Below, in pieces: positions 1 through 64,000 of a stretch of DNA of 64,000 nucleotides. The stretch is from contig NZ_SSNH01000003.1 in NCBI RefSeq assembly GCF_005877005.1, forward strand, positions 116,782 through 180,781. Reading direction: 5' to 3'. The notes beneath the pieces were generated by a model, which was not told where the DNA came from, made no database searches, and saw only the letters and a list, made by a program, of their open reading frames with translations. Made by a program: the position numbers and the translations under genes. Source of the stretch: Sinomonas susongensis. Its GTDB lineage: Bacteria; Actinomycetota; Actinomycetes; Actinomycetales; Micrococcaceae. Every line of letters starts with the position of its first letter. The first letter of the stretch is position 1.

Positions 1-5
1 TTCGG

Positions 6-24
6 GGCCCCCTTTTGGGGGGCC
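6..24 (-). terminator. GC hairpin downstream of the amidohydrolase gene
   Basis: A seven-pair G+C stem (GGCCCCC against GGGGGGCC with one extra G) closes on a TTTT loop. It lies about 65 bases past the stop of the leftward amidohydrolase gene, followed by a second GC-palindromic stretch. A terminator role is inferred from position; the gene on the other side is outside the window. Confidence 0.4.
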
Positions 25-88
25 GCCCGGGCCCCCGCCCGGGCGCCCCCGCGTCTGACCTCCCGTGATGAATCCGCTTAAAGTGCCG

Positions 89-1723
89 TCAGAACGAGAG
101 TCGCTCAGCTCTCGCCATCCCCAGCCGCAAGTCGCCGTCCACCGCCGTGCCGAGCACTGCCGATTCGGCGAGCTCATCCGGCTCCGCGGTGAGGGGGTCG
201 AGTTCGAGGAAGGTGAGGTCGGCCCGCTTGCCCACGGCGATGGAACCCGACTCGCCCCAGGCGCCGGCGGCCCGTGCCGCATGCGAGGTGTAGCCCTCGA
301 GGGCCTGACGTGCGGTGAGCGCCTGCGACGGCAGGATGGGTTCGTCGTGGGTTCCTGCCCGGCGGCGGAGCTGGGCGTCGGCGATGATCGGCAGCGGCGG
401 GAACGGGGCGATCGGCCAGTCCGAACCGAGCGCGAGCGTCGTGCCCAGATCGCGTAGGTCCCGGCATCGCCAGGCGCGCCGGGCGCGGACCGGTCCCAGA
501 CGGACGCTCCAGTTGTCGCTCTGGTCGGCGCGCGAGTAGTGGGTGCAGTGGGTCGGCTGCATCGAGGCGACGACGCCCGAACCGATGAAGCGTTCGACGA
601 CGGCGTCCGGCACCGTCTCGATGTGCTCGATGCGGTGAACCGCGCGTCCACGGACCACGGGCTTGAGGGCGAGGAGGGCATCGAGCACATGGCCGACGCC
701 CGCATCGCCGATCGCGTGGGTCGCGGTCGGGATGCCGCGCTCCGCGAAGAACGCCACCGCCCTGGAGTATTCCGCGGGGTCCGGCCAGTAGGCAGCCGTG
801 GATTCGCCGAGCGTGTCCTGTTCGTACAGCCAGGCCGTGCCGTTGTCGATGGTTCCGTCGATGAAGAGCTTGATGCCGGCGACCTCCCATCGTCTCCCGC
901 CGATGCCGATTGTGGCAGCTAGGGCTGCCCAGGCGTCGGGGCCGGTTCCGGGGGAACACCATGGGGAACAGCGGAGACGAACCGGGAGCTCGCCGCGTTC
1001 CTCAAGCGCCCGGTACAGGGCCGCGGACTCCTCCGAGTGGTCCATGACGTGAACCCCCGTGAGGCCTGCTGCCGCAAACCCCTCAAGCACCTGGGCGAGA
1101 CGATCGCCGCGCTGCTCAAGCGTCTCTGCCGGCAGATGGCGGGCCACGAGTTCGCACGCGGGGAACTCCAGGAGCAGCCCTGTCGGCCGCCCGTCCGCGT
1201 CACACACAACAGATGCCGCGCCGTCGAACGACCGAGGGCCATCGATGCCGGCGACCTCGAGCGCCCGCGAACTCGCAAGCGCGGAGTGGCCGTCGAACAG
1301 CCGGACGAACGCCGGCCTGCCGCCGAGGACGCCCTCGACCGCCTCGGCGGTGACGGGCACGCCCCCGAACGCGTTCGGGTCGAGGCCCCACGCCTGGATC
1401 CACTCGCCGGGGCCGAGCCGGGACGCCTCCGCCGCGAGCCGCCGTCGGACCTCGTCGAGATCCTGGACGCCGCTCAGGTCCGCGCCCGCAGTGATGTCGA
1501 GGCCGAACACTGGGTGCGCGTGCGCATCGACGAGCCCGGGCACTACGGTAGCCGACCCCAGGTCCAGGATCTCGGTACCGGCGGCCGCCCACGAGCCGGC
1601 GTCGTCGCGCGTTCCGAGCGCGGTGATCCGGCCGCCGCTGGTGGCGATGGCCTGCACTGGCCCGCGGTGCCCGGGTTCGAGGGTGTGGATGGTGTCGGCA
1701 AGGATGATGCGATCAGGCGTCAT
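89..1723 (-). CDS. Amidohydrolase family 3 (YtcJ-like) metal-dependent hydrolase
   Basis: A 544-residue protein of the amidohydrolase superfamily, Amidohydro_3 type, expected to hydrolyse C-N bonds in amides or cyclic ureides in the cytoplasm. The N-terminal beta-sandwich strand (GSATVVPGLVDAHAHP) carries the HxH metal pair. Later family features are the HAIGDAG and HRIEHIE segments and the C-terminal ALGSDWPIAP motif with the metal-binding Asp. ATG at 1723 is preferred because it overlaps the permease stop (1713-1715) and removes about 20 unlikely N-terminal residues. Co-transcription with the amino-acid-type permease suggests the permease imports the substrate, but the substrate cannot be read from sequence. 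The TetR palindrome at 3251 probably controls both. Confidence 0.85.
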   Translation of the reverse strand: MTPDRIILADTIHTLEPGHRGPVQAIATSGGRITALGTRDDAGSWAAAGTEILDLGSATVVPGLVDAHAHPVFGLDITAGADLSGVQDLDEVRRRLAAEASRLGPGEWIQAWGLDPNAFGGVPVTAEAVEGVLGGRPAFVRLFDGHSALASSRALEVAGIDGPRSFDGAASVVCDADGRPTGLLLEFPACELVARHLPAETLEQRGDRLAQVLEGFAAAGLTGVHVMDHSEESAALYRALEERGELPVRLRCSPWCSPGTGPDAWAALAATIGIGGRRWEVAGIKLFIDGTIDNGTAWLYEQDTLGESTAAYWPDPAEYSRAVAFFAERGIPTATHAIGDAGVGHVLDALLALKPVVRGRAVHRIEHIETVPDAVVERFIGSGVVASMQPTHCTHYSRADQSDNWSVRLGPVRARRAWRCRDLRDLGTTLALGSDWPIAPFPPLPIIADAQLRRRAGTHDEPILPSQALTARQALEGYTSHAARAAGAWGESGSIAVGKRADLTFLELDPLTAEPDELAESAVLGTAVDGDLRLGMARAERLSF

Positions 1724-3200
1724 GGGCTTCAGTGCTCCCACTCTCAGTGCTTCCAATTCGTGCGTAGGCGGCCGGGCGGGCACGTCGCAGCCACCGCGCC
1801 AGGAGGAGGCCGACGGCGAAGACCACCGGCGCGATGGACATGAGGACCGCGTTGGTCACTGCGTCGGCGAATGTGAGGAGCTCGATGTTGACTCCGATGA
1901 GGACCACGGCCGCGAACAGCAGGACGGCGCTCGCAGCGGTCAGCGGCACGGTGAGCCGATTGCGGATCGCCTCGGGGTGGCGGCGGAAGTAGACGAGGGC
2001 GGCGATCGCGACCAGGCCCTGAAGGCCCACGATGCCGAAGATGCCCGGAGTGTTGACCCAGATGAGGAGCTGCTGGTACGGGTCCGCGCCGAGCGCCGCA
2101 CACAGGCCGATCACGACGGCTGCCAGCACCGTCTGCACCTGTCCCGCGCGGTACGGGGACTTGTGCTTGCGGTGCGTGCGGCCGAGGAAGGCCGGGAGCA
2201 CGCCGTCCTGGGCGAGCATGTAGACGTAGCGGTTGATCGCGTTGTGGAAGGCCAGCTGCGACGCGTAGACGCTCGTCACGATGAGGATGTACATCGCGAC
2301 CTCTGCCCACGGCCCCACGTACTGGGCGATGGTCGCGAAGAACATGCCCTGCTGCTGGCTGTTGGCGGCGTCGACCGCGCCTGCATCCCCGTAGGCCTGG
2401 ACGACGGTCCAGACGATGAACGCGTAGAACACCGACATGAAGCCGACCGCGATGAAGGTCGCCCGCGGGACGGCCCGGTCCGGGTCCTTCGCCTCGCGCC
2501 GGTACAGGACGGTCGACTCGAAGCCCATGAACGCGGCGAAGCAGATGCCGAGGATCGCAAGGACCCCCGGGCTGAACATGGCCTGCGGGGCGAACGAGCC
2601 TGCGGTAACGCCCGAGGCGCCGCCGTGCGCAAGGATCCCGACACCCATGACGGCGAGGATCGCCGTCTCGGCGGTGAGCAGGACCGCGAGGACCTTGGCG
2701 CCGACGTCGATCCCTCGGTATCCGAGGAACCACACCGCCACAATGGCGGCGAACGCGACGATCGGCCACGGGACGTTGAGCCCGAACACGAAGGAGAGCA
2801 TCGCCTGGGTCTGGACGGCGAAGAGGCCGTAGACCCCGATCTGGAGGCAGTTGTACGAGACGACGGCGAGGATCGCCGCTGCGAGCCCGACGGTCTTGCC
2901 GAGGGCGATGGTGATGTAGGTGTAGAAGCCGCCCGCGGCCTTGGCGTGCTTGGTCATCGCCATGAAGCCGATTGCGAAGAGGGCGAGCACGATGCCGGCG
3001 GCGAGGTAGCCGACGGGGGCGCCTATGCCTCCGCGGCTGATCGCCACAGGGGCGACGCCAGCCATGACAGTGAGCGGTGCTGCTGCTGAGATGACGAGGA
3101 ATGCGATGCCGAAAGTTCCGATGGCATTGCGTTTGAGGCCGTCGTTGGGCGCGGCTTCCGTTGCCGCTGTGGTGCCCGTGCTGGTCTCTGTATGGGCCAT
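1713..3200 (-). CDS. APC-family amino acid/amine permease
   Basis: A 495-residue integral membrane protein with about twelve hydrophobic segments, of the amino acid-polyamine-organocation superfamily. The first helix region (GTFGIAFLVISAAAPLTVMAG) and the FxGFES segment in the middle are typical of APC permeases related to the AAT/ethanolamine group. It likely imports an amino acid or amine by cation symport. The start at 3200 has AAGGA six bases upstream, better than in-frame starts further up. Its 3' end overlaps the amidohydrolase start, so translation is probably coupled. The promoter region upstream contains a 25-bp palindrome facing the divergent TetR gene. Confidence 0.85.
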   Translation of the reverse strand: MAHTETSTGTTAATEAAPNDGLKRNAIGTFGIAFLVISAAAPLTVMAGVAPVAISRGGIGAPVGYLAAGIVLALFAIGFMAMTKHAKAAGGFYTYITIALGKTVGLAAAILAVVSYNCLQIGVYGLFAVQTQAMLSFVFGLNVPWPIVAFAAIVAVWFLGYRGIDVGAKVLAVLLTAETAILAVMGVGILAHGGASGVTAGSFAPQAMFSPGVLAILGICFAAFMGFESTVLYRREAKDPDRAVPRATFIAVGFMSVFYAFIVWTVVQAYGDAGAVDAANSQQQGMFFATIAQYVGPWAEVAMYILIVTSVYASQLAFHNAINRYVYMLAQDGVLPAFLGRTHRKHKSPYRAGQVQTVLAAVVIGLCAALGADPYQQLLIWVNTPGIFGIVGLQGLVAIAALVYFRRHPEAIRNRLTVPLTAASAVLLFAAVVLIGVNIELLTFADAVTNAVLMSIAPVVFAVGLLLARWLRRARPAAYARIGSTESGSTEAHDA

Positions 3201-3250
3201 GGGGAGTCCTTGGGAGTGGGTCTGATGGGGGATGGTCGAGATCTCGGAGC

Positions 3251-3275
3251 CTAAAACGAAAGGCTTTCGGTTTAG
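3251..3275. promoter_or_regulatory. 25-bp palindrome, putative TetR operator
   Basis: Half-sites CTAAAACGAAAG and CTTTCGGTTTAG flank one central G, pairing at 11 of 12 positions. It lies between the divergent permease and TetR genes, is far more A+T-rich than its surroundings, and is the best operator candidate for the neighbouring regulator. Confidence 0.65.
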
Positions 3276-3413
3276 TATGCGGCAAGGTGACGTGGAGCAC
3301 AAGGGCGGCATGGGAGCAGGGCGGCATGTGGCACAGAGAGTGCCGGCTGAGCAGAGCGGGCCCGGTCAGGGGAGACGGGGTAGGGTCGAGGGAATACCCG
3401 ACCAATCCAGCCG

Positions 3414-4046
3414 ATGGGAGCTGACGTGGCCCGCCCCTCCGAGCCCCTCATCACGGTCGAGGCCGTCACCGACGCGGCGCTCGAGCTCGTGGACGAGAGC
3501 GGCGACTTCAGCCTCCCTCGGGTCGCGAGGCGGATCGGCGTGACGCAGTCGTCGATCTACCACCACGTGAAGGGGCGGGACGAGATCGTCGAGCTCATGC
3601 GTCGGCGCGTCATCGAGACGGCGGCACCGCGCGCCGTCGTCGGCGACCTCCCCTGGGACGACGCCCTGCGCACCCTCGTGCGCGCCTACCGCGACGGGTT
3701 CGCCCGGCACCCGCGGCTCGCTCCGCTCCTCGTTCAGCAGACGGTCCAGGACGACCTCGTGATCGGCCTCTACGAGGACATCGCGCTCACCCTCGAGCGA
3801 GCGGGCTTCGCTGGGGGCGAGGTGCTCGCGGCGATTTCCACCGTGGACGCCTTCGCGATCGGCGCCGCCCTTGATCTGGCCGCGCCCGACGTCGTGTGGG
3901 CGCCTCCCGGGGAGGGGTATCCGACGCTTGCACGGGCCCTCAGCCACGCCCCGGCCCCGGCGCAGCGCGCGGAGGACGCCTTCGAGTTCGGCCTCGACAT
4001 TCTCGTCGAGGGGCTGCGGGCCCGACTCTCAGCCCGCCGGGGCTAA
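3414..4046 (+). CDS. TetR-family transcriptional regulator
   Basis: A 210-residue one-component repressor. Residues about 10-60 form the TetR helix-turn-helix (DFSLPRVARRIGVTQSSIYHH, with the usual YHHVKGRDEI continuation). The rest is a helical ligand-binding domain. The divergent permease-amidohydrolase operon and the intervening palindrome at 3251-3275 make that operon the likely target, with an imported compound as inducer. GTG at 3426, with GGGAG six bases upstream, is an alternative start four codons later and perhaps the better one. Transcription runs towards a hairpin at 4067 that also serves the convergent VOC gene. Confidence 0.9.
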   Translation: MGADVARPSEPLITVEAVTDAALELVDESGDFSLPRVARRIGVTQSSIYHHVKGRDEIVELMRRRVIETAAPRAVVGDLPWDDALRTLVRAYRDGFARHPRLAPLLVQQTVQDDLVIGLYEDIALTLERAGFAGGEVLAAISTVDAFAIGAALDLAAPDVVWAPPGEGYPTLARALSHAPAPAQRAEDAFEFGLDILVEGLRARLSARRG

Positions 4047-4066
4047 AGGCTCGGGGCCAACGAAAA

Positions 4067-4098
4067 GCACCGCCCCGAGAAGTCCTCGGGAGCGGTGC
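4067..4098. terminator. Bidirectional terminator between convergent genes
   Basis: The arms GCACCGCCCCGAG and CTCGGGAGCGGTGC pair over 13 positions with one bulge around a four-base loop. The hairpin sits in the 80-base gap between the convergent TetR and VOC genes, so it probably terminates both. Confidence 0.7.
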
Positions 4099-4126
4099 CT
4101 CAGGTGGATGCTGCGCCGGAAGGGGA

Positions 4127-4531
4127 CTACGCCTGCTGGATCCGGACGGTGTTGCCCGCAGGGTCGCGGAGGGCGGCGTCGCGCACGCCCCACGGCTGGC
4201 TCATCGGCTCCTGCAGCACCTCGACGCCCGGCGCTGCGGCGGCCTTCTCGAACGTCGCGTCGAGGTCTTCGGCGCTGAAGTTGATGCCGCCGAGCTCGCC
4301 CTTCGCGAGCAGCGCGGAGATGGCCTCGCCGTCCTCCTTCGAGCGGCCGGCCTGCGGCTGCGAGAGGACGATCTGGATTTCGGGCTGATTCGGGGTGCTG
4401 AGGACAACCCAGCGGAAGCCTTCGCGGGCCACCTGGTTCTGGACCGTCAGGCCGAGGGTGTCGCGGTAGAAGGAGATGGCCGCGTCGGGATCATCGACGA
4501 GGACGTGAACGGTGCTGAGGGAGACTGTCAT
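4127..4531 (-). CDS. VOC-superfamily (glyoxalase/bleomycin-resistance fold) protein
   Basis: A 134-residue protein with the paired beta-alpha-beta-beta-beta modules of the vicinal-oxygen-chelate fold. It opens with the LSTVHVLVDDPDAAISFYRD signature and ends with VRDAALRDPAGNTVRIQQ, typical of cytoplasmic glyoxalase-like proteins. His9 and the Glu in EIQIVL are plausible metal ligands. The gene starts 10 bases after the AraC gene. This AraC-VOC pair recurs across Actinomycetota. The substrate is unknown; such proteins can isomerise, cleave or simply bind small electrophiles. Confidence 0.85.
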   Translation of the reverse strand: MTVSLSTVHVLVDDPDAAISFYRDTLGLTVQNQVAREGFRWVVLSTPNQPEIQIVLSQPQAGRSKEDGEAISALLAKGELGGINFSAEDLDATFEKAAAAPGVEVLQEPMSQPWGVRDAALRDPAGNTVRIQQA

Positions 4532-4541
4532 GGAACTGATG

Positions 4542-4997
4542 CTAGGCCGACGCCTTGACGAGCGCTTCTCCGAAACTGCTTGAATCCCGGCTGGCGCCCC
4601 CGGTCTTCCGGGGCCGCGACACGACCATGATGTGGCAGCTCGGGAGGACCCGCCAGTCCTCGTGGTCCCGCGCCCGGTACGCCGACGGCGATTCCCCGAC
4701 GAGTTCCGTGAACCGCGACGAGAAGGAGCCCAGACTCGTACACCCGACCGCGAAGCAGATCTCGGTCACGCTCAGCTCCCCGTAGCGAAGGAGGGCCTTC
4801 GCCCGTTCGATGCGCCGCGTCATGAGATAGGCGTACGGCGTCTCCGAATACGCCTCCCGGAAGCGGCGGCTGAAGTGCGCAGTGGACATGAGCGCTGTGC
4901 GGGCGAGGGCCGAGACGTCGAGCGGCTGCGCGTACTCGCGGTCCATCCGGTCGCGGGCACGGCGCAGCCGCTTCAATTCGTCGAGATCAACAGCCAT
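4542..4997 (-). CDS. Short AraC-family regulator paired with a VOC gene
   Basis: A 151-residue protein that is almost wholly the AraC DNA-binding domain: first helix-turn-helix around VSALARTALMSTAHFSRRF, second around SVTEICFAVGCTSLGSFSSRF, and the closing ELVGESPSAYRAR. It has no N-terminal cupin sensor. A short tail of about 45 residues after the domain (RVLPSCHIMVVSRPRKTGG) resembles that seen in homologues next to VOC genes. It probably activates itself and the downstream VOC gene. How it senses a signal without a sensor domain is not evident. Confidence 0.88.
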   Translation of the reverse strand: MAVDLDELKRLRRARDRMDREYAQPLDVSALARTALMSTAHFSRRFREAYSETPYAYLMTRRIERAKALLRYGELSVTEICFAVGCTSLGSFSSRFTELVGESPSAYRARDHEDWRVLPSCHIMVVSRPRKTGGASRDSSSFGEALVKASA

Positions 4998-5030
4998 ACG
5001 ACCAGTGTGCCTGTGGGCCCGGGAGATTGA

Positions 5031-6515
5031 CTACACGCCCAGATACACCGTCTTGCCCCACGTGTAGAACTCGATCGCCGTCCTGCCCTGCTCCCGGAAC
5101 GTGTTGGTCGAGGAGTCTTTGATGCCGCCGAACGGCACGTTGAGGTCGAGGCCCGACGTGGGCCGGTTGACCTTCACGACGCCCGCCTGCGCCCGCTCCG
5201 CGAAGTCCGTCGCGAGCGCGAGCGAATCGGTGCAGATCCCCGCGGTGAGTCCGTAGCGGGAGGCGTTGACGGACGCGAGGCCGGCCTCGTAGTCGGGCAC
5301 CTCGAGCACGACCACGACGGGGCCGAAGATCTCGTCGGTGACTACGGGGTCGTCCGCGTCGACGTCGGCGAGCACCGTCGGAAGGAAGAACAGGCCGCCT
5401 CGGGAGGGCTCGCCGTCATCCGTTCCCGTGAGGAGGCGCGCCCCGCGCTCGACGGCGCCGCGCACCGCCGCGGCGTCCTGGCGCAGCTGAGCCTCGCTCA
5501 CCACGGCACCCATGCGCGCGCCGTCGAGCCCGTCACCCGGCGCGTAGGCCGCGGCCTGGTGGACGAGCGCGTCCACGAATTCGCCGCGTACGCCGGGGGT
5601 GACGTACACGCGGGACGTCGCGGTGCAGGCCTGGCCCGTGAGCCCGAATGCGCCTGCGGCGACCACCGCAGCAGCGGCTTGGGGAGCCGCGTCGTCGAGC
5701 ACGAGCACAGCGTTCTTGCCACCCATCTCGAGCTGCACGCGGGCGCGCCGTGCATCGAGGATGCCGTTGAGGTGGAGTCCCACGGCGGTCGAGCCCGTGA
5801 ACGACAGCCCGGCCACGCGCCCGTCCCGCGCGAGCGCTTCGCCGACCACACGGCCCTTCCCGTGCACCACGTTGAAGACACCAGCGGGGAGCCCGGCGTC
5901 ATGGAGCGCTCGGGCGAGGTGAGTCGCCGAAAGCGGGGTGAGCTCGGCGGGCTTGAGGACGACGGCGTTCCCCGCAACGAGCGCAGGCGCGGCCTTCCAC
6001 GCGGGGATGGCGAGTGGGAAGTTCCAAGGCGTGATGAGCGCGAAGACGCCGAGCGGCTCGCGGCGCGTGGTGACGGTGGTCCCGGGCAGAGAACTGGGCA
6101 GCACCTCGCCCGAGGCCGCCCATCCGAGGGAGCCGAAGAACCGCAGCACGTCGGTGGCACGCCTGACCTCGCCCGAGGCCTCGGCCAAGGTTTTGCCCTC
6201 CTCACGCACGAGGTCAGTGGCGATCCCCTCCGCCCGCTCCTCGAGCAGCGAGGCCGCCTTGATCAGAATCGCGCCGCGCGCCGGGGCGGGGAGGCTCGCC
6301 CATGCCGGCTGCGCGCGGACCGCGGCCGCCACGGCGGTGTCGGCGTCGGCGGCCGTGCCCGCGGGGGAAAGCGCCGCTATCTGGTCGAGGCGCGCGGGGT
6401 TCCGGCGCTCGACGCTTGGCTCGCCTGCCCAGGATCCGCCGATGAGGTGGTGGGCGAGCGCAGGCGGCGCCGCGGTACCGGGGTTTCGCGGGGTTTCCGT
6501 GGTGAAGGAGGTCAT
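5031..6515 (-). CDS. NAD(P)+-dependent aldehyde dehydrogenase, semialdehyde type
   Basis: A 494-residue ALDH-superfamily enzyme oxidising an aldehyde to the acid. Visible elements are the cofactor-binding [11 protein letters not shown] segment, FTGSTAVG, the general-base Glu in LEMGGKN, and the catalytic Cys in GQACTATSR. The closing [15 protein letters not shown] resembles alpha-ketoglutarate-semialdehyde and related dehydrogenases, where a DHDPS-type dehydratase often precedes the step, as it does here. It is the last gene of the leftward catabolic run that begins with the transporter near 13 kb, 24 bases after the SDR gene. The substrate is inferred to be an aldehyde or semialdehyde made by that pathway. 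Confidence 0.88.
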
Positions 6516-6539
6516 TGAGGTGTCCTTGGGTGTCGGGGG

Positions 6540-7313
6540 TCAGAGGCTTCGGATGAGTCCGCCGTCGCAGCGCAGGGCGACGCCGGTGATGTACGACGCC
6601 GGCGCGCTGCACAGGAATGCTGCCGCCGCCCCGAACTCCTCGGGTGCGCCGTAGCGGCGGGCGGGAATGGTCTTGCGGGACTCGAGCTGCACCTCGTCGA
6701 GGGAGATTCCCCGGCGCTTGGCCGCGGCCGCGTCGAGCTCGGCAACGCGGTCGGTCGCGATGCGGCCGGGGAGGAGCAGGTTGACGGTCACGGCGTCGAG
6801 GGCGACCTCGGCGGCGAGCGTCTTCAGGTATCCGGCGAGGGCGGCGCGGCCGGTGTTGGACATCGCGAGATTCGGCAGCGGCGCCACGATGCCGCTCGAG
6901 CCGACCGCGAGGATCCGGCCCCAGCGGCGCTGCCGCATGCCGGGGAGGACGCGGGAGACGAGGGCATGATGCGGGCGCACCAGCAGGTCGAACGCGCCCG
7001 CGAGGTCCTCGGCGGAGAGGCTGGCGGCCGCGCCCGGGCGTGGGCCGGGGCCGTTGAGCACTGCGATGTCGATCGGGCCCAGCTCCGCCTCGGCCTGGCC
7101 GACGGCCTCGCCGACCGCGTCCGGCTCGTGGAGGTCCACAGCGATGGCGACAGCCCCGGGAAGGGACGCCGCGACCTGCTCGGCGAGCTCCCGGCGTCGC
7201 CCGGTGATCGCGACGCGGGCCCCTTCGGCGGCGAGGGCCCGCGCGACGGCGAGGCCGAGGCCGCCCGTGGACGCCGCGACGAACGCGGCCTTTCCTGCAA
7301 TTCCGAGGTCCAT
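6540..7313 (-). CDS. Atypical short-chain dehydrogenase/reductase-fold protein
   Basis: A 257-residue Rossmann-fold SDR. The N-terminal [12 protein letters not shown] matches the dinucleotide loop, LNGPGP replaces the usual NNAG, and the C-terminus [12 protein letters not shown] is classical. The catalytic Ser region VGSSGIVAP is kept, but the YxxxK pair is changed: alignment puts Ser152 and Arg156 in the [16 protein letters not shown] segment where Tyr and Lys are expected. It belongs to a divergent SDR branch that may bind NAD(P)H without standard chemistry. ATG at 7313 shares one base with the stop of the preceding lyase gene, so translation is likely coupled. Confidence 0.85.
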
Positions 7314-8251
7314 CAGCCGATTCTCACTGCCGTGTCGAGGAGCGTGAGCGCGCTCCGGGCGCCGTCCAGCTGCTCGCGCAGGATCGGCAGGAGCTCGTCC
7401 GGAAGCGGCGCGGACGGGGGGCGGACCGCGGCATCCGCGATGAGCCCGCGCTCGCGGAAGAGGGTCTTGCGGAGCGCGAGGGCGAGGCGTGGCTGCTGCT
7501 CGAGGTTGACCAGTGGCAGGAACGGCGCGAAGGTCCGCCGCGCGGCGGCCGGTCCGCCCTCCACAAAGGCCCGCACCGTCGCGACGAGCGCCTCGGGGCA
7601 CGAGAACCCCGTCATCGCGCCGGCCGCGCCTGCCGCGAGTTCGTCGAGGAGCCCCTGGCCGCCGAGCCCGCCGAACACGGGAACCTCGAGTAACGCAGTC
7701 AGCCGCGCGATCGCGAGCGCCGTGGGCGGGGCCTCGGCCTTGACCGCGGCCACGAAGGGGGCGCGGCGCACGGCGTCGGCAAGCGTTGCAGCCGGGACGG
7801 CGACGCCGCTCGCGGCCGGGTAGTCCTGCACGACGACGGCGGCGCCCGTGGCCCGGTGGATCGCCTCGAGATGGGTGGCGAGGACGTCGGGATCCGGCGA
7901 GTTCGCCTGCACCATGACCGCTTTGAGCCGCCGGCCCAGGACCTGCTGCGCGGCGGTGGCCTCATCGATGGCCGGCCGGGTCGCGAGCGCGGCCACCCCG
8001 GCAACGATCGGCAGCGAGCTCGCCTCCGCTGCGGTCTCGAGGACGAGCGACTTCTCGGCGATGCTGAGCGCGGCCGCTTCACCGAAGACGCCGAGCACGG
8101 TGAGTCCGACGGCGCCGACGGCTTCGTAGTGCTCGACGAGCCCGGCAAGGCTGCCCGTGTCGACATCGCGGGCGCTTCCCGCAAACGGCGTCGGGACGAC
8201 GCCCCACACACCCCGCTCGAGCGGTGCCGCGTGCTCCTGTCCGATCGTCAT
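7313..8251 (-). CDS. DHDPS/NAL-family Schiff-base lyase or dehydratase
   Basis: A 312-residue TIM-barrel protein of the dihydrodipicolinate synthase/N-acetylneuraminate lyase family. It has the N-terminal GVVPTPF strand, a GVFGEAAALS loop in place of the GTTGE motif, the catalytic Tyr in VVQDYPAAS and the Schiff-base Lys in FVAAVKAEA. It is not the biosynthetic DapA by context: it sits among CoA and aldehyde enzymes, so an aldol cleavage or dehydration of a keto acid is more likely. The start at 8251 has GGAGG six bases upstream. The altered GTTGE loop means the substrate carboxylate contacts differ from DapA. Confidence 0.82.
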   Translation of the reverse strand: MTIGQEHAAPLERGVWGVVPTPFAGSARDVDTGSLAGLVEHYEAVGAVGLTVLGVFGEAAALSIAEKSLVLETAAEASSLPIVAGVAALATRPAIDEATAAQQVLGRRLKAVMVQANSPDPDVLATHLEAIHRATGAAVVVQDYPAASGVAVPAATLADAVRRAPFVAAVKAEAPPTALAIARLTALLEVPVFGGLGGQGLLDELAAGAAGAMTGFSCPEALVATVRAFVEGGPAAARRTFAPFLPLVNLEQQPRLALALRKTLFRERGLIADAAVRPPSAPLPDELLPILREQLDGARSALTLLDTAVRIG

Positions 8252-8259
8252 GAATCCTC

Positions 8260-9072
8260 CTATTCTCCGGGCCACACGGGCGGGCGCTTCTCCTGGAACG
8301 CGAGCACGCCCTCGGCCGAATCCTTGCTGTCGAGCGCCGCCATGAGGGCGGGAAGACGCATCGCGCGGGCCTCCGTGGCCGTCAGGTGCGCCGTGCGCGT
8401 GACCATCTGCTTCACGGCCCTGACCGATGTCGGCGCGCACGTCCTGATCTGGTCGAGCCACCGTTCGACGGCGGTGTCGAGCTCGTCGCCGGGGACGACC
8501 TCGTTGACGAGCCCCATGGCCGCCATCTCCGCAGCTCCCGCCATGCGCCCCGTGAGCAGCATCGACATGGCCTGCGTGTAGGGGACGCGGCGCACGAGCT
8601 GGTGGATGCCGCCGTCGAGCGCCAACCGCCCGACGCGCGGTTCCGTGAGGCCGAACCTCGCGTTCTCGGCCGCTACGACGATGTCCGCGCCGAGGACCAT
8701 CTCCATGCCGCCGCCGAGAGCGTAGCCGTTGACCCTCGCGATCACCGGGACGTCGAGTGTCTGGCGGAGGCTCAGGCCGCCGAAACCGTTCGGATCGAGG
8801 TCCGCCCAGTACTCGAGCCCGGTCTTGTCCACGGCCGAGGCGGACATGTCCGCACCGACGCAGAACGCGCGCTCGCCGGTGCCCGTGACGACGACGGCGC
8901 GGACGGTGCGATCCGCCTCGACGCTCGCCCAGACCTCGTTGAGCCGCGCCGTCGTCGGGCCGTCGACGGCGTTGAGCACGTGCGGACGGTCGATCACGAC
9001 CCAGGCGACACCCTCGCGAACGTCGAACCGCACGCCGTCGACCGACTCCTGCGCGTCGGCCCGGGCGTTCAT
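8260..9072 (-). CDS. Enoyl-CoA hydratase/isomerase (crotonase family)
   Basis: A 270-residue crotonase-fold enzyme acting on acyl-CoA in the cytoplasm. The oxyanion-hole regions are visible as CVGADMSA and NGYALGGGMEMVLGADI; the latter holds the first catalytic Glu position. TEPRVGRLALDGG is the second active-site loop, with Glu in the usual place. Hydration of an enoyl-CoA or a related isomerisation is expected. Its ATG overlaps the CoA-transferase stop by four bases, so the two products are probably made together; that enzyme would supply the CoA thioester used here. Confidence 0.88.
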   Translation of the reverse strand: MNARADAQESVDGVRFDVREGVAWVVIDRPHVLNAVDGPTTARLNEVWASVEADRTVRAVVVTGTGERAFCVGADMSASAVDKTGLEYWADLDPNGFGGLSLRQTLDVPVIARVNGYALGGGMEMVLGADIVVAAENARFGLTEPRVGRLALDGGIHQLVRRVPYTQAMSMLLTGRMAGAAEMAAMGLVNEVVPGDELDTAVERWLDQIRTCAPTSVRAVKQMVTRTAHLTATEARAMRLPALMAALDSKDSAEGVLAFQEKRPPVWPGE

Positions 9073-10304
9073 CGCAGCACCCCGAGGTCCTGAAGGCGCG
9101 TGATCGTCTCGTCGTCGAAGCCGTTCTCGCGCAGGACCTCGGCGTTGTGCTCGCCGAGGCGGGGGGCGACGCGCCGCACTGACGCCGGGGTCTCGGAGAG
9201 GCGGATCGGTGCGTTGAGCATGCGCACGGTGCCTACGCTCGGGTGCTCGGCCTCGACGATCATGCCGTTCACCCGCGTCTGCTCGTCCGCGAGGGTCTGC
9301 TCGAGCGTGTGGACCGGGGCGTTCAGGAGCCCTTCGCGCTCTAGCCTGTCTGTCCAGTACGCCGTGCTGCGGGTGGCGAAGCGCTCACGGAAGATGGCCT
9401 GGAGCGCCGGCTTGTTCTCGAACTGGCGCTCGAGATCGGCGAACTCAGGCCGCTCGCTGAGATCCTCGTCGAGGCCGAGCGCGATCGAGATGTGCCGTAG
9501 CGGGTCGGCGGTGAAGCCGCCCACCATGCACACTGCGCCGTCCGTCGTCTCGAAGACGCCGCTCAGCGGCATCGCACCCCAGTTGACCTCGTACCCGCGG
9601 TTGAGCTGCATGCACGCTTCTTGCATCTGCAGGTGCAGCATCGAGTCGTACATCGTGACCTCGACCTTCTGGCCGACGCCCGTTTCGTCGCGGGTGCGGA
9701 GCGCGAGCAGGATGCCCTGGAGAAGGTGCATGCCCGTGATGTAGTCGCACAGCGTGGTCGGATAGATCGACGGAGGGAGGTCCTCGCGGTCCCTGCGCCA
9801 CATGACACCCGAGTACGCCTGGGCGATCGCGTCCTGGCCGCCCTTGTGCGAATACGGCCCTTCTGTGCCGAACCCGGTGCCCGAGGCCCAGATGGCCCGG
9901 GGGTTGGTGCGGCGGACGTCCTCGTACCCGAAGCCCATGCGCTCCATCACGCCGGCGCGGAAGTTGCTCACCACCACGTCCGCGTCCGCGATGAGCCGAG
10001 CTATGACCTTGCGTCCCTCCTCTGTCCGGGTGTCGACGCTGATGCTGCGCTTGTTCCGGTTGATCGAGAGGAAGATCGGGTTGTCCTGCCCGTCCGGGTC
10101 CGGGAACGAGTTGCGGGAGATGTCTCCCGCGCCGGGCCGCTCGATCTTGATGACGTCGGCCCCGAAGTCCCCTAACAGCTGCGTGCAGCTCGGCCCCATG
10201 AAGACCTGAGTGAAGTCGACGATCTTGATGCCGGCGAGGGGGAGACCGGCTGCCGGGGCCGGGGCAGGAGGCTCCTGCGTGGCGGGTGCGGTGGCGATGC
10301 TCAT
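9069..10304 (-). CDS. Family III (CaiB/BaiF) acyl-CoA transferase
   Basis: A 411-residue family III CoA transferase that moves CoA between carboxylic acids through an aspartyl anhydride. Family features are LAGIKIVDFTQVFMGPSCTQ, LGDFGADVIKIERPG, NRNKRSISVDTRTEEG and GGQDAIAQAYSG, whose Asp is the expected nucleophile. The N-terminal 25 residues are a Pro/Ala-rich linker. ATG at 10304 overlaps the stop of the FAD oxidoreductase (ATGA). It would activate the imported or oxidised acid before the enoyl-CoA hydratase. Acceptor acid unknown. Confidence 0.9.
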   Translation of the reverse strand: MSIATAPATQEPPAPAPAAGLPLAGIKIVDFTQVFMGPSCTQLLGDFGADVIKIERPGAGDISRNSFPDPDGQDNPIFLSINRNKRSISVDTRTEEGRKVIARLIADADVVVSNFRAGVMERMGFGYEDVRRTNPRAIWASGTGFGTEGPYSHKGGQDAIAQAYSGVMWRRDREDLPPSIYPTTLCDYITGMHLLQGILLALRTRDETGVGQKVEVTMYDSMLHLQMQEACMQLNRGYEVNWGAMPLSGVFETTDGAVCMVGGFTADPLRHISIALGLDEDLSERPEFADLERQFENKPALQAIFRERFATRSTAYWTDRLEREGLLNAPVHTLEQTLADEQTRVNGMIVEAEHPSVGTVRMLNAPIRLSETPASVRRVAPRLGEHNAEVLRENGFDDETITRLQDLGVLR

Positions 10305-11707
10305 GCCCCCACCCCCGCAAGGCTGGAGCCCGCGCCGGCGGGGATCACGCCGTCGAGCGTCGCGTTGGGGGACGGGATGTCGCCGGGGTCGGCGCCATGC
10401 TCCCGCATGCGGGTCTGGATCTCGCTGGCCTTGACGTCGCGCACGAGGTCGCCATTCGATGCGGCGAGTGCGGCGGCGACGCCCACCGCTTGGCCCATGG
10501 CCATGCACGGCGGGATCTCGCGCGACATCTTCTGCGCCTCAGGGGTGGCGGAATAGTGCCTGCCCGCGACGAGCAGCTGGTCGACCTCCCGCGGCAGGAA
10601 CGAGCGGTAGGGGTAGTAGTAGTCCCGGCCGCGGGCCACGGTGTCGGCGAAGTGCCGGCGGGCGATTACATCGTCCTTCGTCATGACGTACTCGCCCTCG
10701 AGGAGGCGGGTCTGGCGGACCCCGAGCTGCGGCGCCGCATCGAGGAGGAAGGCGTTCCGGAAGCCGGGCAGGTTCTCCTTGATGTACGCGACCGCCTCCG
10801 TGATGCGGTCCCGGGCGGCGAACTCGGCTGCCGTGAGATCGGCCGGGTCGACGCCGTCGTAGCCGGACATGTGCGGCGCGTTGCACCAGACGACGCCCTC
10901 AAGCGGAGTCTTGAGCCACCACAGCTCCCAGGCGCCGCCGAGCAGGCGCTTGATGCGGCGGTTGATGGCACGCGCCTCCTTGGGATTCTCCTGCTCGAAG
11001 CGCTCGGCCTCGCCCGTGTCGACGCCGCCGAGACGGAAGACGAGCGTCGTGATGTAGGAATCGTGGGCGTGCTTCGCGCCAGCGCGGGAGGCGACGTCGA
11101 TGTCGCCGGTCGTGTCGATGACGATGTCTGCGAGGTAAGCCTGCGGGCCCGCCTTGGTCTCGACGACGACGCCCTTGATGACGCCGCGGCCGTCGAGGCC
11201 CTCGTCCACGATGGGCCGCGAGAACCACGAGTGCAGCCGCAGGGTCACGCCCGCCTCGCGGACCAGGTCATTGGAGACGCGCTTCCAGCCGTCCGGGTCG
11301 AAGGCGGCCGCGTAGCAGATGGGCTTGGGGGTCGAGTGCGAGTGGAAGTCGAATGTGCCGTAGCGGCCCCACTTGTTCCACAGCTCCTGGGACGTGCGGC
11401 GGTCCTCGGCGGGCGGGACGACCGCGAGGCCGGCCGCCTGAAGGCGCTCGACGTATTCGGAGACGATGCCCGTCACGGTGATCTCGGTCCCGTTCACCAT
11501 GTCGTCCAGCACGAGCACCATGCCGCCCGAGGCGAGGCCGCCGAGGTACGAGTACCGCTCGAGAAGCGTCACGCTCGCCCCGGAGCGGGCCGCGGTGACG
11601 GCGGCGGCCACACCGGCCGGCCCGCCTCCCACAACCAGCACCTGCGAGCGGTTGACGACGGGCGCGGCGAGCTCTTCAGAGCGGACACGCAGATCAAGGC
11701 TTTCCAT
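10301..11707 (-). CDS. FAD-dependent oxidoreductase (FAD_oxidored family)
   Basis: A 468-residue flavoprotein. The N-terminal NRSQVLVVGGGPAGVAAAVT binds FAD, followed by LLERYSYLGGLASGG, typical of the FAD_oxidored family (PF12831) that includes many uncharacterised acid and sugar-acid dehydrogenases. The central DIVIDTTGDIDVASRAGA is the second FAD contact. No membrane anchor or signal peptide is seen. ATG at 11707 has AAGGA five bases upstream. It follows the transporter by eight bases and overlaps the CoA transferase start, so it probably oxidises the imported acid before CoA activation. Confidence 0.85.
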   Translation of the reverse strand: MESLDLRVRSEELAAPVVNRSQVLVVGGGPAGVAAAVTAARSGASVTLLERYSYLGGLASGGMVLVLDDMVNGTEITVTGIVSEYVERLQAAGLAVVPPAEDRRTSQELWNKWGRYGTFDFHSHSTPKPICYAAAFDPDGWKRVSNDLVREAGVTLRLHSWFSRPIVDEGLDGRGVIKGVVVETKAGPQAYLADIVIDTTGDIDVASRAGAKHAHDSYITTLVFRLGGVDTGEAERFEQENPKEARAINRRIKRLLGGAWELWWLKTPLEGVVWCNAPHMSGYDGVDPADLTAAEFAARDRITEAVAYIKENLPGFRNAFLLDAAPQLGVRQTRLLEGEYVMTKDDVIARRHFADTVARGRDYYYPYRSFLPREVDQLLVAGRHYSATPEAQKMSREIPPCMAMGQAVGVAAALAASNGDLVRDVKASEIQTRMREHGADPGDIPSPNATLDGVIPAGAGSSLAGVGA

Positions 11708-11715
11708 GGTTTTCC

Positions 11716-13014
11716 TTACTTGCCGACGAAGAGGCCGGACGAGCGACGGGCGAGGACGTAGAAGATGACGCTGAGTGCGGAGAGGACCGCGACGTAGGTC
11801 GGGAAGACCCAGTTGGCATGCAGGGACTGGAACCATACGAGCAGGTACGACGCCGTGCCGCCGAAGAGGGCGACGCCGATGCCGTAGCCGAGGGCCACCC
11901 CGGTGCCGCGGACAGGCTTGGGCATGAGCGACGTGCTGACCACGTTGTAGATCGTCATATTCAGGACCAGGACCACCGATCCGCCGAGGAGGACGGCCGC
12001 GAAGCCGCCGATCCCGGGCTGCACGTAGAGCAGCATGAGGAACACCGAGGGGATCGCGAGGAGCCGCGTCACGATGAACCAGCGGGACATCGCCGTGCCG
12101 TCCGTGAGCCGCCCGACCACCCAGCTGCCGACCACGAGGACGACGGCGAGTGCCGTGGTCAGCGCGAAGACGGCAGTGGGGTTCTCCTTGAAGTTGCTGC
12201 GCGCCGCCGTCGGGAGTCCCGTGTTCCACGCGTAGTTGTAGGCCTGGGCCGCGCCGACCACGAACACGATCGCGAGGACGCCGAGCCAGTGCCGGCGGAG
12301 TCCCGCCCACACGCTTCCGGTGGAGTTCTCGGCGATCTCTTCAGGCCGCATCGTCTCGGGCAGCGTGCGCCGCAGGTACAGGACCACGAATCCGAAGACG
12401 GCGCCGATCACGAAAGGAACCCGCCAACCCCACGCAGCCATCGCCGCCCCGTTGAGGGTGAGGCTGCACAGGAAGCTCACGAGCGAGGCCATGAGGATGC
12501 CGAGGTTCACATAGAGGCTCATCATGCCCGCGACCATGCCCTCGCGCCCCTCCGGGGCGAGTTCGACAGCGTGCGAGGTCGAGAGCGGAGCCTCGATGCC
12601 GGTCGAGATCCCCTGGACGATCCGGGAGACGACGAGGATGACCCCGGCGGCCGGGCCGATCACGGCATAGCTCGGCGTGACGGCGATGACCAGCGTCGTC
12701 GCCGCCATGAGCAGGATCGAGAGCAGCATCACCCGGCGGCGGCCGATGCGGTCGGCGAATACGCCGAGGAGCACGCCGCCGAGGGGCCGGAACGCGAAGC
12801 CGACGGCGAAGACGGCCAGCGCGTTGAGGGTCGCCGAGAGTGGGTCCCGGTCGGGGAAGAAGTTGGGGCCGATGAAGGCCGAGAGGAGGCCGAAGACCAT
12901 CCAGTCGTACCATTCGAGGGCGTTTCCGAGTCCTAGGCCGAGGAGGCCGCGGCGGACTTGGGGGGAGAAGCGCCGTGGGTTGGTGGGGTCGACTTTGACC
13001 GCGTTTTCGAGCAT
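11716..13014 (-). CDS. MHS-type major facilitator (organic acid:H+ symporter)
   Basis: A 432-residue permease with about twelve membrane helices. GNALEWYDWMVFGLLSAFIG in the first helix and DRIGRRRVMLLSI in the first cytoplasmic loop are hallmarks of the metabolite:H+ symporter family, which carries organic acids and betaines. SRIVQGISTGIEAPLSTSHAVELAPEGREG is the helix 4-5 signature. GGACCTCCC precedes ATG 13014. It is the first structural gene of the catabolic cluster, 100 bases after the regulator, so its substrate is probably the cluster's growth substrate. Substrate not determinable here. Confidence 0.88.
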   Translation of the reverse strand: MLENAVKVDPTNPRRFSPQVRRGLLGLGLGNALEWYDWMVFGLLSAFIGPNFFPDRDPLSATLNALAVFAVGFAFRPLGGVLLGVFADRIGRRRVMLLSILLMAATTLVIAVTPSYAVIGPAAGVILVVSRIVQGISTGIEAPLSTSHAVELAPEGREGMVAGMMSLYVNLGILMASLVSFLCSLTLNGAAMAAWGWRVPFVIGAVFGFVVLYLRRTLPETMRPEEIAENSTGSVWAGLRRHWLGVLAIVFVVGAAQAYNYAWNTGLPTAARSNFKENPTAVFALTTALAVVLVVGSWVVGRLTDGTAMSRWFIVTRLLAIPSVFLMLLYVQPGIGGFAAVLLGGSVVLVLNMTIYNVVSTSLMPKPVRGTGVALGYGIGVALFGGTASYLLVWFQSLHANWVFPTYVAVLSALSVIFYVLARRSSGLFVGK

Positions 13015-13114
13015 GGGAGGTCCTTTGCCGGGCCCTGGCGGGCGCGCGAGGGTATGACGCATCGCCGGGCGACGCGAGGGGGATGGGTGGCGGGACGTGC
13101 TCTCGGCGGGGCGC

Positions 13115-13735
13115 TTACCACGCGCGCGGAGCGCTGACCCAGATAGCTACGCAGACCTCTTCGTAGCTGTTTGCATACCAGTGGGGGATTTCGGAGGAGT
13201 AGGTGATGGAGTCGCCTTCGCTGAGGCTGTAGCGCACTCCGTCGAGGTAGACATCCTTCCTGCCCGAGATGACGAGGCAGAATTCCTCGCCGCCGTGATG
13301 GAAGGGGGTGCTGCTCGTGTCATGTCCCGGGGGCGTGACGATCCACTGGACCTCGAGCGCGCCGTCCGTGCTCGGGGTCAGGAGCTCGTGGACGGCTTCG
13401 CCGACCGATTCACGGGTGATGCCCCGCAGATTGCGCCGCTCGGAGCGCCGGACGACGGGCGAGGACGTCTCGGGCTGGCCCGCGAAGAACCTGCCCACGG
13501 GAAGGTCCAGTCCGTGGGCGAGCTGCGCCAAGGTGGTGAACGACGGGTTCGCGAGGCCCCGCTCGATCTGGCTCACGATCGCCTGGCTCAGGCCAGTGGC
13601 CTCGGAGAGCTGGGCGAGGGTCATCCCGAGTTCCTTGCGGCGAGCGCGGACCTTCGCACCGACGGACGCCAGCAAGGCGCTCGTTGTCGCTGAGGCAGGC
13701 GCCGGTGTGGTGGCTGCCGCGCTCTCCGTGGTCAT
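13115..13735 (-). CDS. XRE-family regulator with C-terminal cupin sensor
   Basis: A 206-residue one-component regulator. Residues about 25-80 are an HTH_3 domain (LGMTLAQLSEATGLSQAIVSQIERG). Residues about 120-200 are a cupin barrel with FHHGGEEFCLVISG and the matching EGDSITYSSEIPHWYAN segment, whose His and Glu residues could bind a metal or ligand. Such MASTR-type regulators usually control the adjacent catabolic operon, here the eight-gene leftward run. ATG 13735 has AAGGA six bases upstream. Two similar TGAA-N4-TTCA sites lie just upstream and may be its operators. Confidence 0.9.
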   Translation of the reverse strand: MTTESAAATTPAPASATTSALLASVGAKVRARRKELGMTLAQLSEATGLSQAIVSQIERGLANPSFTTLAQLAHGLDLPVGRFFAGQPETSSPVVRRSERRNLRGITRESVGEAVHELLTPSTDGALEVQWIVTPPGHDTSSTPFHHGGEEFCLVISGRKDVYLDGVRYSLSEGDSITYSSEIPHWYANSYEEVCVAIWVSAPRAW

Positions 13736-13777
13736 CGTGGTTCCTTTTGGTTGGTGACCTGACTCACACAACTATAG

Positions 13778-13829
13778 TGAAGATCTTCAGTGGATCAAGA
13801 GATCTGCAGCATTATTCTGAATTTCTTCA
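13778..13829. promoter_or_regulatory. Paired TGAA-N4-TTCA sites upstream of the XRE-cupin gene
   Basis: TGAAGATCTTCA (13778-13789) is a perfect 12-bp palindrome and TGAATTTCTTCA (13818-13829) repeats the same half-sites 40 bases away, about four helical turns. The second overlaps the stop codon of the channel gene. Autoregulation by the XRE-cupin protein is inferred. Confidence 0.45.
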
Positions 13830-14618
13830 CTGCATGCGCTCTTCCGCACCCGAGACGCGCTCTTGCGCACCCGAAGAGCCCTGCCGCTCGAGGGCCGCCG
13901 TCAGCTGGGCGACCTGTCTCGTGAGCGCCTCGACTTTCGCCTCGAGCGTCTCGTCGACGGCCTCGACCTCGGCCTCCACCTCCGCCTCGACCTCGGCGAC
14001 GGTCTCGGAAGTGATGTTCTCGACAAGCCACGCTGCGATGGACGCAGTCACGACGCCGAGCACGGCGATTCCGGCGATCATGAGCACGGCCGCGACGCAC
14101 CTCCCCACGAACGTCACGGGATAGTGGTCGCCGTACCCGACGGTCGTGATGGTCTCGAGAGCCCACCAGATGGCGTCGCCGAAGGACCTGATGTTGGACC
14201 CGGGGTCGTTCTGCTCGACGTCCTCGACCGCGAGCGCGCCGCAGTAGACGAGCATTCCCGCGGCGCCGAAGACGTAGAGGAGCAGCCGCCCGCGCAGCGC
14301 GTCGCCCGCCCGGTTCTGCAGCACCCGCAGGAACGTCACGAGCCGGAGCAGCCGCAGGGGACGGAGCGCCGGAAGCGCGAGGATGGCGAGCTCGTGCAGA
14401 TTGCGGATGAACCACCGGCCCCGGTTGGGGGCGAGGGCGAGTTGGACGAAGTAGTCCACGATGAACACGGCCCAGGACGCGAAGACGAGGACATCGGCCC
14501 AGATGCCCTCCCTCTCGGGCAGGTTCGCGATGACCTGAACCGAGTACGCCACGAGGAAAACGACGGCCGCGCCGATCATGGGCCACTCGGACAGCCTCCG
14601 CCACCGCTCCAGAGTCAT
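13827..14618 (-). CDS. Six-helix voltage-gated-type potassium channel with C-terminal coiled coil
   Basis: A 263-residue ion channel subunit. Hydrophobic segments S1-S4 include an arginine-rich S4 (RPLRLLRLVTFLRVLQNR). The pore loop is ETITTVGYGDHYPVT with the K+-selective TVGYGD filter, followed by S6. After S6 comes an acidic heptad-like stretch, VAEVEAEVEAEVEAVDETLE, running into ALTRQVAQLTAALERQ, a likely tetramerising coiled coil. ATG 14618 places the start just before S1; the nearest purine-rich sequence is somewhat distant, so the start is less certain. Divergent from the PaaK-like gene; no clear functional link to neighbours. Confidence 0.88.
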   Translation of the reverse strand: MTLERWRRLSEWPMIGAAVVFLVAYSVQVIANLPEREGIWADVLVFASWAVFIVDYFVQLALAPNRGRWFIRNLHELAILALPALRPLRLLRLVTFLRVLQNRAGDALRGRLLLYVFGAAGMLVYCGALAVEDVEQNDPGSNIRSFGDAIWWALETITTVGYGDHYPVTFVGRCVAAVLMIAGIAVLGVVTASIAAWLVENITSETVAEVEAEVEAEVEAVDETLEAKVEALTRQVAQLTAALERQGSSGAQERVSGAEERMQ

Positions 14619-14748
14619 GGCCGCAGGGTACTCCTGCGGGGGCCGGATGGCTCGTTGTGGAATGGCTGGCCGAGCGAAGCTGCGGTCCGGCCGGAGGGAG
14701 AACCGGCTGACCCTATCCAAGGTGGTGCACCCGTCCTAAGGTTCCCGT

Positions 14749-16125
14749 ATGAGCGGCGTGGACGCTGAGCTGTTCACTCGTCTCCTCGCGCTCCGGGCAG
14801 CGTTGAGGACCCATGAACGCTGGAGTCCCGCACGCATCGCCTTCCATCAGATTGAGGGCTTCCAGCGGCTCAGGGCTTTCGCCGTCGCCCGCTCGCCGTT
14901 CTACCGCATGCGCTACGAGGGCCTCGAGCGCGCCCCGCTCGGCGCCCTGCCACCGGTGACGAAGGACGAGCTCATGGACCACTTCGACGAGGCAGTCACC
15001 GCGCCGAGCCTGCGCCTCGTCGACATCGAGGCCCACCTCCGCGAGCTGGTGGAGCAGGACGCCGACCCGTCACTGGCGTGGCGCGGCCGGTGGTGGACGG
15101 CGGCGAGCGCAGGGACGACTGGGCGGCGTGGGATCTTCGTCTGGGACCACCGCGAATGGGCGTCCGTCATCGCCTCCTACACCCGCGCGTTGACCTGGGC
15201 AGGGCTCCCCGGCCGGGTGAGCAGGCCGGTGCGCGCGGCGATCCTGATGACGAGGCGCCCGAGCCATCAGTCCGCGGTCATCAGCGCGACGTTCAATTCG
15301 ATGCTGTTCCCGACCCTGCGCCTCGATGCCGGCGACAGCCTCCGGGATCTCGCCGCGCGCCTCGGAGCCTTCCATCCCGATCTCCTCATCGGCTACCCGT
15401 CGGCGCTCCGCCCCCTTGCGGCCGAGCAGCTGGCAGGGCGCCTCGGCATCGAGCCCCGCGCGGTGCTCTGCGCGGCCGAGGTACTGGACCCGTCGGCGTC
15501 GGGGGACATCGAGGCGGCGTGGGGGAGCCCTCCCGTGGACATCTACGGCACGACCGAGACCGCGGGCATCGCGTCCACGTGCGCGAGCGGCCGCCGGCAC
15601 GTCTACGAGGACCTCGTGATCGTCGAGTCCGTCGACGCCGACTACCGACCTGTGCCCCCCGGCACCACCGGGGAGCGACTCCTCGCCACGGTCCTTTTCT
15701 CACGGACGCTCCCGCTCATCCGCTACGAGATCTCCGACCGGGTCCGGCTCGACGGGAGCGGCTGCCCGTGCGGCCGCTCGTTCACCCTGCTGGAGGGAGT
15801 CGAGGGACGGGCCGAGGACATCCTTCGCCTCCCCGGGGCCCTGGGCACCGTGCTGGTCCACCCCAACGTGTTCCACGACGTCCTCGAGGAAGTGCCCCTG
15901 ACGGGCTGGCAGGTGGTCCAGCGCGACGACGGTATCGACGTCCTCGTCGCAGGGGCGCCGCTCGGAACCGATCTGCAGGGCCTGCGCGATTCGATTGCGC
16001 AGGCCCTGACGGCACACGGCGTCGTCCGCACCCCGGTTCGGGTCTTCCCGGTGTTCGAGGTGCCGCGCACACCGCTGGGAAAGGCGAAGCTCGTGCGGGG
16101 CCTCCACCCGGGATCCGGTCCGTGA
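14749..16125 (+). CDS. PaaK-like phenylacetate-CoA ligase / coenzyme F390 synthetase family protein
   Basis: A 458-residue adenylate-forming enzyme. The phosphate-binding loop reads SAGTTGRRGIFVW, the A5 motif is YGTTETAGIAST, and LIRYEISDRVRLDGSGCPCGRSF carries the adenylation-domain Asp plus a Cys pair seen in this family. It should activate a carboxylic acid as the acyl-AMP, then transfer it to CoA or another nucleophile. Compared with PaaK it has a longer N-terminal helical part. It is followed 15 bases later by the mycothiol-type gene on the same strand. Substrate unknown; it has no phenylacetate-pathway neighbours. Confidence 0.8.
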   Translation: MSGVDAELFTRLLALRAALRTHERWSPARIAFHQIEGFQRLRAFAVARSPFYRMRYEGLERAPLGALPPVTKDELMDHFDEAVTAPSLRLVDIEAHLRELVEQDADPSLAWRGRWWTAASAGTTGRRGIFVWDHREWASVIASYTRALTWAGLPGRVSRPVRAAILMTRRPSHQSAVISATFNSMLFPTLRLDAGDSLRDLAARLGAFHPDLLIGYPSALRPLAAEQLAGRLGIEPRAVLCAAEVLDPSASGDIEAAWGSPPVDIYGTTETAGIASTCASGRRHVYEDLVIVESVDADYRPVPPGTTGERLLATVLFSRTLPLIRYEISDRVRLDGSGCPCGRSFTLLEGVEGRAEDILRLPGALGTVLVHPNVFHDVLEEVPLTGWQVVQRDDGIDVLVAGAPLGTDLQGLRDSIAQALTAHGVVRTPVRVFPVFEVPRTPLGKAKLVRGLHPGSGP

Positions 16126-16140
16126 CGCTATCGTTGCCGC

Positions 16141-16905
16141 GTGACCCACGACGGGCTTTTGCTCTCCCCGCACGACTACACCGCCGCCGTCGACCGGCTC
16201 GAGGTGCTGACCGTGCGCTTCGCCTCGGCTGCGGAGCGCATCTCCGACTGGGACGCGCCGGTGCCGGCCTGCCCGGGGTGGACGGCGCGCAGGCTCCTGG
16301 TCCATCTGGGGCTCATCCACGCCTGGGCGGGATCGTCCGTCGGCGCGGACGCCGCGCCCGCGGACCCGCATTTCGAGGCCGGCGAGGCGCTGCTGCCCGA
16401 CTGGTATCGGGCGCGGGCGGCGGAGCTCGTCGCGACGCTGCGGTCGGTGACGCCGGACGCGAAGGCCTGGACCCTGTGGGGCGACCCTGTCGCCGCGTTC
16501 TGGGCGCGCAGGCAGGTGCACGAGACGACGATTCACACGTTCGATCTCGCCCAGTCCCTCTCCGCGGGAGCGGGTCAGCCGCAGGCCGACCTCTGGTCCC
16601 TGCCCGAGGACGTCGCGCTCGACGGGATCCGCGAGGTCGTCGAAGGCTTCTATCCGCGGCAGGTGCGGCTGGGCCGCTCGGCGGGCCTGCCCGGCGTCGT
16701 CCGGCTCGAGGTGCGGGCGGACGACGGCGGGCGGCTCGCAACGCTGGATGTTCCCGCCCTCGGTGGTTCCGCGGGCGGCCCCCTGCTCGGCACCCTCGCG
16801 GGCACGGCCGCCGAGCTGTACCTCGGGCTGTGGGGCCGCGCGCCACTGCCCGCGGCCACGCCCGAGCTCGTGCGGACCGTTCACGACGCGCACCTGACCC
16901 CGTAG
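16141..16905 (+). CDS. Maleylpyruvate isomerase-family mycothiol-dependent enzyme
   Basis: A 254-residue protein with an N-terminal DinB-like four-helix domain (TVRFASAAERISDWDAPVPACPGWTARRLLVHLG) typical of actinobacterial mycothiol-dependent maleylpyruvate isomerase relatives, and a C-terminal MDMPI-type domain (residues about 160-250). Metal-binding His positions occur in LLVHLGLIHAW and RRQVHETTIHTFD. It would use mycothiol, the actinobacterial low-molecular-weight thiol, in isomerisation or conjugation. The start is GTG. It lies between a PaaK-like ligase and a HAD hydrolase in one closely spaced rightward group, pointing to detoxification or aromatic metabolism only loosely. Confidence 0.82.
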   Translation: MTHDGLLLSPHDYTAAVDRLEVLTVRFASAAERISDWDAPVPACPGWTARRLLVHLGLIHAWAGSSVGADAAPADPHFEAGEALLPDWYRARAAELVATLRSVTPDAKAWTLWGDPVAAFWARRQVHETTIHTFDLAQSLSAGAGQPQADLWSLPEDVALDGIREVVEGFYPRQVRLGRSAGLPGVVRLEVRADDGGRLATLDVPALGGSAGGPLLGTLAGTAAELYLGLWGRAPLPAATPELVRTVHDAHLTP

Positions 16906-16914
16906 TCTGGGCCC

Positions 16915-17592
16915 ATGGTCCGCAGACCCGAGCTCATCGTCTTCGACGTCAACGAGACCCTCTCCGACATGGAGCCGATGGGGGACCGGTTCGCCGAGCT
17001 CGGAGCGCCCGCGGACCTCGCCAAGCTCTGGTTCGCGACGCTCCTCCGTGACGGCTTCGCGTTGACGGCCGCGGGCGACAACCCCGAATTCGCCGAGGTC
17101 GGCGCGGAAGTGCTCCGGGGCCTCCTGCGGGACCACACGCTCGACCGTCCGCTCGAGGACGCGGTGCGGCACGTCATGTCCGGAATGCTGCGGTTGGGCG
17201 TCCACCCGGACGTTGCCGACGGCGTGCGAGCCCTCCACGACGACGGCTTCCGGCTCGTGACGCTCACAAACGGCGGGACGTCCGTCGCCGAGCGGCTCCT
17301 CGAGGGCGCCGGCGTGCGGGACGCCTTCGAGGCACTCCTCTCGGTCGCGGACGCGCCGCTGTGGAAGCCCGCGGCCGCTTCCTACGAGTACGCCGCCGCG
17401 GCGTGCGGGGTCCCTGCGGAGGACATGATGCTCGTGGCCGTGCATCCGTGGGACATCCACGGGGCTTCGCGGGCCGGCCTGCAGGGCGCCTGGGTGAACC
17501 GCACGGGCGCTGCCTATCCCTCCTACTTCGCGGACCCAGACGTGGTCGCGCCCGGCATCGATGGAGTCGCAGAGGCGCTGAGGAGGCGATGA
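16915..17592 (+). CDS. HAD-superfamily hydrolase, haloacid dehalogenase type II
   Basis: A 225-residue HAD hydrolase. Motif I is FDVNETLSDM with the nucleophilic Asp, motif II is LTNGG, motif III is around the Lys of APLWKPA, and motif IV is VAVHPWDIHGA with its Asp. The order and the DVNETL form match type II 2-haloacid dehalogenases, but many such proteins act on phosphate esters or other substrates. It starts nine bases after the mycothiol-type gene and is probably co-transcribed with it. No halo-organic pathway genes are visible nearby, so dehalogenation is only one possibility. Confidence 0.82.
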   Translation: MVRRPELIVFDVNETLSDMEPMGDRFAELGAPADLAKLWFATLLRDGFALTAAGDNPEFAEVGAEVLRGLLRDHTLDRPLEDAVRHVMSGMLRLGVHPDVADGVRALHDDGFRLVTLTNGGTSVAERLLEGAGVRDAFEALLSVADAPLWKPAAASYEYAAAACGVPAEDMMLVAVHPWDIHGASRAGLQGAWVNRTGAAYPSYFADPDVVAPGIDGVAEALRRR

Positions 17593-17648
17593 ACGAGTAG
17601 AGAACCGGCTCTGGAAACTGTCCGACTGTGCATGGAAGGTCTCCCGTC

Positions 17649-18428
17649 ATGACCACTCCCGCAACATCTCGAGGCACCCACGGCTACGGCTGGGTGCCCG
17701 ACGTCCCAGACCAGCGTGACCACCTCTTCGCGGCACCGCCCGCCGTCCTCGGCGCCCTCCCGGCGTCGACCGACCTCACCGCCCAGTGCCCGCCCGTCTA
17801 CGACCAGGGCCAGCTCGGCTCCTGCACGGCGAACGCGATCGCCGGTGCGCTCGAGTTCGACGCCGACAAGGAGGGCATTGCGGGGTACACGACCCCCTCG
17901 CGCCTCTTCATCTACTACAACGAGCGCGTCATCGAGAACAGTGTCCCGAGCGATTCGGGCGCCCAGATCCGGGATGGGATCAAGTCTGTCGGCGCCCAGG
18001 GCGCGTGCCCGGAGACCGAATGGCCCTACGACATCGCCAAGTTCGCGGACCAGCCGAGCCAGCAGTGCTACACGGACGCGAAGCAGCACAGGGCAGTCTC
18101 GTACCAGCGCGTGGCCCGCAGCCTCCCCCAGATGCAGGGCTGCCTCGCTGCGGGCTATCCGTTCGTGTTCGGATTCACGGTCTACGAATCGTTCGAGAGC
18201 CAGGAAGTCGCCCAGAGCGGTGTGGCCCCGATGCCCGCACCGAACGAGCGGGTCCTGGGCGGCCACGCCGTCGTCGCGGTCGGCTACGACAACGCGAGCC
18301 AGCGCTTCCGGGTCCGCAACTCCTGGGGGACAGGGTGGGGCCAGGCCGGCTACTTCACCATGCCGTACCAGTACCTCCTCTCGACGGGACTCTCGAGCGA
18401 CTTCTGGACCATTCGCATGGTCAGCTGA
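17649..18428 (+). CDS. Papain-like C1-family cysteine peptidase, apparently cytosolic
   Basis: A 259-residue protein that is essentially a bare C1A peptidase domain. The oxyanion Gln and nucleophile are in YDQGQLGSCTANA, the catalytic His in LGGHAVVAVGYD and the Asn in VRNSWGTGWG, so the active site looks complete. There is no signal peptide and no recognisable propeptide; the first 35 residues include GYGWVPDVPDQRDH, which homologous bacterial C1 proteins share. ATG 17649 has GGAAGG about nine bases upstream and is preferred to ATG 17628. Natural targets are unknown. A 20-bp palindrome and the glycogen debranching gene follow on the same strand. Confidence 0.88.
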   Translation: MTTPATSRGTHGYGWVPDVPDQRDHLFAAPPAVLGALPASTDLTAQCPPVYDQGQLGSCTANAIAGALEFDADKEGIAGYTTPSRLFIYYNERVIENSVPSDSGAQIRDGIKSVGAQGACPETEWPYDIAKFADQPSQQCYTDAKQHRAVSYQRVARSLPQMQGCLAAGYPFVFGFTVYESFESQEVAQSGVAPMPAPNERVLGGHAVVAVGYDNASQRFRVRNSWGTGWGQAGYFTMPYQYLLSTGLSSDFWTIRMVS

Positions 18429-18463
18429 CGCGGTCGAAGGTCCGGCGAGCGCGATTTCCCGTG

Positions 18464-18483
18464 CTGTTTGATTGATCAAACAG
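18464..18483. promoter_or_regulatory. 20-bp palindrome upstream of the debranching-enzyme gene
   Basis: CTGTTTGAT and ATCAAACAG flank two bases (TG), a perfect nine-base inverted repeat in an otherwise G+C-rich gap. The two-base loop and absence of a T-run argue against a terminator for the upstream peptidase gene. It most resembles an operator of a LacI- or GntR-type repressor acting on the downstream gene. Confidence 0.55.
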
Positions 18484-18549
18484 GGGTGGGGTCTGCAGAA
18501 TTGGCAGACGGTCCGATGCGTCGATCACCCACAGGAAGCGACCAATCAC

Positions 18550-20466
18550 ATGCCCGAGAAGCTGCAGCCCTTCCTCCACGACCTCGAAATCGTCCTCCGT
18601 GCCCCCACCCAGGCCTGGTCCGGCCGGGATGGGCAGATCAGGGCCGCGGCCCCCGGGAACGCGACCGTTCAAGGAGTCATGCACTCCGACGTGCGCGTCC
18701 TGAGCGAGGCGGTCCTCGAGGTCGGCGGGCACGAGCCCGAGCCCGCGGGGTCGTGGCACGACGACGACGGCGGCCTCGTCGTCGTCGGCCTGCCCCGCGC
18801 CCTCGCTGCCGCCTGGGGCGATCCAGCGGCCCGGATCCGCCGTTCTCGGCGCGTCAAGGCCGGAGCGATGGAGGAGGAGATCGAGTTCGCCTCCGCGACC
18901 GAGGAACCCGTCTCTGCCGACGTGACCGTCCGGCTCGCGGCTGACCTCGCGCCCATGGAGGCGGTGAAGTCCGGCCTCCCCACTCAGCCCGTCGACGCTT
19001 CCCCCGCCGACGCCGGCGTGGCCTGGTCCGCGGGGGAGGTGAGCGCCGTCGTCGAAGCCCCCGGCGCCGTCATCGACCTCTCGGATCCGGGCCGCCCCGT
19101 CCTGCGGTGGTCGCTCACCGCTTCCGCCGGCACCCCGGCCCGCGTCTCGTGGCGGGTCACCGCGGAGGACAGCATCGCCGTCGTGGCCGGAGCACGCGGA
19201 CCTGCGCCGACCGGCTGGCGCGGGCTGCGCCGCCCCACCGATGTGCGCCTGGCGCGCTTCCTCGAGCAGTCGCTCCGCGACCTCGACGGACTCCGCATGG
19301 CACTCCCCGGCCTCGAGCGCAGCGAGTTCCTTGCAGCGGGTGCACCCTGGTTCTTCACACTGTTCGGCCGGGACTCGCTGTGGGCCGCGCGCTTCCTCCT
19401 GCCGCTCGGCACCGAGCTCGCAGAAGGCACGCTCACGGTGCTCGCCTCGTTCCAGGGCGAGAAGGTCGACACGGACTCGCAGGAGGCGCCGGGCAAGATC
19501 ATGCACGAGCTGCGGCGTGCCGCGCTCACCCTGCACGGCGAGGCGATCAGCCTCCCGCCCACGTACTACGGGACCGTGGACGCGACCCCGCTGTGGGTCT
19601 GCCTCCTCCACGACGCGTGGCGGGCCGGGATGCCGGTCGACGCCGTCGAGCGCCTCCTGCCGCACGCCGAACGCGCTCTCGCGTGGGTCGCGGACGGGGT
19701 GCTCGACGGGTACCTCAACTACCTCGACACGAGCGGGCACGGCCTCGCGAACCAGGGCTGGAAGGACTCGAGGGACTCCGTGCAGTTCCGCAACGGGCAG
19801 CTCGTCACGGGGCCCGTCTCGCTCTGCGAGGTGCAGGCGTATGCGCATGAGGCGCTCGTGCACGGCGCCGAGCTGCTCGAGGCGTTCGGGCGCGTGGGCG
19901 CCGGCGCCGCCGGTGCGGCACCTTCACAGCTCCGCGACGCCGCGGCCGCGCTCGCGGAGCGTTTCCGGGCGGACTTCTGGCTCGAGGACGACCGCGGGCC
20001 GTACGTCGCCATCGCACTGGACGGGTCGGGGAAGCCCGTGGACACGGTGACCTCGAACATGGGGCACCTCCTCGGTACGGGGCTCCTCGACGGGGAGGAG
20101 GAGGCGCTCGTCGCGCGCCGCCTCCTGGACCCCGAGCTGGATTCCGGCTACGGCCTGCGGACCCTTGCGACCTCGAGCGCCGGCTATTGGCCGCTCAAGT
20201 ACCACGGTGGGTCGGTCTGGGCGCACGATACCGCGATCGCAATCCGCGGACTCGCCCGCTCGGGCCATCGGGACGCCGCCGCCCAACTGGCCGAGGGGCT
20301 GCTCAAGGCGGCCGAGTCGTTCGGCTACCGCATGCCCGAGCTGCATTCGGGCGACCCCGCGGACACCTCGACCCGCGCGCTGCCGTATCCCTCGGCGTGC
20401 CGCCCGCAGGCGTGGTCCGCGGCGTCGGCCGTGGTGATCGCGGAGGTCCTCGGCGAACTGGGCTAG
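18550..20466 (+). CDS. Glycogen debranching-type amylo-alpha-1,6-glucosidase (MGH/GDE family)
   Basis: A 638-residue protein. Residues about 1-230 form the N-terminal GDE domain (VMHSDVRVLSEAV) and the rest an (alpha/alpha)6 barrel of the amylo-alpha-1,6-glucosidase family. Family signatures include PWFFTLFGRDSLWAARFLLP, GLANQGWKDSRDSVQF with probable catalytic acids, and the C-terminal LPYPSACRPQAWSAAS. It likely hydrolyses alpha-1,6 linkages in glycogen-like or trehalose-derived polyglucans in the cytoplasm. ATG 18550 is preferred; a TTG at 18472 would lie inside the upstream palindrome. The convergent nagB gene ends four bases away with no room for a terminator. Confidence 0.86.
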   Translation: MPEKLQPFLHDLEIVLRAPTQAWSGRDGQIRAAAPGNATVQGVMHSDVRVLSEAVLEVGGHEPEPAGSWHDDDGGLVVVGLPRALAAAWGDPAARIRRSRRVKAGAMEEEIEFASATEEPVSADVTVRLAADLAPMEAVKSGLPTQPVDASPADAGVAWSAGEVSAVVEAPGAVIDLSDPGRPVLRWSLTASAGTPARVSWRVTAEDSIAVVAGARGPAPTGWRGLRRPTDVRLARFLEQSLRDLDGLRMALPGLERSEFLAAGAPWFFTLFGRDSLWAARFLLPLGTELAEGTLTVLASFQGEKVDTDSQEAPGKIMHELRRAALTLHGEAISLPPTYYGTVDATPLWVCLLHDAWRAGMPVDAVERLLPHAERALAWVADGVLDGYLNYLDTSGHGLANQGWKDSRDSVQFRNGQLVTGPVSLCEVQAYAHEALVHGAELLEAFGRVGAGAAGAAPSQLRDAAAALAERFRADFWLEDDRGPYVAIALDGSGKPVDTVTSNMGHLLGTGLLDGEEEALVARRLLDPELDSGYGLRTLATSSAGYWPLKYHGGSVWAHDTAIAIRGLARSGHRDAAAQLAEGLLKAAESFGYRMPELHSGDPADTSTRALPYPSACRPQAWSAASAVVIAEVLGELG

Positions 20467-20469
20467 GGG

Positions 20470-21249
20470 CTAGTAGGCCTGCCACTGGGGCTTGTGCTCC
20501 AGCGCGTGCTGGTAGTACTCGCGGTGCTCGAGGCGGGAGGCGGCGCCTTCGTCGACGAGGACCGTCGTGTGGGGGTGGAGCTGGAGGGACGACGCCGGGC
20601 AGGCGGCGGCGAGGGGGCCTTCGACGGCGGCGGCGATCGCACTTGCCTTTCCCTCGCCGAGGCCGATGAGCAGGATGTGGCGGGCTTCCCGGATGGTGCC
20701 GAGGCCCTGGGTGAGGACGTGCCGGGGGACGTCCTCGGGGGTGGGGAAGAAGCGGGCGTTGTCGCGGCGGGTCTGTTCGGTGAGGGTCTTGATGCGGGTG
20801 CGGGAGGCGAGGGAGGACATGGGCTCGTTGAAGCCGATGTGCCCGTCGGTGCCGATGCCCAGGATCTGGACGTCGACGCCGCCGGCGCCCGCGATGGCGG
20901 CCTCGTAGCGCGCGGCTTCGGCCTCGGGGTCGGGGGCCTGGCCGTCGAGGCTGTGGACTGCGTGGGCGGGGAGGTCGACGCTGTCGGTGAATTCCCGGCG
21001 GATGACCGAGCGGTAGGACTCGGGGTGCTCGGCGGGCAGGCCGAGGTACTCGTCGAGGGTGAAGGCCTGGGCGCGGGCGAAGGACAGCCCGGCCTCGCAG
21101 TGGCGGCGGATGAGCTCGCTGTAGGTCCCGAGCGGGGTCGAGCCGGTCGCGAGGCCGAGCACGGGGCTGTCGTTCTCGAGGGAGGCCTGGACGATGTCGG
21201 CCGCCGTGCGGGCGACGGCCTCGTCGTCGGGCAGGATGACGATCTCCAC
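20470..21249 (-). CDS. nagB: Glucosamine-6-phosphate deaminase
   Basis: A 259-residue NagB, which converts glucosamine-6-phosphate to fructose-6-phosphate and ammonia. Diagnostic segments are [16 protein letters not shown] (phosphate binding), [10 protein letters not shown] with the catalytic Asp, [17 protein letters not shown] with the second Asp and His, and [12 protein letters not shown] 21249 gives the normal N-terminus ([10 protein letters not shown]) and follows the PTS stop by seven bases; a longer reading would add an unrelated 15-residue stretch. It completes GlcNAc use together with the upstream EIIC; NagA and the EIIB part must be elsewhere. Confidence 0.95.
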
Positions 21250-21256
21250 GGGCTGC

Positions 21257-22507
21257 CTACTTCGCGGGTTCGGTCTCGGAGCTGACCTCGTCATCTTCCC
21301 GCCCCGGCGTCCGGAGATTCCAGCGCTTGATGACGAATGAGAACAGGAAGTAGTAGATGAAGCCGTACATGATGCCGATCGGGATCAGGAGCCACGCGTT
21401 GTGGGCCTTGCCGAAGTTGAGGATGTAGTCCACGAGCCCCGCGGAGAACGTGAACCCGTCGTGGATGCCGAGCAGGTTCACGAGCGCGAGCGACGTGCCC
21501 GTGAGGAAGGCGTGGATCACGTACAGCGGGAACGCGACGAACATGAACGAGTACTCGAGCGGTTCGGTGATGCCCGTGAGGAACGCAGTGAGGGCGGTCG
21601 AGAGCATGATGCCGCCCACGATCTTCTTCTGCGACGGCTTCGCGTGGCGCCAGATGGCGAGGGCCGCGGCGGGGAGGCCGAACATCATGATCGGGAAGAA
21701 CCCGGTCATGAACACGCCCGCGCTCGGATCTCCGGCGAAGAAGCGGTTGAGGTCCCCGCGGACGAGCTGCCCCGAGGCGTTGGTGTAGTCGCCGATGAGG
21801 AACCAGACCACCGAGTTGAGGATGTGGTGGAGACCTGCGGGGATCAGCATGCGGTTCGCGAAGCCGTAGACGCCGCCGCCGATGACGGTGTTGGAGGCGA
21901 CGGCCTGCCCCACCCACGAGAGGGCCGCGTTGAACAGCGGGTACAGGAAAGAGAGGACGACGCCGACCACGAGGCTCGTGACGGACGTCAGGATCGGGAC
22001 GAGGCGACGGCCGGAGAAGAATCCGAGGAAGTCGGGCAGCTTCGTCCGGTAGAAGCGAGCCCACAGTGCCGCGGAGAAGAGACCCACGATGATGCCGGCG
22101 AGCACCCCGTAGTTGATGACTGCGGGCTGCCCGGTGGGGTCCTTCTGACCGGCCAGGACCACGGGCGACATCGCCTTGAACACCCCGTCGATCACCATGT
22201 ACCCGACCACGGCGGCGAGGGCCGTCGAGCCGTCAGACTTCTTGGCCCAGCCGATCGCGATGCCGACCGCGAAGATGAGCGGCAGCCACGTGAAGACCGC
22301 GTTTCCCGCGGCGGAGATGACCGCCGCGCCAGCGGAGAAGCCGGGGATCGCGCCGAGCAGGTCGGCCTGGCCGAGGCGGAGGAGGATGCCTGCCGCCGGC
22401 AGCACCGCGATGGGGAGCATGAGGCAGCGGCCGAGGCGCTGGAGGGTGGCGAAGGCCGCATTCGGCTTCTTCTCGGTGGGCATCACAGCCGGATCAGACG
22501 TAGACAT
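21257..22507 (-). CDS. nagE: PTS N-acetylglucosamine-type permease, EIIC component
   Basis: A 416-residue membrane protein that is only the EIIC domain of a glucose/GlcNAc PTS permease. [20 protein letters not shown] opens the domain, [20 protein letters not shown] is the GlcNAc-branch signature, and [22 protein letters not shown] with its conserved Glu is the sugar-binding loop. No EIIB or EIIA is fused, as in actinobacterial NagE2/PtsC-type systems where EIIB is separate. ATG 22507 has AAAGG eight bases upstream. A DasR/NagR-like operator lies 60 bases upstream, between this gene and its probable repressor. Confidence 0.93.
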
Positions 22508-22567
22508 TGCATGCACCTTTGCGTGAAGTGACGAGGGCTGGGAACCGGCCGGAACGGCAGGTAATGT

Positions 22568-22581
22568 CTGGTTATGACCAG
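22568..22581. promoter_or_regulatory. DasR/NagR-type operator (dre) before the PTS gene
   Basis: CTGGT-TATG-ACCAG is a perfect five-base inverted repeat matching the TGGT/ACCA half-sites known for GlcNAc-responsive GntR regulators (DasR, NagR). It lies between the end of the GntR gene and nagE, where repression of nagE-nagB would be expected. Confidence 0.75.
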
Positions 22582-22620
22582 TTCAGTTTGAGGTGTGTCC
22601 GCCGAGGTGTCAAGGGGATG

Positions 22621-23334
22621 TCAGAGCCGCACTTCCATTCCCAGCGCGTAGCGGTCGGAGCGATACCACGAGCGGGTGTGCTCGATCGCGCGTTCCCCCG
22701 AGGACGAGGTGCGGTCGAAGACGAGCACAGGGGCCCCGGTCCCCGTCCCGAGGAGGACGCCCACGTCCGCGGGCGCCCCTTCGGCGCGCACCGTCTGGCG
22801 CGCGCGGTCGATCTGGCACCCGAAGCGGGTCGCGAGGGCCGCGTACACGGACCCCGAGAGGTCGATCTCGAGGAGCCCGCCCGCGTGTTCTGCGTTGTAC
22901 CACGCGTCGTCCACGCTCACAGGGCGCCCGTCGGCAAGGCGGAGGCGCCGGAGGTGGATCGCCTCGGCCCCCGCTGCCAAGCCGAGCGCTCGCACGGACT
23001 CGGGGGGCGCCGTCGTCCGCTCCGCGACGAGGACTACGGTGCTCGGCGTGAGCCCCTGCGCCTCCATCTCCTGGGTGAACGACGCGAGGTGTAGCGTCGA
23101 CTGGACCGTCGCGTCGGCGACGAACGTCCCCTTGCCCGCAACCCGGATGAGGTGGCCCTCCGCGACCAGACGGCCGATCGCCGCCCGCACGGTGATGCGG
23201 CTGACACCGAAGTCCTCCATGAGCGTCCGCTCGCTCGGGAGGCGTTCGCCGGGCATGAGGTCGTCCTTCGCGAGGCGGAGGATGATCGATCGCAGCTGCT
23301 CGTGTTTGGGCACCTGGCTGTTGACGAGTGGCAA
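22621..23334 (-). CDS. GntR/HutC-family repressor of GlcNAc use (DasR/NagR-like)
   Basis: A 237-residue regulator. Residues about 8-75 are the GntR winged helix (LMPGERLPSERTLMEDFGVSRITVRAAIGRL); residues about 90-235 are a UTRA ligand domain ending in HTRSWYRSDRYALGMEV. By family and by the adjacent nagE-nagB it should sense GlcN6P or GlcNAc6P. The start is a TTG at 23334 with GGAGG five bases upstream, giving the standard length; an uninterrupted reading frame extends far upstream but has no GntR-like sequence. Operator-like sites lie on both sides of the gene. Confidence 0.9.
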   Translation of the reverse strand: MPLVNSQVPKHEQLRSIILRLAKDDLMPGERLPSERTLMEDFGVSRITVRAAIGRLVAEGHLIRVAGKGTFVADATVQSTLHLASFTQEMEAQGLTPSTVVLVAERTTAPPESVRALGLAAGAEAIHLRRLRLADGRPVSVDDAWYNAEHAGGLLEIDLSGSVYAALATRFGCQIDRARQTVRAEGAPADVGVLLGTGTGAPVLVFDRTSSSGERAIEHTRSWYRSDRYALGMEVRL

Positions 23335-23358
23335 GCGAGCCTCCGCTCCGGCAGGGGG

Positions 23359-23382
23359 CTGGTCCGATCCAGTTAGAACCAG
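23359..23382. promoter_or_regulatory. Imperfect DasR/NagR-type sites upstream of the GntR gene
   Basis: CTGGTCCGATCCAG (23359-23372) matches the CTGGT-N4-ACCAG pattern with one mismatch, and an overlapping CCAGTTAGAACCAG continues it to 23382. They lie 25-48 bases upstream of the TTG start, suiting autoregulation. Confidence 0.5.
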
Positions 23383-23419
23383 AATACGGTACGGCCCCCT
23401 CCGCCCACGAGAGCCGGAC

Positions 23420-23917
23420 TCAGCGGGCGGCCAAGACCTGCTCCCGAAGGATGTCGGCGTGACCGCAGTGCTGGGCGAGCTCGCGGAGCATGTGGAGGAA
23501 CACCCAGCGCAGGGGCAGGGGGCCGCGGCGGTTCCCGCGCACGACGTCGTCGAGCCCCAACGACGCGACCGCGCGCCTCGAATCCGCACACGCCCTCCGG
23601 TAGGCGGCCAGCACAGTCTCGATCGTGTCGCAGTCCTCGAGGACGAACGATTCGTCCGGAGTCGCCGGAATCCCGATCTCCGCCCGGGACCTGCACGTGA
23701 CGGCCTCGTCGAACCACACCCGCTCAATGAACTCCCCGTGCTTGACGAGGCCGAGCAGCGTGGTCCTCGACGGCACGAGCGAAGCGCGGGCCTCGGCCTC
23801 GGTGAGACCGACCAGGCACCTTTCGAGCGCGGCGCGGTGCTCGTCGAGGAACGCGTCGAACTGGGCACGAAGGTCGGCGTCGAAGACATGGGGTTCCATG
23901 GACGGCATAGTGCTCAT
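23420..23917 (-). CDS. DinB-fold protein, DUF664 / mycothiol S-transferase type
   Basis: A 165-residue four-helix protein of the DinB superfamily. The closing segment LRWVFLHMLRELAQHCGHADILREQ has the DUF664 pattern in which two or three His residues bind a metal; a further His is in LLGLVKHGEFIERVWF. Proteins of this actinobacterial group are mycothiol- or bacillithiol-transferase-like and are thought to detoxify electrophiles or antibiotics. ATG 23917 was chosen because upstream in-frame sequence loses all homology. It shares the leftward strand with the flavin monooxygenase, 38 bases downstream of that gene. Confidence 0.85.
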   Translation of the reverse strand: MSTMPSMEPHVFDADLRAQFDAFLDEHRAALERCLVGLTEAEARASLVPSRTTLLGLVKHGEFIERVWFDEAVTCRSRAEIGIPATPDESFVLEDCDTIETVLAAYRRACADSRRAVASLGLDDVVRGNRRGPLPLRWVFLHMLRELAQHCGHADILREQVLAAR

Positions 23918-23955
23918 GGCGCGAGTGTACGGCGATCGGCGAGACCCGGGCACGG

Positions 23956-25293
23956 TCAGCGGCGGGCCCAGCGAGGGGCGTGCTCGGGAAGCGGCCCGAT
24001 CCCCACGAGCCGCGCGGGGACCACGCGGAGCGCGGGCAGGGCATCGAGCACCCGCAGGGGGAGGGGCGTCTGGCCCGAAACCGTCCAGTCCGGCTTGCGA
24101 GCGGCATCCCCGTCGCGAGCGGCGCCGTCGTCCAGCACCTTGCCCACCACGGCCCTGTGGGCGAACTGCTGGAACCCCTGGATGAGGACGGTCGGCCACC
24201 AGCGTCGCCGCTGCACGCTCTGCAGCACCGCCTCGGGCACGGGGCCGCCGCCTGCGAGTGCAGGACGCAGGATGCGTGCAGCCGCGACTGCGTCCTGAAC
24301 CGCAAGATTGATCCCGACCCCTCCGACCGGGCTCATCGCATGGGCGGCGTCCCCTATCGCAAGGAACCCCGGGAGGTGCCAGCGGGCGAGGCGGTCGAGC
24401 CGCACGTCGAGCAGCTTGACGTCGTCGAACGACGCCGGGGCCTCCTCGAGGCGGCCGGCGAGCCACGGCTGGGCCTGGGCCAGGCGCTCCCGGAAGGAAG
24501 CAATCCCCTCCGAGCGGAGCACGGCATCGGAACCCTTGCGGATCACGTAGCCGCACTGCCAGTAGTCGCCCCGGTCGATCATGATCATGAACTGCCCGCG
24601 GTGAATCCTCCCGAGCGCGCCTTCCGGATCCGAGGGTTCGCGGGGGACCCGGAACCACCACACGTCCATCGGCACGCCGAACGCCGTGGGCGCGAGGCCG
24701 GCCGCAGCGCGGACCGCCGACCCGCGGCCGTCGCACGCCACCACGAGATCGGCCTCGAGCTCGTGCGCCGTCCCACCGTCCGGGCCACGCTCGGCAGCTT
24801 CCGAGCGGTCCTGCCACACGACGCCGGTGACGCGCCGGCTGCCTGCGCCGCCGTCGTCTGCCACGTTCCCTGGAGGCCGCTCGTGAAGGAGGCCCGTGAC
24901 CTCGGCCTGCCGCAGGAGCCGGAAGCTCGGCTCACTGCCCGCAGCCTCGGCGAGCAGTTCGAGGAGGTCCCACTGCGGGACGAGCGCGATGTAGTTGTGG
25001 GGCCCGCGGAGCCGGGACAGGTCGCCGATCTGGGCGGGGCCGGAGTCGAGATCAGCGCCCACCGAGTCGATGCGGCGCTGGGGGAGCGCCTCGAACGCGG
25101 ACCCGAGGCCGAGCTCGTCGAGCAGCGTGAGCGTCGAGGGATGCACCGTGTCGCCGCGGAAGTCGTGCAGGAAATCGGCGTGCTTCTCGAGGACCGTCAC
25201 CTCGACCCCGCCCCGCGCGAGCAGGAGGCCCAGGAACATGCCGGCGGGGCCACCACCGGCGATGGCGACTCGCGTGCGGTCGATCGCAGCCAT
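23956..25293 (-). CDS. FAD-dependent aromatic monooxygenase-like protein (PHBH fold)
   Basis: A 445-residue single-component flavoprotein hydroxylase. TRVAIAGGGPAGMFLGLLLA is the GxGxxG dinucleotide motif, ADLVVACDGRGSAVR the DG motif, and GFLAIGDAAHAMSPVGGVGI the GD motif, so all three PHBH fingerprints are present. It should use NAD(P)H and O2 to hydroxylate an aromatic or polyketide-like substrate. The first helix of the C-terminal half (LIQGFQQFAHRAVVG) is family-typical. The 5' side is occupied by a 15-bp tandem repeat starting 14 bases from the ATG, which may shape its expression. Substrate unknown. Confidence 0.85.
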   Translation of the reverse strand: MAAIDRTRVAIAGGGPAGMFLGLLLARGGVEVTVLEKHADFLHDFRGDTVHPSTLTLLDELGLGSAFEALPQRRIDSVGADLDSGPAQIGDLSRLRGPHNYIALVPQWDLLELLAEAAGSEPSFRLLRQAEVTGLLHERPPGNVADDGGAGSRRVTGVVWQDRSEAAERGPDGGTAHELEADLVVACDGRGSAVRAAAGLAPTAFGVPMDVWWFRVPREPSDPEGALGRIHRGQFMIMIDRGDYWQCGYVIRKGSDAVLRSEGIASFRERLAQAQPWLAGRLEEAPASFDDVKLLDVRLDRLARWHLPGFLAIGDAAHAMSPVGGVGINLAVQDAVAAARILRPALAGGGPVPEAVLQSVQRRRWWPTVLIQGFQQFAHRAVVGKVLDDGAARDGDAARKPDWTVSGQTPLPLRVLDALPALRVVPARLVGIGPLPEHAPRWARR

Positions 25294-25306
25294 GGCCCCA
25301 AGCCTA

Positions 25307-25425
25307 GCGATGGCCCTCCCGACGATGCCCCTCCCGACGAGAGCTCCCTACGAGAGCGCGACCCGACGATGCCCCTCCCGACGATGTCCCTCCCGACGAT
25401 GCCCCTCCCTACGAGAGCGCGACCC
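25307..25425. repeat. 15-bp tandem repeat in the 5' region of the monooxygenase gene
   Basis: About eight units of roughly 15 bp, most reading ACGATGCCCCTCCCG and others ACGAGAGCGCGACCC, alternate in a higher-order pattern. Two units are 13 and 16 bp. The array begins 14 bp upstream of the monooxygenase ATG (25293), so it is probably part of its promoter or leader. Unit phase keeps a five-codon period, but no gene is evident in it. Confidence 0.8.
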
Positions 25426-25455
25426 CGGTTCCGCTGCGGCGGTCTGTTCTTCCGT

Positions 25456-25704
25456 CGTCCCCAAAATTTCTGCCGTCGTCCCCAGAATCAAAACCGATCT
25501 CCCCACTTCTCAAGCCGAGTTCCCCGGGATTTGCGCCACGCCAGACGCGACCCGCCGGCCGCGGCCGCGACACGCCGGAGGACATCACCGTCAGGGGCGT
25601 AGAAGCTGGGGAGGACGGCGCAGAAGCTGGGGACGGCGGCGCAGAAGCTGGGGAGGACGGCGCGGGGGCTGGGGACGGCGGCGCAGAAGCTGGGGACGCC
25701 GGCG
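25456..25704. repeat. Inverted pair of 21-bp tandem arrays (copy 1)
   Basis: Left arm, 25456-25539: four degenerate 21-bp units each centred on TCCCC. Right arm, 25600-25704: five units of the complementary form, the consensus being CAGAAGCTGGGGAGGACGGC plus G, with a sixth partial copy. The arms are separated by 60 bp, so the whole can fold into a long imperfect hairpin. The same architecture occurs at 32919-33261. The rest of the 568-bp gap between the monooxygenase and Rpf genes holds the 15-bp array before it, a 12-bp inverted repeat (25736-25747 with 25785-25796) and the Rpf terminator; no gene was seen. Confidence 0.85.
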
Positions 25705-25809
25705 CAGGGAAGCACCGAAGCCGCCCCGGAACGCAGCGAACGCCGCACCTTCCACGCCCGTCCTGGTTGGACGGTCGCGGCCGATGCGGCGTTCGCCGTG
25801 AGTGTGTGG

Positions 25810-25848
25810 CAGTCGAGCAGTCCGGTGGTTTACCGGGCCACTCGACTG
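25810..25848 (-). terminator. Terminator hairpin of the Rpf/LysM gene
   Basis: CAGTCGAG pairs perfectly with CTCGACTG, then a CA/CA internal loop, then GTCCGGT pairs with ACCGGGC (one wobble) around a five-base loop. The hairpin starts 13 bases past the stop of the leftward Rpf/LysM gene. Confidence 0.7.
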
Positions 25849-25861
25849 ACCGTTCGTGGCC

Positions 25862-26800
<939 letters not shown>

Positions 26801-29800
26801 TCACCCGATCAGGCTTCGGACGTCATCTGCTGTAAGTGCAGAGGCGAACATCGCGTCATCGTCCAGGACGGAGGTGAAGAGGGCCGCCTTCTTCTCCTTG
26901 AGCTGCATGACCTTTTCCTCGATGGTCCCCTTCGCGACGAGGCGATACGTCATGACGGCACGCTCCTGCCCGATGCGGTGCGCGCGGTCCACGGCCTGCG
27001 CCTCGGCAGCGGGATTCCACCACGGATCGAGGAGGAAGCAGTAGTCGGCCTCCGTCAGGTTGAGCCCGAAGCCGCCGGCCTTCAGCGAGATGAGGAAGAC
27101 GGGGGCGTCGCCTTCCTTGAACGAGCGGACGACGTCGCCGCGCCGTTTCGTCGACCCGTCCAGGTAGGCGTAGGGGAGACCGGCCGCGTCGAGACGTTCA
27201 GCGGCTTTCCGGAGGAATGACGTGAATTGGCTGAACACGAGGGCGCGATGGCCCTCGGCGATGATGTCGTCGAGCTGCTCGAGCAGGACGTCGAGCTTGG
27301 CAGGGGAGACCCCTTCGAGGGCCGGATCGACGAGCGCAGGGTCGAGTGCCATGAGACGCAGGAGCGTGAGCGAGCGGAAGACGATGAAACGGTTGCGGTC
27401 GAGGTCCTCGACTAGGCCGAGCACCTTCTCGCGTTCACGCTGGAGGTACTGCTCGTAGAGTCGCCGGTGCCGCGGTGCGAGGTCGACGTCGAGCCGCTGC
27501 TCGATCTTCTCCGGGAGCTCGGACGCCACGGCCTCCTTCGTGCGGCGGAGCATGAGCGGCCGGACCCGGCGCCGCAGCTGGGCGAGGCGCTTGGCATCGC
27601 CGTTCTTCTCGATCGGACGCGCGTAGTCCTGCGCGAAGACGCTTGAGCCCGGGAACAGCCCCGGCGCGACGATCGCGAACAGCGACCACAGCTCCATCAG
27701 GTTGTTCTCGAGCGGTGTCCCGGTCAGGGCAAGCTTGAACGGGGTCTCGAGGTCCCGCGCGAACTGATGCGCCTTCGTCGCGCGGTTCTTGAGGAACTGG
27801 GCCTCGTCCATGATGAGACCGTCCCACGGGAGCGAGGAGTAGGCGTCAGCGTCGAGACGGAACAGGGCGTAGCTCGTGACCACGACGTCGGCCCCGGCCA
27901 CGGCTTCCGCGAGGGGCAGGCCCGCCGTCCCCTCGGTGTCCGTGATCGCGACGGTCCGGAGCGATGGCGCGAAGCGCTCGGCTTCAGCTGCCCAGTTGGG
28001 GACAACCGAGGTCGGCGCGACGACGAGGAACGGTGCCGCGCCGTCGTCGGACGCCCGCCCGGCGGCCCCAACCCGCTCCCGCGAGCCGGCCTCCCGCGCG
28101 TGGAGCAGCAGTGCGAGCGTCTGCAGCGTCTTCCCGAGGCCCATGTCGTCGGCGAGTATGCCGCCGAGGCCGTGGCGCCACAGGAACGCGAGCCACTCGA
28201 ACCCCTCGTGCTGGTACGGACGCAGCTCGGCGGCGAGGCCCTTCGGGACGGGGACCGGGTCGAGGGCCCCGGGTTCGAGGAGCCCCCGGACAGTCTCCCG
28301 CCAGCGTGGCGGCTCGACCGTCTCGCCTGCGAGCTCGGCGATCTCGTCCCACAGGCCGGCTTGGTACAGGCTCAGCCGCGGGGGCTTCGGCGCCCCGCCT
28401 TCGGCCTTCCATTCCCGCAGTTCGTGCGAGGCCTCGATGATCTCCTTGAGGCGCAGGATCTCCGGTGTATCGATCCGGAACCACGACTTGTCCGGAAGCA
28501 TGATCTTGGTGCGTCCGCGGGCGAGCGCCACGAAGACGTCCTGGAACGCGACCTGCCGTCCCTCGACAGTGATCATGAGCCCCAGGTCGAACCAGTCCCG
28601 CTTGTCGCTCTCGACCGCGCTCAGCACGAGCTCGGGCGCCCCGTCGAGCCGCCGGTAGTCCGGCTTCTCACCCCGCAGGACGACCTCGAGCCCCTCGATT
28701 TTCCTCAGCTCTGGAAGAGTCCGCTCCGCGAAGTCGGCCGCGTCGAGATCCGCGAGGGTCGCGTCACCGAGCGCCCTATGGCCTCCCTGCCCGCGTGGGC
28801 CCAGCGCGCTGTCCGCGAGGGCGTCCGCCACGCGGCCGACGACGCCGGCCTCCGCGGTCTCGTCCCTCGCGTGCCGCTCGCCGGGTGCCGAGTAGAGCGG
28901 GAGCTGCCGCACGTCGTCGCCCGTCCGGTACTCCCAGTGCCACGCGAGACGCAGGCGGTCCCGCGGCTCGAACGTCGCCGTGAGCACGAGCACCGGCGGC
29001 TCGACCGGCGGAAGCTCCACGCTGCCGTCGCCGCTCGCGACGGCGAGGGTCCGCGCCAGGTCTGGGTACAGCTCGCCGAAGAACATGTCCCGATCCTCGT
29101 CCGGAACCAGGATCGGCTCGCGCTGCCGGAGGAGCGCGCGCTCGCGATCGGTGAGCAGATGCGAGGCCGGGGCGAGCACGATGAGCTCGTCCTTCCCGTT
29201 CCGCACCGCGGCGTACGCCCCGTGGTCGCCGATCGGGCCGGCCGACGACGCCGGAACCTCCTCGCCGTCGAAGGCGAGGGACGGCGCGACGGACAGTGCG
29301 CCGTCGTCCGCCGCCCGCACGTCGACGCTCACCTCCGCCACGCCCGCCACGTAGACCTGCACCGAGTTCTTCGAACCCACGAGCTCGATACCAGCCGCGG
29401 CGGCATCCTTCAGGACGGTCCACCAGAGGGGGCTGTTGAAGTCGTCCACGTAGATCCAGGGGTCGTTGGGACGCCAGTAGTTGCCGCCGTCCGCAAGCTG
29501 GAGCGGTTGGATCTGCTGGAGGACCCGGAACTGGGCGGGTTCGAAGGTTCCCGCCTGGTCCCGGCGCCCGAACGTCGACCAGCTGAGGCCCCCACGGTTC
29601 CATCGCCCGCTCCGCGGGTCCTTGCTCACTGGACGGACAGCGAGCTTGAAGCCCTCACGGTGCTGCCTCGCGTATTCGAGCCCGTACCTCTTCCGCTTCT
29701 GCGCGTCGAGGTCCCGCAGTTCGAACTGGAGTCCCAGCCGCGTCCGCTGGCCTGCACCAGCCGTGGAACCTGCCGGCGCGAGGATCTCGGCCAGCGCGGT

Positions 29801-30238
29801 GCGCCACGCGGGCTGCTTGGTCCGGGAGGCGGGGACGGGCGTCGCGACGCCCATGCGGGCGCGGACGGTCTGCTCGTTGGCGGCGAGGACGGCGGCGAGC
29901 ATGTGCTTGCAGTCGCTTCCGACGGGGCACGTGCACCAGCCCCCCTCGTACAGGTCGCGTCCGGGGGCCTGGCGGATGCGCACGACGCACTCGTAGGGCT
30001 CGGATTCGCTGCCCTGGACCTCCGCTCTGAGCTCCCCGCGCTCCGCGTTCCAGTCGAAGCTCAGAACGTGCCCGCCTCGCGAGTACGCCGTCGCGCGGGC
30101 CAGAGTGGAGGGGCCGACGGCGCGCACCAGTCCGTGGACGTCGACCATCGGCAGGTCTGCTGGCCGTGTTCCGCTGCTCGCCCGCCCGTCCGGGGCGAGC
30201 TCGTCCGGAGCTGGCTCGTCAGCGGGGGAGAAGGGCAC
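26801..30238 (-). CDS. SWIM zinc-finger SNF2/RapA-like DEAD-type ATPase
   Basis: A 1145-residue Snf2-family ATPase. Residues 102-112 (CTCPVGSDCKH) form a SWIM CxCxnCxH zinc finger. A bacterial-specific middle region follows. The ATPase core has Walker A in ILADDMGLGKTLQTLALLL, the DEAQ box in LIMDEAQFLKN, a TGTPLENN motif, and the helicase C-lobe ending VDRAHRIGQERAVMTYRL. It should translocate on double-stranded DNA or remodel protein-DNA complexes; the cellular role of the bacterial group is unclear. GTG 30238 is chosen because GGGAGG lies eight bases upstream and the sequence before it is non-homologous. It follows ugd by 55 bases. Confidence 0.9.
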   Translation of the reverse strand: MPFSPADEPAPDELAPDGRASSGTRPADLPMVDVHGLVRAVGPSTLARATAYSRGGHVLSFDWNAERGELRAEVQGSESEPYECVVRIRQAPGRDLYEGGWCTCPVGSDCKHMLAAVLAANEQTVRARMGVATPVPASRTKQPAWRTALAEILAPAGSTAGAGQRTRLGLQFELRDLDAQKRKRYGLEYARQHREGFKLAVRPVSKDPRSGRWNRGGLSWSTFGRRDQAGTFEPAQFRVLQQIQPLQLADGGNYWRPNDPWIYVDDFNSPLWWTVLKDAAAAGIELVGSKNSVQVYVAGVAEVSVDVRAADDGALSVAPSLAFDGEEVPASSAGPIGDHGAYAAVRNGKDELIVLAPASHLLTDRERALLRQREPILVPDEDRDMFFGELYPDLARTLAVASGDGSVELPPVEPPVLVLTATFEPRDRLRLAWHWEYRTGDDVRQLPLYSAPGERHARDETAEAGVVGRVADALADSALGPRGQGGHRALGDATLADLDAADFAERTLPELRKIEGLEVVLRGEKPDYRRLDGAPELVLSAVESDKRDWFDLGLMITVEGRQVAFQDVFVALARGRTKIMLPDKSWFRIDTPEILRLKEIIEASHELREWKAEGGAPKPPRLSLYQAGLWDEIAELAGETVEPPRWRETVRGLLEPGALDPVPVPKGLAAELRPYQHEGFEWLAFLWRHGLGGILADDMGLGKTLQTLALLLHAREAGSRERVGAAGRASDDGAAPFLVVAPTSVVPNWAAEAERFAPSLRTVAITDTEGTAGLPLAEAVAGADVVVTSYALFRLDADAYSSLPWDGLIMDEAQFLKNRATKAHQFARDLETPFKLALTGTPLENNLMELWSLFAIVAPGLFPGSSVFAQDYARPIEKNGDAKRLAQLRRRVRPLMLRRTKEAVASELPEKIEQRLDVDLAPRHRRLYEQYLQREREKVLGLVEDLDRNRFIVFRSLTLLRLMALDPALVDPALEGVSPAKLDVLLEQLDDIIAEGHRALVFSQFTSFLRKAAERLDAAGLPYAYLDGSTKRRGDVVRSFKEGDAPVFLISLKAGGFGLNLTEADYCFLLDPWWNPAAEAQAVDRAHRIGQERAVMTYRLVAKGTIEEKVMQLKEKKAALFTSVLDDDAMFASALTADDVRSLIG

Positions 30239-30293
30239 GATGCAATCCTCCCACGCGCCCTCGACACTCCTGGGCCCGCGTCCGGAAGCGCGG

Positions 30294-31631
30294 CTATCGC
30301 ACCGAGGCCTCGGCCAGCGGCGCCCCCGTGCCGAGCCCGCGCACCGTCCACCCGGCCTCATGCCAGGCGTCCCGGTCGAGGACGTTCCGCGCGTCGACCA
30401 CGACGGGCCGCGCAACGATCTCGGCGAGAGCGTCCGGGCTCAGCGCCCGGTACTCCGCCCACTCCGTCAGGAGCAGCACGAGCTCCGCGCCCTCGCAGGC
30501 GGCCGTGAGCTCTTCCTCGAACTGGAGCTGCGGGTACCGCATCCCGGCGTTGTTGATCGCCTTGGGATCGGTGACGACGACGTGCGCGCCCGACTCCACG
30601 AGCCGCAGCGCTACGTCGAGCGCGGGGGAGTCCCGGATGTCGTCGGTGTCGGGCTTGAAGGCCGCGCCGAGGATGGCGATCCGCCGCCCGCCGACCGACC
30701 CGCCGCACAGCTCGGCGGCGATCTCTGCCACCCGCGCCCGCTGTCCCACGTTGATCGAGTCGACGAGGCCCATCCACTCGTCCACGGAGTTCACGTCGAG
30801 CTCGCGGGCCTGGGCCCGGAACGAGCGGATGTCCTTCGGGAGGCAACCGCCGCCGAACCCCAGTCCGGCGGCGAGGTAGCGATGGCCGATCCGGGGGTCG
30901 AGGCCCATCGCGGCGGCGAGCTGCGTGACGTCGGCGCCCGCCGCGTCGCACAGTTCGGCCATCGCGTTGATGTACGAGAGCTTCGTAGCGAGGTACGCAT
31001 TGGCGGCCGACTTGATGAGCTCGGCGGTCGCGAAGCTGCACACGATGCGCGGCACGCCGGCGTGCAGGAGCGGCGCGTAGACCTCGTCGAGGTCGCGGAG
31101 CACAGCGGGGGCTGCAGGGTCGGCGTCGTCCACCCCGTACACGAGGCGGTCCGGCACGAGCGAGTCCTTGACCGCCGTACCCTGCCGCAGGAACTCGGGG
31201 TTCCATGCGAGCTCGACGCCGGCCTCGGCGAGCCAGGCCCGCACCCGGTGGACGGTCCCCACCGGGACAGTGGACTTGCCGACGACGACGGAGCCCGCCT
31301 TCGCGCGGGCCGCGAGCGAGCGGGTGGCGGCCTCGAGGTACGTCAGGTCAGCGAGCTCGCTGGTCTTCGACTGGGGCGTGCCCACGCACAGGAAGTGCAC
31401 CTCGCACGCCGCGACGAGGTCCATGTCGGTCGTGAAGGTGAGGCGTCCGTTCGCACGGCCGTCGGCGAGGAGCTCCTCGAGGCCGGGCTCGAAGAACGGT
31501 GCGAAGCCGCGAGCGAGGTGCCCCACCTTCTCGGCATCGGTATCGACGCCCACCACCTCGTGGCCCATCGAGGCGAGGGTGGCGGCGTGGACGGCACCGA
31601 GGTAGCCGCATCCGATGACCGAGATCTTCAT
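30294..31631 (-). CDS. UDP-glucose 6-dehydrogenase
   Basis: A 445-residue enzyme oxidising UDP-glucose to UDP-glucuronate with two NAD+. The N-terminal KISVIGCGYLGAVHAATLA binds NAD; VGKSTVPVGT, EFLRQGTAVKD and GFGGGCLPKDIRSF (catalytic Cys) are all present; the C-terminal AILGAAFKPDTDDIRDSPAL binds the nucleotide sugar. AAGGAACCCC immediately precedes ATG 31631. It is 28 bases downstream of a GT4 glycosyltransferase, so UDP-glucuronate may feed a glucuronate-containing glycolipid or polysaccharide made with that enzyme. Confidence 0.95.
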   Translation of the reverse strand: MKISVIGCGYLGAVHAATLASMGHEVVGVDTDAEKVGHLARGFAPFFEPGLEELLADGRANGRLTFTTDMDLVAACEVHFLCVGTPQSKTSELADLTYLEAATRSLAARAKAGSVVVGKSTVPVGTVHRVRAWLAEAGVELAWNPEFLRQGTAVKDSLVPDRLVYGVDDADPAAPAVLRDLDEVYAPLLHAGVPRIVCSFATAELIKSAANAYLATKLSYINAMAELCDAAGADVTQLAAAMGLDPRIGHRYLAAGLGFGGGCLPKDIRSFRAQARELDVNSVDEWMGLVDSINVGQRARVAEIAAELCGGSVGGRRIAILGAAFKPDTDDIRDSPALDVALRLVESGAHVVVTDPKAINNAGMRYPQLQFEEELTAACEGAELVLLLTEWAEYRALSPDALAEIVARPVVVDARNVLDRDAWHEAGWTVRGLGTGAPLAEASVR

Positions 31632-31659
31632 GGGGTTCCTTTCGAGGAAGTTGGTGGGC

Positions 31660-32817
31660 TCAGCGCACGGCCAGCGACGCACGGGCCGCGATGACCTCGT
31701 CGTAGTGGCGCACGAGCTGAGCGGAGATCGAGGACCACGTGCGGCCCTGGACGCTGCGCAGGGCGGCCTCGGCGAACGCGGCTCGCTTCGCGTCGTCGCC
31801 GATGAGGTCCTGCACATACGAACGCAGCTCGTCCAGCCTGCCCGGGGTGTAGAGCCAGCCGGTCTTCGAGTTCTCGACGAGATCGAGCGGGCCGCCGCGC
31901 CCGGTCGCAACCACCGGCACACCGGAGGCCATGGCCTCCTGGATGGTCTGGCAGAACGTCTCGAACTCGCCGGGGTGGACGAACAGGTCGAAGCTCGCGA
32001 CCATCCGGGCCAGGTCCTCGCCGCCCTGGAAGCCTGCGAAGTGCGCGGTCGGCAGCTGGGCCTCGAGGGTCGGGCGGAGCGGTCCGTCCCCGACGATCAC
32101 GAGTTGCGTGTCCGGGAGGTCCGCGAGGACCCGGAGGTCCTCGACCTGCTTCTCGGCGGCGAGCCGGCCCACGTAGCCGATGATCCGGCGGGTCCCGCCG
32201 CCGGCTGCGCCCTCGGCGGGGCCTGCCACTGCGGCCCGCCACGCGTCGTCGCGCTTCGCCGGGTTGAAGCGTTGGGTGTCGACGCCGCGGCGCCAGAGCT
32301 CGACGTCGAAGATGCCGCGCCCACGCAGCTGGTTGAGGGCGAAGGTCGACGGCGCGAGGGTGCGGTCAGCGAGCAGGTGAATCCTCTCGACGCGCTCCCA
32401 TGCCCAGTTCTCGAGGAAGGGCACGCCGTACCGGGCCGCGTAGCTGGGGACCTCGGTCTGGTAGATGGCCACTGTGGGGATGCCGAGGCTGTGGGCGGCA
32501 CGGACGGCGCGCCAGCCGAGCTCGAACGGCGAGGCGAGGTGCACGACGTCGGGCGCGAACCGCTTGAGGATGCGGCGCACTTTGGGGACGGCGCCGAAGG
32601 CGACGCGGACCTTCGAGTAGCCGACCATCGGCATCGACGGCAGGCGATGCACGAGTGCCCCCGAGACGTACTCCGGCCCAATCCCCGAGTCCCCGGCTGG
32701 GGCAATCACGAGGACCTCGTCTCCGCGCTCCTGGAGGTGCTCCAGGACCCGCAGAACCGAATGGACTACTCCGTTCATCTGGGGCAGGAACGATTCGGCG
32801 ACTATCGCAATCCTCAC
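31660..32817 (-). CDS. GT4-family glycosyltransferase (MgtA/PimB-like)
   Basis: A 385-residue retaining glycosyltransferase with two Rossmann lobes. The N-terminal RIAIVAESFLPQMNGVVHSV and FAPDVVHLASPFELG match the acceptor lobe of actinobacterial alpha-mannosyltransferases. In the C-lobe, IGYVGRLAAEKQVEDLRVL and the EX7E segment FETFCQTIQEAMASG bind the nucleotide sugar. The nearest known activity is corynebacterial MgtA, which mannosylates glucuronosyl-diacylglycerol; the adjacent UDP-glucose dehydrogenase makes such a glycolipid plausible. GTG 32817 with GGGAG is the start; the frame extends upstream only through repeat DNA. Confidence 0.87.
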   Translation of the reverse strand: MRIAIVAESFLPQMNGVVHSVLRVLEHLQERGDEVLVIAPAGDSGIGPEYVSGALVHRLPSMPMVGYSKVRVAFGAVPKVRRILKRFAPDVVHLASPFELGWRAVRAAHSLGIPTVAIYQTEVPSYAARYGVPFLENWAWERVERIHLLADRTLAPSTFALNQLRGRGIFDVELWRRGVDTQRFNPAKRDDAWRAAVAGPAEGAAGGGTRRIIGYVGRLAAEKQVEDLRVLADLPDTQLVIVGDGPLRPTLEAQLPTAHFAGFQGGEDLARMVASFDLFVHPGEFETFCQTIQEAMASGVPVVATGRGGPLDLVENSKTGWLYTPGRLDELRSYVQDLIGDDAKRAAFAEAALRSVQGRTWSSISAQLVRHYDEVIAARASLAVR

Positions 32818-32918
32818 GCTCCCACGGTTCCGCTCGTGCCTGACGCGCTGGCGGAAACGGCGTGACAGCGAGGGGAAGGCTTGGTTAACGCGAGGCTTCG
32901 CACCCCCGGAATTACGGC

Positions 32919-33261
32919 TTCCCCAGCTTTTGCGCCGGGTTCCCCACCTTTTCCGCCGGCTTCCCCACCTTTTGCGTCGGCTTCCCCAGCTTTTGCGCCG
33001 GGTTCCCCACCTTTTCCGTCGGCTTCCCCAGCTTCGCATGGGGCCAAGGCCTCATCAGGCCAGAGTTTCCAGGATCTGACGCAAGGTGAGTCCTGATTGG
33101 CTCCTCGAAGCAGAACAGTAGCTGCGGAGATCGGCAGGGAAGCTGGGGAGATCGGGCGAGAAGCTGGGGAGATCGGCAGGGAAGCTGGGGAGTTCGGTAC
33201 AGAAGCTGGGGAGATCGGTACAGAAGCTGGGGAGTTCGGCGGGAGAAACTGGGGAGTCCGG
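32919..33261. repeat. Inverted pair of 21-bp tandem arrays (copy 2)
   Basis: Left arm, 32919-33044: six units, consensus TTCCCCAGCTTTTGCGCCGG plus G. Right arm, 33135-33261: six units built on GAAGCTGGGGAGATCGG, five of exactly 21 bp and one of 22 bp. The central spacer is 90 bp. The arms are complementary in their CCCCAGCTT/AAGCTGGGG cores, so a long cruciform or RNA hairpin is possible. The array fills most of the 473-bp gap between the GT4 and MFS genes; no gene was seen there. It is the cleaner of the two copies. Confidence 0.9.
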
Positions 33262-33290
33262 CGGGCAACCCGGGCAACCCCGCTACCCCC

Positions 33291-34517
33291 TCAGGACGAC
33301 GGGAGGCTGGCCTTCTTGGGCGCAGCCGCGGCCAAGGCGGCAACGACGACGGCAAGCGCCCCGAGTCCCCAGCCGATCCCGGTCCCGGCCGCAACCGCGC
33401 CGACGAGGAGAGGCCCCCCGGCGTCGCCGAGTTCACGGCCGAGCTCGGCGCTGCCCATCGTGCGCCCCATGCGCTCGGCCGGTGTCGCGTCGGCGAGGTG
33501 CGCGAACGCGAGTGGGGTTGCGAACCCGATCCCGCCGCCGATGAGGAGCGCCGCGAGGTACACGGCCACCGCGGCTGCGAGCTCGCCCGCGAGGGGCAGG
33601 ACGGAGGCCACTGCGGCGCCGAGGGCGATCACCAGGAGGCCGCCGGCCATGCCCGGGCGGTCCCGGATGCGGCCCGCGTCGCGCAGTCGACCGATACGCG
33701 GTTGGACGAGCGAGGACGCAACGGCGAGGACGGTCACGACGGCGACGCTCGCGAAGGTTCCGAGGCCTGCCCGGGCCGCGAGCGCGGGGAGGAAGCCGAC
33801 GGCCGCGCCGAGCGAACCCGTCGCGCCGGCGAGCACGAGCGTCGGGCCGAGGAATGAGCGGTCGGTGAGCTGACGCGCGAGGTCCGCCGAGGTGTAGCGG
33901 GGCCGCGGGAGGGGCTCAAGCCGCGGCACGGCGACGGCGACCCACACGGCGACGACGACCGCGAGGGCCGCGAGCACCCCGAAGAGCGCGGGGAAGCCTC
34001 CGACGAGGAGGGCGCCGGCCCCGAGCAGCGGCCCGAATGCGTACCCGAGTCCCTTCCATGACCCGTAGCGCCCGAAGTACCGGCCGGTGTCCTTCCCTGC
34101 GAGTCGCGCGACGCTCGCCGACGAGGCGGGCGAGAAGGCCGAGGCGGCCGCTCCCTGCCCCAAGCGGGCGAGGGCGAGGACGAGGGGCTGGCCCGACCAC
34201 AGGCCCACGAGGGACGCGACGGCGAACCCGAGGAGCCCGCCCACGATCACGGGCTTGGGTCCGATCCGGTCCGAGAGCGAACCGAAGACGGGCTTGAGGA
34301 ACACCTCGGCCACGTCGTAGAGGGCAAGGAGGACGCCGAGGACGAGCAGGTTGAGGCCGAGGTCTCCCGATGCCCCTCCGCCGCCGTACCCGCCGAGGCT
34401 CTCCGCTCCCAGCGCGGTCGCGATGCTGTGGGCACCGAACGCCGTCGTGAAACCCGCCGCGTAGAGGGGCACGACGGCGCTGCTCGCCGGGGCGGAATCA
34501 GTGCGGGGGAGCCTCAC
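33291..34517 (-). CDS. MFS-family drug/metabolite exporter
   Basis: A 408-residue permease with about twelve membrane helices. The helix 2-3 loop GSLSDRIGPKPVIVGG is MFS motif A, and ALARLGQGAAASAFSPASSA in helix 4 resembles motif B/C of multidrug-type proton antiporters. The second half repeats the layout with RIGRLRDAGRIRDRPG. No substrate can be read. GTG 34517 gives a start just before the first helix. It is divergent from the OYE-type reductase across a 91-bp gap with a CRP-like site, so the two may share regulation; export of a product or toxic precursor of that reductase is only a guess. Confidence 0.83.
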   Translation of the reverse strand: MRLPRTDSAPASSAVVPLYAAGFTTAFGAHSIATALGAESLGGYGGGGASGDLGLNLLVLGVLLALYDVAEVFLKPVFGSLSDRIGPKPVIVGGLLGFAVASLVGLWSGQPLVLALARLGQGAAASAFSPASSASVARLAGKDTGRYFGRYGSWKGLGYAFGPLLGAGALLVGGFPALFGVLAALAVVVAVWVAVAVPRLEPLPRPRYTSADLARQLTDRSFLGPTLVLAGATGSLGAAVGFLPALAARAGLGTFASVAVVTVLAVASSLVQPRIGRLRDAGRIRDRPGMAGGLLVIALGAAVASVLPLAGELAAAVAVYLAALLIGGGIGFATPLAFAHLADATPAERMGRTMGSAELGRELGDAGGPLLVGAVAAGTGIGWGLGALAVVVAALAAAAPKKASLPSS

Positions 34518-34543
34518 CCGACTGAGTTTAGGCGGCTGCGTCC

Positions 34544-34559
34544 TGTGACATGTGCCACA
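34544..34559. promoter_or_regulatory. CRP/GlxR-like site between divergent MFS and OYE genes
   Basis: TGTGA-CATGTG-CCACA matches the TGTGA-N6-TCACA pattern of CRP-family cAMP regulators (GlxR in actinobacteria) with one mismatch. It lies 50 bases upstream of the reductase ATG and 27 bases from the MFS start. Confidence 0.4.
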
Positions 34560-34608
34560 CCTCCCGCCCGCGAGAAATGATCGGACCCCTCCCGTGGTTG
34601 GGCTTGGC

Positions 34609-35766
34609 ATGACCATCGAACACACCGACGAACAGACCGAAATGGTCCATCCGGCAGCCCTCGCAGACCTCTTCACTCCCGTAGACCTCGGGCCACTCCG
34701 CGTTCCGAACCGCTTCGCGATGGCGCCGATGACGCGCGAGTTCTCGCCCGAGGGCACCGTCACGGACGACGTCGTCTCGTACTACGCGCGGCGGGCGGCG
34801 GCCGGCGTCGGCCTCCTCATCACGGAGGGCGTGTACGTGTCCGAGGACTCCGGGCCCAGCACCCGCGTCCCCCGGCTCTTCGGCGAGCCTCAGCTCGCGG
34901 CCTGGAAGCGGCTCGTTGCTGCTGTCCACGCCGAGGGCGGCCTCATCGCTCCTCAGCTGTGGCACCTCGGCGCCGAGCGGGGCGACCATGCCGAGTTCAA
35001 CCCCGGGCTTCCGACCCTGAGCCCTTCGGGCATCTCCTCGACGGGCGTGGCTCGCGGGCGCGCGGCGACGGTCGCGGAACTCGATCGCATCCGGGACGAC
35101 TTCGCCCGCGCTGCAGCGTCGGCCCAGGAGGTCGGGTTCGATGCCGTCGAATTGCACGGTGCCCACGGCTACCTCCTCGACCAGTTCCTCTGGGAGGGAA
35201 CGAACCGCCGCGAGGACCTCTACGGCGGCTCGCTCGAGGCCCGCACCCGCTTCCCCGTCGAGGTCGCTGCCGCCGTTCGTGCCGCCGTCGGCCCCGATCT
35301 CCCCGTCATCTTCCGCTTCTCCCAGTGGAAGTCCGGCGACTACACGGCCCGGATCGCCAAGACGCCGGCCGAGCTCGAGGCGCTCCTCGGGGCCCTCGCA
35401 GAGGCTGGGGTCTCCGTGTTCCACGCCTCGACGCGCCGCCACTGGGAGCCCGCGTTCCCCGAGGTCGCGGGTCCCGACGGCCAGCTCGGCCTCGCGGGGT
35501 GGGCGAAGAAGGTCACCGGCCTACCGTCGATCGCTGTCGGCTCGGTCGGCCTGAACCAGGCATTCCAGGTCGCGTTCCAAGACGGCGGCCGCGCTGAGAC
35601 CACGGGCCTCGAGCCGCTCCTCGAGCAGTTCGGTCGGGGCGAGTTCGACCTCATGGCCGTGGGGCGCGTGCTCCTGAGCGACCCGTCCTGGGTTGCGAAG
35701 GTCCGCGAAGGCCGCTTCGACGAGATCCGCCCCTTCCATGCCGAGGATCGCGAGAGCCTCAGCTAG
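34609..35766 (+). CDS. Old yellow enzyme-family NADH:flavin oxidoreductase
   Basis: A 385-residue FMN-dependent TIM-barrel ene-reductase-like protein. LFTPVDLGPLRVPNRFAMAPMTR is the N-terminal family signature, QLWHLGAERG and FDAVELHGAHGYLLDQFLW hold the His pair that orients the enone, and the C-terminal phosphate site reads IAVGSVGLN and DLMAVGRVLLSDPSWV. It should reduce alpha,beta-unsaturated carbonyls or oxidise related compounds using NAD(P)H. ATG 34609 is preferred over 34552 because homology starts shortly after it. The MFS gene is divergent. Confidence 0.9.
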   Translation: MTIEHTDEQTEMVHPAALADLFTPVDLGPLRVPNRFAMAPMTREFSPEGTVTDDVVSYYARRAAAGVGLLITEGVYVSEDSGPSTRVPRLFGEPQLAAWKRLVAAVHAEGGLIAPQLWHLGAERGDHAEFNPGLPTLSPSGISSTGVARGRAATVAELDRIRDDFARAAASAQEVGFDAVELHGAHGYLLDQFLWEGTNRREDLYGGSLEARTRFPVEVAAAVRAAVGPDLPVIFRFSQWKSGDYTARIAKTPAELEALLGALAEAGVSVFHASTRRHWEPAFPEVAGPDGQLGLAGWAKKVTGLPSIAVGSVGLNQAFQVAFQDGGRAETTGLEPLLEQFGRGEFDLMAVGRVLLSDPSWVAKVREGRFDEIRPFHAEDRESLS

Positions 35767-35908
35767 CACTCTCGTCCCGGCACTCCCAGCTGACCGTCGC
35801 CTCCCGTCGCTCCGTGCGTCGGGGGGCGACTCCCGTCGGGGGGCGACTTCTGCAGCGGACGGTGTGCCTGAGCGGCGTCGGGCGCGGTCCGTGGCACAGT
35901 GGGACCCG

Positions 35909-37231
35909 ATGAAATTGCGCTCCGACCAGTCCGGGATCCGCGGCCTGCCGATGCCTCTGTGGCTCCAAGGAGCCGCGGAAGCCCTGCAGGCTGTCCTCAT
36001 TTCGGCCGTGGCCGCGCTCATCCCCATTGCTGCCGTCTGGCTCACGGGCGGCTTCGGCCCGATGCAGCCCGCGGACGCGGCCCGACTCGGCGGGCAGGCA
36101 TGGCTCCTGGTCCATGGGGTCCCGCTCTATCTCAGCGATGCGTCGCAGGCGCCCGGCGGCGGAGCCGCACCTTCACCGCCCACTGTCCTGAGCCTCGTCC
36201 CCCTCGGGTTCGCCCTCATGCCGTTCCTGCTCTCGTGGCGCGCCGGCAGGCGGCTCGCCCGCGCGTCGTACGCCGACAGCCTGTGGCAGGGCCTCCTCGG
36301 CGCGGCGGCGCTCTACGCCCTTGCGGGCTTCGCCACCGCATTCGTGTGCAGCACGAGTGCCATCAGCGCAAGCGTTGCTCTTGCGGCGTCGGTCCCGCTC
36401 ATCCCGGTGGGCCTGGGGCTCTTGGTCGGCGCGCGGCGTGAGGCAGGCTCGTGGAGCCGCCTCATCGGCGTCGACGCCGCCCAGTGGCTGTCGCGCACAG
36501 GCCAGTACTCGCGCTGGGCCGGAAGCTATTTCTGGGCCGTGGTCCGGGCCGGGTTCGTTTCCGCCGTCGCCGCCTTCGGGCTCGCCTCCGCGCTCCTGGC
36601 CCTTGACATCGCGATCCGCTGGGCGGATGTCGCCACGGTGTACGAGGCGCTCGGCGCGGGCGGCGTGGGCGGTGGCGCGCTGACAGTGGCACAGCTGGGC
36701 TACCTGCCGAATCTCGCCGTCTGGTCGATGGGCTGGTCCTCGGGCGCGGGCATCATGCTCGGCACTGGCTCGAAGGCGGGCGCCCTTGCGACGGCGGTCG
36801 GCCCGCTCCCTCCAATCCCGGTCCTCGCCGGGCTGCCGACGTCGTCCGTGCCCCTGGCTGCTGCCGCCGTCGTGCTCCCGGTCCTCGCCGGCGTGCTCGG
36901 CGGCTGGTGGTTCCAACGGGCAGGGGAGGACCACTTCGGCGAATGGATCTCCATCAAGGTTCCGGCCCGCTGGTTCTCCACCTCTGTGTCGGCCCTCGTC
37001 GTCGGGGCCCTCATCGGGGCGGTTGCCGGCCTCTTCGGAGCCGCGGCGGCGTGGCTTTCGGGCGGGTCCGCGGGAATCGGCCGCTACAGCGTTGTCGGGC
37101 CGAATCCGCTCTCGATGCTCGTGTGGCTCGGGATCGAGGTCGCCGTGGGCGCGATCGTGGGCTATGCGCTGGCTCCCTGGCTCGAGCGCGGCCAGCTCGC
37201 CCGCGCCCAGGCCCAATCCGTCGACGCATGA
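35909..37231 (+). CDS. Cell division protein PerM (DUF6350)
   Basis: A 440-residue membrane protein with roughly ten hydrophobic segments. It belongs to the actinobacterial DUF6350/PerM family, which in mycobacteria stabilises the divisome. Recognition rests on the helix pattern, on the GVPLYLSDASQAPGGGAA and LPNLAVWSMGWSSGAGI segments, and on its place directly upstream of purN, a synteny conserved across the phylum. ATG 35909 follows a 142-bp gap after the reductase gene. Gene spacing to purN is 55 bases. Confidence 0.8.
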   Translation: MKLRSDQSGIRGLPMPLWLQGAAEALQAVLISAVAALIPIAAVWLTGGFGPMQPADAARLGGQAWLLVHGVPLYLSDASQAPGGGAAPSPPTVLSLVPLGFALMPFLLSWRAGRRLARASYADSLWQGLLGAAALYALAGFATAFVCSTSAISASVALAASVPLIPVGLGLLVGARREAGSWSRLIGVDAAQWLSRTGQYSRWAGSYFWAVVRAGFVSAVAAFGLASALLALDIAIRWADVATVYEALGAGGVGGGALTVAQLGYLPNLAVWSMGWSSGAGIMLGTGSKAGALATAVGPLPPIPVLAGLPTSSVPLAAAAVVLPVLAGVLGGWWFQRAGEDHFGEWISIKVPARWFSTSVSALVVGALIGAVAGLFGAAAAWLSGGSAGIGRYSVVGPNPLSMLVWLGIEVAVGAIVGYALAPWLERGQLARAQAQSVDA

Positions 37232-37286
37232 GCGCCGAAGGATGAAGGCTGCCGAGGGGCCCCGGGATCTCGCCTATCGTGGACCC

Positions 37287-37898
37287 ATGCGCATCGTCGT
37301 CCTCGTCTCCGGCACAGGTTCGAACCTCCAGGCGGTCATCGACGCCGTCACGCACGGGGAGCTCGACGTCGAGATCGCCGCGGTCGGCGCGGACCGCGAG
37401 GGCACGTACGGCGTCGAGCGTTCCGAGGACGCAGGCCTGGAGACGTTCGTGGTCAACTTCAACTCGTTCCCGACGCGTGCCGAGTGGGACGCCGCCCTCA
37501 CCGAGCGGGTCGCCTCCTACGCCCCCGACGTCGTCGTCTCCTCCGGGTTCATGCGGATTGTGAGCGCGGACTTCATCGAGCGCTTCGGCGGCCGCTACCT
37601 CAACACCCACCCCGCGCTGCTCCCTGCCTTCCCCGGCGCACACGGCGTCCGCGACGCGCTCGCCTACGGGGTCAAGGTCACCGGCTGCACGGTCCACTGG
37701 GCCGACGCCGGCGTCGACACGGGGCCGATCATCGCCCAGGAGGCCGTCGTAGTCGAGGCGGACGACACCGAGGAGTCCCTTCACGAGCGGATCAAGGTCG
37801 CCGAGCGGAAGCTGCTCATCGACGTCCTGCGCAGACTAGCGGTGGGTGAGATCGCGGCGCCCTCATCCGATGGGGGGATGCGGACTTCAGCCTTCTGA
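37287..37898 (+). CDS. purN: Phosphoribosylglycinamide formyltransferase 1
   Basis: A 203-residue PurN, which formylates GAR with 10-formyl-tetrahydrofolate in purine synthesis. RIVVLVSGTGSNLQAVIDAV binds the phosphoribosyl group. The catalytic Asn-His-Asp set is seen in RYLNTHPALLPAFPGAHG and VHWADAGVDTGPIIAQ. ATG 37287 gives the standard N-terminus; an earlier ATG at 37242 has its purine-rich sequence too close. Unlike the usual actinobacterial order, purH does not follow directly but lies 5 kb downstream. Confidence 0.96.
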   Translation: MRIVVLVSGTGSNLQAVIDAVTHGELDVEIAAVGADREGTYGVERSEDAGLETFVVNFNSFPTRAEWDAALTERVASYAPDVVVSSGFMRIVSADFIERFGGRYLNTHPALLPAFPGAHGVRDALAYGVKVTGCTVHWADAGVDTGPIIAQEAVVVEADDTEESLHERIKVAERKLLIDVLRRLAVGEIAAPSSDGGMRTSAF

Positions 37899-37937
37899 CG
37901 GGTGCCGCTGCGGGCGTGCGGGCGTCATGCTCAAGGT

Positions 37938-38903
37938 ATGAGAACGAATCCCTCCGAGCCTGCTGTTCGCGTGCGCGGGCTCCGCAAGGAGTACGGTGGC
38001 CTGGCCGCCGTCGCCGGAATCGACCTGGACATCGAATGGGGCGAGACCTTCGCCCTCCTCGGCCCGAACGGCGCTGGCAAGTCAACAACTGTCGAGATCC
38101 TCGAGGGCTACCGTCACCGCACCGCGGGCGACGTGACCGTGCTCGGCGTCGATCCCGCCCATGCCAAGCTCGATTGGAAGTCCCGTCTGGGGATCGTCCT
38201 GCAGTCCTCGGGTGAGAGCGGCCAATACACGGTCCGCGAACAGCTCTCGCACTTCGCGCGGTTCTACCCCAACCCCCGCAGGGTCGACGACGTGATTGCC
38301 GCCGTCGGACTCGAGAAGCAGGCCAAGACCCGGATCAGCAGGCTCTCGGGGGGCCAGCAGCGCCGCGTGGACGTCGCCCTGGCGATCATCGGCCGCCCCG
38401 AGCTCCTGTTCCTCGACGAGCCGACCACGGGCTTCGACCCTGAGGCCCGCCGCGAGTTCTGGAGCCTCATCGAGGAGCTCAAGACCGAGGGAACCACGAT
38501 CCTGCTCACGACCCACTACCTCGATGAGGCCGCGCGCCTCGGCGACCGCGGCGGGGTGATCCTGGGGGGTCGGCTCGTCGCCGTCGGCCGCATCGACGAG
38601 CTCGGCGGCGCGGAAGCCCGCGTCCCGTTGGTGAGGTGGCGTGACGACGACGGAGCGTTGCGTGAAGAGCGGACCGAGCGGCCCGCGGAGCTCGTCGTGG
38701 AGCTCGCGCGGAGGTTCGCCGGGGAGCCGCGGGAACTCGAAGTGATCCGCCCGAACCTCGAGGACGTCTATCTGGCCCTCGTCCACGCGGCAGGGTCAGC
38801 GGCGGGCGCCGGAGCGGCGAACGGGGAGCCCGCGTCCAACCCGGTCCACTCGTCCAGCCCTGTCCACGCGTCCAACCCCGAAAAGGAGGCCGAGCCGGCA
38901 TGA
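37938..38903 (+). CDS. ABC-2 exporter ATP-binding protein
   Basis: A 321-residue ATPase subunit. Walker A is LLGPNGAGKSTTVEILEGY, the signature is RISRLSGGQQRRVDVALAI, Walker B is LLFLDEPTTGFDPEARRE, and the H-loop is LLTTHYLDEAARLGD. The C-terminal extension (about 270-321) is Ala/Ser/Pro-rich. It powers export by the adjacent permease; this DrrA-type pairing often exports antibiotics or lipids. ATG 37938 is chosen although its Shine-Dalgarno sequence is unusually close; GTG 37902 is the alternative. Stop overlaps the permease ATG (ATGA). Confidence 0.93.
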   Translation: MRTNPSEPAVRVRGLRKEYGGLAAVAGIDLDIEWGETFALLGPNGAGKSTTVEILEGYRHRTAGDVTVLGVDPAHAKLDWKSRLGIVLQSSGESGQYTVREQLSHFARFYPNPRRVDDVIAAVGLEKQAKTRISRLSGGQQRRVDVALAIIGRPELLFLDEPTTGFDPEARREFWSLIEELKTEGTTILLTTHYLDEAARLGDRGGVILGGRLVAVGRIDELGGAEARVPLVRWRDDDGALREERTERPAELVVELARRFAGEPRELEVIRPNLEDVYLALVHAAGSAAGAGAANGEPASNPVHSSSPVHASNPEKEAEPA

Positions 38904-39712
38904 GCGTCGTCTCGCACGGGATCGCCCGCACGGGCTACGAGACCAAGGGGTACTTCCGGTCCCCGGACACGGTGTTCTTCACGTTCCTGTTCCCCATGCT
39001 CATGCTGGGGATCTTCGCGGCCGCATTCAGCTCGCGCGGCGACATCAGCCTTGGCCCCGGGTCGCCGGACCACGTCTCGGTCGCGGCGTACTATCTTCCG
39101 GGCATGCTCGCGGCGGGGATCCTGCTCTCGGGCGTCCAGAACCTCGCGGTCGACATCGCGGGGGAGAAGGGCGACGGCACGCTCAAGCGGCTCGGCGGGA
39201 CCCCGCTCTCGCCCATCTCGTACTTCCTCGGCAAGCTCGGGAGGGTCTTCGTGACCGGCGTCCTGCAGGCCGCCATGCTCCTCGCCGTCGCACGCCTGGC
39301 GTTCGGCGTCGCGCTTCCCACTGCGTGGGATGCCTGGGGGCGATTCGCATGGATCTTCGTGCTCGGCACGGTGACCTCGGCACTCCTCGGCATCGCGCTC
39401 TCGGCCCTGCCGAGGAGCAGCCGGAGCGCGACCGCTGTGGTCGTCCCGATTGTCCTCGTCCTGCAGTTCATCTCGGGCGTCTACCTCCAGTTCTCGATGC
39501 TTCCTGACTGGATGCAGAACCTCGCGAGCGTGTTCCCGCTCAAGTGGATCGCCCAAGGCATGCGCTCGGTGTTCCTGCCCGACGGGTTCAAGGTGCTGGA
39601 GCAGCATCAGGGCTGGGAACTCGGCTGGGTGGCCCTGTGGCTGGCGGTGTGGCTCGTCGTGGGCCTCGTGCTGAGCCGCCTGACGTTCCGCTGGATCCGG
39701 CGGGACGCGTGA
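38900..39712 (+). CDS. ABC-2 type exporter permease
   Basis: A 270-residue membrane protein with about six helices and the ABC-2 fold. VFFTFLFPMLMLGIFAAAF is helix 1. The cytoplasmic EKGDGTLKRLGGTPLSPISYFLGK is the conserved coupling region, and VLQFISGVYLQFSMLPDWMQ precedes the last helices. It forms the membrane pore with the preceding ATPase, expected to be a homodimer. The coding end and stop codon lie inside a 20-bp perfect hairpin that should also terminate transcription. Confidence 0.92.
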   Translation: MSVVSHGIARTGYETKGYFRSPDTVFFTFLFPMLMLGIFAAAFSSRGDISLGPGSPDHVSVAAYYLPGMLAAGILLSGVQNLAVDIAGEKGDGTLKRLGGTPLSPISYFLGKLGRVFVTGVLQAAMLLAVARLAFGVALPTAWDAWGRFAWIFVLGTVTSALLGIALSALPRSSRSATAVVVPIVLVLQFISGVYLQFSMLPDWMQNLASVFPLKWIAQGMRSVFLPDGFKVLEQHQGWELGWVALWLAVWLVVGLVLSRLTFRWIRRDA

Positions 39713-39733
39713 GGCGTCCCGCCGGATCCAGCG
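39689..39733 (+). terminator. Very strong hairpin overlapping the permease stop
   Basis: Twenty consecutive base pairs (CGCTGGATCCGGCGGGACGC with its exact complement) close on a five-base loop GTGAG that contains the TGA stop of the ABC permease. There is no long T-run after it. It separates the exporter from the leftward SRPBCC gene. Confidence 0.8.
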
Positions 39734-39767
39734 GTGGCAAATCGTCTGTCTGGATGACTGCTGGGGT

Positions 39768-40298
39768 CTAGATCCCAGCGCCAGGATCGGCGCCCTCGGT
39801 CCCGGCAGCGTTCGTGCCGGAGCCGAAGACCTCGCCCGACTGGGGAGCGGAGTCCACCTCGCCCCGCCAGGCGCCGGTCTCGGTGCCCCGCGACTCGATG
39901 AACTCCTTGAACTTCTTGAGGTCGGAACGCACCTGGAGGTCGTCCGCCCCGAAGAACGCGCCGATCTTCTCGATCGCCGAATCCGGGTCCCACTTGAACT
40001 CGACGTTGACCCGCGTGGTCTCGGGCCCGAGCGACTCGAACGTCACGACGCCGGCGTGCTCGACGCCGTCGACGCTGTTCCAGGCAATCCGCTGGTCGGG
40101 CTGCTGCTCCGTGACGACCGTGTCGAACTCACGGGTCTGGCCCCCGACCTTGGTGGTCCAGTGGAGGTGCCTGTCGTCCTTCTGGACGACGGATTCGACG
40201 CCTCCCATGAACTCCGGGAAGGACTCGAACTGGGTCCACTGGTTGTAGGCCCGGGAAACGGGGACGCTGACGTCGACGGACTGATGGACTGTGGCCAT
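39768..40298 (-). CDS. SRPBCC-family (polyketide cyclase/dehydrase-like) protein
   Basis: A 176-residue protein with a START-like helix-grip domain in residues 1-145. It begins VHQSVDVSVPVSRAYNQWTQF, continues with FPEFMGGVESVVQKDDRHLHW, and ends with the long helix SDLKKFKEFIESRG, the pattern of CoxG/cyclase_2 proteins common in actinobacterial stress genes. The last 30 residues are a Gly/Ala/Glu-rich tail. It may bind a hydrophobic ligand; no catalysis is evident. AGGAG precedes ATG 40298. It forms a leftward group with the DoxX-like gene. Confidence 0.85.
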   Translation of the reverse strand: MATVHQSVDVSVPVSRAYNQWTQFESFPEFMGGVESVVQKDDRHLHWTTKVGGQTREFDTVVTEQQPDQRIAWNSVDGVEHAGVVTFESLGPETTRVNVEFKWDPDSAIEKIGAFFGADDLQVRSDLKKFKEFIESRGTETGAWRGEVDSAPQSGEVFGSGTNAAGTEGADPGAGI

Positions 40299-40419
40299 GG
40301 GCACTCTCCTTAGCCTCGGCTGCATCGGAACCGGGGACCGCGGTCGGGTCCCCTTGAGGAGTGGGGCGGGGGCCATTGCTTGACCTGACCCGTGCCAGGC
40401 TGGCACGCGTCCACGGTAT

Positions 40420-40452
40420 GCACGGGCCGTCGACGCGGTCAACGGCCCGTGC
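40420..40452 (-). terminator. Hairpin downstream of the DoxX-like gene
   Basis: GCACGGGCCGT and ACGGCCCGTGC form a perfect 11-bp stem with an 11-base loop, seven bases past the stop of the leftward DoxX-like gene. Confidence 0.65.
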
Positions 40453-40459
40453 TGCCCGC

Positions 40460-40915
40460 TCAGCGTCGCTTGGAGCTGCCGCTGGCCTTGACCACCTTGA
40501 TGGGCCTGCGGCGCTTGCGGTCGAGCATCAGGGCGACGCCGATGGCCGCGAGCCACGAGTCCTTCGCCATGGCGACGCCGGCCTGGGTCGGCCTGATGCC
40601 GTCAGCCTCGGTGAGCCCCGGCGTCTTCGCGTAGACGGCGACGAGGCCCGCACCGAAGGCACTGAGCCCGAGCCCCGCGAGCCTCGTCGGCACGAAGGGG
40701 AGCACGAGGGCGCCCCCGAGGGCGATCTCGCCCGCGGCGAGGGCCTTGCCGAACGTCGCTGGCGGAAGCTGCTTGACCTGCGGGATGGCGTTGGCCGCCA
40801 TCCCTTGGAGAGCAGCTGATGTTTCCTCGTCGAGCGAGAGCTTCGAGACCCCCGAATTGATGAGATAGGCCCCCGTGACGAGGCGGAGGATGGCGTGGCT
40901 CGGCGAAAATCCCAT
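40460..40915 (-). CDS. DoxX-like small membrane protein
   Basis: A 151-residue protein with about four membrane helices in DoxX-like arrangement: AILRLVTGAYLINSGVSKL, then FGKALAAGEIALGGALVLPF, RLAGLGLSAFGAGLVAVYA, and SWLAAIGVALMLDRKRRR. The cytoplasmic end is strongly basic (KRRRPIKVVKASGSSKRR). Members are linked to respiratory or redox stress but lack a settled function. AGGAG precedes ATG 40915. It is flanked by a hypothetical membrane protein upstream and an SRPBCC protein downstream, all leftward. Confidence 0.75.
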   Translation of the reverse strand: MGFSPSHAILRLVTGAYLINSGVSKLSLDEETSAALQGMAANAIPQVKQLPPATFGKALAAGEIALGGALVLPFVPTRLAGLGLSAFGAGLVAVYAKTPGLTEADGIRPTQAGVAMAKDSWLAAIGVALMLDRKRRRPIKVVKASGSSKRR

Positions 40916-41004
40916 GGTGTCTCCTTCGTTCCCGGCTTGTGGCATGCGCCTCCAGCCTATGGAGGCGCGGCAGGATTGTCAGCCGGGGGTGCCCGGCTGC
41001 CCGA

Positions 41005-41583
41005 TCAGGCGATCCGTCGTCGTCGCAGCGCCGCGCGGATGCCGAGGACGACGACGACGGGCGCCGCAAGCCACGGACCGGCCACGATGAGCGGATCCAT
41101 CCACATGTGCGAGACGTCCGAGCGGTTCTGCCGGAAGCGCGACGAGACGGGGTGGTGCCCCGCCTCGGCGAGGATCCCGGTCTCGGTCACGGGGTTGTCG
41201 GGCTGCCTGCTCACGAGCGACCGCGCGTGGGCCTCCCAGGCGTCGACCCGGTCCCCGGCGATGAGCAGAAGCCAGTGGGCGGCGCGGCCCTCGCTGTATC
41301 GCTTGTACGCGAACCTGCGGATTGCGCCGGAGAGCCCCTTGAGGGGCACGGAGGTCCCGAAGACCGGCGTGACGAACTTGTGCTCGAGCGAGCGTTCGCG
41401 GGATTCGCCCCCCGGTTGGCGCTCCGGGAAGTCCCAATGGGCCCCCGTCGCGCCTGGGTCGTACTTCTCCCGCGGGACCGAGGGCCTGTCGCGTGGGTCC
41501 AGGTCTGCTCCCCAGCCGGGGATTCTGGCCCGAAGCTCGTCGGGCGAAGGATTCTTGTACGGCTTCTCTGCTGTGTAGGGCAT
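41005..41583 (-). CDS. Hypothetical protein with one C-terminal membrane helix
   Basis: A 192-residue protein I do not recognise. It starts with a Pro/Trp-rich hydrophilic region (KNPSPDELRARIPGWGADLDP), has a central LLLIAGDRVDAWEAHARSL segment, and ends with a single membrane helix (IVAGPWLAAPVVVVLGIRAAL) and a basic tail. It probably sits in the membrane with its bulk on the cytoplasmic side or outside, orientation uncertain. It starts 13 bases after the zinc alcohol dehydrogenase stop, so it is likely co-expressed with that enzyme and may anchor or assist it. No catalytic motif was found. Confidence 0.7.
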   Translation of the reverse strand: MPYTAEKPYKNPSPDELRARIPGWGADLDPRDRPSVPREKYDPGATGAHWDFPERQPGGESRERSLEHKFVTPVFGTSVPLKGLSGAIRRFAYKRYSEGRAAHWLLLIAGDRVDAWEAHARSLVSRQPDNPVTETGILAEAGHHPVSSRFRQNRSDVSHMWMDPLIVAGPWLAAPVVVVLGIRAALRRRRIA

Positions 41584-41596
41584 GGCGGAATGCCTC

Positions 41597-42745
41597 TCAG
41601 GCGGCTTGCGGGAGGATGAGCGGCTTGATGCAGCCGTCGAGTTTCGAGGAGAAGATGTGGTAGCCCTCGGCGATGTGCTCGAGCGGGATCCGGTGCGTCA
41701 CGAGCTCGCTGGGCTTGAGGTAGCCGTTCTGGATGTGCTCGAAGAGCCTCGGCCACTGTCGCTTGACTGGGCACTGGTTGGCGCGGATCGTGAGGCCCTT
41801 GTTCATCGCGTCGCCGAACTTGACCGCGCTGAAGATCGGCCCGTAGGCGCCCACGACTGAGACGGTTCCGCCCTTCCGGACGGAGTCGATGGCCCAGTTG
41901 AGCGCGATTGGCGAGCCGCCTTGGAGCTTGAGCTTGGCCGCGGCCACGTGCTGGAGCAGGTTGCCGTCAGCCTCGGCACCCACGGCGTCGATGACGACGT
42001 CCGCCCCGAGGTACTCGGTGTCCTTCTTGAGCTGGAGCACGATGTCGTCGTATTCGGTGAAGTTGTAAGTCTCCGCTTGGGCGAACGTGCGCGCCTTTTC
42101 GAGGCGGTAGTCGAGATGGTCGACGACGACGACGCGGCCGGCACCCATGAGCCAGGAGGATTTCGCGGCGAAGAGCCCCACGGGACCTGCCCCGAACACG
42201 ACGACGGTATCGCCTTCGCTGATGTCGGCGAGCTGTGCGCCGAAATAGCCGGTCGGGCACGCGTCGGTGAGGAGGACTGCGTCCTCGTCGTCCATCCAGT
42301 CTGGGATCAGGGAGGGCCCGACGTCGGCGAAGGGGACGCGCACGAACTGGCCCTGGCCGCCGTCGTACCCGCCGCACGTGTGCGAGTAGCCGTAGATGCC
42401 GCCCACAGCCGTCGCATTCGGATTCACATTGTGGCAATTGGAATACAGGCCGCGCGCACAGAAATAGCACGACCCGCAATAGACATTGAAGGGGACCATG
42501 ACGCGGTCGCCCTTCTTCAGGTTCTGCACGGATGGCCCGACTTCTTCCACGACCCCGATGAATTCGTGGCCGAAGGTCATTCCCACTCGGGTGTCGGGCA
42601 TCATTCCGTGGTATAGGTGCAGGTCGGATCCGCAGATTGCGGCGAGGGTCACCCGGACGATTGCGTCATTCGGGTGCTCGATCTTGGGGATATCCTTTTC
42701 CTCCACTCGGACCTTGTAGGGTCCGCGATAGACCATTGCTTGCAT
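41597..42745 (-). CDS. Zinc-dependent alcohol dehydrogenase (MDR family, formaldehyde-dehydrogenase-like)
   Basis: A 382-residue medium-chain dehydrogenase. The catalytic zinc is held by [10 protein letters not shown], the FGHEF His-Glu pair and a later Cys/Asp. The structural zinc lobe is [15 protein letters not shown] with four Cys. NAD(P) binding is [16 protein letters not shown]. Length and order resemble glutathione-independent formaldehyde dehydrogenases and related threonine/alcohol enzymes, so small alcohols or aldehydes are likely substrates. ATG 42745 has AGGAAGG nine bases upstream. It is divergent from purH and followed by a hypothetical membrane gene. Confidence 0.9.
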
Positions 42746-42860
42746 GGCAGCCGCCTTCCTCGCGCATTCTCGGCTGGTTCCGGCCAGAGAGTCATCCCCC
42801 TTCCGGGCGGGGGGAAACATGCGCGCTCCCTCGGCGCGGTCCATCCTCGGCGCCCCTCGA

Positions 42861-42866
42861 TAGAAT
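42861..42866 (+). promoter_or_regulatory. Possible -10 element for purH
   Basis: TAGAAT matches a sigma-A -10 consensus well in this G+C-rich region and lies 75 bases upstream of the purH GTG. No good -35 was seen 17 bases before it, so the assignment is tentative. Confidence 0.35.
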
Positions 42867-42940
42867 GGGCCCCGAACTGCCCCCACACCGCGCCCCATGT
42901 CGCTGCCCAGACAGCGTTCTGGCGCGCGCGAGAGAGACGA

Positions 42941-44611
42941 GTGACCGTGATCCAGCTTGACCGTGTTCCCATCCGTCGCGCCCTGATCTCCGTCTACGAC
43001 AAGACCGGCCTCGAGGATCTCGCGAAGGGCCTCCATACGGCCGGCGTCCGGATCGTCTCGACGGGTTCGACCGCGAAGAGGATCGCCGCCGCCGGCATTC
43101 CGGTCCAGGAGGTCGAGGAGGTCACCGGCTCGCCCGAGATGCTCGACGGCCGCGTCAAGACGCTGCACCCGCGCGTGCACGGGGGGATCCTCGCAGACCG
43201 GCGCGTCCCGGCCCACATGGAGACGCTCGAACAGATGGGCATCGAGGCGTTCGACCTCGTCGTCGTCAACCTCTACCCGTTCGTCGAGACCGTCCGCTCG
43301 GGGGCAGAGCTCGACGCCGTCGTCGAGCAGATCGACATCGGCGGCCCGGCGATGGTGCGGTCGGCAGCGAAGAACCACGCCGCCGTCGCCGTCGTCGTCG
43401 ACCCTTCGTTCTACGGCGAGGTCGTGACGGCCGCTGCCGAGGGCGGCTTCGACCTCAAGACCCGCCGGCGGCTCGCGGCGAAGGCGTTCGCCCACACGGC
43501 GGCGTACGACACCGCGGTCGCGACCTGGACGGCGGGCCAGTTCCTCGACGAGGACGCCGAGGGCACCGTGAAATGGCCTGCCTACGCGGGCCTTGCGCTC
43601 GAGCGCTCCGAGGTGCTCCGGTACGGCGAGAACCCGCACCAGCAGGCGGCCCTCTACGTCGACAAGGCTGCGCCCTCCGGCATCGCCCAGGCCGACCAGC
43701 TCCACGGCAAGGCGATGAGCTACAACAACTTCGTGGATGCGGATGCGGCGCTCCGTGCCGCGTTCGACTTCGCAGAGCCCGCGGTGGCGATCATCAAGCA
43801 CGCCAACCCGTGCGGGATCGCCGTGGGAACGCCCGGTGCCGAGGACCCGATCGCCGACGCCCACCGAAAGGCGCACGCGTGCGACCCGGTGTCGGCCTAC
43901 GGCGGCGTCGTCGCGGCCAACCGGACCGTCACGAAGGGCATGGCCGAGACGCTGTCCGGGATCTTCACCGAGGTCGTCGTGGCGCCTGACTTCGAGCCCG
44001 AGGCCGTGGAGATCCTCTCCAAGAAGAAGAACATCCGCCTCCTCGCGCTTCCTGAGGGCTACGACCGCTATCCGACCGAGTTCCGCCAGCTCTCGGGCGG
44101 CATGCTCGTGCAGTCATCCGACCGTCTCGACGCGGCGGGCGACGACCCGGCCAACTGGACCCTCGCGAGCGGTGAGGCCGCCGACGAGTCCACCCTCGCC
44201 GATCTCGCCTTCGCCTGGCGCGCCTCCCGGGCGGCGAAGTCGAACGCGATCCTCCTCGCGAAGGACGGCGCGTCGGTCGGCGTCGGCATGGGGCAGGTCA
44301 ACCGCGTCGACTCGTGCCGGCTCGCCGTCGAACGCGCCAACTCCCTGGGCGTCTCCGTGCAGTCCGAGGTGGACTCTGCCGGTGGAGCCTCGGGCGGCGA
44401 CGCAGCCTCGGCGCCGGAGCGGTCTCGCGGTGCAGTCGCCGCCTCGGACGCGTTCTTCCCGTTCGCGGACGGCCTGCAGATCCTGATCGACGCCGGCGTC
44501 AAGGCCGTCGTCCAGCCGGGCGGTTCGGTGCGCGACGAAGAGGTCATCGCCGCCGCGAAGGCCGCCGGTGTGACGATGTACTTCACGGGCTCCCGGCACT
44601 TCTTCCACTGA
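42941..44611 (+). CDS. purH: Bifunctional AICAR formyltransferase / IMP cyclohydrolase
   Basis: A 556-residue PurH that performs the last two steps of IMP synthesis. Residues about 1-200 are the cyclohydrolase ([33 protein letters not shown]). The rest is the formyltransferase, with [30 protein letters not shown] (catalytic Lys-His) and [13 protein letters not shown] Gly/Ala/Ser-rich insertion of about 25 residues (near 475-500) precedes SDAFFPF, a surface feature. GTG 42941 is preferred, with a GAGAGA stretch just upstream; GTG 42947 is possible. In many actinobacteria purN is adjacent; here it is 5 kb away. Confidence 0.97.
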
Positions 44612-44613
44612 GC

Positions 44614-44632
44614 GGTCCTCACCAGGAGGACC
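44614..44632 (+). terminator. Hairpin directly after purH
   Basis: GGTCCTC and GAGGACC pair perfectly over seven bases around ACCAG, three bases after the purH stop. Confidence 0.55.
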
Positions 44633-44654
44633 GGGCTCATCCAGGCCAGGGCCG

Positions 44655-44689
44655 GGCTCGTCCAGTAGTCGCCTTCTTCTGGATGAGCC
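44655..44689. terminator. Second hairpin between purH and the peptide cassette
   Basis: GGCTCGTCCAG pairs with CTGGATGAGCC (10 of 11) around a 13-base loop rich in T and C. It lies between the convergent purH and peptide genes and could stop transcripts from the peptide side. A third copy of the GGGCTCATCCAG motif lies just upstream at 44633. Confidence 0.5.
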
Positions 44690-44710
44690 GCCCTTCCCTG
44701 GACGGCCTCC

Positions 44711-44755
44711 TCAGTGGTGCTGAATTCAGTGGTGCTGGATTCAGTGGTGCTGGAC
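44711..44755 (-). repeat. Three 15-bp copies of the peptide gene's own 3' end
   Basis: On the leftward strand the last 15 bases of the peptide gene (ending CAGCACCACTGA) are followed immediately by two more near-identical copies. Because the unit is 15 bp, each copy keeps the frame and would read a hydrophobic residue, Gln, His, His, stop. Only the first copy is translated. Confidence 0.85.
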
Positions 44756-44941
44756 GGCGGTGATCCACTGGCCCGCGTTTGCGGTGGCCGTCGAGTTGAT
44801 CGTCGCCGCGTTGATCGCGAACGCGAGATTCACGGCGATGACTGGGGCGACGTTGATGGTGAAGTCGCCGAAGAGAGTGTGGCGTTCGACGAGGAGTTCG
44901 GCTTCTTCACAGGCCAGTTCGGCGGGCGTGATGCGTGACAT
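44741..44941 (-). CDS. Small precursor-like peptide A (66 residues)
   Basis: A 66-residue peptide starting MSRITPAELACEEAELLVER and ending AGQWITAVQHH. It is paralogous to the 62-residue peptide at 46648: both share an acidic N-terminal part with a (L/I)TxAELAxE motif, an Asp/Arg-His-Thr-Leu turn, a NVAxVxAxN core and a C-terminal AGxWxxVxxxQH. The acidic half looks like a leader and the Ala/Asn-rich half like a core. It has no signal peptide. AAGGAG precedes ATG 44941. It lies downstream of an M50-type protease gene. A ribosomally made, protease-processed peptide is inferred, not shown. Confidence 0.75.
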   Translation of the reverse strand: MSRITPAELACEEAELLVERHTLFGDFTINVAPVIAVNLAFAINAATINSTATANAGQWITAVQHH

Positions 44942-44960
44942 TGTTTCTCTCCTTGCTTGA

Positions 44961-45033
44961 GATGGGGCATTCGGCTCGAAATGGGGCATTCGGCTCGAAA
45001 TGGGGCATTGGCTCGAAATGGGGCATTGGAAGG
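44961..45033 (-). repeat. 19-bp tandem repeats in the leader of peptide A
   Basis: Four units of 18-19 bp built on AATGGGGCATTCGGCTCGA fill the gap between the protease stop and the peptide A ribosome-binding site; the last is partial. The array begins 20 bases upstream of the ATG, so it must lie in the mRNA leader if transcription comes from the protease side. Confidence 0.8.
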
Positions 45034-45122
45034 TGAAGCAGGGCACCCGGCGCCGGGCGGGGAACCGACGCCGGGCACGTCGAGGGGCGGCAGGCTGAAC
45101 CTGAGTCGCGCACCCAGTGGAT

Positions 45123-46496
45123 TCAGAAGTGGTAGCCCAACCCGATGCGGCGGGGCACTGCGGCGTGACGCGGGACGGTATGGATGACGGGCGGTGCCGT
45201 CCGCTTGGCCAGGACCCCCAACAGCCAGCGGCTGAGGGGGCGTCCCAGCGTCCGCGCCATGCGCCCGAGGATCAGGACCGAACCTAGGGCGGGCAGGCCC
45301 AGCAGAACCATCGAGAGCAGTGACATGACTGCCTCGACGGGTTCGCCGAGGGTCAGGAACAGTGCGAGGTTGCTCGCATGCGTGGCGACGGCACCTGCCG
45401 CCTCCATGAGGATCACCGGCAGACCGATCACAAGCCAGACGAGCACGACAGCCAGGAACGGCACGACGATGAGCACCCAAGCCGTGACGATCCACCTCGC
45501 GACCGGGCGCAGCTCCCGGACGCGCGGGTCGACGGGCCGTCCCGGGATGAGGCTCCGGAGCACGGGGCCGACGCGGGCGAACAGGTCGGGGACGCCCGCG
45601 AGATCGGCGAGGACGAAGTACCCGTCGAGCCGGATGGTCGGCGGGAGCTGCTGGGCCATCTGGAGCTGGGTGAGGATGACAACGAGGAGCAGGAGCGGGC
45701 TGCCTGTCACGAAGTAGCCGGCGCCTGCGCACAGGACCCACCAGACGTTGAAGTACAGCCCCCCGAGATCGGTCCGGATGCGGCCCGACCGGCCGAGACG
45801 GTAGGCGTCGGTGACGTCCGTGAAGAACGCCGGGAACACGAGGTAGAGGCCGGCGCCGATGACGCCCGGGGTAGCGCCGCCGTACCGGCAGGCTGCCGCA
45901 TGGCCCATCTCGTGGACGAGAGCCCCGACCACGAGCAGCACGAACAGCGAGAGGAGCATGCTCGGGGTCAGGAGGACCGCCGAGAGTGCGGCCATGGCGT
46001 TGCTGCTGAAGAACAGGCGGATGTCGAGCGCGACGAGGGCGAGGCACGCGAGGACGACAACGGGCCCGGCGTAGAGCGGGCTCACGATCCGCGCGACCCG
46101 GTTGACGACCCTGCGCGACAGGATCGTGGTCTTGCCAGAGAGCGCGAGGAGGGGAGCGGACGACGGCGGTGGGGCCGCCAGGGCTGTCCCTGGCCGCTCG
46201 AGCAGCCCGAGGGGTTCGAGCTTTCCCTCGGCGAGCAGCGTGAGGCCATCCACATCGAGCTCGCGCCCGAAGCTCTCGCTCACCCTCTGAGCGAGTTCCT
46301 CCGAGACGAGCGGCTTCGCGGCCTCAGCGACAATGTGGTGGAGCAGCTCCGTGAGCTGTACGACCTGCCCGTCTGCCCGACGGACGAGATACGTGCTGTG
46401 GTCGAGGCCGGATCCGTTCACGAGTCCGAGCAGTTCGACGCCCTGCGCGCGCTGCCAGCGTTGAGCGGGGGAGGCGAGGTCTGCCGTCATCGTCAT
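45123..46496 (-). CDS. M50-type membrane zinc metalloprotease with possible PqqD/RRE-like N-terminus
   Basis: A 457-residue membrane protease related to YydH-type 'putative peptide zinc metalloprotease' proteins. Residues about 30-100 are a soluble region whose pattern (HSTYLVRRADGQVVQLTEL followed by helices) resembles a PqqD/RiPP-recognition domain; this is a weak match by eye. About six to eight membrane helices follow. HEMGH at 195-199 gives the catalytic Glu and two zinc His; IRLDGYFVLADL supplies the third ligand, Asp291. It lies between the two peptide genes on the same strand, so it probably recognises and cleaves them at the membrane. ATG 46496 has GAGGA upstream; ATG 46490 is an alternative. 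Confidence 0.82.
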   Translation of the reverse strand: MTMTADLASPAQRWQRAQGVELLGLVNGSGLDHSTYLVRRADGQVVQLTELLHHIVAEAAKPLVSEELAQRVSESFGRELDVDGLTLLAEGKLEPLGLLERPGTALAAPPPSSAPLLALSGKTTILSRRVVNRVARIVSPLYAGPVVVLACLALVALDIRLFFSSNAMAALSAVLLTPSMLLSLFVLLVVGALVHEMGHAAACRYGGATPGVIGAGLYLVFPAFFTDVTDAYRLGRSGRIRTDLGGLYFNVWWVLCAGAGYFVTGSPLLLLVVILTQLQMAQQLPPTIRLDGYFVLADLAGVPDLFARVGPVLRSLIPGRPVDPRVRELRPVARWIVTAWVLIVVPFLAVVLVWLVIGLPVILMEAAGAVATHASNLALFLTLGEPVEAVMSLLSMVLLGLPALGSVLILGRMARTLGRPLSRWLLGVLAKRTAPPVIHTVPRHAAVPRRIGLGYHF

Positions 46497-46537
46497 CTCG
46501 GATCCTCTTCGGTCGCTCCGGGGTGTTGGCGCAGCGC

Positions 46538-46578
46538 GGTGCTTTCAGCGAGAAACCAGTGCTCTCAGCGTGAAGCCA
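46538..46578 (-). repeat. Direct repeat between peptide B and the protease gene
   Basis: Two adjoining units of about 20 bp, GGTGCTTTCAGCGAGAAACC and AGTGCTCTCAGCGTGAAGCC, differ at four positions. They sit in the 151-base gap after the peptide B stop. Like the repeats near peptide A, they are unrelated in sequence to the other arrays. Confidence 0.7.
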
Positions 46579-46647
46579 GCTGGCCTCCGAGCCGGGCGCG
46601 GTCGTGCTGGGGCCGGCCGCGCCCACGGCCCTGTGGTGTGATGCCGG

Positions 46648-46836
46648 TTAGTGCTGCGAAACGCTGACGTACTGCCAGGCGCCGCTGTTCGCCTCGGAGT
46701 GGATCGTGAAGAGGTTCAACGCGACCGAGGAGTTGTATGCGTTGACAGAGGCGACATTGAACGTCCAAAGCGTGTCCCGGTCGGGGAGCAGCTCGACGGT
46801 TTCGGCGGCGAGTTCTGCGGCGGTGAGCTTGGTCAT
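46648..46836 (-). CDS. Small precursor-like peptide B (62 residues)
   Basis: A 62-residue peptide starting MTKLTAAELAAETVELLPDR and ending SGAWQYVSVSQH. It aligns over its length with peptide A (shared LTxAELAxE, DRDTLW/ERHTLF, FNVASVNAYN/INVAPVIAVN, AxQ-H end), with a two-residue shorter middle. The acidic leader-like half contains no Cys; the second half is rich in Asn, Ser and Ala, and has two Trp and two Tyr. AAGGAG lies nine bases before ATG 46836. It is first in line after the SARP-type repeats, followed by the protease and peptide A. Function not known; antimicrobial or signalling peptide are both open. Confidence 0.75.
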   Translation of the reverse strand: MTKLTAAELAAETVELLPDRDTLWTFNVASVNAYNSSVALNLFTIHSEANSGAWQYVSVSQH

Positions 46837-46909
46837 GAAACTCAACTCCTTGGTAATGCCTTCTGAGGAAGCGATCGGAATTGACCGCTGACGAGAGTCA
46901 AGCGAAGTC

Positions 46910-46938
46910 GCGTTATTCCGGCGTTATCGCCGCGTTAT
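46910..46938 (-). promoter_or_regulatory. Triple heptamer with 11-bp spacing: putative SARP box
   Basis: GCGTTAT occurs at 46910, 46921 and 46932, exactly 11 bp apart (ATAACGC on the coding strand). SARP regulators bind heptameric direct repeats at 11-bp steps. The box lies 73 bp upstream of the peptide B ATG and 37 bp past the end of the SARP gene. Eight bases beyond it toward the gene is TTGACT, a possible promoter hexamer. Confidence 0.7.
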
Positions 46939-46975
46939 CGGCACCACGTGGGCAAACGTGGGACATCGGGGCTCC

Positions 46976-47755
46976 TCAGCCGGATGCCCGGGCTTCCTCG
47001 ACCAGTTGCCGGTGGGCATTCAGCATGCTCGGCTGCCGGGCCGGCAGGGGAGCGGGGAGCCCGAGAACGTCGAAGGAGCCGCCGGTCAGCGCCGCCTTGA
47101 GCCGGTCCGAGGGCTCGAGGCCGAGCTCGTCACGGAGCCGGGATCGGAATTCTTCGAGGGTCCGGTAGGCCCCGGCCGTGTCGCCTGCCTGGACCTGCGC
47201 ACGGATGACCAATGCTTGGGCGGACTCGCGAAGCGGCTCGATGGCGGCGGCCTGCCGGGCGGCGACAACGGCCGCGTCGGCCTCGTCGCGGGCGAGGTGC
47301 TGGCGGGCTGTCGCCTCGAGGGTTGCGACGCGGAGGGCCCGCAGGCGTTCCTGCTCGAAGATGACCCAGTCGTCGTACCATCCTGGAAGCAGTTCCGCGC
47401 CGAAGAGCAGCTCTTCGAAGTCTGGTTCCGGGGCGGCCCCGGCGCGGACGAGTTCCGCACGCTCGCGGAAGCGCCTCACGTCCACGGTGACAGTCGGCCC
47501 AAGGCCAATCGGCTCGAGGCTGTCGGACAGAAGCCCGGGCAGTTGATGCCGGACTTTGAAGACCGTGGAGCGCAGGCTGCCCGCGGCCTGCTGCTCGCCG
47601 CTCTCGGGCCACAGCAGGCCTGCTAGATACGATCGCGGCCGCTGGCCCATGAGGGCGAGTGCCGTGATCAGCCGCTCCTGTCTGATTCCGACGGCGACTG
47701 GGAGGCCGTTGCCCAAGAGCTGCCAGCACCCCAAGAGGCGTAATTCCCACTCCAT
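46976..47755 (-). CDS. SARP/BTAD-family transcriptional activator
   Basis: A 259-residue small SARP. Residues about 1-95 are the OmpR-type winged helix (LRLLGCWQLLGNGLPVAVGIRQERLITAL; LAGLLWPESGEQQAAGSLRSTVFKVR). Residues about 100-245 are the BTAD helical domain (EQERLRALRVATLEATARQHL; LEEFRSRLRDELGLEPSDRL). There is no ATPase or TPR extension. SARPs activate secondary-metabolite clusters by binding heptamer repeats near -35; such repeats lie just downstream, before peptide B. ATG 47755 has a GGGGG stretch about five bases upstream. Its likely target is the peptide-protease cassette. Confidence 0.9.
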   Translation of the reverse strand: MEWELRLLGCWQLLGNGLPVAVGIRQERLITALALMGQRPRSYLAGLLWPESGEQQAAGSLRSTVFKVRHQLPGLLSDSLEPIGLGPTVTVDVRRFRERAELVRAGAAPEPDFEELLFGAELLPGWYDDWVIFEQERLRALRVATLEATARQHLARDEADAAVVAARQAAAIEPLRESAQALVIRAQVQAGDTAGAYRTLEEFRSRLRDELGLEPSDRLKAALTGGSFDVLGLPAPLPARQPSMLNAHRQLVEEARASG

Positions 47756-47862
47756 CGCGCCCCCTCGATAGCCGATACTCGCGGGAGGTCGCCTGTGTTC
47801 AAAGGACGGTCCCCCGCGGTGAACGCCTGCTGAAACGAACACCAGCATGACGAGGGAGAGAT

Positions 47863-47879
47863 AATCCAGTCAATGGATT
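47863..47879. promoter_or_regulatory. Short A+T-rich inverted repeat upstream of the SARP gene
   Basis: AATCCA-GTCAA-TGGATT is a perfect six-base inverted repeat in the gap upstream of the SARP gene, about 110 bases from its ATG. It could be an operator for that gene. Which protein binds it is unknown. Confidence 0.3.
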
Positions 47880-47943
47880 TAGTGGGGTTGACCGGAACTT
47901 TCGGGGAACTCCGAGCCGACTACCGGCAGCGTGCGGGAGGGCG

Positions 47944-48210
47944 TCACATCGACTGGTCGGAACCCGTTTCCCTGTGGTCCACGACGGACCGGGCGCCAAG
48001 CCAATCGCTCACGCTCTTGACAGCTTCCTCCGGGTTTCCGGTCACCTTCATCACGGAAGGCTCCCATGCGCCGTCGGACGCAAGGATGCGGATGCGGAGG
48101 TCGCCCTCAGCCCCTGACTCCTTCCACACGCGGAGGACGAGGGTCCCGAGCTCCTCGAGCTCCGAGTCGTGCTCGTCCGTCCCGTTGGCGGACGCAGAAT
48201 GCTGTGCCAT
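47944..48210 (-). CDS. Small conserved hypothetical protein (88 residues)
   Basis: An 88-residue soluble protein starting MAQHSASANGTDEHD. The N-terminal 25 residues are hydrophilic and likely disordered; the remainder (GTLVLRVWKESGAEGDLRIRILASD... VTGNPEEAVKSVSDWL) looks like a small alpha/beta domain ending in a helix. I know no function for it. GGAGAAG precedes ATG 48210. It is divergent from the isocitrate dehydrogenase gene. Its downstream 190 bases lead to the SARP promoter region. Confidence 0.65.
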   Translation of the reverse strand: MAQHSASANGTDEHDSELEELGTLVLRVWKESGAEGDLRIRILASDGAWEPSVMKVTGNPEEAVKSVSDWLGARSVVDHRETGSDQSM

Positions 48211-48386
48211 CTTCTCCTCATCTGTGCCGTGCGCCCCCCGGCGCGCGTAATGCAAGGCCGGAGCCTCTTCCTGCAGTCTAGGGGCTTTCGGCCCAATTCC
48301 CCGGAAGCCGCCCGATGACGTGATGACGGGCGGTTTCCGGCGCTCCGGACGCTTCACGATCCCCGCCCGTCCTTGGGCTCCGGTAA

Positions 48387-50705
<2,319 letters not shown>

Positions 50706-50723
50706 GCCCCAGCGGGCCTTTCC

Positions 50724-50755
50724 GGCGCCCCGCACCGCTCCCGGTGCGGGGCGCC
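50724..50755 (+). terminator. Strong terminator of icd
   Basis: GGCGCCCCGCACCG pairs perfectly with its complement over 14 bases around CTCC, 19 bases after the icd stop. Confidence 0.85.
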
Positions 50756-50760
50756 GTCGT

Positions 50761-50830
50761 CTGTTCGGCGCGGTCTGTTCGGCGCGGTCTGCTCGGCGCG
50801 GTCTGCTCGGCGCGGTCTGTCTGGCGGGGC
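50761..50830. repeat. 14-bp tandem repeats after icd
   Basis: Four full units of CTGTTCGGCGCGGT (the third and fourth with C for T at position 4) and a diverged fifth. The rest of the gap to 51033, about 200 bases, shows no gene and no further structure I can support. Confidence 0.75.
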
Positions 50831-51033
50831 CAGTCTGCTGAGAGACGCGGTAGCGGTCCCTTGGGGACGAAAGGTGGGGCGCCGTCGCCAGCCCGTCCCC
50901 CAGCGACGGACTGACGACGGCAGTCGTTCGGAGTTCAACCAGCTTCAGAACCCGGTCGACGGCGTGTCCCGCAATTTGCGGGTGTGTCGTCGGCTGAGGC
51001 CTCCCGAGAGTGGTGAAACTCCTTCGGTGTGCA

Positions 51034-51097
51034 CCCCGAGGTGCGGGCCCGGCGGCCAGCTCTGGCCGAGCTGTCCGTCCGGAACCGCACCTCGGGG
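51034..51097 (-). terminator. Long-loop hairpin after the low-complexity protein gene
   Basis: CCCCGAGGTGCGG and CCGCACCTCGGGG form a perfect 13-bp stem; the 38-base loop contains its own GGCCAG/CTGGCC hairpin. It begins seven bases past the leftward stop at 51104. Confidence 0.65.
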
Positions 51098-51103
51098 ATG
51101 CCC

Positions 51104-52810
51104 TTAGGAGAGGGCTGCCCTGGGCATCCGCCGAGCGGCAGTGCCACCCGCGACGCGCAGGCCGCCCATCGCGAGGCCGACCCCGATTCCGAGGAGGAGC
51201 ATCGCAACCGCGAGCAGGAGCGAGAGATCAGTCGGCGTGGTGCCAGCACCGCTGATGAACGAGCTCAGGCCGAGGCACGGTGAGCCCGTGCCCGTCCCTG
51301 TTCCAGCCGAGGCGTTGGAGCCAGTCCCTGCTGCAGCCGAGGTGCCGGTCCCAGTGCCCGTGCCAGCGGAGGCGTTGGCACCAGTCGAGGCGCCCGTGCC
51401 CGCCGTGCTGGCAGATCCCGTCAGCGACCCGCTGCCAGCGCCCGTCGCCGGGCCGTTTCCGGCACCTGCTGCGACTGCAACGTTGCCGTTGAGAGCAGGC
51501 GCGGTGCCGGTGCCCGTGGTGCTGCTGCCGGTTCCGAGATCGGCCGAGCCTGCGGCAAGCGGGCCACTAGCGGTGCCGAGATCGGCCGGGCCTGCGGCCG
51601 AGGAACCGTTCGCGGTGCCCAGATCGGCTGAACCAGCGCCGAGATCCGCTGAACCAGAGCCGAGATCGGTCGAGCCGGTGCCGGTTCCGGTGCCTGCCCC
51701 GTTGCCCGTGCCGGTACCCGTCGGGGCACCAGGCTGGGCCGCGTTGAGCAGGAGCGTCGCGTTGCCGCCATCAGCGGTTCCGAGGGCCGGAAGGCCAGCC
51801 GAAACCACACCCGAGGCAGGAACTGGCGCGTTCACGGCGACGGTGAGCGCAAGCGGGTTGCTGGCCAGAGGGCTGACCCCCGTGCCAACTCCGCCAAGCC
51901 CGCTGACTCCGCCGAGTCCGACGGGCAGCGTGCCGAGCCCCAAGCCGGTCACCGGCGAGATTCCGCTCCCCGAGGAGGTGCCGAGGCCTGAGAGGACGCC
52001 GGACGGAACCCCGAGGGCAGCCTCAGGCGCGGACGGCGTGGTCGGGACGGTCGAGGCGCCGGACGTCACAACGGCCGGAGCGCCGATCGTCACCGTCGGC
52101 GCAGTGCTCGCGGTCGTCGCCTGGCCGTCTGTGCCCACGAGGCTGGCCGCGACGGGTGCCGTCGCGACGGCGGCGGGAGAGGTCGCGGCGGTCGCCGTGC
52201 TGCCGGTGGTCGAGCCCGTGTCGGCACTCGGGCTGTTGACGGCGGCCGGGGCGCCGATCGTCACGGAGGGCGCTGCGGACACGTTGAGCGCCGGGGAGTT
52301 GAGCGCCGGCGTGGTCGGCACCGCCGCTCCCGCACCATCAGCGGCCGTGTTGTCCGCGGTGCCCCCCACTGTCCCGATCGGGACGGTGACGGCTGGTGTC
52401 GTCACAAGCGCGGGGTCATCGATGCCGGTGGGGTTGGGCACCCCGATGGCGGGGACGGTGACGTTGAGCGCCGAGGTGCTCGGCAGCGTCGTCGGCGTCG
52501 TAGAAGCCGGCTCGTCGGAATCCGTCAGATTGGGCAATGACACGGCGGGCACTGACACGGCGGGCACTGACACGGCGGGCGCCGACGCGGCGGGCGCGGA
52601 GGCTGCCGGCAGCGCCCCCGTGGCCGGGGTGGCTGAGCCGGCGGTCGGGGCGGCCACGCCGCCGATCTGGACGGCCACGGGGACCGATGCATTCACAAGG
52701 GGGTTGGTTGTGACGGTCGTGCTGTCTGCCAGCGCGGCCGCCTCGCCGAGGCCCATGAGGCCTCCGGCAACAACGGCGCCGAGGATCACTCGGCGGGCAA
52801 GCTTGTTCAC
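51104..52810 (-). CDS. Large low-complexity secreted protein with C-terminal membrane helix
   Basis: A 568-residue protein I cannot assign to a family. A signal peptide (RRVILGAVVAGGLMGLGEAA, cleavage after ALA-DS) is followed by about 490 residues dominated by Ala, Gly, Thr, Ser, Val and Pro. Within these are PAVSV five-residue repeats near 85-100, several TIGAPA copies, and SADLG copies near 390-430. Near the end are one Cys (SPCLGLSSFI), a hydrophobic helix (LSLLLAVAMLLLGIGVGLAMGG) and a basic tail. No LPXTG is present. It looks like a surface protein anchored by its C-terminal helix. GTG 52810 has AGGAG seven bases upstream. A similar protein is encoded 85 bases upstream. Confidence 0.75.
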   Translation of the reverse strand: MNKLARRVILGAVVAGGLMGLGEAAALADSTTVTTNPLVNASVPVAVQIGGVAAPTAGSATPATGALPAASAPAASAPAVSVPAVSVPAVSLPNLTDSDEPASTTPTTLPSTSALNVTVPAIGVPNPTGIDDPALVTTPAVTVPIGTVGGTADNTAADGAGAAVPTTPALNSPALNVSAAPSVTIGAPAAVNSPSADTGSTTGSTATAATSPAAVATAPVAASLVGTDGQATTASTAPTVTIGAPAVVTSGASTVPTTPSAPEAALGVPSGVLSGLGTSSGSGISPVTGLGLGTLPVGLGGVSGLGGVGTGVSPLASNPLALTVAVNAPVPASGVVSAGLPALGTADGGNATLLLNAAQPGAPTGTGTGNGAGTGTGTGSTDLGSGSADLGAGSADLGTANGSSAAGPADLGTASGPLAAGSADLGTGSSTTGTGTAPALNGNVAVAAGAGNGPATGAGSGSLTGSASTAGTGASTGANASAGTGTGTGTSAAAGTGSNASAGTGTGTGSPCLGLSSFISGAGTTPTDLSLLLAVAMLLLGIGVGLAMGGLRVAGGTAARRMPRAALS

Positions 52811-52895
52811 AGTTCACTCCTGAAATCTGAAATGGTGCGCGCGACGGCGCGCGGGGACGGTTGTGTCTGCCGTGCAGCGGGCAGACCCGTCCCGT

Positions 52896-53912
52896 TCAGT
52901 CGGGAGTGGAGCCTGGATCGAAGGCGGGGGAGGCGGGCAGGAAGCTGCGAGAGCGACGCGCTCTGCCCACAACGAGGAAGAGTGGGGCCAGCAGGAATCC
53001 CGCGGCAAGCGTCGCGGTTCCGGCAGCGGGCGACGTCGGCCCGCTCGCACCGCCGGTACCCGAACCGGCGGGTGGGGTGAAAGGCGTGTCCGGCTGCGGC
53101 ACGGGAGGTTCGCCAAGAGGTGCCCGCATACCGCCATTGACGCTCTGCCCGACGAGGCCGCTCGCCGACCAGAGCGTCGACCAGTCGAGTGTTCCCGCTG
53201 CCGTGGAGTCTTCGCTGAGGCCAGTCGACACCCCGAAGGCGCGATCCTGAGGAGCCGATACCTCGGTCTTGGCCGTCTGACCCGCGGCTGCTTGGGTTGC
53301 AGCGGCCTGCTCGGGAGCCGCGTCGGACGCAGCTGTGGGAACGTCGGCCGCCTGGACGTCGGAGCCCGCGGTCGGTTCGGGGCCCCCCAAGAGCGCAGGA
53401 GGCGAGACGGGGACGGGAAGCGTCACGGGGACCGGTGCCGCCGCAGTGTCAGAGAGGGCGCCGCCCACCTTCGTGACGGTCCCGCCAAGCCCCGAGGCGG
53501 CGTCCGAGACAACGGGGGTGAGAGGCTCGAGCGGGCCCTGCAGAACGGGGGCCACAGCAGCGGGTGCGGCCGCCACGGCAGAGCCGACCGCCGTCGTCGG
53601 GCTGCCGATCGCCGAGGCGAGAGCGCCCTGGAGCGCCGGCACAGCGGGGCCAGCTTGGGCAGCCGGCGGGAGAGCCGCCGCGACCTCTTTGACGGCTACG
53701 GAGACGGTCTGTGTTGGGGAACCCGCAACGGGCGGCGCAGTGACGTGCGAGGAGATGACGTGCGAGGACACGGGAATCGGCGGGGCTGGGTCCGACGAAG
53801 CGGACGCAGAAGATCCCCCCAGAAGCAGCCACCCCACACCGAGCCCCGCAGCAACAGCCGCGTGGCGCGCGAGGCGGAGGACGCGAATTCGCGCCTTCGG
53901 TGCCAACCGCAT
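52896..53912 (-). CDS. Secreted Ala/Pro-rich protein with C-terminal membrane helix
   Basis: A 338-residue protein with the same plan as its neighbour at 51104. The N-terminal basic region and hydrophobic segment (LARHAAVAAGLGVGWLLLGG) form a signal peptide ending near SASA. About 240 Ala/Pro/Val/Ser-rich residues follow, then a Gly/Pro linker (PAGSGTGGASGPTSPAAG), a membrane helix (TATLAAGFLLAPLFLVVG) and a basic, then Pro/Ser-rich, tail. There are no Cys and no sortase motif. GGAGGAGGGG precedes ATG 53912. The two genes are probably one unit making cell-surface proteins; function unknown. Confidence 0.75.
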   Translation of the reverse strand: MRLAPKARIRVLRLARHAAVAAGLGVGWLLLGGSSASASSDPAPPIPVSSHVISSHVTAPPVAGSPTQTVSVAVKEVAAALPPAAQAGPAVPALQGALASAIGSPTTAVGSAVAAAPAAVAPVLQGPLEPLTPVVSDAASGLGGTVTKVGGALSDTAAAPVPVTLPVPVSPPALLGGPEPTAGSDVQAADVPTAASDAAPEQAAATQAAAGQTAKTEVSAPQDRAFGVSTGLSEDSTAAGTLDWSTLWSASGLVGQSVNGGMRAPLGEPPVPQPDTPFTPPAGSGTGGASGPTSPAAGTATLAAGFLLAPLFLVVGRARRSRSFLPASPAFDPGSTPD

Positions 53913-54025
53913 GTCCCCTCCTCCCCAGCGTGAAGGACTCGGTTGAAACGCTCGCAGTGGTAGTCATGTTATGTGACAGGCTTGACTGGGGGAAGACCCA
54001 GCTGCACAAATCTGCGGGATGCAGC

Positions 54026-55105
54026 TCAGCGGGCCACGCGCTCGTCGTTGGGGTAGCGGATCCCCAGCTGCTGGCGCACGCCGTCGAACAGGCGCATCGT
54101 GTTCAGGGTGTGCGCCCACGGCATAGTAGGGCTCTCGGGGTCCCCCTGCTGCACGCAGCGCGTCACCTCGCGCAACTCGTAGACGTAGCCCCGGCCGACG
54201 ACGTCGAACTTCTCCGAGCGCGGCGGGTCCCACCCGCGCCGCACGGTGAGCTCGGTCGGATTGTTGATGCCGCCGACGGTCGTCAGGACGCCCTCCGTGC
54301 CGGCCACCGTGGCGACCCTGGGCCCGTGCGCGCGGAGCGAGGACGTGAGCGTGGCGAGCTGCCCTCCCGTGTAGCCGAGGGCGAGCACGTTCTGCTCGTC
54401 CACCCCGTCGGCGTTGAGCGCGCCGAGCGCCGTGAGCGAGTCGGGGAACCCGAGGGTCCCGAGCGGCCACAGCAGCGGGTACACCGTGAGGTCGAGGAGG
54501 GCCCCACCGCCGGCTGCGACAGCCCAGATGCGGTGGGCCGGGTCCCTCGGTGCAGGGAAGCCGAGGTCCGCCGAGACCCATCGGACGTCCCCGAGCTCGC
54601 CTGACCCGGCGATCTCGAAGGCCCGCTGGATCGAGGGGAGGAACCGCGACCACACGGCCTCCATGAGGAACACGCCTCGCTCGCGGGCCAGGTCCACGAG
54701 CTCCTGGGCCTCGTGCGCGTTGATCGTGAACGCCTTTTCGACGAGGACGTTCTTGCCCGCCGCGATGACCGCCTTCGCGACCTCGTAATGCTGGGCGTGC
54801 GGTGTCGCAACGTAGACGACGTCGATGTCGGGGTCCCGTGCGAGCGCGACGTAGCCGGGGATCCCGCCGTTGTCTGCGTAGTGCCGCCGGAAGCCGAATT
54901 CGGAGGCGAATTCCTCGGCATTGCTTGCGAAGCGCGAGCTGACCGCGAGCAGGGTCGCGTCCGGTAGCATCGCGAGGTCGCGGACGACGGTGCGCGCGAT
55001 CCCTCCCGTCGCGACGACGCCCCAGTTCAGGGATCGACCGGTGGGGGCAAGCGGGTCGGTGCTGTCCTGGAGCGAGAGCCACGTACGTTCGATATGGCGC
55101 GTCAT
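54026..55105 (-). CDS. Gfo/Idh/MocA-family oxidoreductase
   Basis: A 359-residue NAD(P)-dependent oxidoreductase. NWGVVATGGIARTVVRDLAM is the Rossmann nucleotide loop. VVYVATPHAQHYEVAKAVIAAGKNVLVEKAFTI is the family signature with the conserved EKP-like EKA. The C-terminal alpha/beta domain (LLDLTVYPLLWPLGTLG) places a Tyr/His site for the substrate, often an inositol, sugar or trans-dihydrodiol. The Pro of EKP is Ala here, a common variant. ATG 55105 is preferred, with GGATGGG upstream; ATG 55114 is possible. A hypothetical gene ends 57 bases upstream. Confidence 0.9.
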   Translation of the reverse strand: MTRHIERTWLSLQDSTDPLAPTGRSLNWGVVATGGIARTVVRDLAMLPDATLLAVSSRFASNAEEFASEFGFRRHYADNGGIPGYVALARDPDIDVVYVATPHAQHYEVAKAVIAAGKNVLVEKAFTINAHEAQELVDLARERGVFLMEAVWSRFLPSIQRAFEIAGSGELGDVRWVSADLGFPAPRDPAHRIWAVAAGGGALLDLTVYPLLWPLGTLGFPDSLTALGALNADGVDEQNVLALGYTGGQLATLTSSLRAHGPRVATVAGTEGVLTTVGGINNPTELTVRRGWDPPRSEKFDVVGRGYVYELREVTRCVQQGDPESPTMPWAHTLNTMRLFDGVRQQLGIRYPNDERVAR

Positions 55106-55162
55106 GCGTCCCATCCTTGCACGGTGGCGGGGCCTCGCATGGGGCGCGGACGACGGCGGTGC

Positions 55163-55750
55163 TCACGTCCAGTACGGGCGTGCGCCTCGGGCTCCGGCGC
55201 GGAGGAGGGCGCCGTCGAACTCCAACGACGACTCTGGAATCCCTGCGGCCTGCCACTCGGTGAAGAGGCGGTGCGGGCCCGGATCGGGGAGGGGCCAGAG
55301 CCAGAGGGCCAGCTGGGCTGTCCGCTCCCGGTCGCCCCCAGAACCGCTGCTGTGCACTCGGCGGAGGACCGCCTGCGGAGCGCGCGGCGGCGGGAAGGGC
55401 TCTGCCGGCTGCGTGTCGGCGAGGGTTTTGCTGCCGTCCGGGTACAGGATTCCGAATCTCGGGCCGCCGGACCCGGGGCGCCCCGTCCACGCCCGGTCGT
55501 GGGCGCCCGCTTCCCATTCGCTGCTTGACTCGTTGGTGCGCCGGCGCACGCAGCGGATTTCGAACGTCGCCCCATTGTGGAAGACCCTCGCGGATTCGAC
55601 CGCGAGGGTCACGCGGCCGGTCTGGGCGAGGATGGCGCCGAGCGGAACCACGGCCGGCATCTCGAGCGACGGCGGAGCCAGCCACTCTGGCGGTCGGGGC
55701 TGCAGTGGACGTTCGGGAGCGGCATCCGGTGCCGGCGGGAAGAAGCCCAT
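55163..55750 (-). CDS. Hypothetical soluble protein (195 residues)
   Basis: A 195-residue protein of unknown family. It begins with a Pro-rich stretch (FFPPAPDAAPERPLQPRPPE), then VPLGAILAQTGRVTLAVES, a charged beta-like region (GATFEIRCVRRRTNESSSEWE), and a C-terminal AQLALWLWPLPDPGPHRLFTEW followed by ESSLEFDGALLR. No signal peptide, membrane helix or catalytic motif is apparent. It is 49 bases downstream of the gamma-carbonic anhydrase gene, so it is part of the same leftward group. Coding status is supported by the strong third-position G+C bias on this strand; function is open. Confidence 0.6.
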   Translation of the reverse strand: MGFFPPAPDAAPERPLQPRPPEWLAPPSLEMPAVVPLGAILAQTGRVTLAVESARVFHNGATFEIRCVRRRTNESSSEWEAGAHDRAWTGRPGSGGPRFGILYPDGSKTLADTQPAEPFPPPRAPQAVLRRVHSSGSGGDRERTAQLALWLWPLPDPGPHRLFTEWQAAGIPESSLEFDGALLRAGARGARPYWT

Positions 55751-55799
55751 GGCCCCATGGTGCCAGCCCAGCCCGCTCGCGGGCAGGCGTGGGCCCAGG

Positions 55800-56321
55800 T
55801 CAGCGGGCCGCGTTGGCCTCTCGGTGCGCTCGCGCAAGCTCCTGGTAGTGCGCCGCGTTCTGGCGCACCCCTGCTACTTCCTCGTCGGTCAGCTCGCGGC
55901 GCACCTTCGCGGGAACCCCGGCCACGAGCGACCGAGGTGGGACCACCGTCCCCTCGAGGACCACGGCGCCGGCGGCGACGAGCGAGCCTGTGCCGATGAC
56001 CGCGCCGTTCATGATCGTCGCGCTCATGCCGACGAGCACGTCGTCCTCCACCGTGCACCCGTGGACGACGGCGTTGTGGCCGACTGAGACCCCGGAGCCC
56101 AGGGTGCAGGGGAAGCCGGCGTCGGCGTGCAGGACGACGTTGTCCTGGAGGTTGCTCCCGCTTCCGACCCGTATGGTCGCGGTGTCGGCACGCACCGACA
56201 CGCCGTAGAAGGCGCTCGAGTCCTCGGACAGGTGGGCATCGCCGATGATGCTCGCCGTCGGCGCGACGAACACGCTTGGGTGGATGTTGGGGCTCGAGCC
56301 CCCGAAGTCGATGACAGGCAT
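55800..56321 (-). CDS. Gamma-class carbonic anhydrase / hexapeptide-repeat protein
   Basis: A 173-residue left-handed beta-helix protein. Hexapeptide repeats run from about 20 to 135. Zinc-ligand His residues of gamma carbonic anhydrases are seen in NLQDNVVLHADAG and VGHNAVVHGC. The closing segment VPPRSLVAGVPAKVRRELTDEE and the terminal helix are family-typical (YrdA/PaaY type). It would form a trimer with zinc at the interfaces, hydrating CO2 or acting on thioesters. It starts 34 bases after purU. Some relatives are not active carbonic anhydrases. Confidence 0.9.
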   Translation of the reverse strand: MPVIDFGGSSPNIHPSVFVAPTASIIGDAHLSEDSSAFYGVSVRADTATIRVGSGSNLQDNVVLHADAGFPCTLGSGVSVGHNAVVHGCTVEDDVLVGMSATIMNGAVIGTGSLVAAGAVVLEGTVVPPRSLVAGVPAKVRRELTDEEVAGVRQNAAHYQELARAHREANAAR

Positions 56322-56355
56322 GCGCCCAGACTATCGGCGCATGCCCAAAGTCAGC

Positions 56356-57204
56356 TCAGCCGAAGACGACGGTGCGCGTCCCGTCGAGCAGCACCCGATG
56401 CTCGGCGTGCCACTGGACGGCACGGCAGAGCGTGCGGCCCTCGACGTCGCGCCCGAGCTGCACGAACTGCTCGGGGGTCTTCGAGTGGTCCACCCGGATG
56501 ACCTCCTGCTCGATGATGGGCCCTTCGTCGAGGTCGGCGGTCACGTAGTGGGCTGTGGCGCCGATGATCTTGACGCCGCGTGCATGCGCTTGGTGGTAGG
56601 GCTTCGCCCCCTTGAACGAGGGGAGGAACGAGTGGTGGATGTTGATCGCCCTGCCTTCGAGGGCACGGCACAGATCGTCGGAGAGGATCTGCATGTAGCG
56701 CGCGAGCACCACGAGCTCGATGCGGTGCTCCTCGACGAGGGCGAGCAGCTTGTCTTCGGCTTCGGCCTTGGTCTCGGACGTGACGGGAAGGTGCACGAAC
56801 GGAATCCCGTAGAACTGGGCCATCGGGGCCAGCTCGGTGTGGTTGGACACGATGACGGGCACTTCGATGGGCAGAGCGCCGGAGCGCTGCTGGAACAGGA
56901 GGTCGTTGAGCGTGCGGCCGTCCTTCGAGCACATGATGAGGGTCCGCATCCGATCGCCGTCGGCGGAGATGCCGAGCTTCATTCCGAAGGCTTCGGCCAC
57001 GGGCGCGAGTGAAAGCTCGAGCTCCTCGCGCGGCGCGGTCGTTGCGACGGTCACCCGCATGAAGAACGTGCCGGTCTCTCGGCTCTCGTACTGGCGGGAT
57101 TCGGAGATGTTGCAGCCTGCTTCGAGCAGGGCGCCGGAGACGGCGTGCACGATCCCGGGCCGGTCCGGGCAGGAGAGCGTGACGATGAAGGAGTTCGGTA
57201 CCAC
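56356..57204 (-). CDS. purU: Formyltetrahydrofolate deformylase
   Basis: A 282-residue PurU that hydrolyses 10-formyl-THF to formate and THF, balancing one-carbon pools. Residues about 5-85 are an ACT domain (IVTLSCPDRPGIVHAVSGAL). The rest is a formyltransferase-like domain with the catalytic Asn-His pair in INIHHSFLPSFKGAKPYHQA and Asp in TADLDEGPIIEQ. GTG 57204 gives the standard length; the 10-base gap after the flavoprotein stop has no clear ribosome-binding site, so coupling or leaderless initiation is possible. It complements glyA-folD and purN/purH in the window. Confidence 0.95.
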   Translation of the reverse strand: MVPNSFIVTLSCPDRPGIVHAVSGALLEAGCNISESRQYESRETGTFFMRVTVATTAPREELELSLAPVAEAFGMKLGISADGDRMRTLIMCSKDGRTLNDLLFQQRSGALPIEVPVIVSNHTELAPMAQFYGIPFVHLPVTSETKAEAEDKLLALVEEHRIELVVLARYMQILSDDLCRALEGRAINIHHSFLPSFKGAKPYHQAHARGVKIIGATAHYVTADLDEGPIIEQEVIRVDHSKTPEQFVQLGRDVEGRTLCRAVQWHAEHRVLLDGTRTVVFG

Positions 57205-57214
57205 GCTGTATAGG

Positions 57215-58318
57215 TTAGGCGCTGCGGGCACCTTCGCGGTTTTCGGGACGCGGGAGTGCGTCCAGCCGGTGGAGGGCAGCGACCGCGGCGGCCCGGCCGG
57301 CGCGGGTCGCGCCGACGGTCGATGCAGACGCGCCATAGCCCACGAGGAAGAGGCGCGGTTCCCGCACGACGCTCACGCCGTCGTCGGACATGAGGACTCC
57401 GCCGCCGTGCTCGCGCAGCCCAAGCGGAGCGAGGTGCCCCAGGGAGGCCCGGAACCCGGTGGCCCACAGGATCGCATCGAGTTCGAGCCCCCGCCCGCCC
57501 GCCAGCACCGCGCCCTCCCGCGTGAGCCTCGAGAGGGGGCCCAGCGAGGCAAGCACGCCGCGCTCGATGCCGTCCCTGTACTGCCCGGTGAGCGGCAGGC
57601 CCGTCGCGGCGACGACGCTGAGTGGGGGGAGCCCGGCGCGCGTGCGTTCGCCGACCCGGCGTTCGACGTCGGCGCCCCAGTTGGCGTCGAAGGGCGCAGT
57701 CCGGAAGTCGGGGGTGCGCCGCGTGGACCAGAACGTGGTCGCCCCGGCCGCGTCGAGCTGGAGGAGGAACTGCAGGGCGGACGTCCCGCCGCCGACCACC
57801 AGCACGCGTTGGCCACGGAACTCCTCGGCGGAGACGAAGTCATGCGTGTGCAGCTGGCGCCCCCGGAAGAGCTCCTGGCCGGGGTAGCGAGGCCAGTGGG
57901 GACGGTCCCACGTGCCGGTGGCGCTGATGACCGTGCTGGCGAGCCATGACCGCCCGTCGGCCGCGCTCACGAGGAGCCCGTCGTCGTCCGTGGGCCTCGT
58001 GACCGAGGTGATCCTCACGGGCCGCTCGACCGGCAGCCCGAAGGTCCTCTCGTATTCCCCGTAGTAGCGGCTCACGACGGCGGAGCTTGGCTCGGCGGGG
58101 TCGGGGGCCTCGAGCGGGAGGCCCGGGAGGGGGTGGAGACCGTGGGCGGCGTCGAACGTGAGGGATGCCCACCGATGACGCCAGGCGCCTCCGGGTCCGT
58201 CGTTCGAGTCAAGGGCGACGTAGTCGCCCCAGGGACGCAGACCTCGGCGCTGGAGCCAATAGGCGGCGCTCAAGCCAGCCTGCCCGGCCCCGATCACCAC
58301 GCTCTTCAGCGCTGCCAC
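57215..58318 (-). CDS. Flavin-containing monooxygenase-like NAD(P)/FAD oxidoreductase
   Basis: A 367-residue flavoprotein. KSVVIGAGQAGLSAAYWL binds FAD and RVLVVGGGTSALQFLLQL binds NAD(P)H, the two-dinucleotide arrangement of Baeyer-Villiger/FMO-type and CzcO-like proteins. STVISATGTWDRPHWPRYPG lies between, and ELDAILWATGFRAS is the second ATG motif. Substrate unknown. GTG 58318 has GGAGGAGGG five bases upstream and is preferred to ATG 58366. It is divergent from the glyA leader and probably co-transcribed with purU, gamma-CA and the hypothetical gene. Confidence 0.87.
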   Translation of the reverse strand: MAALKSVVIGAGQAGLSAAYWLQRRGLRPWGDYVALDSNDGPGGAWRHRWASLTFDAAHGLHPLPGLPLEAPDPAEPSSAVVSRYYGEYERTFGLPVERPVRITSVTRPTDDDGLLVSAADGRSWLASTVISATGTWDRPHWPRYPGQELFRGRQLHTHDFVSAEEFRGQRVLVVGGGTSALQFLLQLDAAGATTFWSTRRTPDFRTAPFDANWGADVERRVGERTRAGLPPLSVVAATGLPLTGQYRDGIERGVLASLGPLSRLTREGAVLAGGRGLELDAILWATGFRASLGHLAPLGLREHGGGVLMSDDGVSVVREPRLFLVGYGASASTVGATRAGRAAAVAALHRLDALPRPENREGARSA

Positions 58319-58446
58319 GCACCCTCCTCCATCAGCCAGCTCCATTGACGTGTCAATCAGTGGCATAACCCCAGCGTGAACCGCTGTGTTCCCGCCTCAC
58401 GCCCGCTGCTCCGGCATGCCGGCCTGGGGGCAGCGCGGTAGACTGG

Positions 58447-58566
58447 CGTCGTCGCGACTGGCGTTGGGTGGATCACCACCGGGGAGCGACGAGCGCCGCA
58501 CCGGAGGCTTCCGCCATCCGGGAGGCGCGAACGGGACACCGTGGGTCGTACGCCTGGGCCAGGGGT
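58447..58566 (+). promoter_or_regulatory. ZTP (pfl motif) riboswitch upstream of glyA-folD
   Basis: The conserved 5' half is visible as GCGACTGGCG (58454-58463), GTGGATCACCAC (58468-58479) and CCGGGGAGCG (58479-58488). The conserved 3' loop, CGCCTGGGCC, lies at 58551-58560 after a variable stem. This order matches the pfl motif, which binds ZMP/ZTP and turns on folate and purine genes. A GC hairpin (ACCGGC/GCCGGT near 58606-58624) between it and the start may be the expression platform. The remainder of the 350-bp gap on both sides shows no gene. Confidence 0.85.
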
Positions 58567-58668
58567 CGAGCACTCCGTGCCGTCACGCCCCGCCATGCAG
58601 TTCCGGCACCGGCGAAACGGCCGGTAGCCTGACCAATAGCACGCCGAGCCCAAATCCCAGGAGATCCC

Positions 58669-59961
58669 GTGACCACCGCGAATCCCACCGTGTCCTCCGT
58701 CAGCAACCTTCCCCTCGCCGACGTCGATCCTGAGATCGCCGCCGTCCTCGACCAGGAACTCGGGCGCCAGCGCGGCACGCTCGAGATGATCGCGTCCGAG
58801 AACTTCGCGCCCCGCGCCGTCATGGAGGCGCAGGGCTCGGTCCTGACCAACAAGTACGCCGAAGGCTACCCGGGGCGCCGCTACTACGGCGGCTGCGAGT
58901 ACGTCGACGTCGCTGAGAACCTCGCGATCGACCGCGTCAAGGCGCTCTTCGACGCCGAGTTCGCCAACGTCCAGCCGCACTCCGGCGCCCAGGCCAACGC
59001 CGCGGCGCTCTCTGCGCTCATCAACCCGGGCGACAAGATCCTCGGGCTCTCGCTCGCGCACGGCGGCCACCTCACCCACGGAATGAAGCTCAACTTCTCC
59101 GGGAAGCTCTACCAGGTCGCCGCGTACCAGGTGGAACAGGATACGTTCCGGGTCGACATGGACAAGCTCCGCGAGCAGGCCCTCGCCGAGCGGCCGCAGG
59201 TCATCATCGCGGGCTGGTCCGCGTACCCGCGGCACCTCGACTTCGCAGCGTTCCGCTCGATCGCCGACGAGGTCGGTGCCTACCTGTGGACCGACATGGC
59301 GCACTTCGCCGGACTTGTCGCCGCCGGCCTGCACCCGAGCCCGGTGCCGCACTCGCACGTCGTCACGTCGACGGTGCACAAGACCCTCGCGGGCCCGCGT
59401 TCAGGTGTGATCCTCGCGAAGCAGGAGTTCGGGAAGAAGCTCAACTCGAACGTCTTCCCGGGGCAGCAGGGCGGCCCGCTCATGCACGTCATCGCCGCGA
59501 AGGCCGTCGCCTTCAAGATCGCTGGCTCGGAAGAGTTCAAGGAGCGCCAGGAGCGCGTGATCGAGGGCGCCCGCATCATCGCCGAACGCCTCAACCAGAA
59601 GGACGTCGCGGATGCCGGCGTCTCCGTCCTCACCGGCGGCACCGACGTCCACCTCGTGCTCGTCGACCTCCGCAACTCCGAGCTCGACGGCCAGCAGGCC
59701 GAGGATCTGCTCCATGCGGTCGGCATCACGGTCAACCGCAACGCGGTCCCGTTCGACCCGCGGCCGCCGATGGTCACCTCGGGTCTCCGCATCGGGACCC
59801 CCGCGCTCGCGACCCGCGGCTTCGGGGCCAACGAGTTCACGGAGGTCGCGGACATCATCGCCTCGGCCCTCAAGGGCGGTGCCGACCTCGAGTCCCTGCA
59901 CGCCCGCGTGGACCGGCTCGCTGCCGACTTCCCGCTGTACCCCGGCCACGAGGAGTGGTGA
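58669..59961 (+). CDS. glyA: Serine hydroxymethyltransferase
   Basis: A 430-residue PLP enzyme converting serine and THF to glycine and 5,10-methylene-THF. Family segments are [71 protein letters not shown], and [17 protein letters not shown] with the PLP Lys. The start is GTG 58669 with GGAG upstream. The ZTP riboswitch in its leader should raise expression when 10-formyl-THF is short. folD follows with an effective overlap, so both are made from one mRNA. Confidence 0.97.
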
Positions 59962-59969
59962 GCGCGTCG

Positions 59970-60875
59970 ATGGCGTCCCGCACCTCGGGCAGCGCAGTCG
60001 TCCTTGACGGGAAGGCAGCTTCGGCCGCCATCAAGGCCGAACTCGCCGAGCGGGTCGCGGCCCTCAAGGCCAAGGGCATCACTCCGGGTATCGCGACCGT
60101 GCTCGTGGGCGCGGACGCGGCCTCCCAGCTCTACGTGGGCATGAAGCACAAGCAGTCCGTTGCGATCGGGATGAACTCGATCCAGAAGGAGCTGCCTGCG
60201 GACGCGACGCAGGAGCAGGTGGAGGCGCTGATCGACGAGCTCAACGCCGACCCCGCGTGCCATGGGTACATCGTTCAGCTCCCGCTGCCGAAGCACCTCG
60301 ACACGGACGCGATCCTCGAGCGGATCGACCCAGCCAAGGACGCGGACGGGCTCCACCCGACGAACCTCGGACGGCTCGTGCTGAACGTGAACCGGCCCAT
60401 CAGCACGCCCCTGCCGTGCACGCCGCGCGGCGTGATCGAGCTCCTCCTCCGCCACGACTACGACCTCAAGGGCAAGCATGTCGTCGTGGTGGGGCGTGGA
60501 GTGACCATCGGGCGGTCGATCCCGCTCCTGCTGACCAGACGCGCGATCAACGCGACCGTGACCCTCACGCACACCGGGACCGAGGATCTCTCGGAGCACC
60601 TGCGCCGGGCGGACGTCATCGTCGCAGCGGCAGGCGTCAAGCACATCGTCAAGCCGGAGGATGTCAAGCCGGGGGCCGCCGTGCTCGATGTCGGAGTGAC
60701 CCGAGAGGCGGACCCGGACGGCGGCAGGCCGAAGGTGTTCGGCGACGTCGATCCGGGCGTCGCGGCCGTGGCCGGCTACCTTTCGCCGAACCCCGGGGGC
60801 GTCGGGCCCATGACCGTCGCGCTGCTCATGACGAACGTCATCGAGGCGGCCGAACGGCAGGCCGCCGCCGTCTGA
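59970..60875 (+). CDS. folD: Methylenetetrahydrofolate dehydrogenase/cyclohydrolase
   Basis: A 301-residue bifunctional FolD making 10-formyl-THF from 5,10-methylene-THF with NADP+. It shows [15 protein letters not shown] (catalytic Lys; the usual YVxxKxK signature), [24 protein letters not shown], and [17 protein letters not shown] for NADP. The C-terminal [18 protein letters not shown] matches the PGGVGPMT motif. ATG 59970 follows GGTGAG by seven bases; GTG 59958, overlapping the glyA stop, is a close alternative. A strong terminator follows. Confidence 0.96.
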
Positions 60876-60910
60876 CCTTCACTGCAGCCTGATCTGCCAG
60901 TGCAGCATTT

Positions 60911-60942
60911 CCGCCCCCGCGGTCTCCGGACCGCAGGGGCGG
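60911..60942 (+). terminator. Terminator of glyA-folD
   Basis: CCGCCCC-C-GCGGTC pairs with GACCGC-A-GGGGCGG (13 pairs, one mismatch) around a short loop, followed by a pyrimidine-rich stretch (CTTTCTTCTCTCC). Confidence 0.85.
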
Positions 60943-61071
60943 AGCGCTTTCTTCTCTCCCGACTGCTACCGGGCCCGACTGCTACCGGGCCCGACTGCTA
61001 CCAGGGGAGTAGGGCCGCCTGCGCCGAGCGGCCGACGACGGCGGCTTCCTCCGGCGCGTAGGCTCGGCAGC

Positions 61072-62343
61072 ATGCGGGCGAGCCAAGGTGACGACCGGGA
61101 CAGTGCCGTGCCCACCCGGCATGGCCCGCCGGGCTGGCACGGCCCGCTTGGCTGGCACAGTCCGCCCGGACCCCCGTGGAGCGGCTGGCGCGGCGGCCCT
61201 TGGCAGGGCGCCCCTTGGCAAAGCGGGCCGGGGCGCCGGCGTCGCCTGCTCTGGTCGGCCCGCGTCGCCGGCGCGGTGCTGCTCGCCCTCATCCAGCTTG
61301 TCGGCACCCACGTCGTGGCGGTGCACCAGCCCGGGTCGCGTCCGCTCGACGTCGTCGGCGTCGTGCTGCTCGTCGCGGGCCCCGCTCTCCTCCTGACGCT
61401 GGGCCGAAGCCCGGGTCCCGTGGCGGCGGCCGTGGCCGCGCTCGCGATCGCCTACTTCGCCCTCGGGTATCCGTGGGGCCCCGTCCTCGTTTCGCCTGCC
61501 CTCGCGTTCGTGTTCGCCACCGCCGCCGGCGCGCGCTGGTGGACGTGGGGTTCCGGCGCCGCGGTCATCATCGGGGCGGCGGGGTGGGGCCTTCCAGCGG
61601 GGGACTGGCTCAGGCCCGCAGCGGTCGCGGCCTGGACCGCCGTCGTCATCCTGGTCGGCGAGGGTCTGCGCGTGCGCCGCGAGCGCTTCGCAGCCCGTCG
61701 GCGGGAGTGGGAGGCGCAGCGTCGGGAGGCGCGCGACCAGGAAAGGCTCGACCTCGCCCGGGACATCCACGACGTCGTGGCCCATTCCCTCTCGCTCATC
61801 AACGTCCGCGCGAGCATCGCACTCCATCTGGCCGATCGTCGGCCCGAGGAGCTCCGCCCCGCGCTCGAGGCCGTCAAGCAGGCAAGCCACGAGGCCCTCG
61901 GCGAAGTGCGGGAACTGCTCGGCGTGCTCCGCCAGGACGTGCCGGTGACTCCGGGCGAGCCGTTCGAGCGGCTGCCAGGCCTCGTCGAGGACGCACGGGG
62001 GATGGGGCTCGAGGTGACCCTCGACGCCGAACTCGGCGGGCCGCCGTCGCCCGCCGTCCAGCGGGTCGCCTACCGCGTGGTGCAGGAGGCGCTCACGAAC
62101 GCGGTGCGCCATTCCGGAGCCCGGCATGCGGACGTGCGGATCGCGCGGAGTGAAGGGAACGTCGTCGTCGAAGTGCACGACGACGGTTCCGGCCTCCGCG
62201 GCGCGGAGCCTGGGTCCGGCCTGCGCGGCATGCGGGAGCGGGTGGAGGCCGCGGGCGGGACGCTGACCTTGACCGACGCGGGTGGGCTCCTGATCCGTGC
62301 GGCGCTCCCCGAGGACGGTATTGGACCAGAGGGCCGAAAGTGA
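61072..62343 (+). CDS. NarL-type sensor histidine kinase
   Basis: A 423-residue two-component sensor. The N-terminal 55 residues are a Pro/Gly/Trp-rich cytoplasmic stretch (several WxG repeats). About five membrane helices follow (60-205). The HisKA_3 dimerisation helix has the phosphorylated His in ARDIHDVVAHSLSLI. The HATPase region shows VVQEALTNAVRHSG (N box) and VEVHDDGSGLRG (G1). The downstream response regulator overlaps by four bases (GTGA). No sensory domain beyond the membrane helices is evident; the stimulus is probably within the membrane. Confidence 0.92.
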   Translation: MRASQGDDRDSAVPTRHGPPGWHGPLGWHSPPGPPWSGWRGGPWQGAPWQSGPGRRRRLLWSARVAGAVLLALIQLVGTHVVAVHQPGSRPLDVVGVVLLVAGPALLLTLGRSPGPVAAAVAALAIAYFALGYPWGPVLVSPALAFVFATAAGARWWTWGSGAAVIIGAAGWGLPAGDWLRPAAVAAWTAVVILVGEGLRVRRERFAARRREWEAQRREARDQERLDLARDIHDVVAHSLSLINVRASIALHLADRRPEELRPALEAVKQASHEALGEVRELLGVLRQDVPVTPGEPFERLPGLVEDARGMGLEVTLDAELGGPPSPAVQRVAYRVVQEALTNAVRHSGARHADVRIARSEGNVVVEVHDDGSGLRGAEPGSGLRGMRERVEAAGGTLTLTDAGGLLIRAALPEDGIGPEGRK

Positions 62344-63008
62344 TTCGGATCCTCATCGCTGACGATCAGGCGCTGCTCCGCGCGGGCTTCCGCGCGCTGC
62401 TTGACGCCGAATCGGACATGGAGGTGGTGGGCGAGGCCGGCACTGGCGCGGAGGCGGTGGCCCAGGCTGCGCGGCTCGTGCCCGACGTTGTGCTCATGGA
62501 CATCCGCATGCCAGGGGGCGACGGGCTCGAGGCGACCCGCCGCGTCTTGGCGGCGCAGCCCGAGGGGGTGCGCATCATCATCCTCACGACGTTCGAACTC
62601 GACGAGTACGTCACGGGAGCGATCCGCGCCGGTGCGAGCGGATTCCTCGTCAAGGACACCGACCCGGACGAGCTGGTCCGTGCCGTGCGGGCGGTGCATG
62701 ACGGCGATGCCATGCTCTCGCCGTCCGTGACTCGGCGGCTGCTCGAACGGCTTGCCGCTGAGCGCCCTTCGACCCCGAGTGCACCGCCCGTCGACGTCGC
62801 GCAGCTCACCGAGCGGGAGCGCGAGGTCGTGGCCCTCGTGGGGCAGGGCCTGAACAACGCAGAGATCGGTGCGCGGCTCTACATCACACCGCTGACCGCC
62901 AAGACTCACGTCTCCCGGGCGATGACGAAGCTTGGCCTGCGCGATCGCGCGCAGCTCGTGGTCCTGGCCTACGAATCGGGGCTCGTCAGGCCGGGCTGGC
63001 TCAGCTGA
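62340..63008 (+). CDS. NarL/LuxR-type response regulator
   Basis: A 222-residue response regulator. Receiver residues: acidic pair in ILIADDQALLRAGF, phospho-Asp in VVLMDIRMPGGDG, Thr in ILTTFELDEY and Lys in FLVKDTDPDEL. The C-terminal LuxR helix-turn-helix is LTEREREVVALVGQGLNNAE followed by YITPLTAKTHVSRAMTKLG. It starts at GTG 62340, overlapping the kinase stop. Cognate kinase is the upstream gene; targets are unknown, though the downstream SHOCT protein or ABC transporter may be among them. Confidence 0.94.
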   Translation: MIRILIADDQALLRAGFRALLDAESDMEVVGEAGTGAEAVAQAARLVPDVVLMDIRMPGGDGLEATRRVLAAQPEGVRIIILTTFELDEYVTGAIRAGASGFLVKDTDPDELVRAVRAVHDGDAMLSPSVTRRLLERLAAERPSTPSAPPVDVAQLTEREREVVALVGQGLNNAEIGARLYITPLTAKTHVSRAMTKLGLRDRAQLVVLAYESGLVRPGWLS

Positions 63009-63190
63009 GGACCTCCCTCCCGCGGGGCGCCGCGGGCGGCCCACGTCGAGTACGCGGCGGTGCTCCCCGCGGAGTATCACGTCCCGTCAGGTCACTCCGC
63101 TCGGGGGACGCGGTGCCGGCCCCTGCTGGGAAGACTGGAATGAGCGGCTGATCCCAGAGCAGCCCTTGAGACCGAGGAGACACCGTCATC

Positions 63191-63535
63191 ATGATCATGA
63201 CCCCAGCACTCGTTGCCGCAGACACTGTAGGACACGGTCCCTGGCTCTGGCCGTGGTTCCTGCTCATCCCGCTGTCCTGGATCCTGCTGATCGCGCTCTT
63301 CTTCACGTTCGCCAGGCGCTTCTGGTGGCGGCGGCACTGGGGTTCGTTCCGCGGCGACTACCCCGGAACTCCCGGTGGGGGCTTCGGGGGGAGCTTTGGC
63401 GAGGGCGGCAGCGCCGAATCCATTTTGCGGGAGAGGTACGCGCGCGGAGAGATCGACGAGGCCGAATACCGCCAGCGCCTGGAGGTGCTCCGCGGCGACT
63501 ACTACCAGGGCCCGTCGGAGGGGCGATCTTTCTGA
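63191..63535 (+). CDS. Single-helix membrane protein with SHOCT domain
   Basis: A 114-residue protein. One membrane helix (LWPWFLLIPLSWILLIALFF) is followed by a basic/aromatic stretch (FARRFWWRRHWGSFRGDY), a Gly-rich linker (GTPGGGFGGSFGEGG) and a C-terminal SHOCT motif (ESILRERYARGEIDEAEYRQ). SHOCT domains are short helical pieces at protein ends that probably mediate oligomerisation. ATG 63191 follows GGAGA by ten bases; ATG 63197 is possible. Such proteins often lie beside NarL-type two-component genes and ABC transporters, as here. Confidence 0.85.
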   Translation: MIMTPALVAADTVGHGPWLWPWFLLIPLSWILLIALFFTFARRFWWRRHWGSFRGDYPGTPGGGFGGSFGEGGSAESILRERYARGEIDEAEYRQRLEVLRGDYYQGPSEGRSF

Positions 63536-63639
63536 AAGATGCGTTGCAGAATCTGGTCGAAATCCCTTCCGAATGACCCTGCTTGTCGAGTAGTGTGCCG
63601 TGAGTGTCGCATGAAGCGCGAGGCGTTGCCGGGGGGGCA

Positions 63640-64000
63640 ATGGTGGCCAGTGTTCGTCCCGAGGGGGCGCCAGTAATCAGCGCTCAGGATCTGGTGAAGA
63701 CGTACGGGGACGTCAACGCGGTCGACGGAATCAGCTTCGCCATTCCGGCCGGGGAATCGTTCGGCCTCCTGGGGCCGAACGGCGCGGGGAAGTCCACGAC
63801 GATGCGGATGATCGGCGGCGTCAGCCAGCGCACCGCCGGCCAGCTGAACATCATGGGCCTCGACCCCGAGCAGCAGGGACCCGAAGTCCGTGCGCACCTC
63901 GGCGTCGTTCCGCAGCAGGACAATCTCGACGAAGAGCTCCGCGTCCGGGAGAACCTCATCATCTACGGCCGCTACTTCGGACTGTCGCGCAGCTACCTCA
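63640..64000 (+). CDS. ABC transporter ATP-binding protein (5' part only)
   Basis: The first 120 codons of an ABC ATPase cut off by the end of the window. It starts MVASVRPEGAPVISAQ, then DLVKTYGDVNAVDGISFAIP, with Walker A as FGLLGPNGAGKSTTMRMIG and the Q-loop region as LGVVPQQDNLDEELRVREN. The pattern is that of DrrA/NodI-type exporters (daunorubicin or nodulation-factor class), in which an ABC-2 permease normally follows. ATG 63640 is preceded by a run of Gs. Not counted as truncated biologically: the frame is open to the window edge. Confidence 0.9.
   Translation, partial: MVASVRPEGAPVISAQDLVKTYGDVNAVDGISFAIPAGESFGLLGPNGAGKSTTMRMIGGVSQRTAGQLNIMGLDPEQQGPEVRAHLGVVPQQDNLDEELRVRENLIIYGRYFGLSRSYL

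Follow-up and report, generated by a model that had tools for sequence, protein, structure and literature searches.

Between purH and the isocitrate dehydrogenase gene, the window (the whole stretch of 64,000 nucleotides of Sinomonas susongensis DNA that was analysed) has room only for two small peptide genes (P1 and P2), a membrane protease gene, a BTAD gene and an open reading frame of 137 aa (Table 1). Both P1 and P2 carry AAGGAG a few bases 5' of their ATG and, as the sequence-only reading had noted, the peptides, the protease and the presumed regulator are all encoded on one strand, here the minus strand. The purH-side position is shared by 12 of 20 loci.

Table 1. Features at and around the peptide-protease locus (window coordinates).
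Feature	Position	Strand	Length or residues	Remark
Class I precursor peptide P1	44741-44941	minus	66 aa	
P1 leader	44873-44941	minus		
P1 core	44744-44872	minus		
RRE-M50/S2P-type membrane protease (predicted)	45123-46496	minus	457 aa	
Protease RRE/PqqD-like N-terminal domain (probable)	46203-46460	minus	about residues 13-98	
Protease HEMGH motif	45900-45914	minus	residues 195-199	zinc-binding motif
Protease RLDGY motif	45618-45632	minus	residues 289-293	distal Asp ligand D291
Class II precursor peptide P2	46648-46836	minus	62 aa	
P2 leader	46768-46836	minus		
P2 core	46651-46767	minus		
BTAD (SARP-like) gene	46976-47755	minus	259 aa	presumed regulator
Open reading frame	47944-48357		137 aa	no Pfam family
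ABC-2 ATPase/permease pair	37902-39712	plus		beyond purH, 5 kb from locus

The two peptides had been read as paralogues, and they indeed align end to end: the Smith-Waterman score is 126, whereas 1000 shuffles of P2 reached at most 50. Since the median pN/pS is 0.41 for class I peptides (55 pairs, 11 peptides) and 0.57 for the upstream class II peptides (45 pairs, 10 peptides, in the subset analysed), P1- and P2-type peptides behave as constrained coding sequence. Comparison supports a division into a leader with the conserved motif E..ELLPxRxTL and a core that diverges between lineages. In upstream class II peptides, the leader has a median pN of 0.11 versus 0.35 for the core, whereas class I follows the opposite pattern (leader pN 0.27, core median pN 0.20). 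With a conserved leader and a divergent core in the upstream class II peptides, and an adjacent enzyme predicted to bind the leader, the set fits a RiPP in the broad sense. The P1 leader has a valine at a position where other leaders have a proline.

The cores are rich in Ala, Asn, Gln and Ser, about 40 residues long and near neutral (median charge -1, range -2 to +1, n=42 peptides). They display a hairpin-like motif, NxAxAxN-turn-AxAxQxVxV, their conserved positions span all 40 residues up to the last Q, and most of them terminate in Q or in Q plus one residue. By eye, the repeat motif is absent from the cores of one family (f36) and from some deep-branching cores, and some frames contain two core-like stretches. 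Up to five peptides are encoded per locus; in the lineage of the window, one class I core is accompanied by one to four class II cores, and each of the 18 loci with both classes encodes exactly one class I peptide (18/18). Neither Pfam nor NCBIfam has a family name for such peptides.

The gene set is found, as far as homology searches tell, in many other actinobacteria across the phylum, and comparison supports a partnership between protease and peptide genes. The sequence-only reading had placed both in one system, and peptides were not widespread without the protease. Within a class sample of 296 genomes, 46 have a protease match at E < 1e-100, and all 26 peptide-bearing genomes are among these 46 (hypergeometric 3.9e-25, uncorrected for relatedness). 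Within a phylum sample of 396 genomes, which has two genomes (G000 and G154) in common with the class sample, 25 carry the protease at E <= 1e-30, including 11 of the 12 genomes with peptides; the peptides of the exception (G349) sit at a contig start. At 55 of 79 protease loci, a 16-column leader matrix located a peptide on the same strand and no more than 4 kb away, while the opposite strand and reversed decoys gave 0/79 each at equal threshold. Since 15 of these 55 loci had served for training, the yield among the others is 40/64. A profile of long precursors added 18 loci (three being its seeds), which brings peptides to 73 of the 79 protease loci and leaves six where neither the matrix nor the profile found any. 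Among the 73, one locus (L047) contains a leaderless remnant, and at another (L144) the peptides are encoded on the opposite strand. Elsewhere, peptides and protease lie on different contigs in one genome (G497), and one orphan peptide gene was seen. At the one annotated example examined, all proteins are labelled 'hypothetical'.

The protease had been described from its HEMGH motif and a further ligand in RLDGY, and this description held: H195, E196, G198, H199, R289, D291, G292 and Y293 are identical in 43/43 aligned homologues. This alignment excludes a third copy in the same genome, whose motif is HEFGR and whose neighbouring precursor is reduced to the C-terminal core. Hydrophobic segments and AlphaFold2 helices outline a putative membrane core, in which HExxH and the distal Asp fit the S2P/M50 type. 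Pfam Peptidase_M50 leaves the window protease unmatched and matches 5 of the 43 relatives (best E 0.01). The N-terminal domain is probably an RRE, judging from its predicted fold and from weak profile matches. Indeed, the PqqD/RRE-like look ascribed to it earlier stood as regards the AlphaFold2 topology, bbbb-hhh, which fits the PqqD-like bbb-hhh, and as regards the relatives, among whose N-terminal domains PqqD weakly matches 4/20 (best E 0.00089), ApyI 6/20 and TIGR03859 3/20, but the domain of the window protein itself is matched by none of the three. DUF3320 likewise gives a weak match to 2/20 N-terminal domains, with an E value (0.00013) better than the best of PqqD. In a Foldseek search against the PDB, the protease model had no match at E <= 0.001; its first match, not significant at E 0.53, was the lantibiotic dehydratase MibB, which contains an RRE. 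Sequence searches of the PDB with the protease, its N-terminal domain, the peptides and the repeat protein described below returned nothing below E 0.4.

No confident domain match pointed to an unrelated substrate; among named families, MpaP, the leader peptidase of daptides, comes closest. In MpaP, too, an RRE-like domain precedes a protease of the S2P type (PMC10036551), and it aligns to the protease family from the N-terminal domain through LDGY with an hhalign probability of 99.3%, a remote homology across both the N-terminal domain and the catalytic core. Daptide loci, of which that of Streptomyces virginiae (NZ_CP108150.1) served as example, also resemble the present ones in encoding several short precursors. 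However, MpaB, MpaC, MpaD and MpaM are absent from the locus of the window, the leader motif differs from the ELExMEAP of daptides (PMC10036551), and the peptides lack the invariant C-terminal Thr. Since, in addition, the window protease scores 87.8 bits against the daptide family NF041824 (cut-off 300), daptide membership was rejected. Epipeptide pathways likewise use an M50 protease (YydH/LiaK/EpeP) to mature a small peptide, and EpeP is presumed, according to a review, to combine cleavage with export (PMC10885120). Membership was rejected here too, with 43.5 bits against NF058609 (cut-off 225) and no radical SAM gene seen by eye at the locus of the window. A third comparison is offered by TMcins, in which TmcP, an S2P-clan protease, cuts off the leader at the membrane and the peptide is otherwise little modified (PMC13252029). 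TmcP belongs to PF11667, and the term RRE does not occur in the main text; each TMcin core includes a transmembrane helix, and the process also involves TmcD, TmcBC and TmcE (PMC13252029). Unlike in TMcin systems, only protease and peptides recur here at nearly every locus. Literature searches among openly licensed PMC papers turned up no description of this peptide-protease family. The daptide survey chose one of several RRE families, and its other data may therefore include this one (PMC10036551).

Two features go beyond the sequence-only reading, namely the pattern of one class I peptide per locus and a CxxC-repeat partner protein that, from its N-terminus judged by eye, is probably exported. 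It is encoded at 51 of the 79 loci, fused to the protease at 20 and as a separate gene within the fetched stretch at 31; at the remaining 28, including all 13 loci of the f36 family, no such gene was found. At one locus (L036), the protein is present only as fragments. The locus of the window is without this gene and the second locus of the same genome has one. The peptide profile aligns in register with one CxxC family (c3; hhalign score 32.5, probability 71%, best of 60 column shuffles 16.1) and weakly with the other (c12; 4.6%, score 20.1, best shuffle 14.9), and comparison shows the resemblance between peptide and repeat for one of the two families. Against the long precursors, the same profile scores 43.8 (best shuffle 18.1). 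That long precursors share the repeat of the CxxC protein fits by eye, but hhalign lent it no support, with probabilities of 0.5% and 0.3% for the two CxxC families. For the repeat protein encoded elsewhere in the window's genome, the model (pLDDT 81, pTM 0.76) shows seven strands, each 11-12 residues long and beginning at intervals of 16-18 residues; each of the three CxxC sits in a turn between two strands, and the model had no Foldseek match in the PDB at E <= 0.001.

On balance, we lean towards a leader-guided peptide maturation whose core functions extracellularly, possibly together with the repeat protein. The acidic leader E..ELLPxRxTL would be bound at the cytoplasmic side by the RRE-like domain of the protease, the S2P-type zinc site would cleave near the leader end, and the freed, nearly neutral core of about 40 residues would act outside the cell, a single class I core being produced together with one to four class II cores in the window's lineage. 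Leader cleavage by the protease is very likely, and export of the core is probable. The earlier statement that no exporter adjoins the protease is accurate for the immediate neighbours, although the ABC-2 pair lies 5 kb away. Given this pair and an ABC-ATPase-like cluster at 13/59 loci, the protease need not be the exporter; an ABC-2 permease cluster is present at 5/20 loci. Fairly likely, at a slightly lower level of confidence, is control of the peptide-protease set by the BTAD gene. Its SARP label stood for the BTAD domain (Pfam, 52.9 bits, cut-off 22.1) and not for a DNA-binding domain, which Pfam did not find in its product. The BTAD cluster occurs at 16/59 loci, and all 16 are among the 18 two-class loci.

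Since the core motif recurs in the CxxC-repeat protein, the likeliest role of the cores would be to pair with this protein at the cell surface, serving as small subunits of a structural or adhesive kind, although such a surface assembly is somewhat doubtful. In curli-type functional amyloids, the small subunits carry a repeat that an exported partner also has, and their strands are N/Q/A-rich. By analogy, an RRE-guided intramembrane protease of Actinomycetota could free beta-hairpin subunits that are added to an exported seed or anchor whose repeat has the same hairpin and CxxC turns, and in lineages with the long protease the seed would be fused to the protease and two core units would stand behind one leader. 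This more specific version is rather unlikely. In contrast to curli, the curlin family is absent among the Pfam matches of the 42 peptides, the membrane route would be different, and beta-rich assembly is a prediction.

Alternatively, the cores might be secreted antimicrobial or membrane-active peptides trimmed by the protease, bacteriocin-like in the manner of daptides and epipeptides, with the CxxC-repeat protein as immunity or carrier protein. BTAD regulators are often tied to specialised metabolism, and the presence of one here would suit this explanation, as would the daptide and epipeptide origin of the nearest named proteases, the divergent class II cores, several to a locus, and the ABC genes reported above. 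However, the cores are near neutral, that of class I is conserved, many loci occupy the one chromosomal place beside purH, the ABC pair, encoded on the opposite strand past purH, seems to be part of that neighbourhood, and the CxxC repeat is similar to the core, all of which makes an antimicrobial role unlikely. Pheromone release by proteases of the S2P type is known from other bacteria, and the peptides are small, occur as several paralogues and have a regulator gene next to them; yet a short fragment freed as a signal to neighbours or to the producer is improbable, as conservation extends beyond a short end across the whole core. Most improbable is that the peptides regulate the protease as a leader-like lid or inhibitor while its true substrate lies elsewhere, an explanation that could draw on the indirect case for cleavage and on the orphan peptide gene, around which no protease was present within the 16 kb examined, but that fits poorly with leaders kept and cores differing by lineage, as in substrates, with up to five peptides per locus and with frames holding two core-like stretches.

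This enzyme-peptide partnership, nameless in Pfam and NCBIfam, is distributed across a phylum with a wealth of natural products. If leader-guided maturation is correct, membrane proteolysis guided by an RRE would reach beyond tailored RiPPs and include peptides without an evident adjacent tailoring enzyme. Besides, the partnership provides a ready set of candidate substrates for studying substrate delivery from an RRE to an S2P protease, and a candidate, open to testing, for a novel kind of surface structure in actinobacteria.

As to mobility, spread by phages or plasmids was considered and rejected: a phage collection gave no match, and of 13 plasmid records two, both from Streptomyces, covered 75-77% of the query. 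One putatively viral IMG/VR contig (L158) carries the gene set.

Peptides and protease occur together. In the window, the 66-residue class I peptide P1 and the 62-residue class II peptide P2 lie on either side of a predicted membrane protease of the RRE-M50/S2P type; each starts with ATG, with AAGGAG a few bases 5' of it. The sequence-only reading had taken the two as end-to-end paralogs, and this was borne out: their alignment scores 126, and 1000 shuffles reached no more than 50. Such peptides are real genes, and relatives have both classes next to the same protease; the search of Pfam and NCBIfam returned no family matching them below E 0.015. Farther along the window, two Ala/Thr/Val-rich ORFs with export-type-looking starts gave zero Pfam/NCBIfam matches at E <= 0.01.

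Features of the peptide-protease locus and its surroundings (window positions)
Feature	Position	Strand	Remark
ABC ATPase/ABC-2 permease pair	37902-39712	plus	beyond purH, 5 kb from P1
purH (AICARFT/IMPCHase)	42617-44611	plus	flanking gene on P1 side
15 bp tandem array	44711-44754		2.9 copies, spanning end of P1
P1	44741-44941	minus	66 residues
19 bp tandem array	44955-45027		3.5 copies, between protease and P1
Membrane protease	45123-46496	minus	457 residues
P2	46648-46836	minus	62 residues
BTAD (SARP-like) gene	46976-47755	minus	
ORF	47944-48357		137 aa, no Pfam family, between purH and isocitrate dehydrogenase
Monomeric isocitrate dehydrogenase	48414-50705	plus	other flanking gene
Ala/Thr/Val-rich ORF	51104-52810	minus	
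Ala/Thr/Val-rich ORF	52896-53912	minus	

The co-occurrence check suggested by the same reading came out in favour of a linked set. In a class sample of 296 genomes, the protease profile has matches in 67 at E <= 0.001 and in 46 at E < 1e-100, and all 26 peptide-bearing genomes (a lower bound, as only the best candidates per genome are scored) fall among the 46, with a hypergeometric probability of 3.9e-25 that does not correct for relatedness. The phylum sample (396 genomes, sharing G154 and the window's genome, G000, with the class sample) holds 25 protease matches at E <= 1e-30 and 12 peptide-bearing genomes; 11 of the latter belong to the 25, and in the twelfth, G349, the peptides lie at a contig start. 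At the level of loci, 79 complete proteases were surveyed, 4 of 83 being left out as incomplete. A leader matrix derived from an alignment of 42 peptides found a same-strand peptide within 4 kb of the protease at 55/79 loci (40/64 once the 15 training loci are set aside), and at the same threshold 0/79 on the opposite strand and 0/79 with reversed decoys. A profile of three long precursors added 18 loci, 3 of them its seeds, for a total of 73/79; these include L047, a leaderless remnant, and L144, with peptides on the opposite strand. Neither method found a peptide at the other six (L092, L146, L153, L155, L156 and L157), and the genomes of L092 and L146 carry peptides on another contig. Outside all models, an IMG/VR contig (L158, 4518-6485) carries one peptide of class II and one of class I immediately before its protease.

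Class composition is regular: the 18 two-class loci (L030-L044, the 15 sources of the class models, plus L086, L088 and L089) each have a single class I peptide together with one to four of class II, and at the 21 remaining loci with a peptide match the classes are inseparable or a single class is seen. The BTAD cluster, present in 16/59 loci, is confined to these 18. Upstream class II peptides (median pN/pS 0.57; 45 pairs, 10 peptides) have a median pN of 0.11 in the leader versus 0.35 in the core; such a conserved leader and variable core are typical of precursors. For class I peptides (0.41; 55 pairs, 11 peptides), the core is conserved at least as much as the leader (0.20 vs 0.27). Over the 42 aligned peptides, leaders have a median length of 23 and charge of -2.5, and cores a median length of 40 and charge of -1, with 35% N/Q/S/T and 23% Ala.

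The protease N-terminal domain is likely an RRE, judging from profile matches and a predicted fold. Among relatives' N-terminal domains, PqqD is the most frequent Pfam match (4/20, best 0.00089), DUF3320 matches 2/20 with a better E (0.00013), and ApyI and TIGR03859 match 6/20 and 3/20. The AlphaFold2 model (mean pLDDT 87.9) places a bbbb-hhh domain before long helices; Foldseek gave nothing significant for it; its first match is MibB (E 0.53), a lantibiotic dehydratase, and its seventh TglHI (E 2.1), both proteins with RRE-type domains. The residues of HExxH and RxDGY do not vary across the relatives aligned (43/43), a set that leaves out the third copy of G000. Annotated Streptomyces virginiae MpaP, a daptide leader peptidase, aligns with the family from the N-terminal domain through LDGY (hhalign probability 99.3%). 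In NCBIfam, the highest scores are for the daptide protease (87.8 bits against a cut-off of 300) and the YydH/LiaK family (43.5 bits against 225); a daptide or epipeptide identity was rejected on these scores and on the enzymes missing from the window's locus, the leader motif and the C-terminus.

By analogy, the set would be of a known kind, working like RRE-guided leader removal. The RRE-like domain would bind the leader, the S2P-type site would cut near RxTL and the core would exit the cell, a scheme for which MpaP (PMC10036551), the epipeptide protease EpeP (PMC10885120) and the TMcin protease TmcP (PMC13252029) offer precedents; removal of the leader is very probable. In the third protease copy of G000 (L047, C31, 7358-9964), HEFGR replaces HExxH, and of the adjacent precursor only the C-terminal core remains; three forward frames read over 870 bases show no leader. 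In this one case, catalytic motif and leader were lost together. The protease may also act in trans, since the seventh peptide gene of G000, a class II orphan (L120, C34, 7478-7765, minus), stands without a protease in the 16 kb examined. Cores may be moved by the protease itself or by the nearby ABC pair, a possible exporter; an ABC-2 permease cluster occurs in 5/20 loci and an ABC-ATPase-like one in 13/59.

As to function, the main alternative is an antimicrobial role, to which the membership of the closest named proteases in such pathways points; however, the cores are nearly uncharged and those of class I are conserved. Assembly at the cell surface, where cores would join a CxxC-repeat protein, is our tentative reading and a somewhat doubtful one, drawn from repeat resemblance and protease fusions. 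Many related loci encode this protein of ~225-350 residues, with a signal-peptide-like start by eye, or carry its domain as the C-terminus of a longer protease: over 79 loci it is separate in 31 (including L036, where only fragments are present), fused in 20 and not found in the fetched stretch of 28. The window's own locus lacks the gene, and a second locus of the same genome (L037) has one. The peptide motif N-x-[AS]-x-A-x-N-x2-T-x2-S-x3-[AS]-x-A-x-Q-x-[VI]-x-V is in register with the repeat N-x-[AS]-x-A-x-N-x2-C-x2-C-x3-A-x-A-x-Q-x-V-x-V. By hhalign, the peptides match CxxC family c3 (probability 71%, score 32.5; the highest of 60 column-shuffled controls scored 16.1), the long precursors (93.5%, 43.8 vs 18.1) and, weakly, family c12 (4.6%, 20.1 vs 14.9); between the long precursors and either CxxC family there is no match (0.5%, 0.3%). 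The AlphaFold2 model of the L037 protein (pLDDT 81, pTM 0.76, first 42 residues of low confidence) has seven strands, 11-12 residues long with starts spaced 16-18 residues apart, followed by helices; all three CxxC pairs lie in turns between strands. Foldseek found no significant match to it (best E 0.19), the weak ones including FapC and beta-helical proteins. By analogy with this model, each peptide core would correspond to one hairpin of the CxxC-protein kind.

Among openly licensed papers, we found no account of the peptide-protease set; the one annotated example examined, plasmid NZ_CP107797.1 of Streptomyces sp. NBC_00557, labels the peptide, the protease and the CxxC-repeat protein alike as hypothetical protein. 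Relatives vary in architecture. Precursors near long proteases span roughly 200-390 residues as called, those examined having two core-like stretches behind one leader. One family of loci, f36, keeps the leader with quite different-looking cores, and no CxxC protein was found at 13/13 of its loci. Outside that family, three ORFs before the protease of L111 are peptides with an LPER leader and His/Gly-rich, Cys-containing cores. A MinD/ParA-like ATPase is fused to the protease in L044 (8467-11256) and, by eye, L086 (about 5011-7300). Outside the window on the same contig, a distant protease relative (G000:C23:72545-73078; 34% over 170-342) lies in a 586-aa frame.
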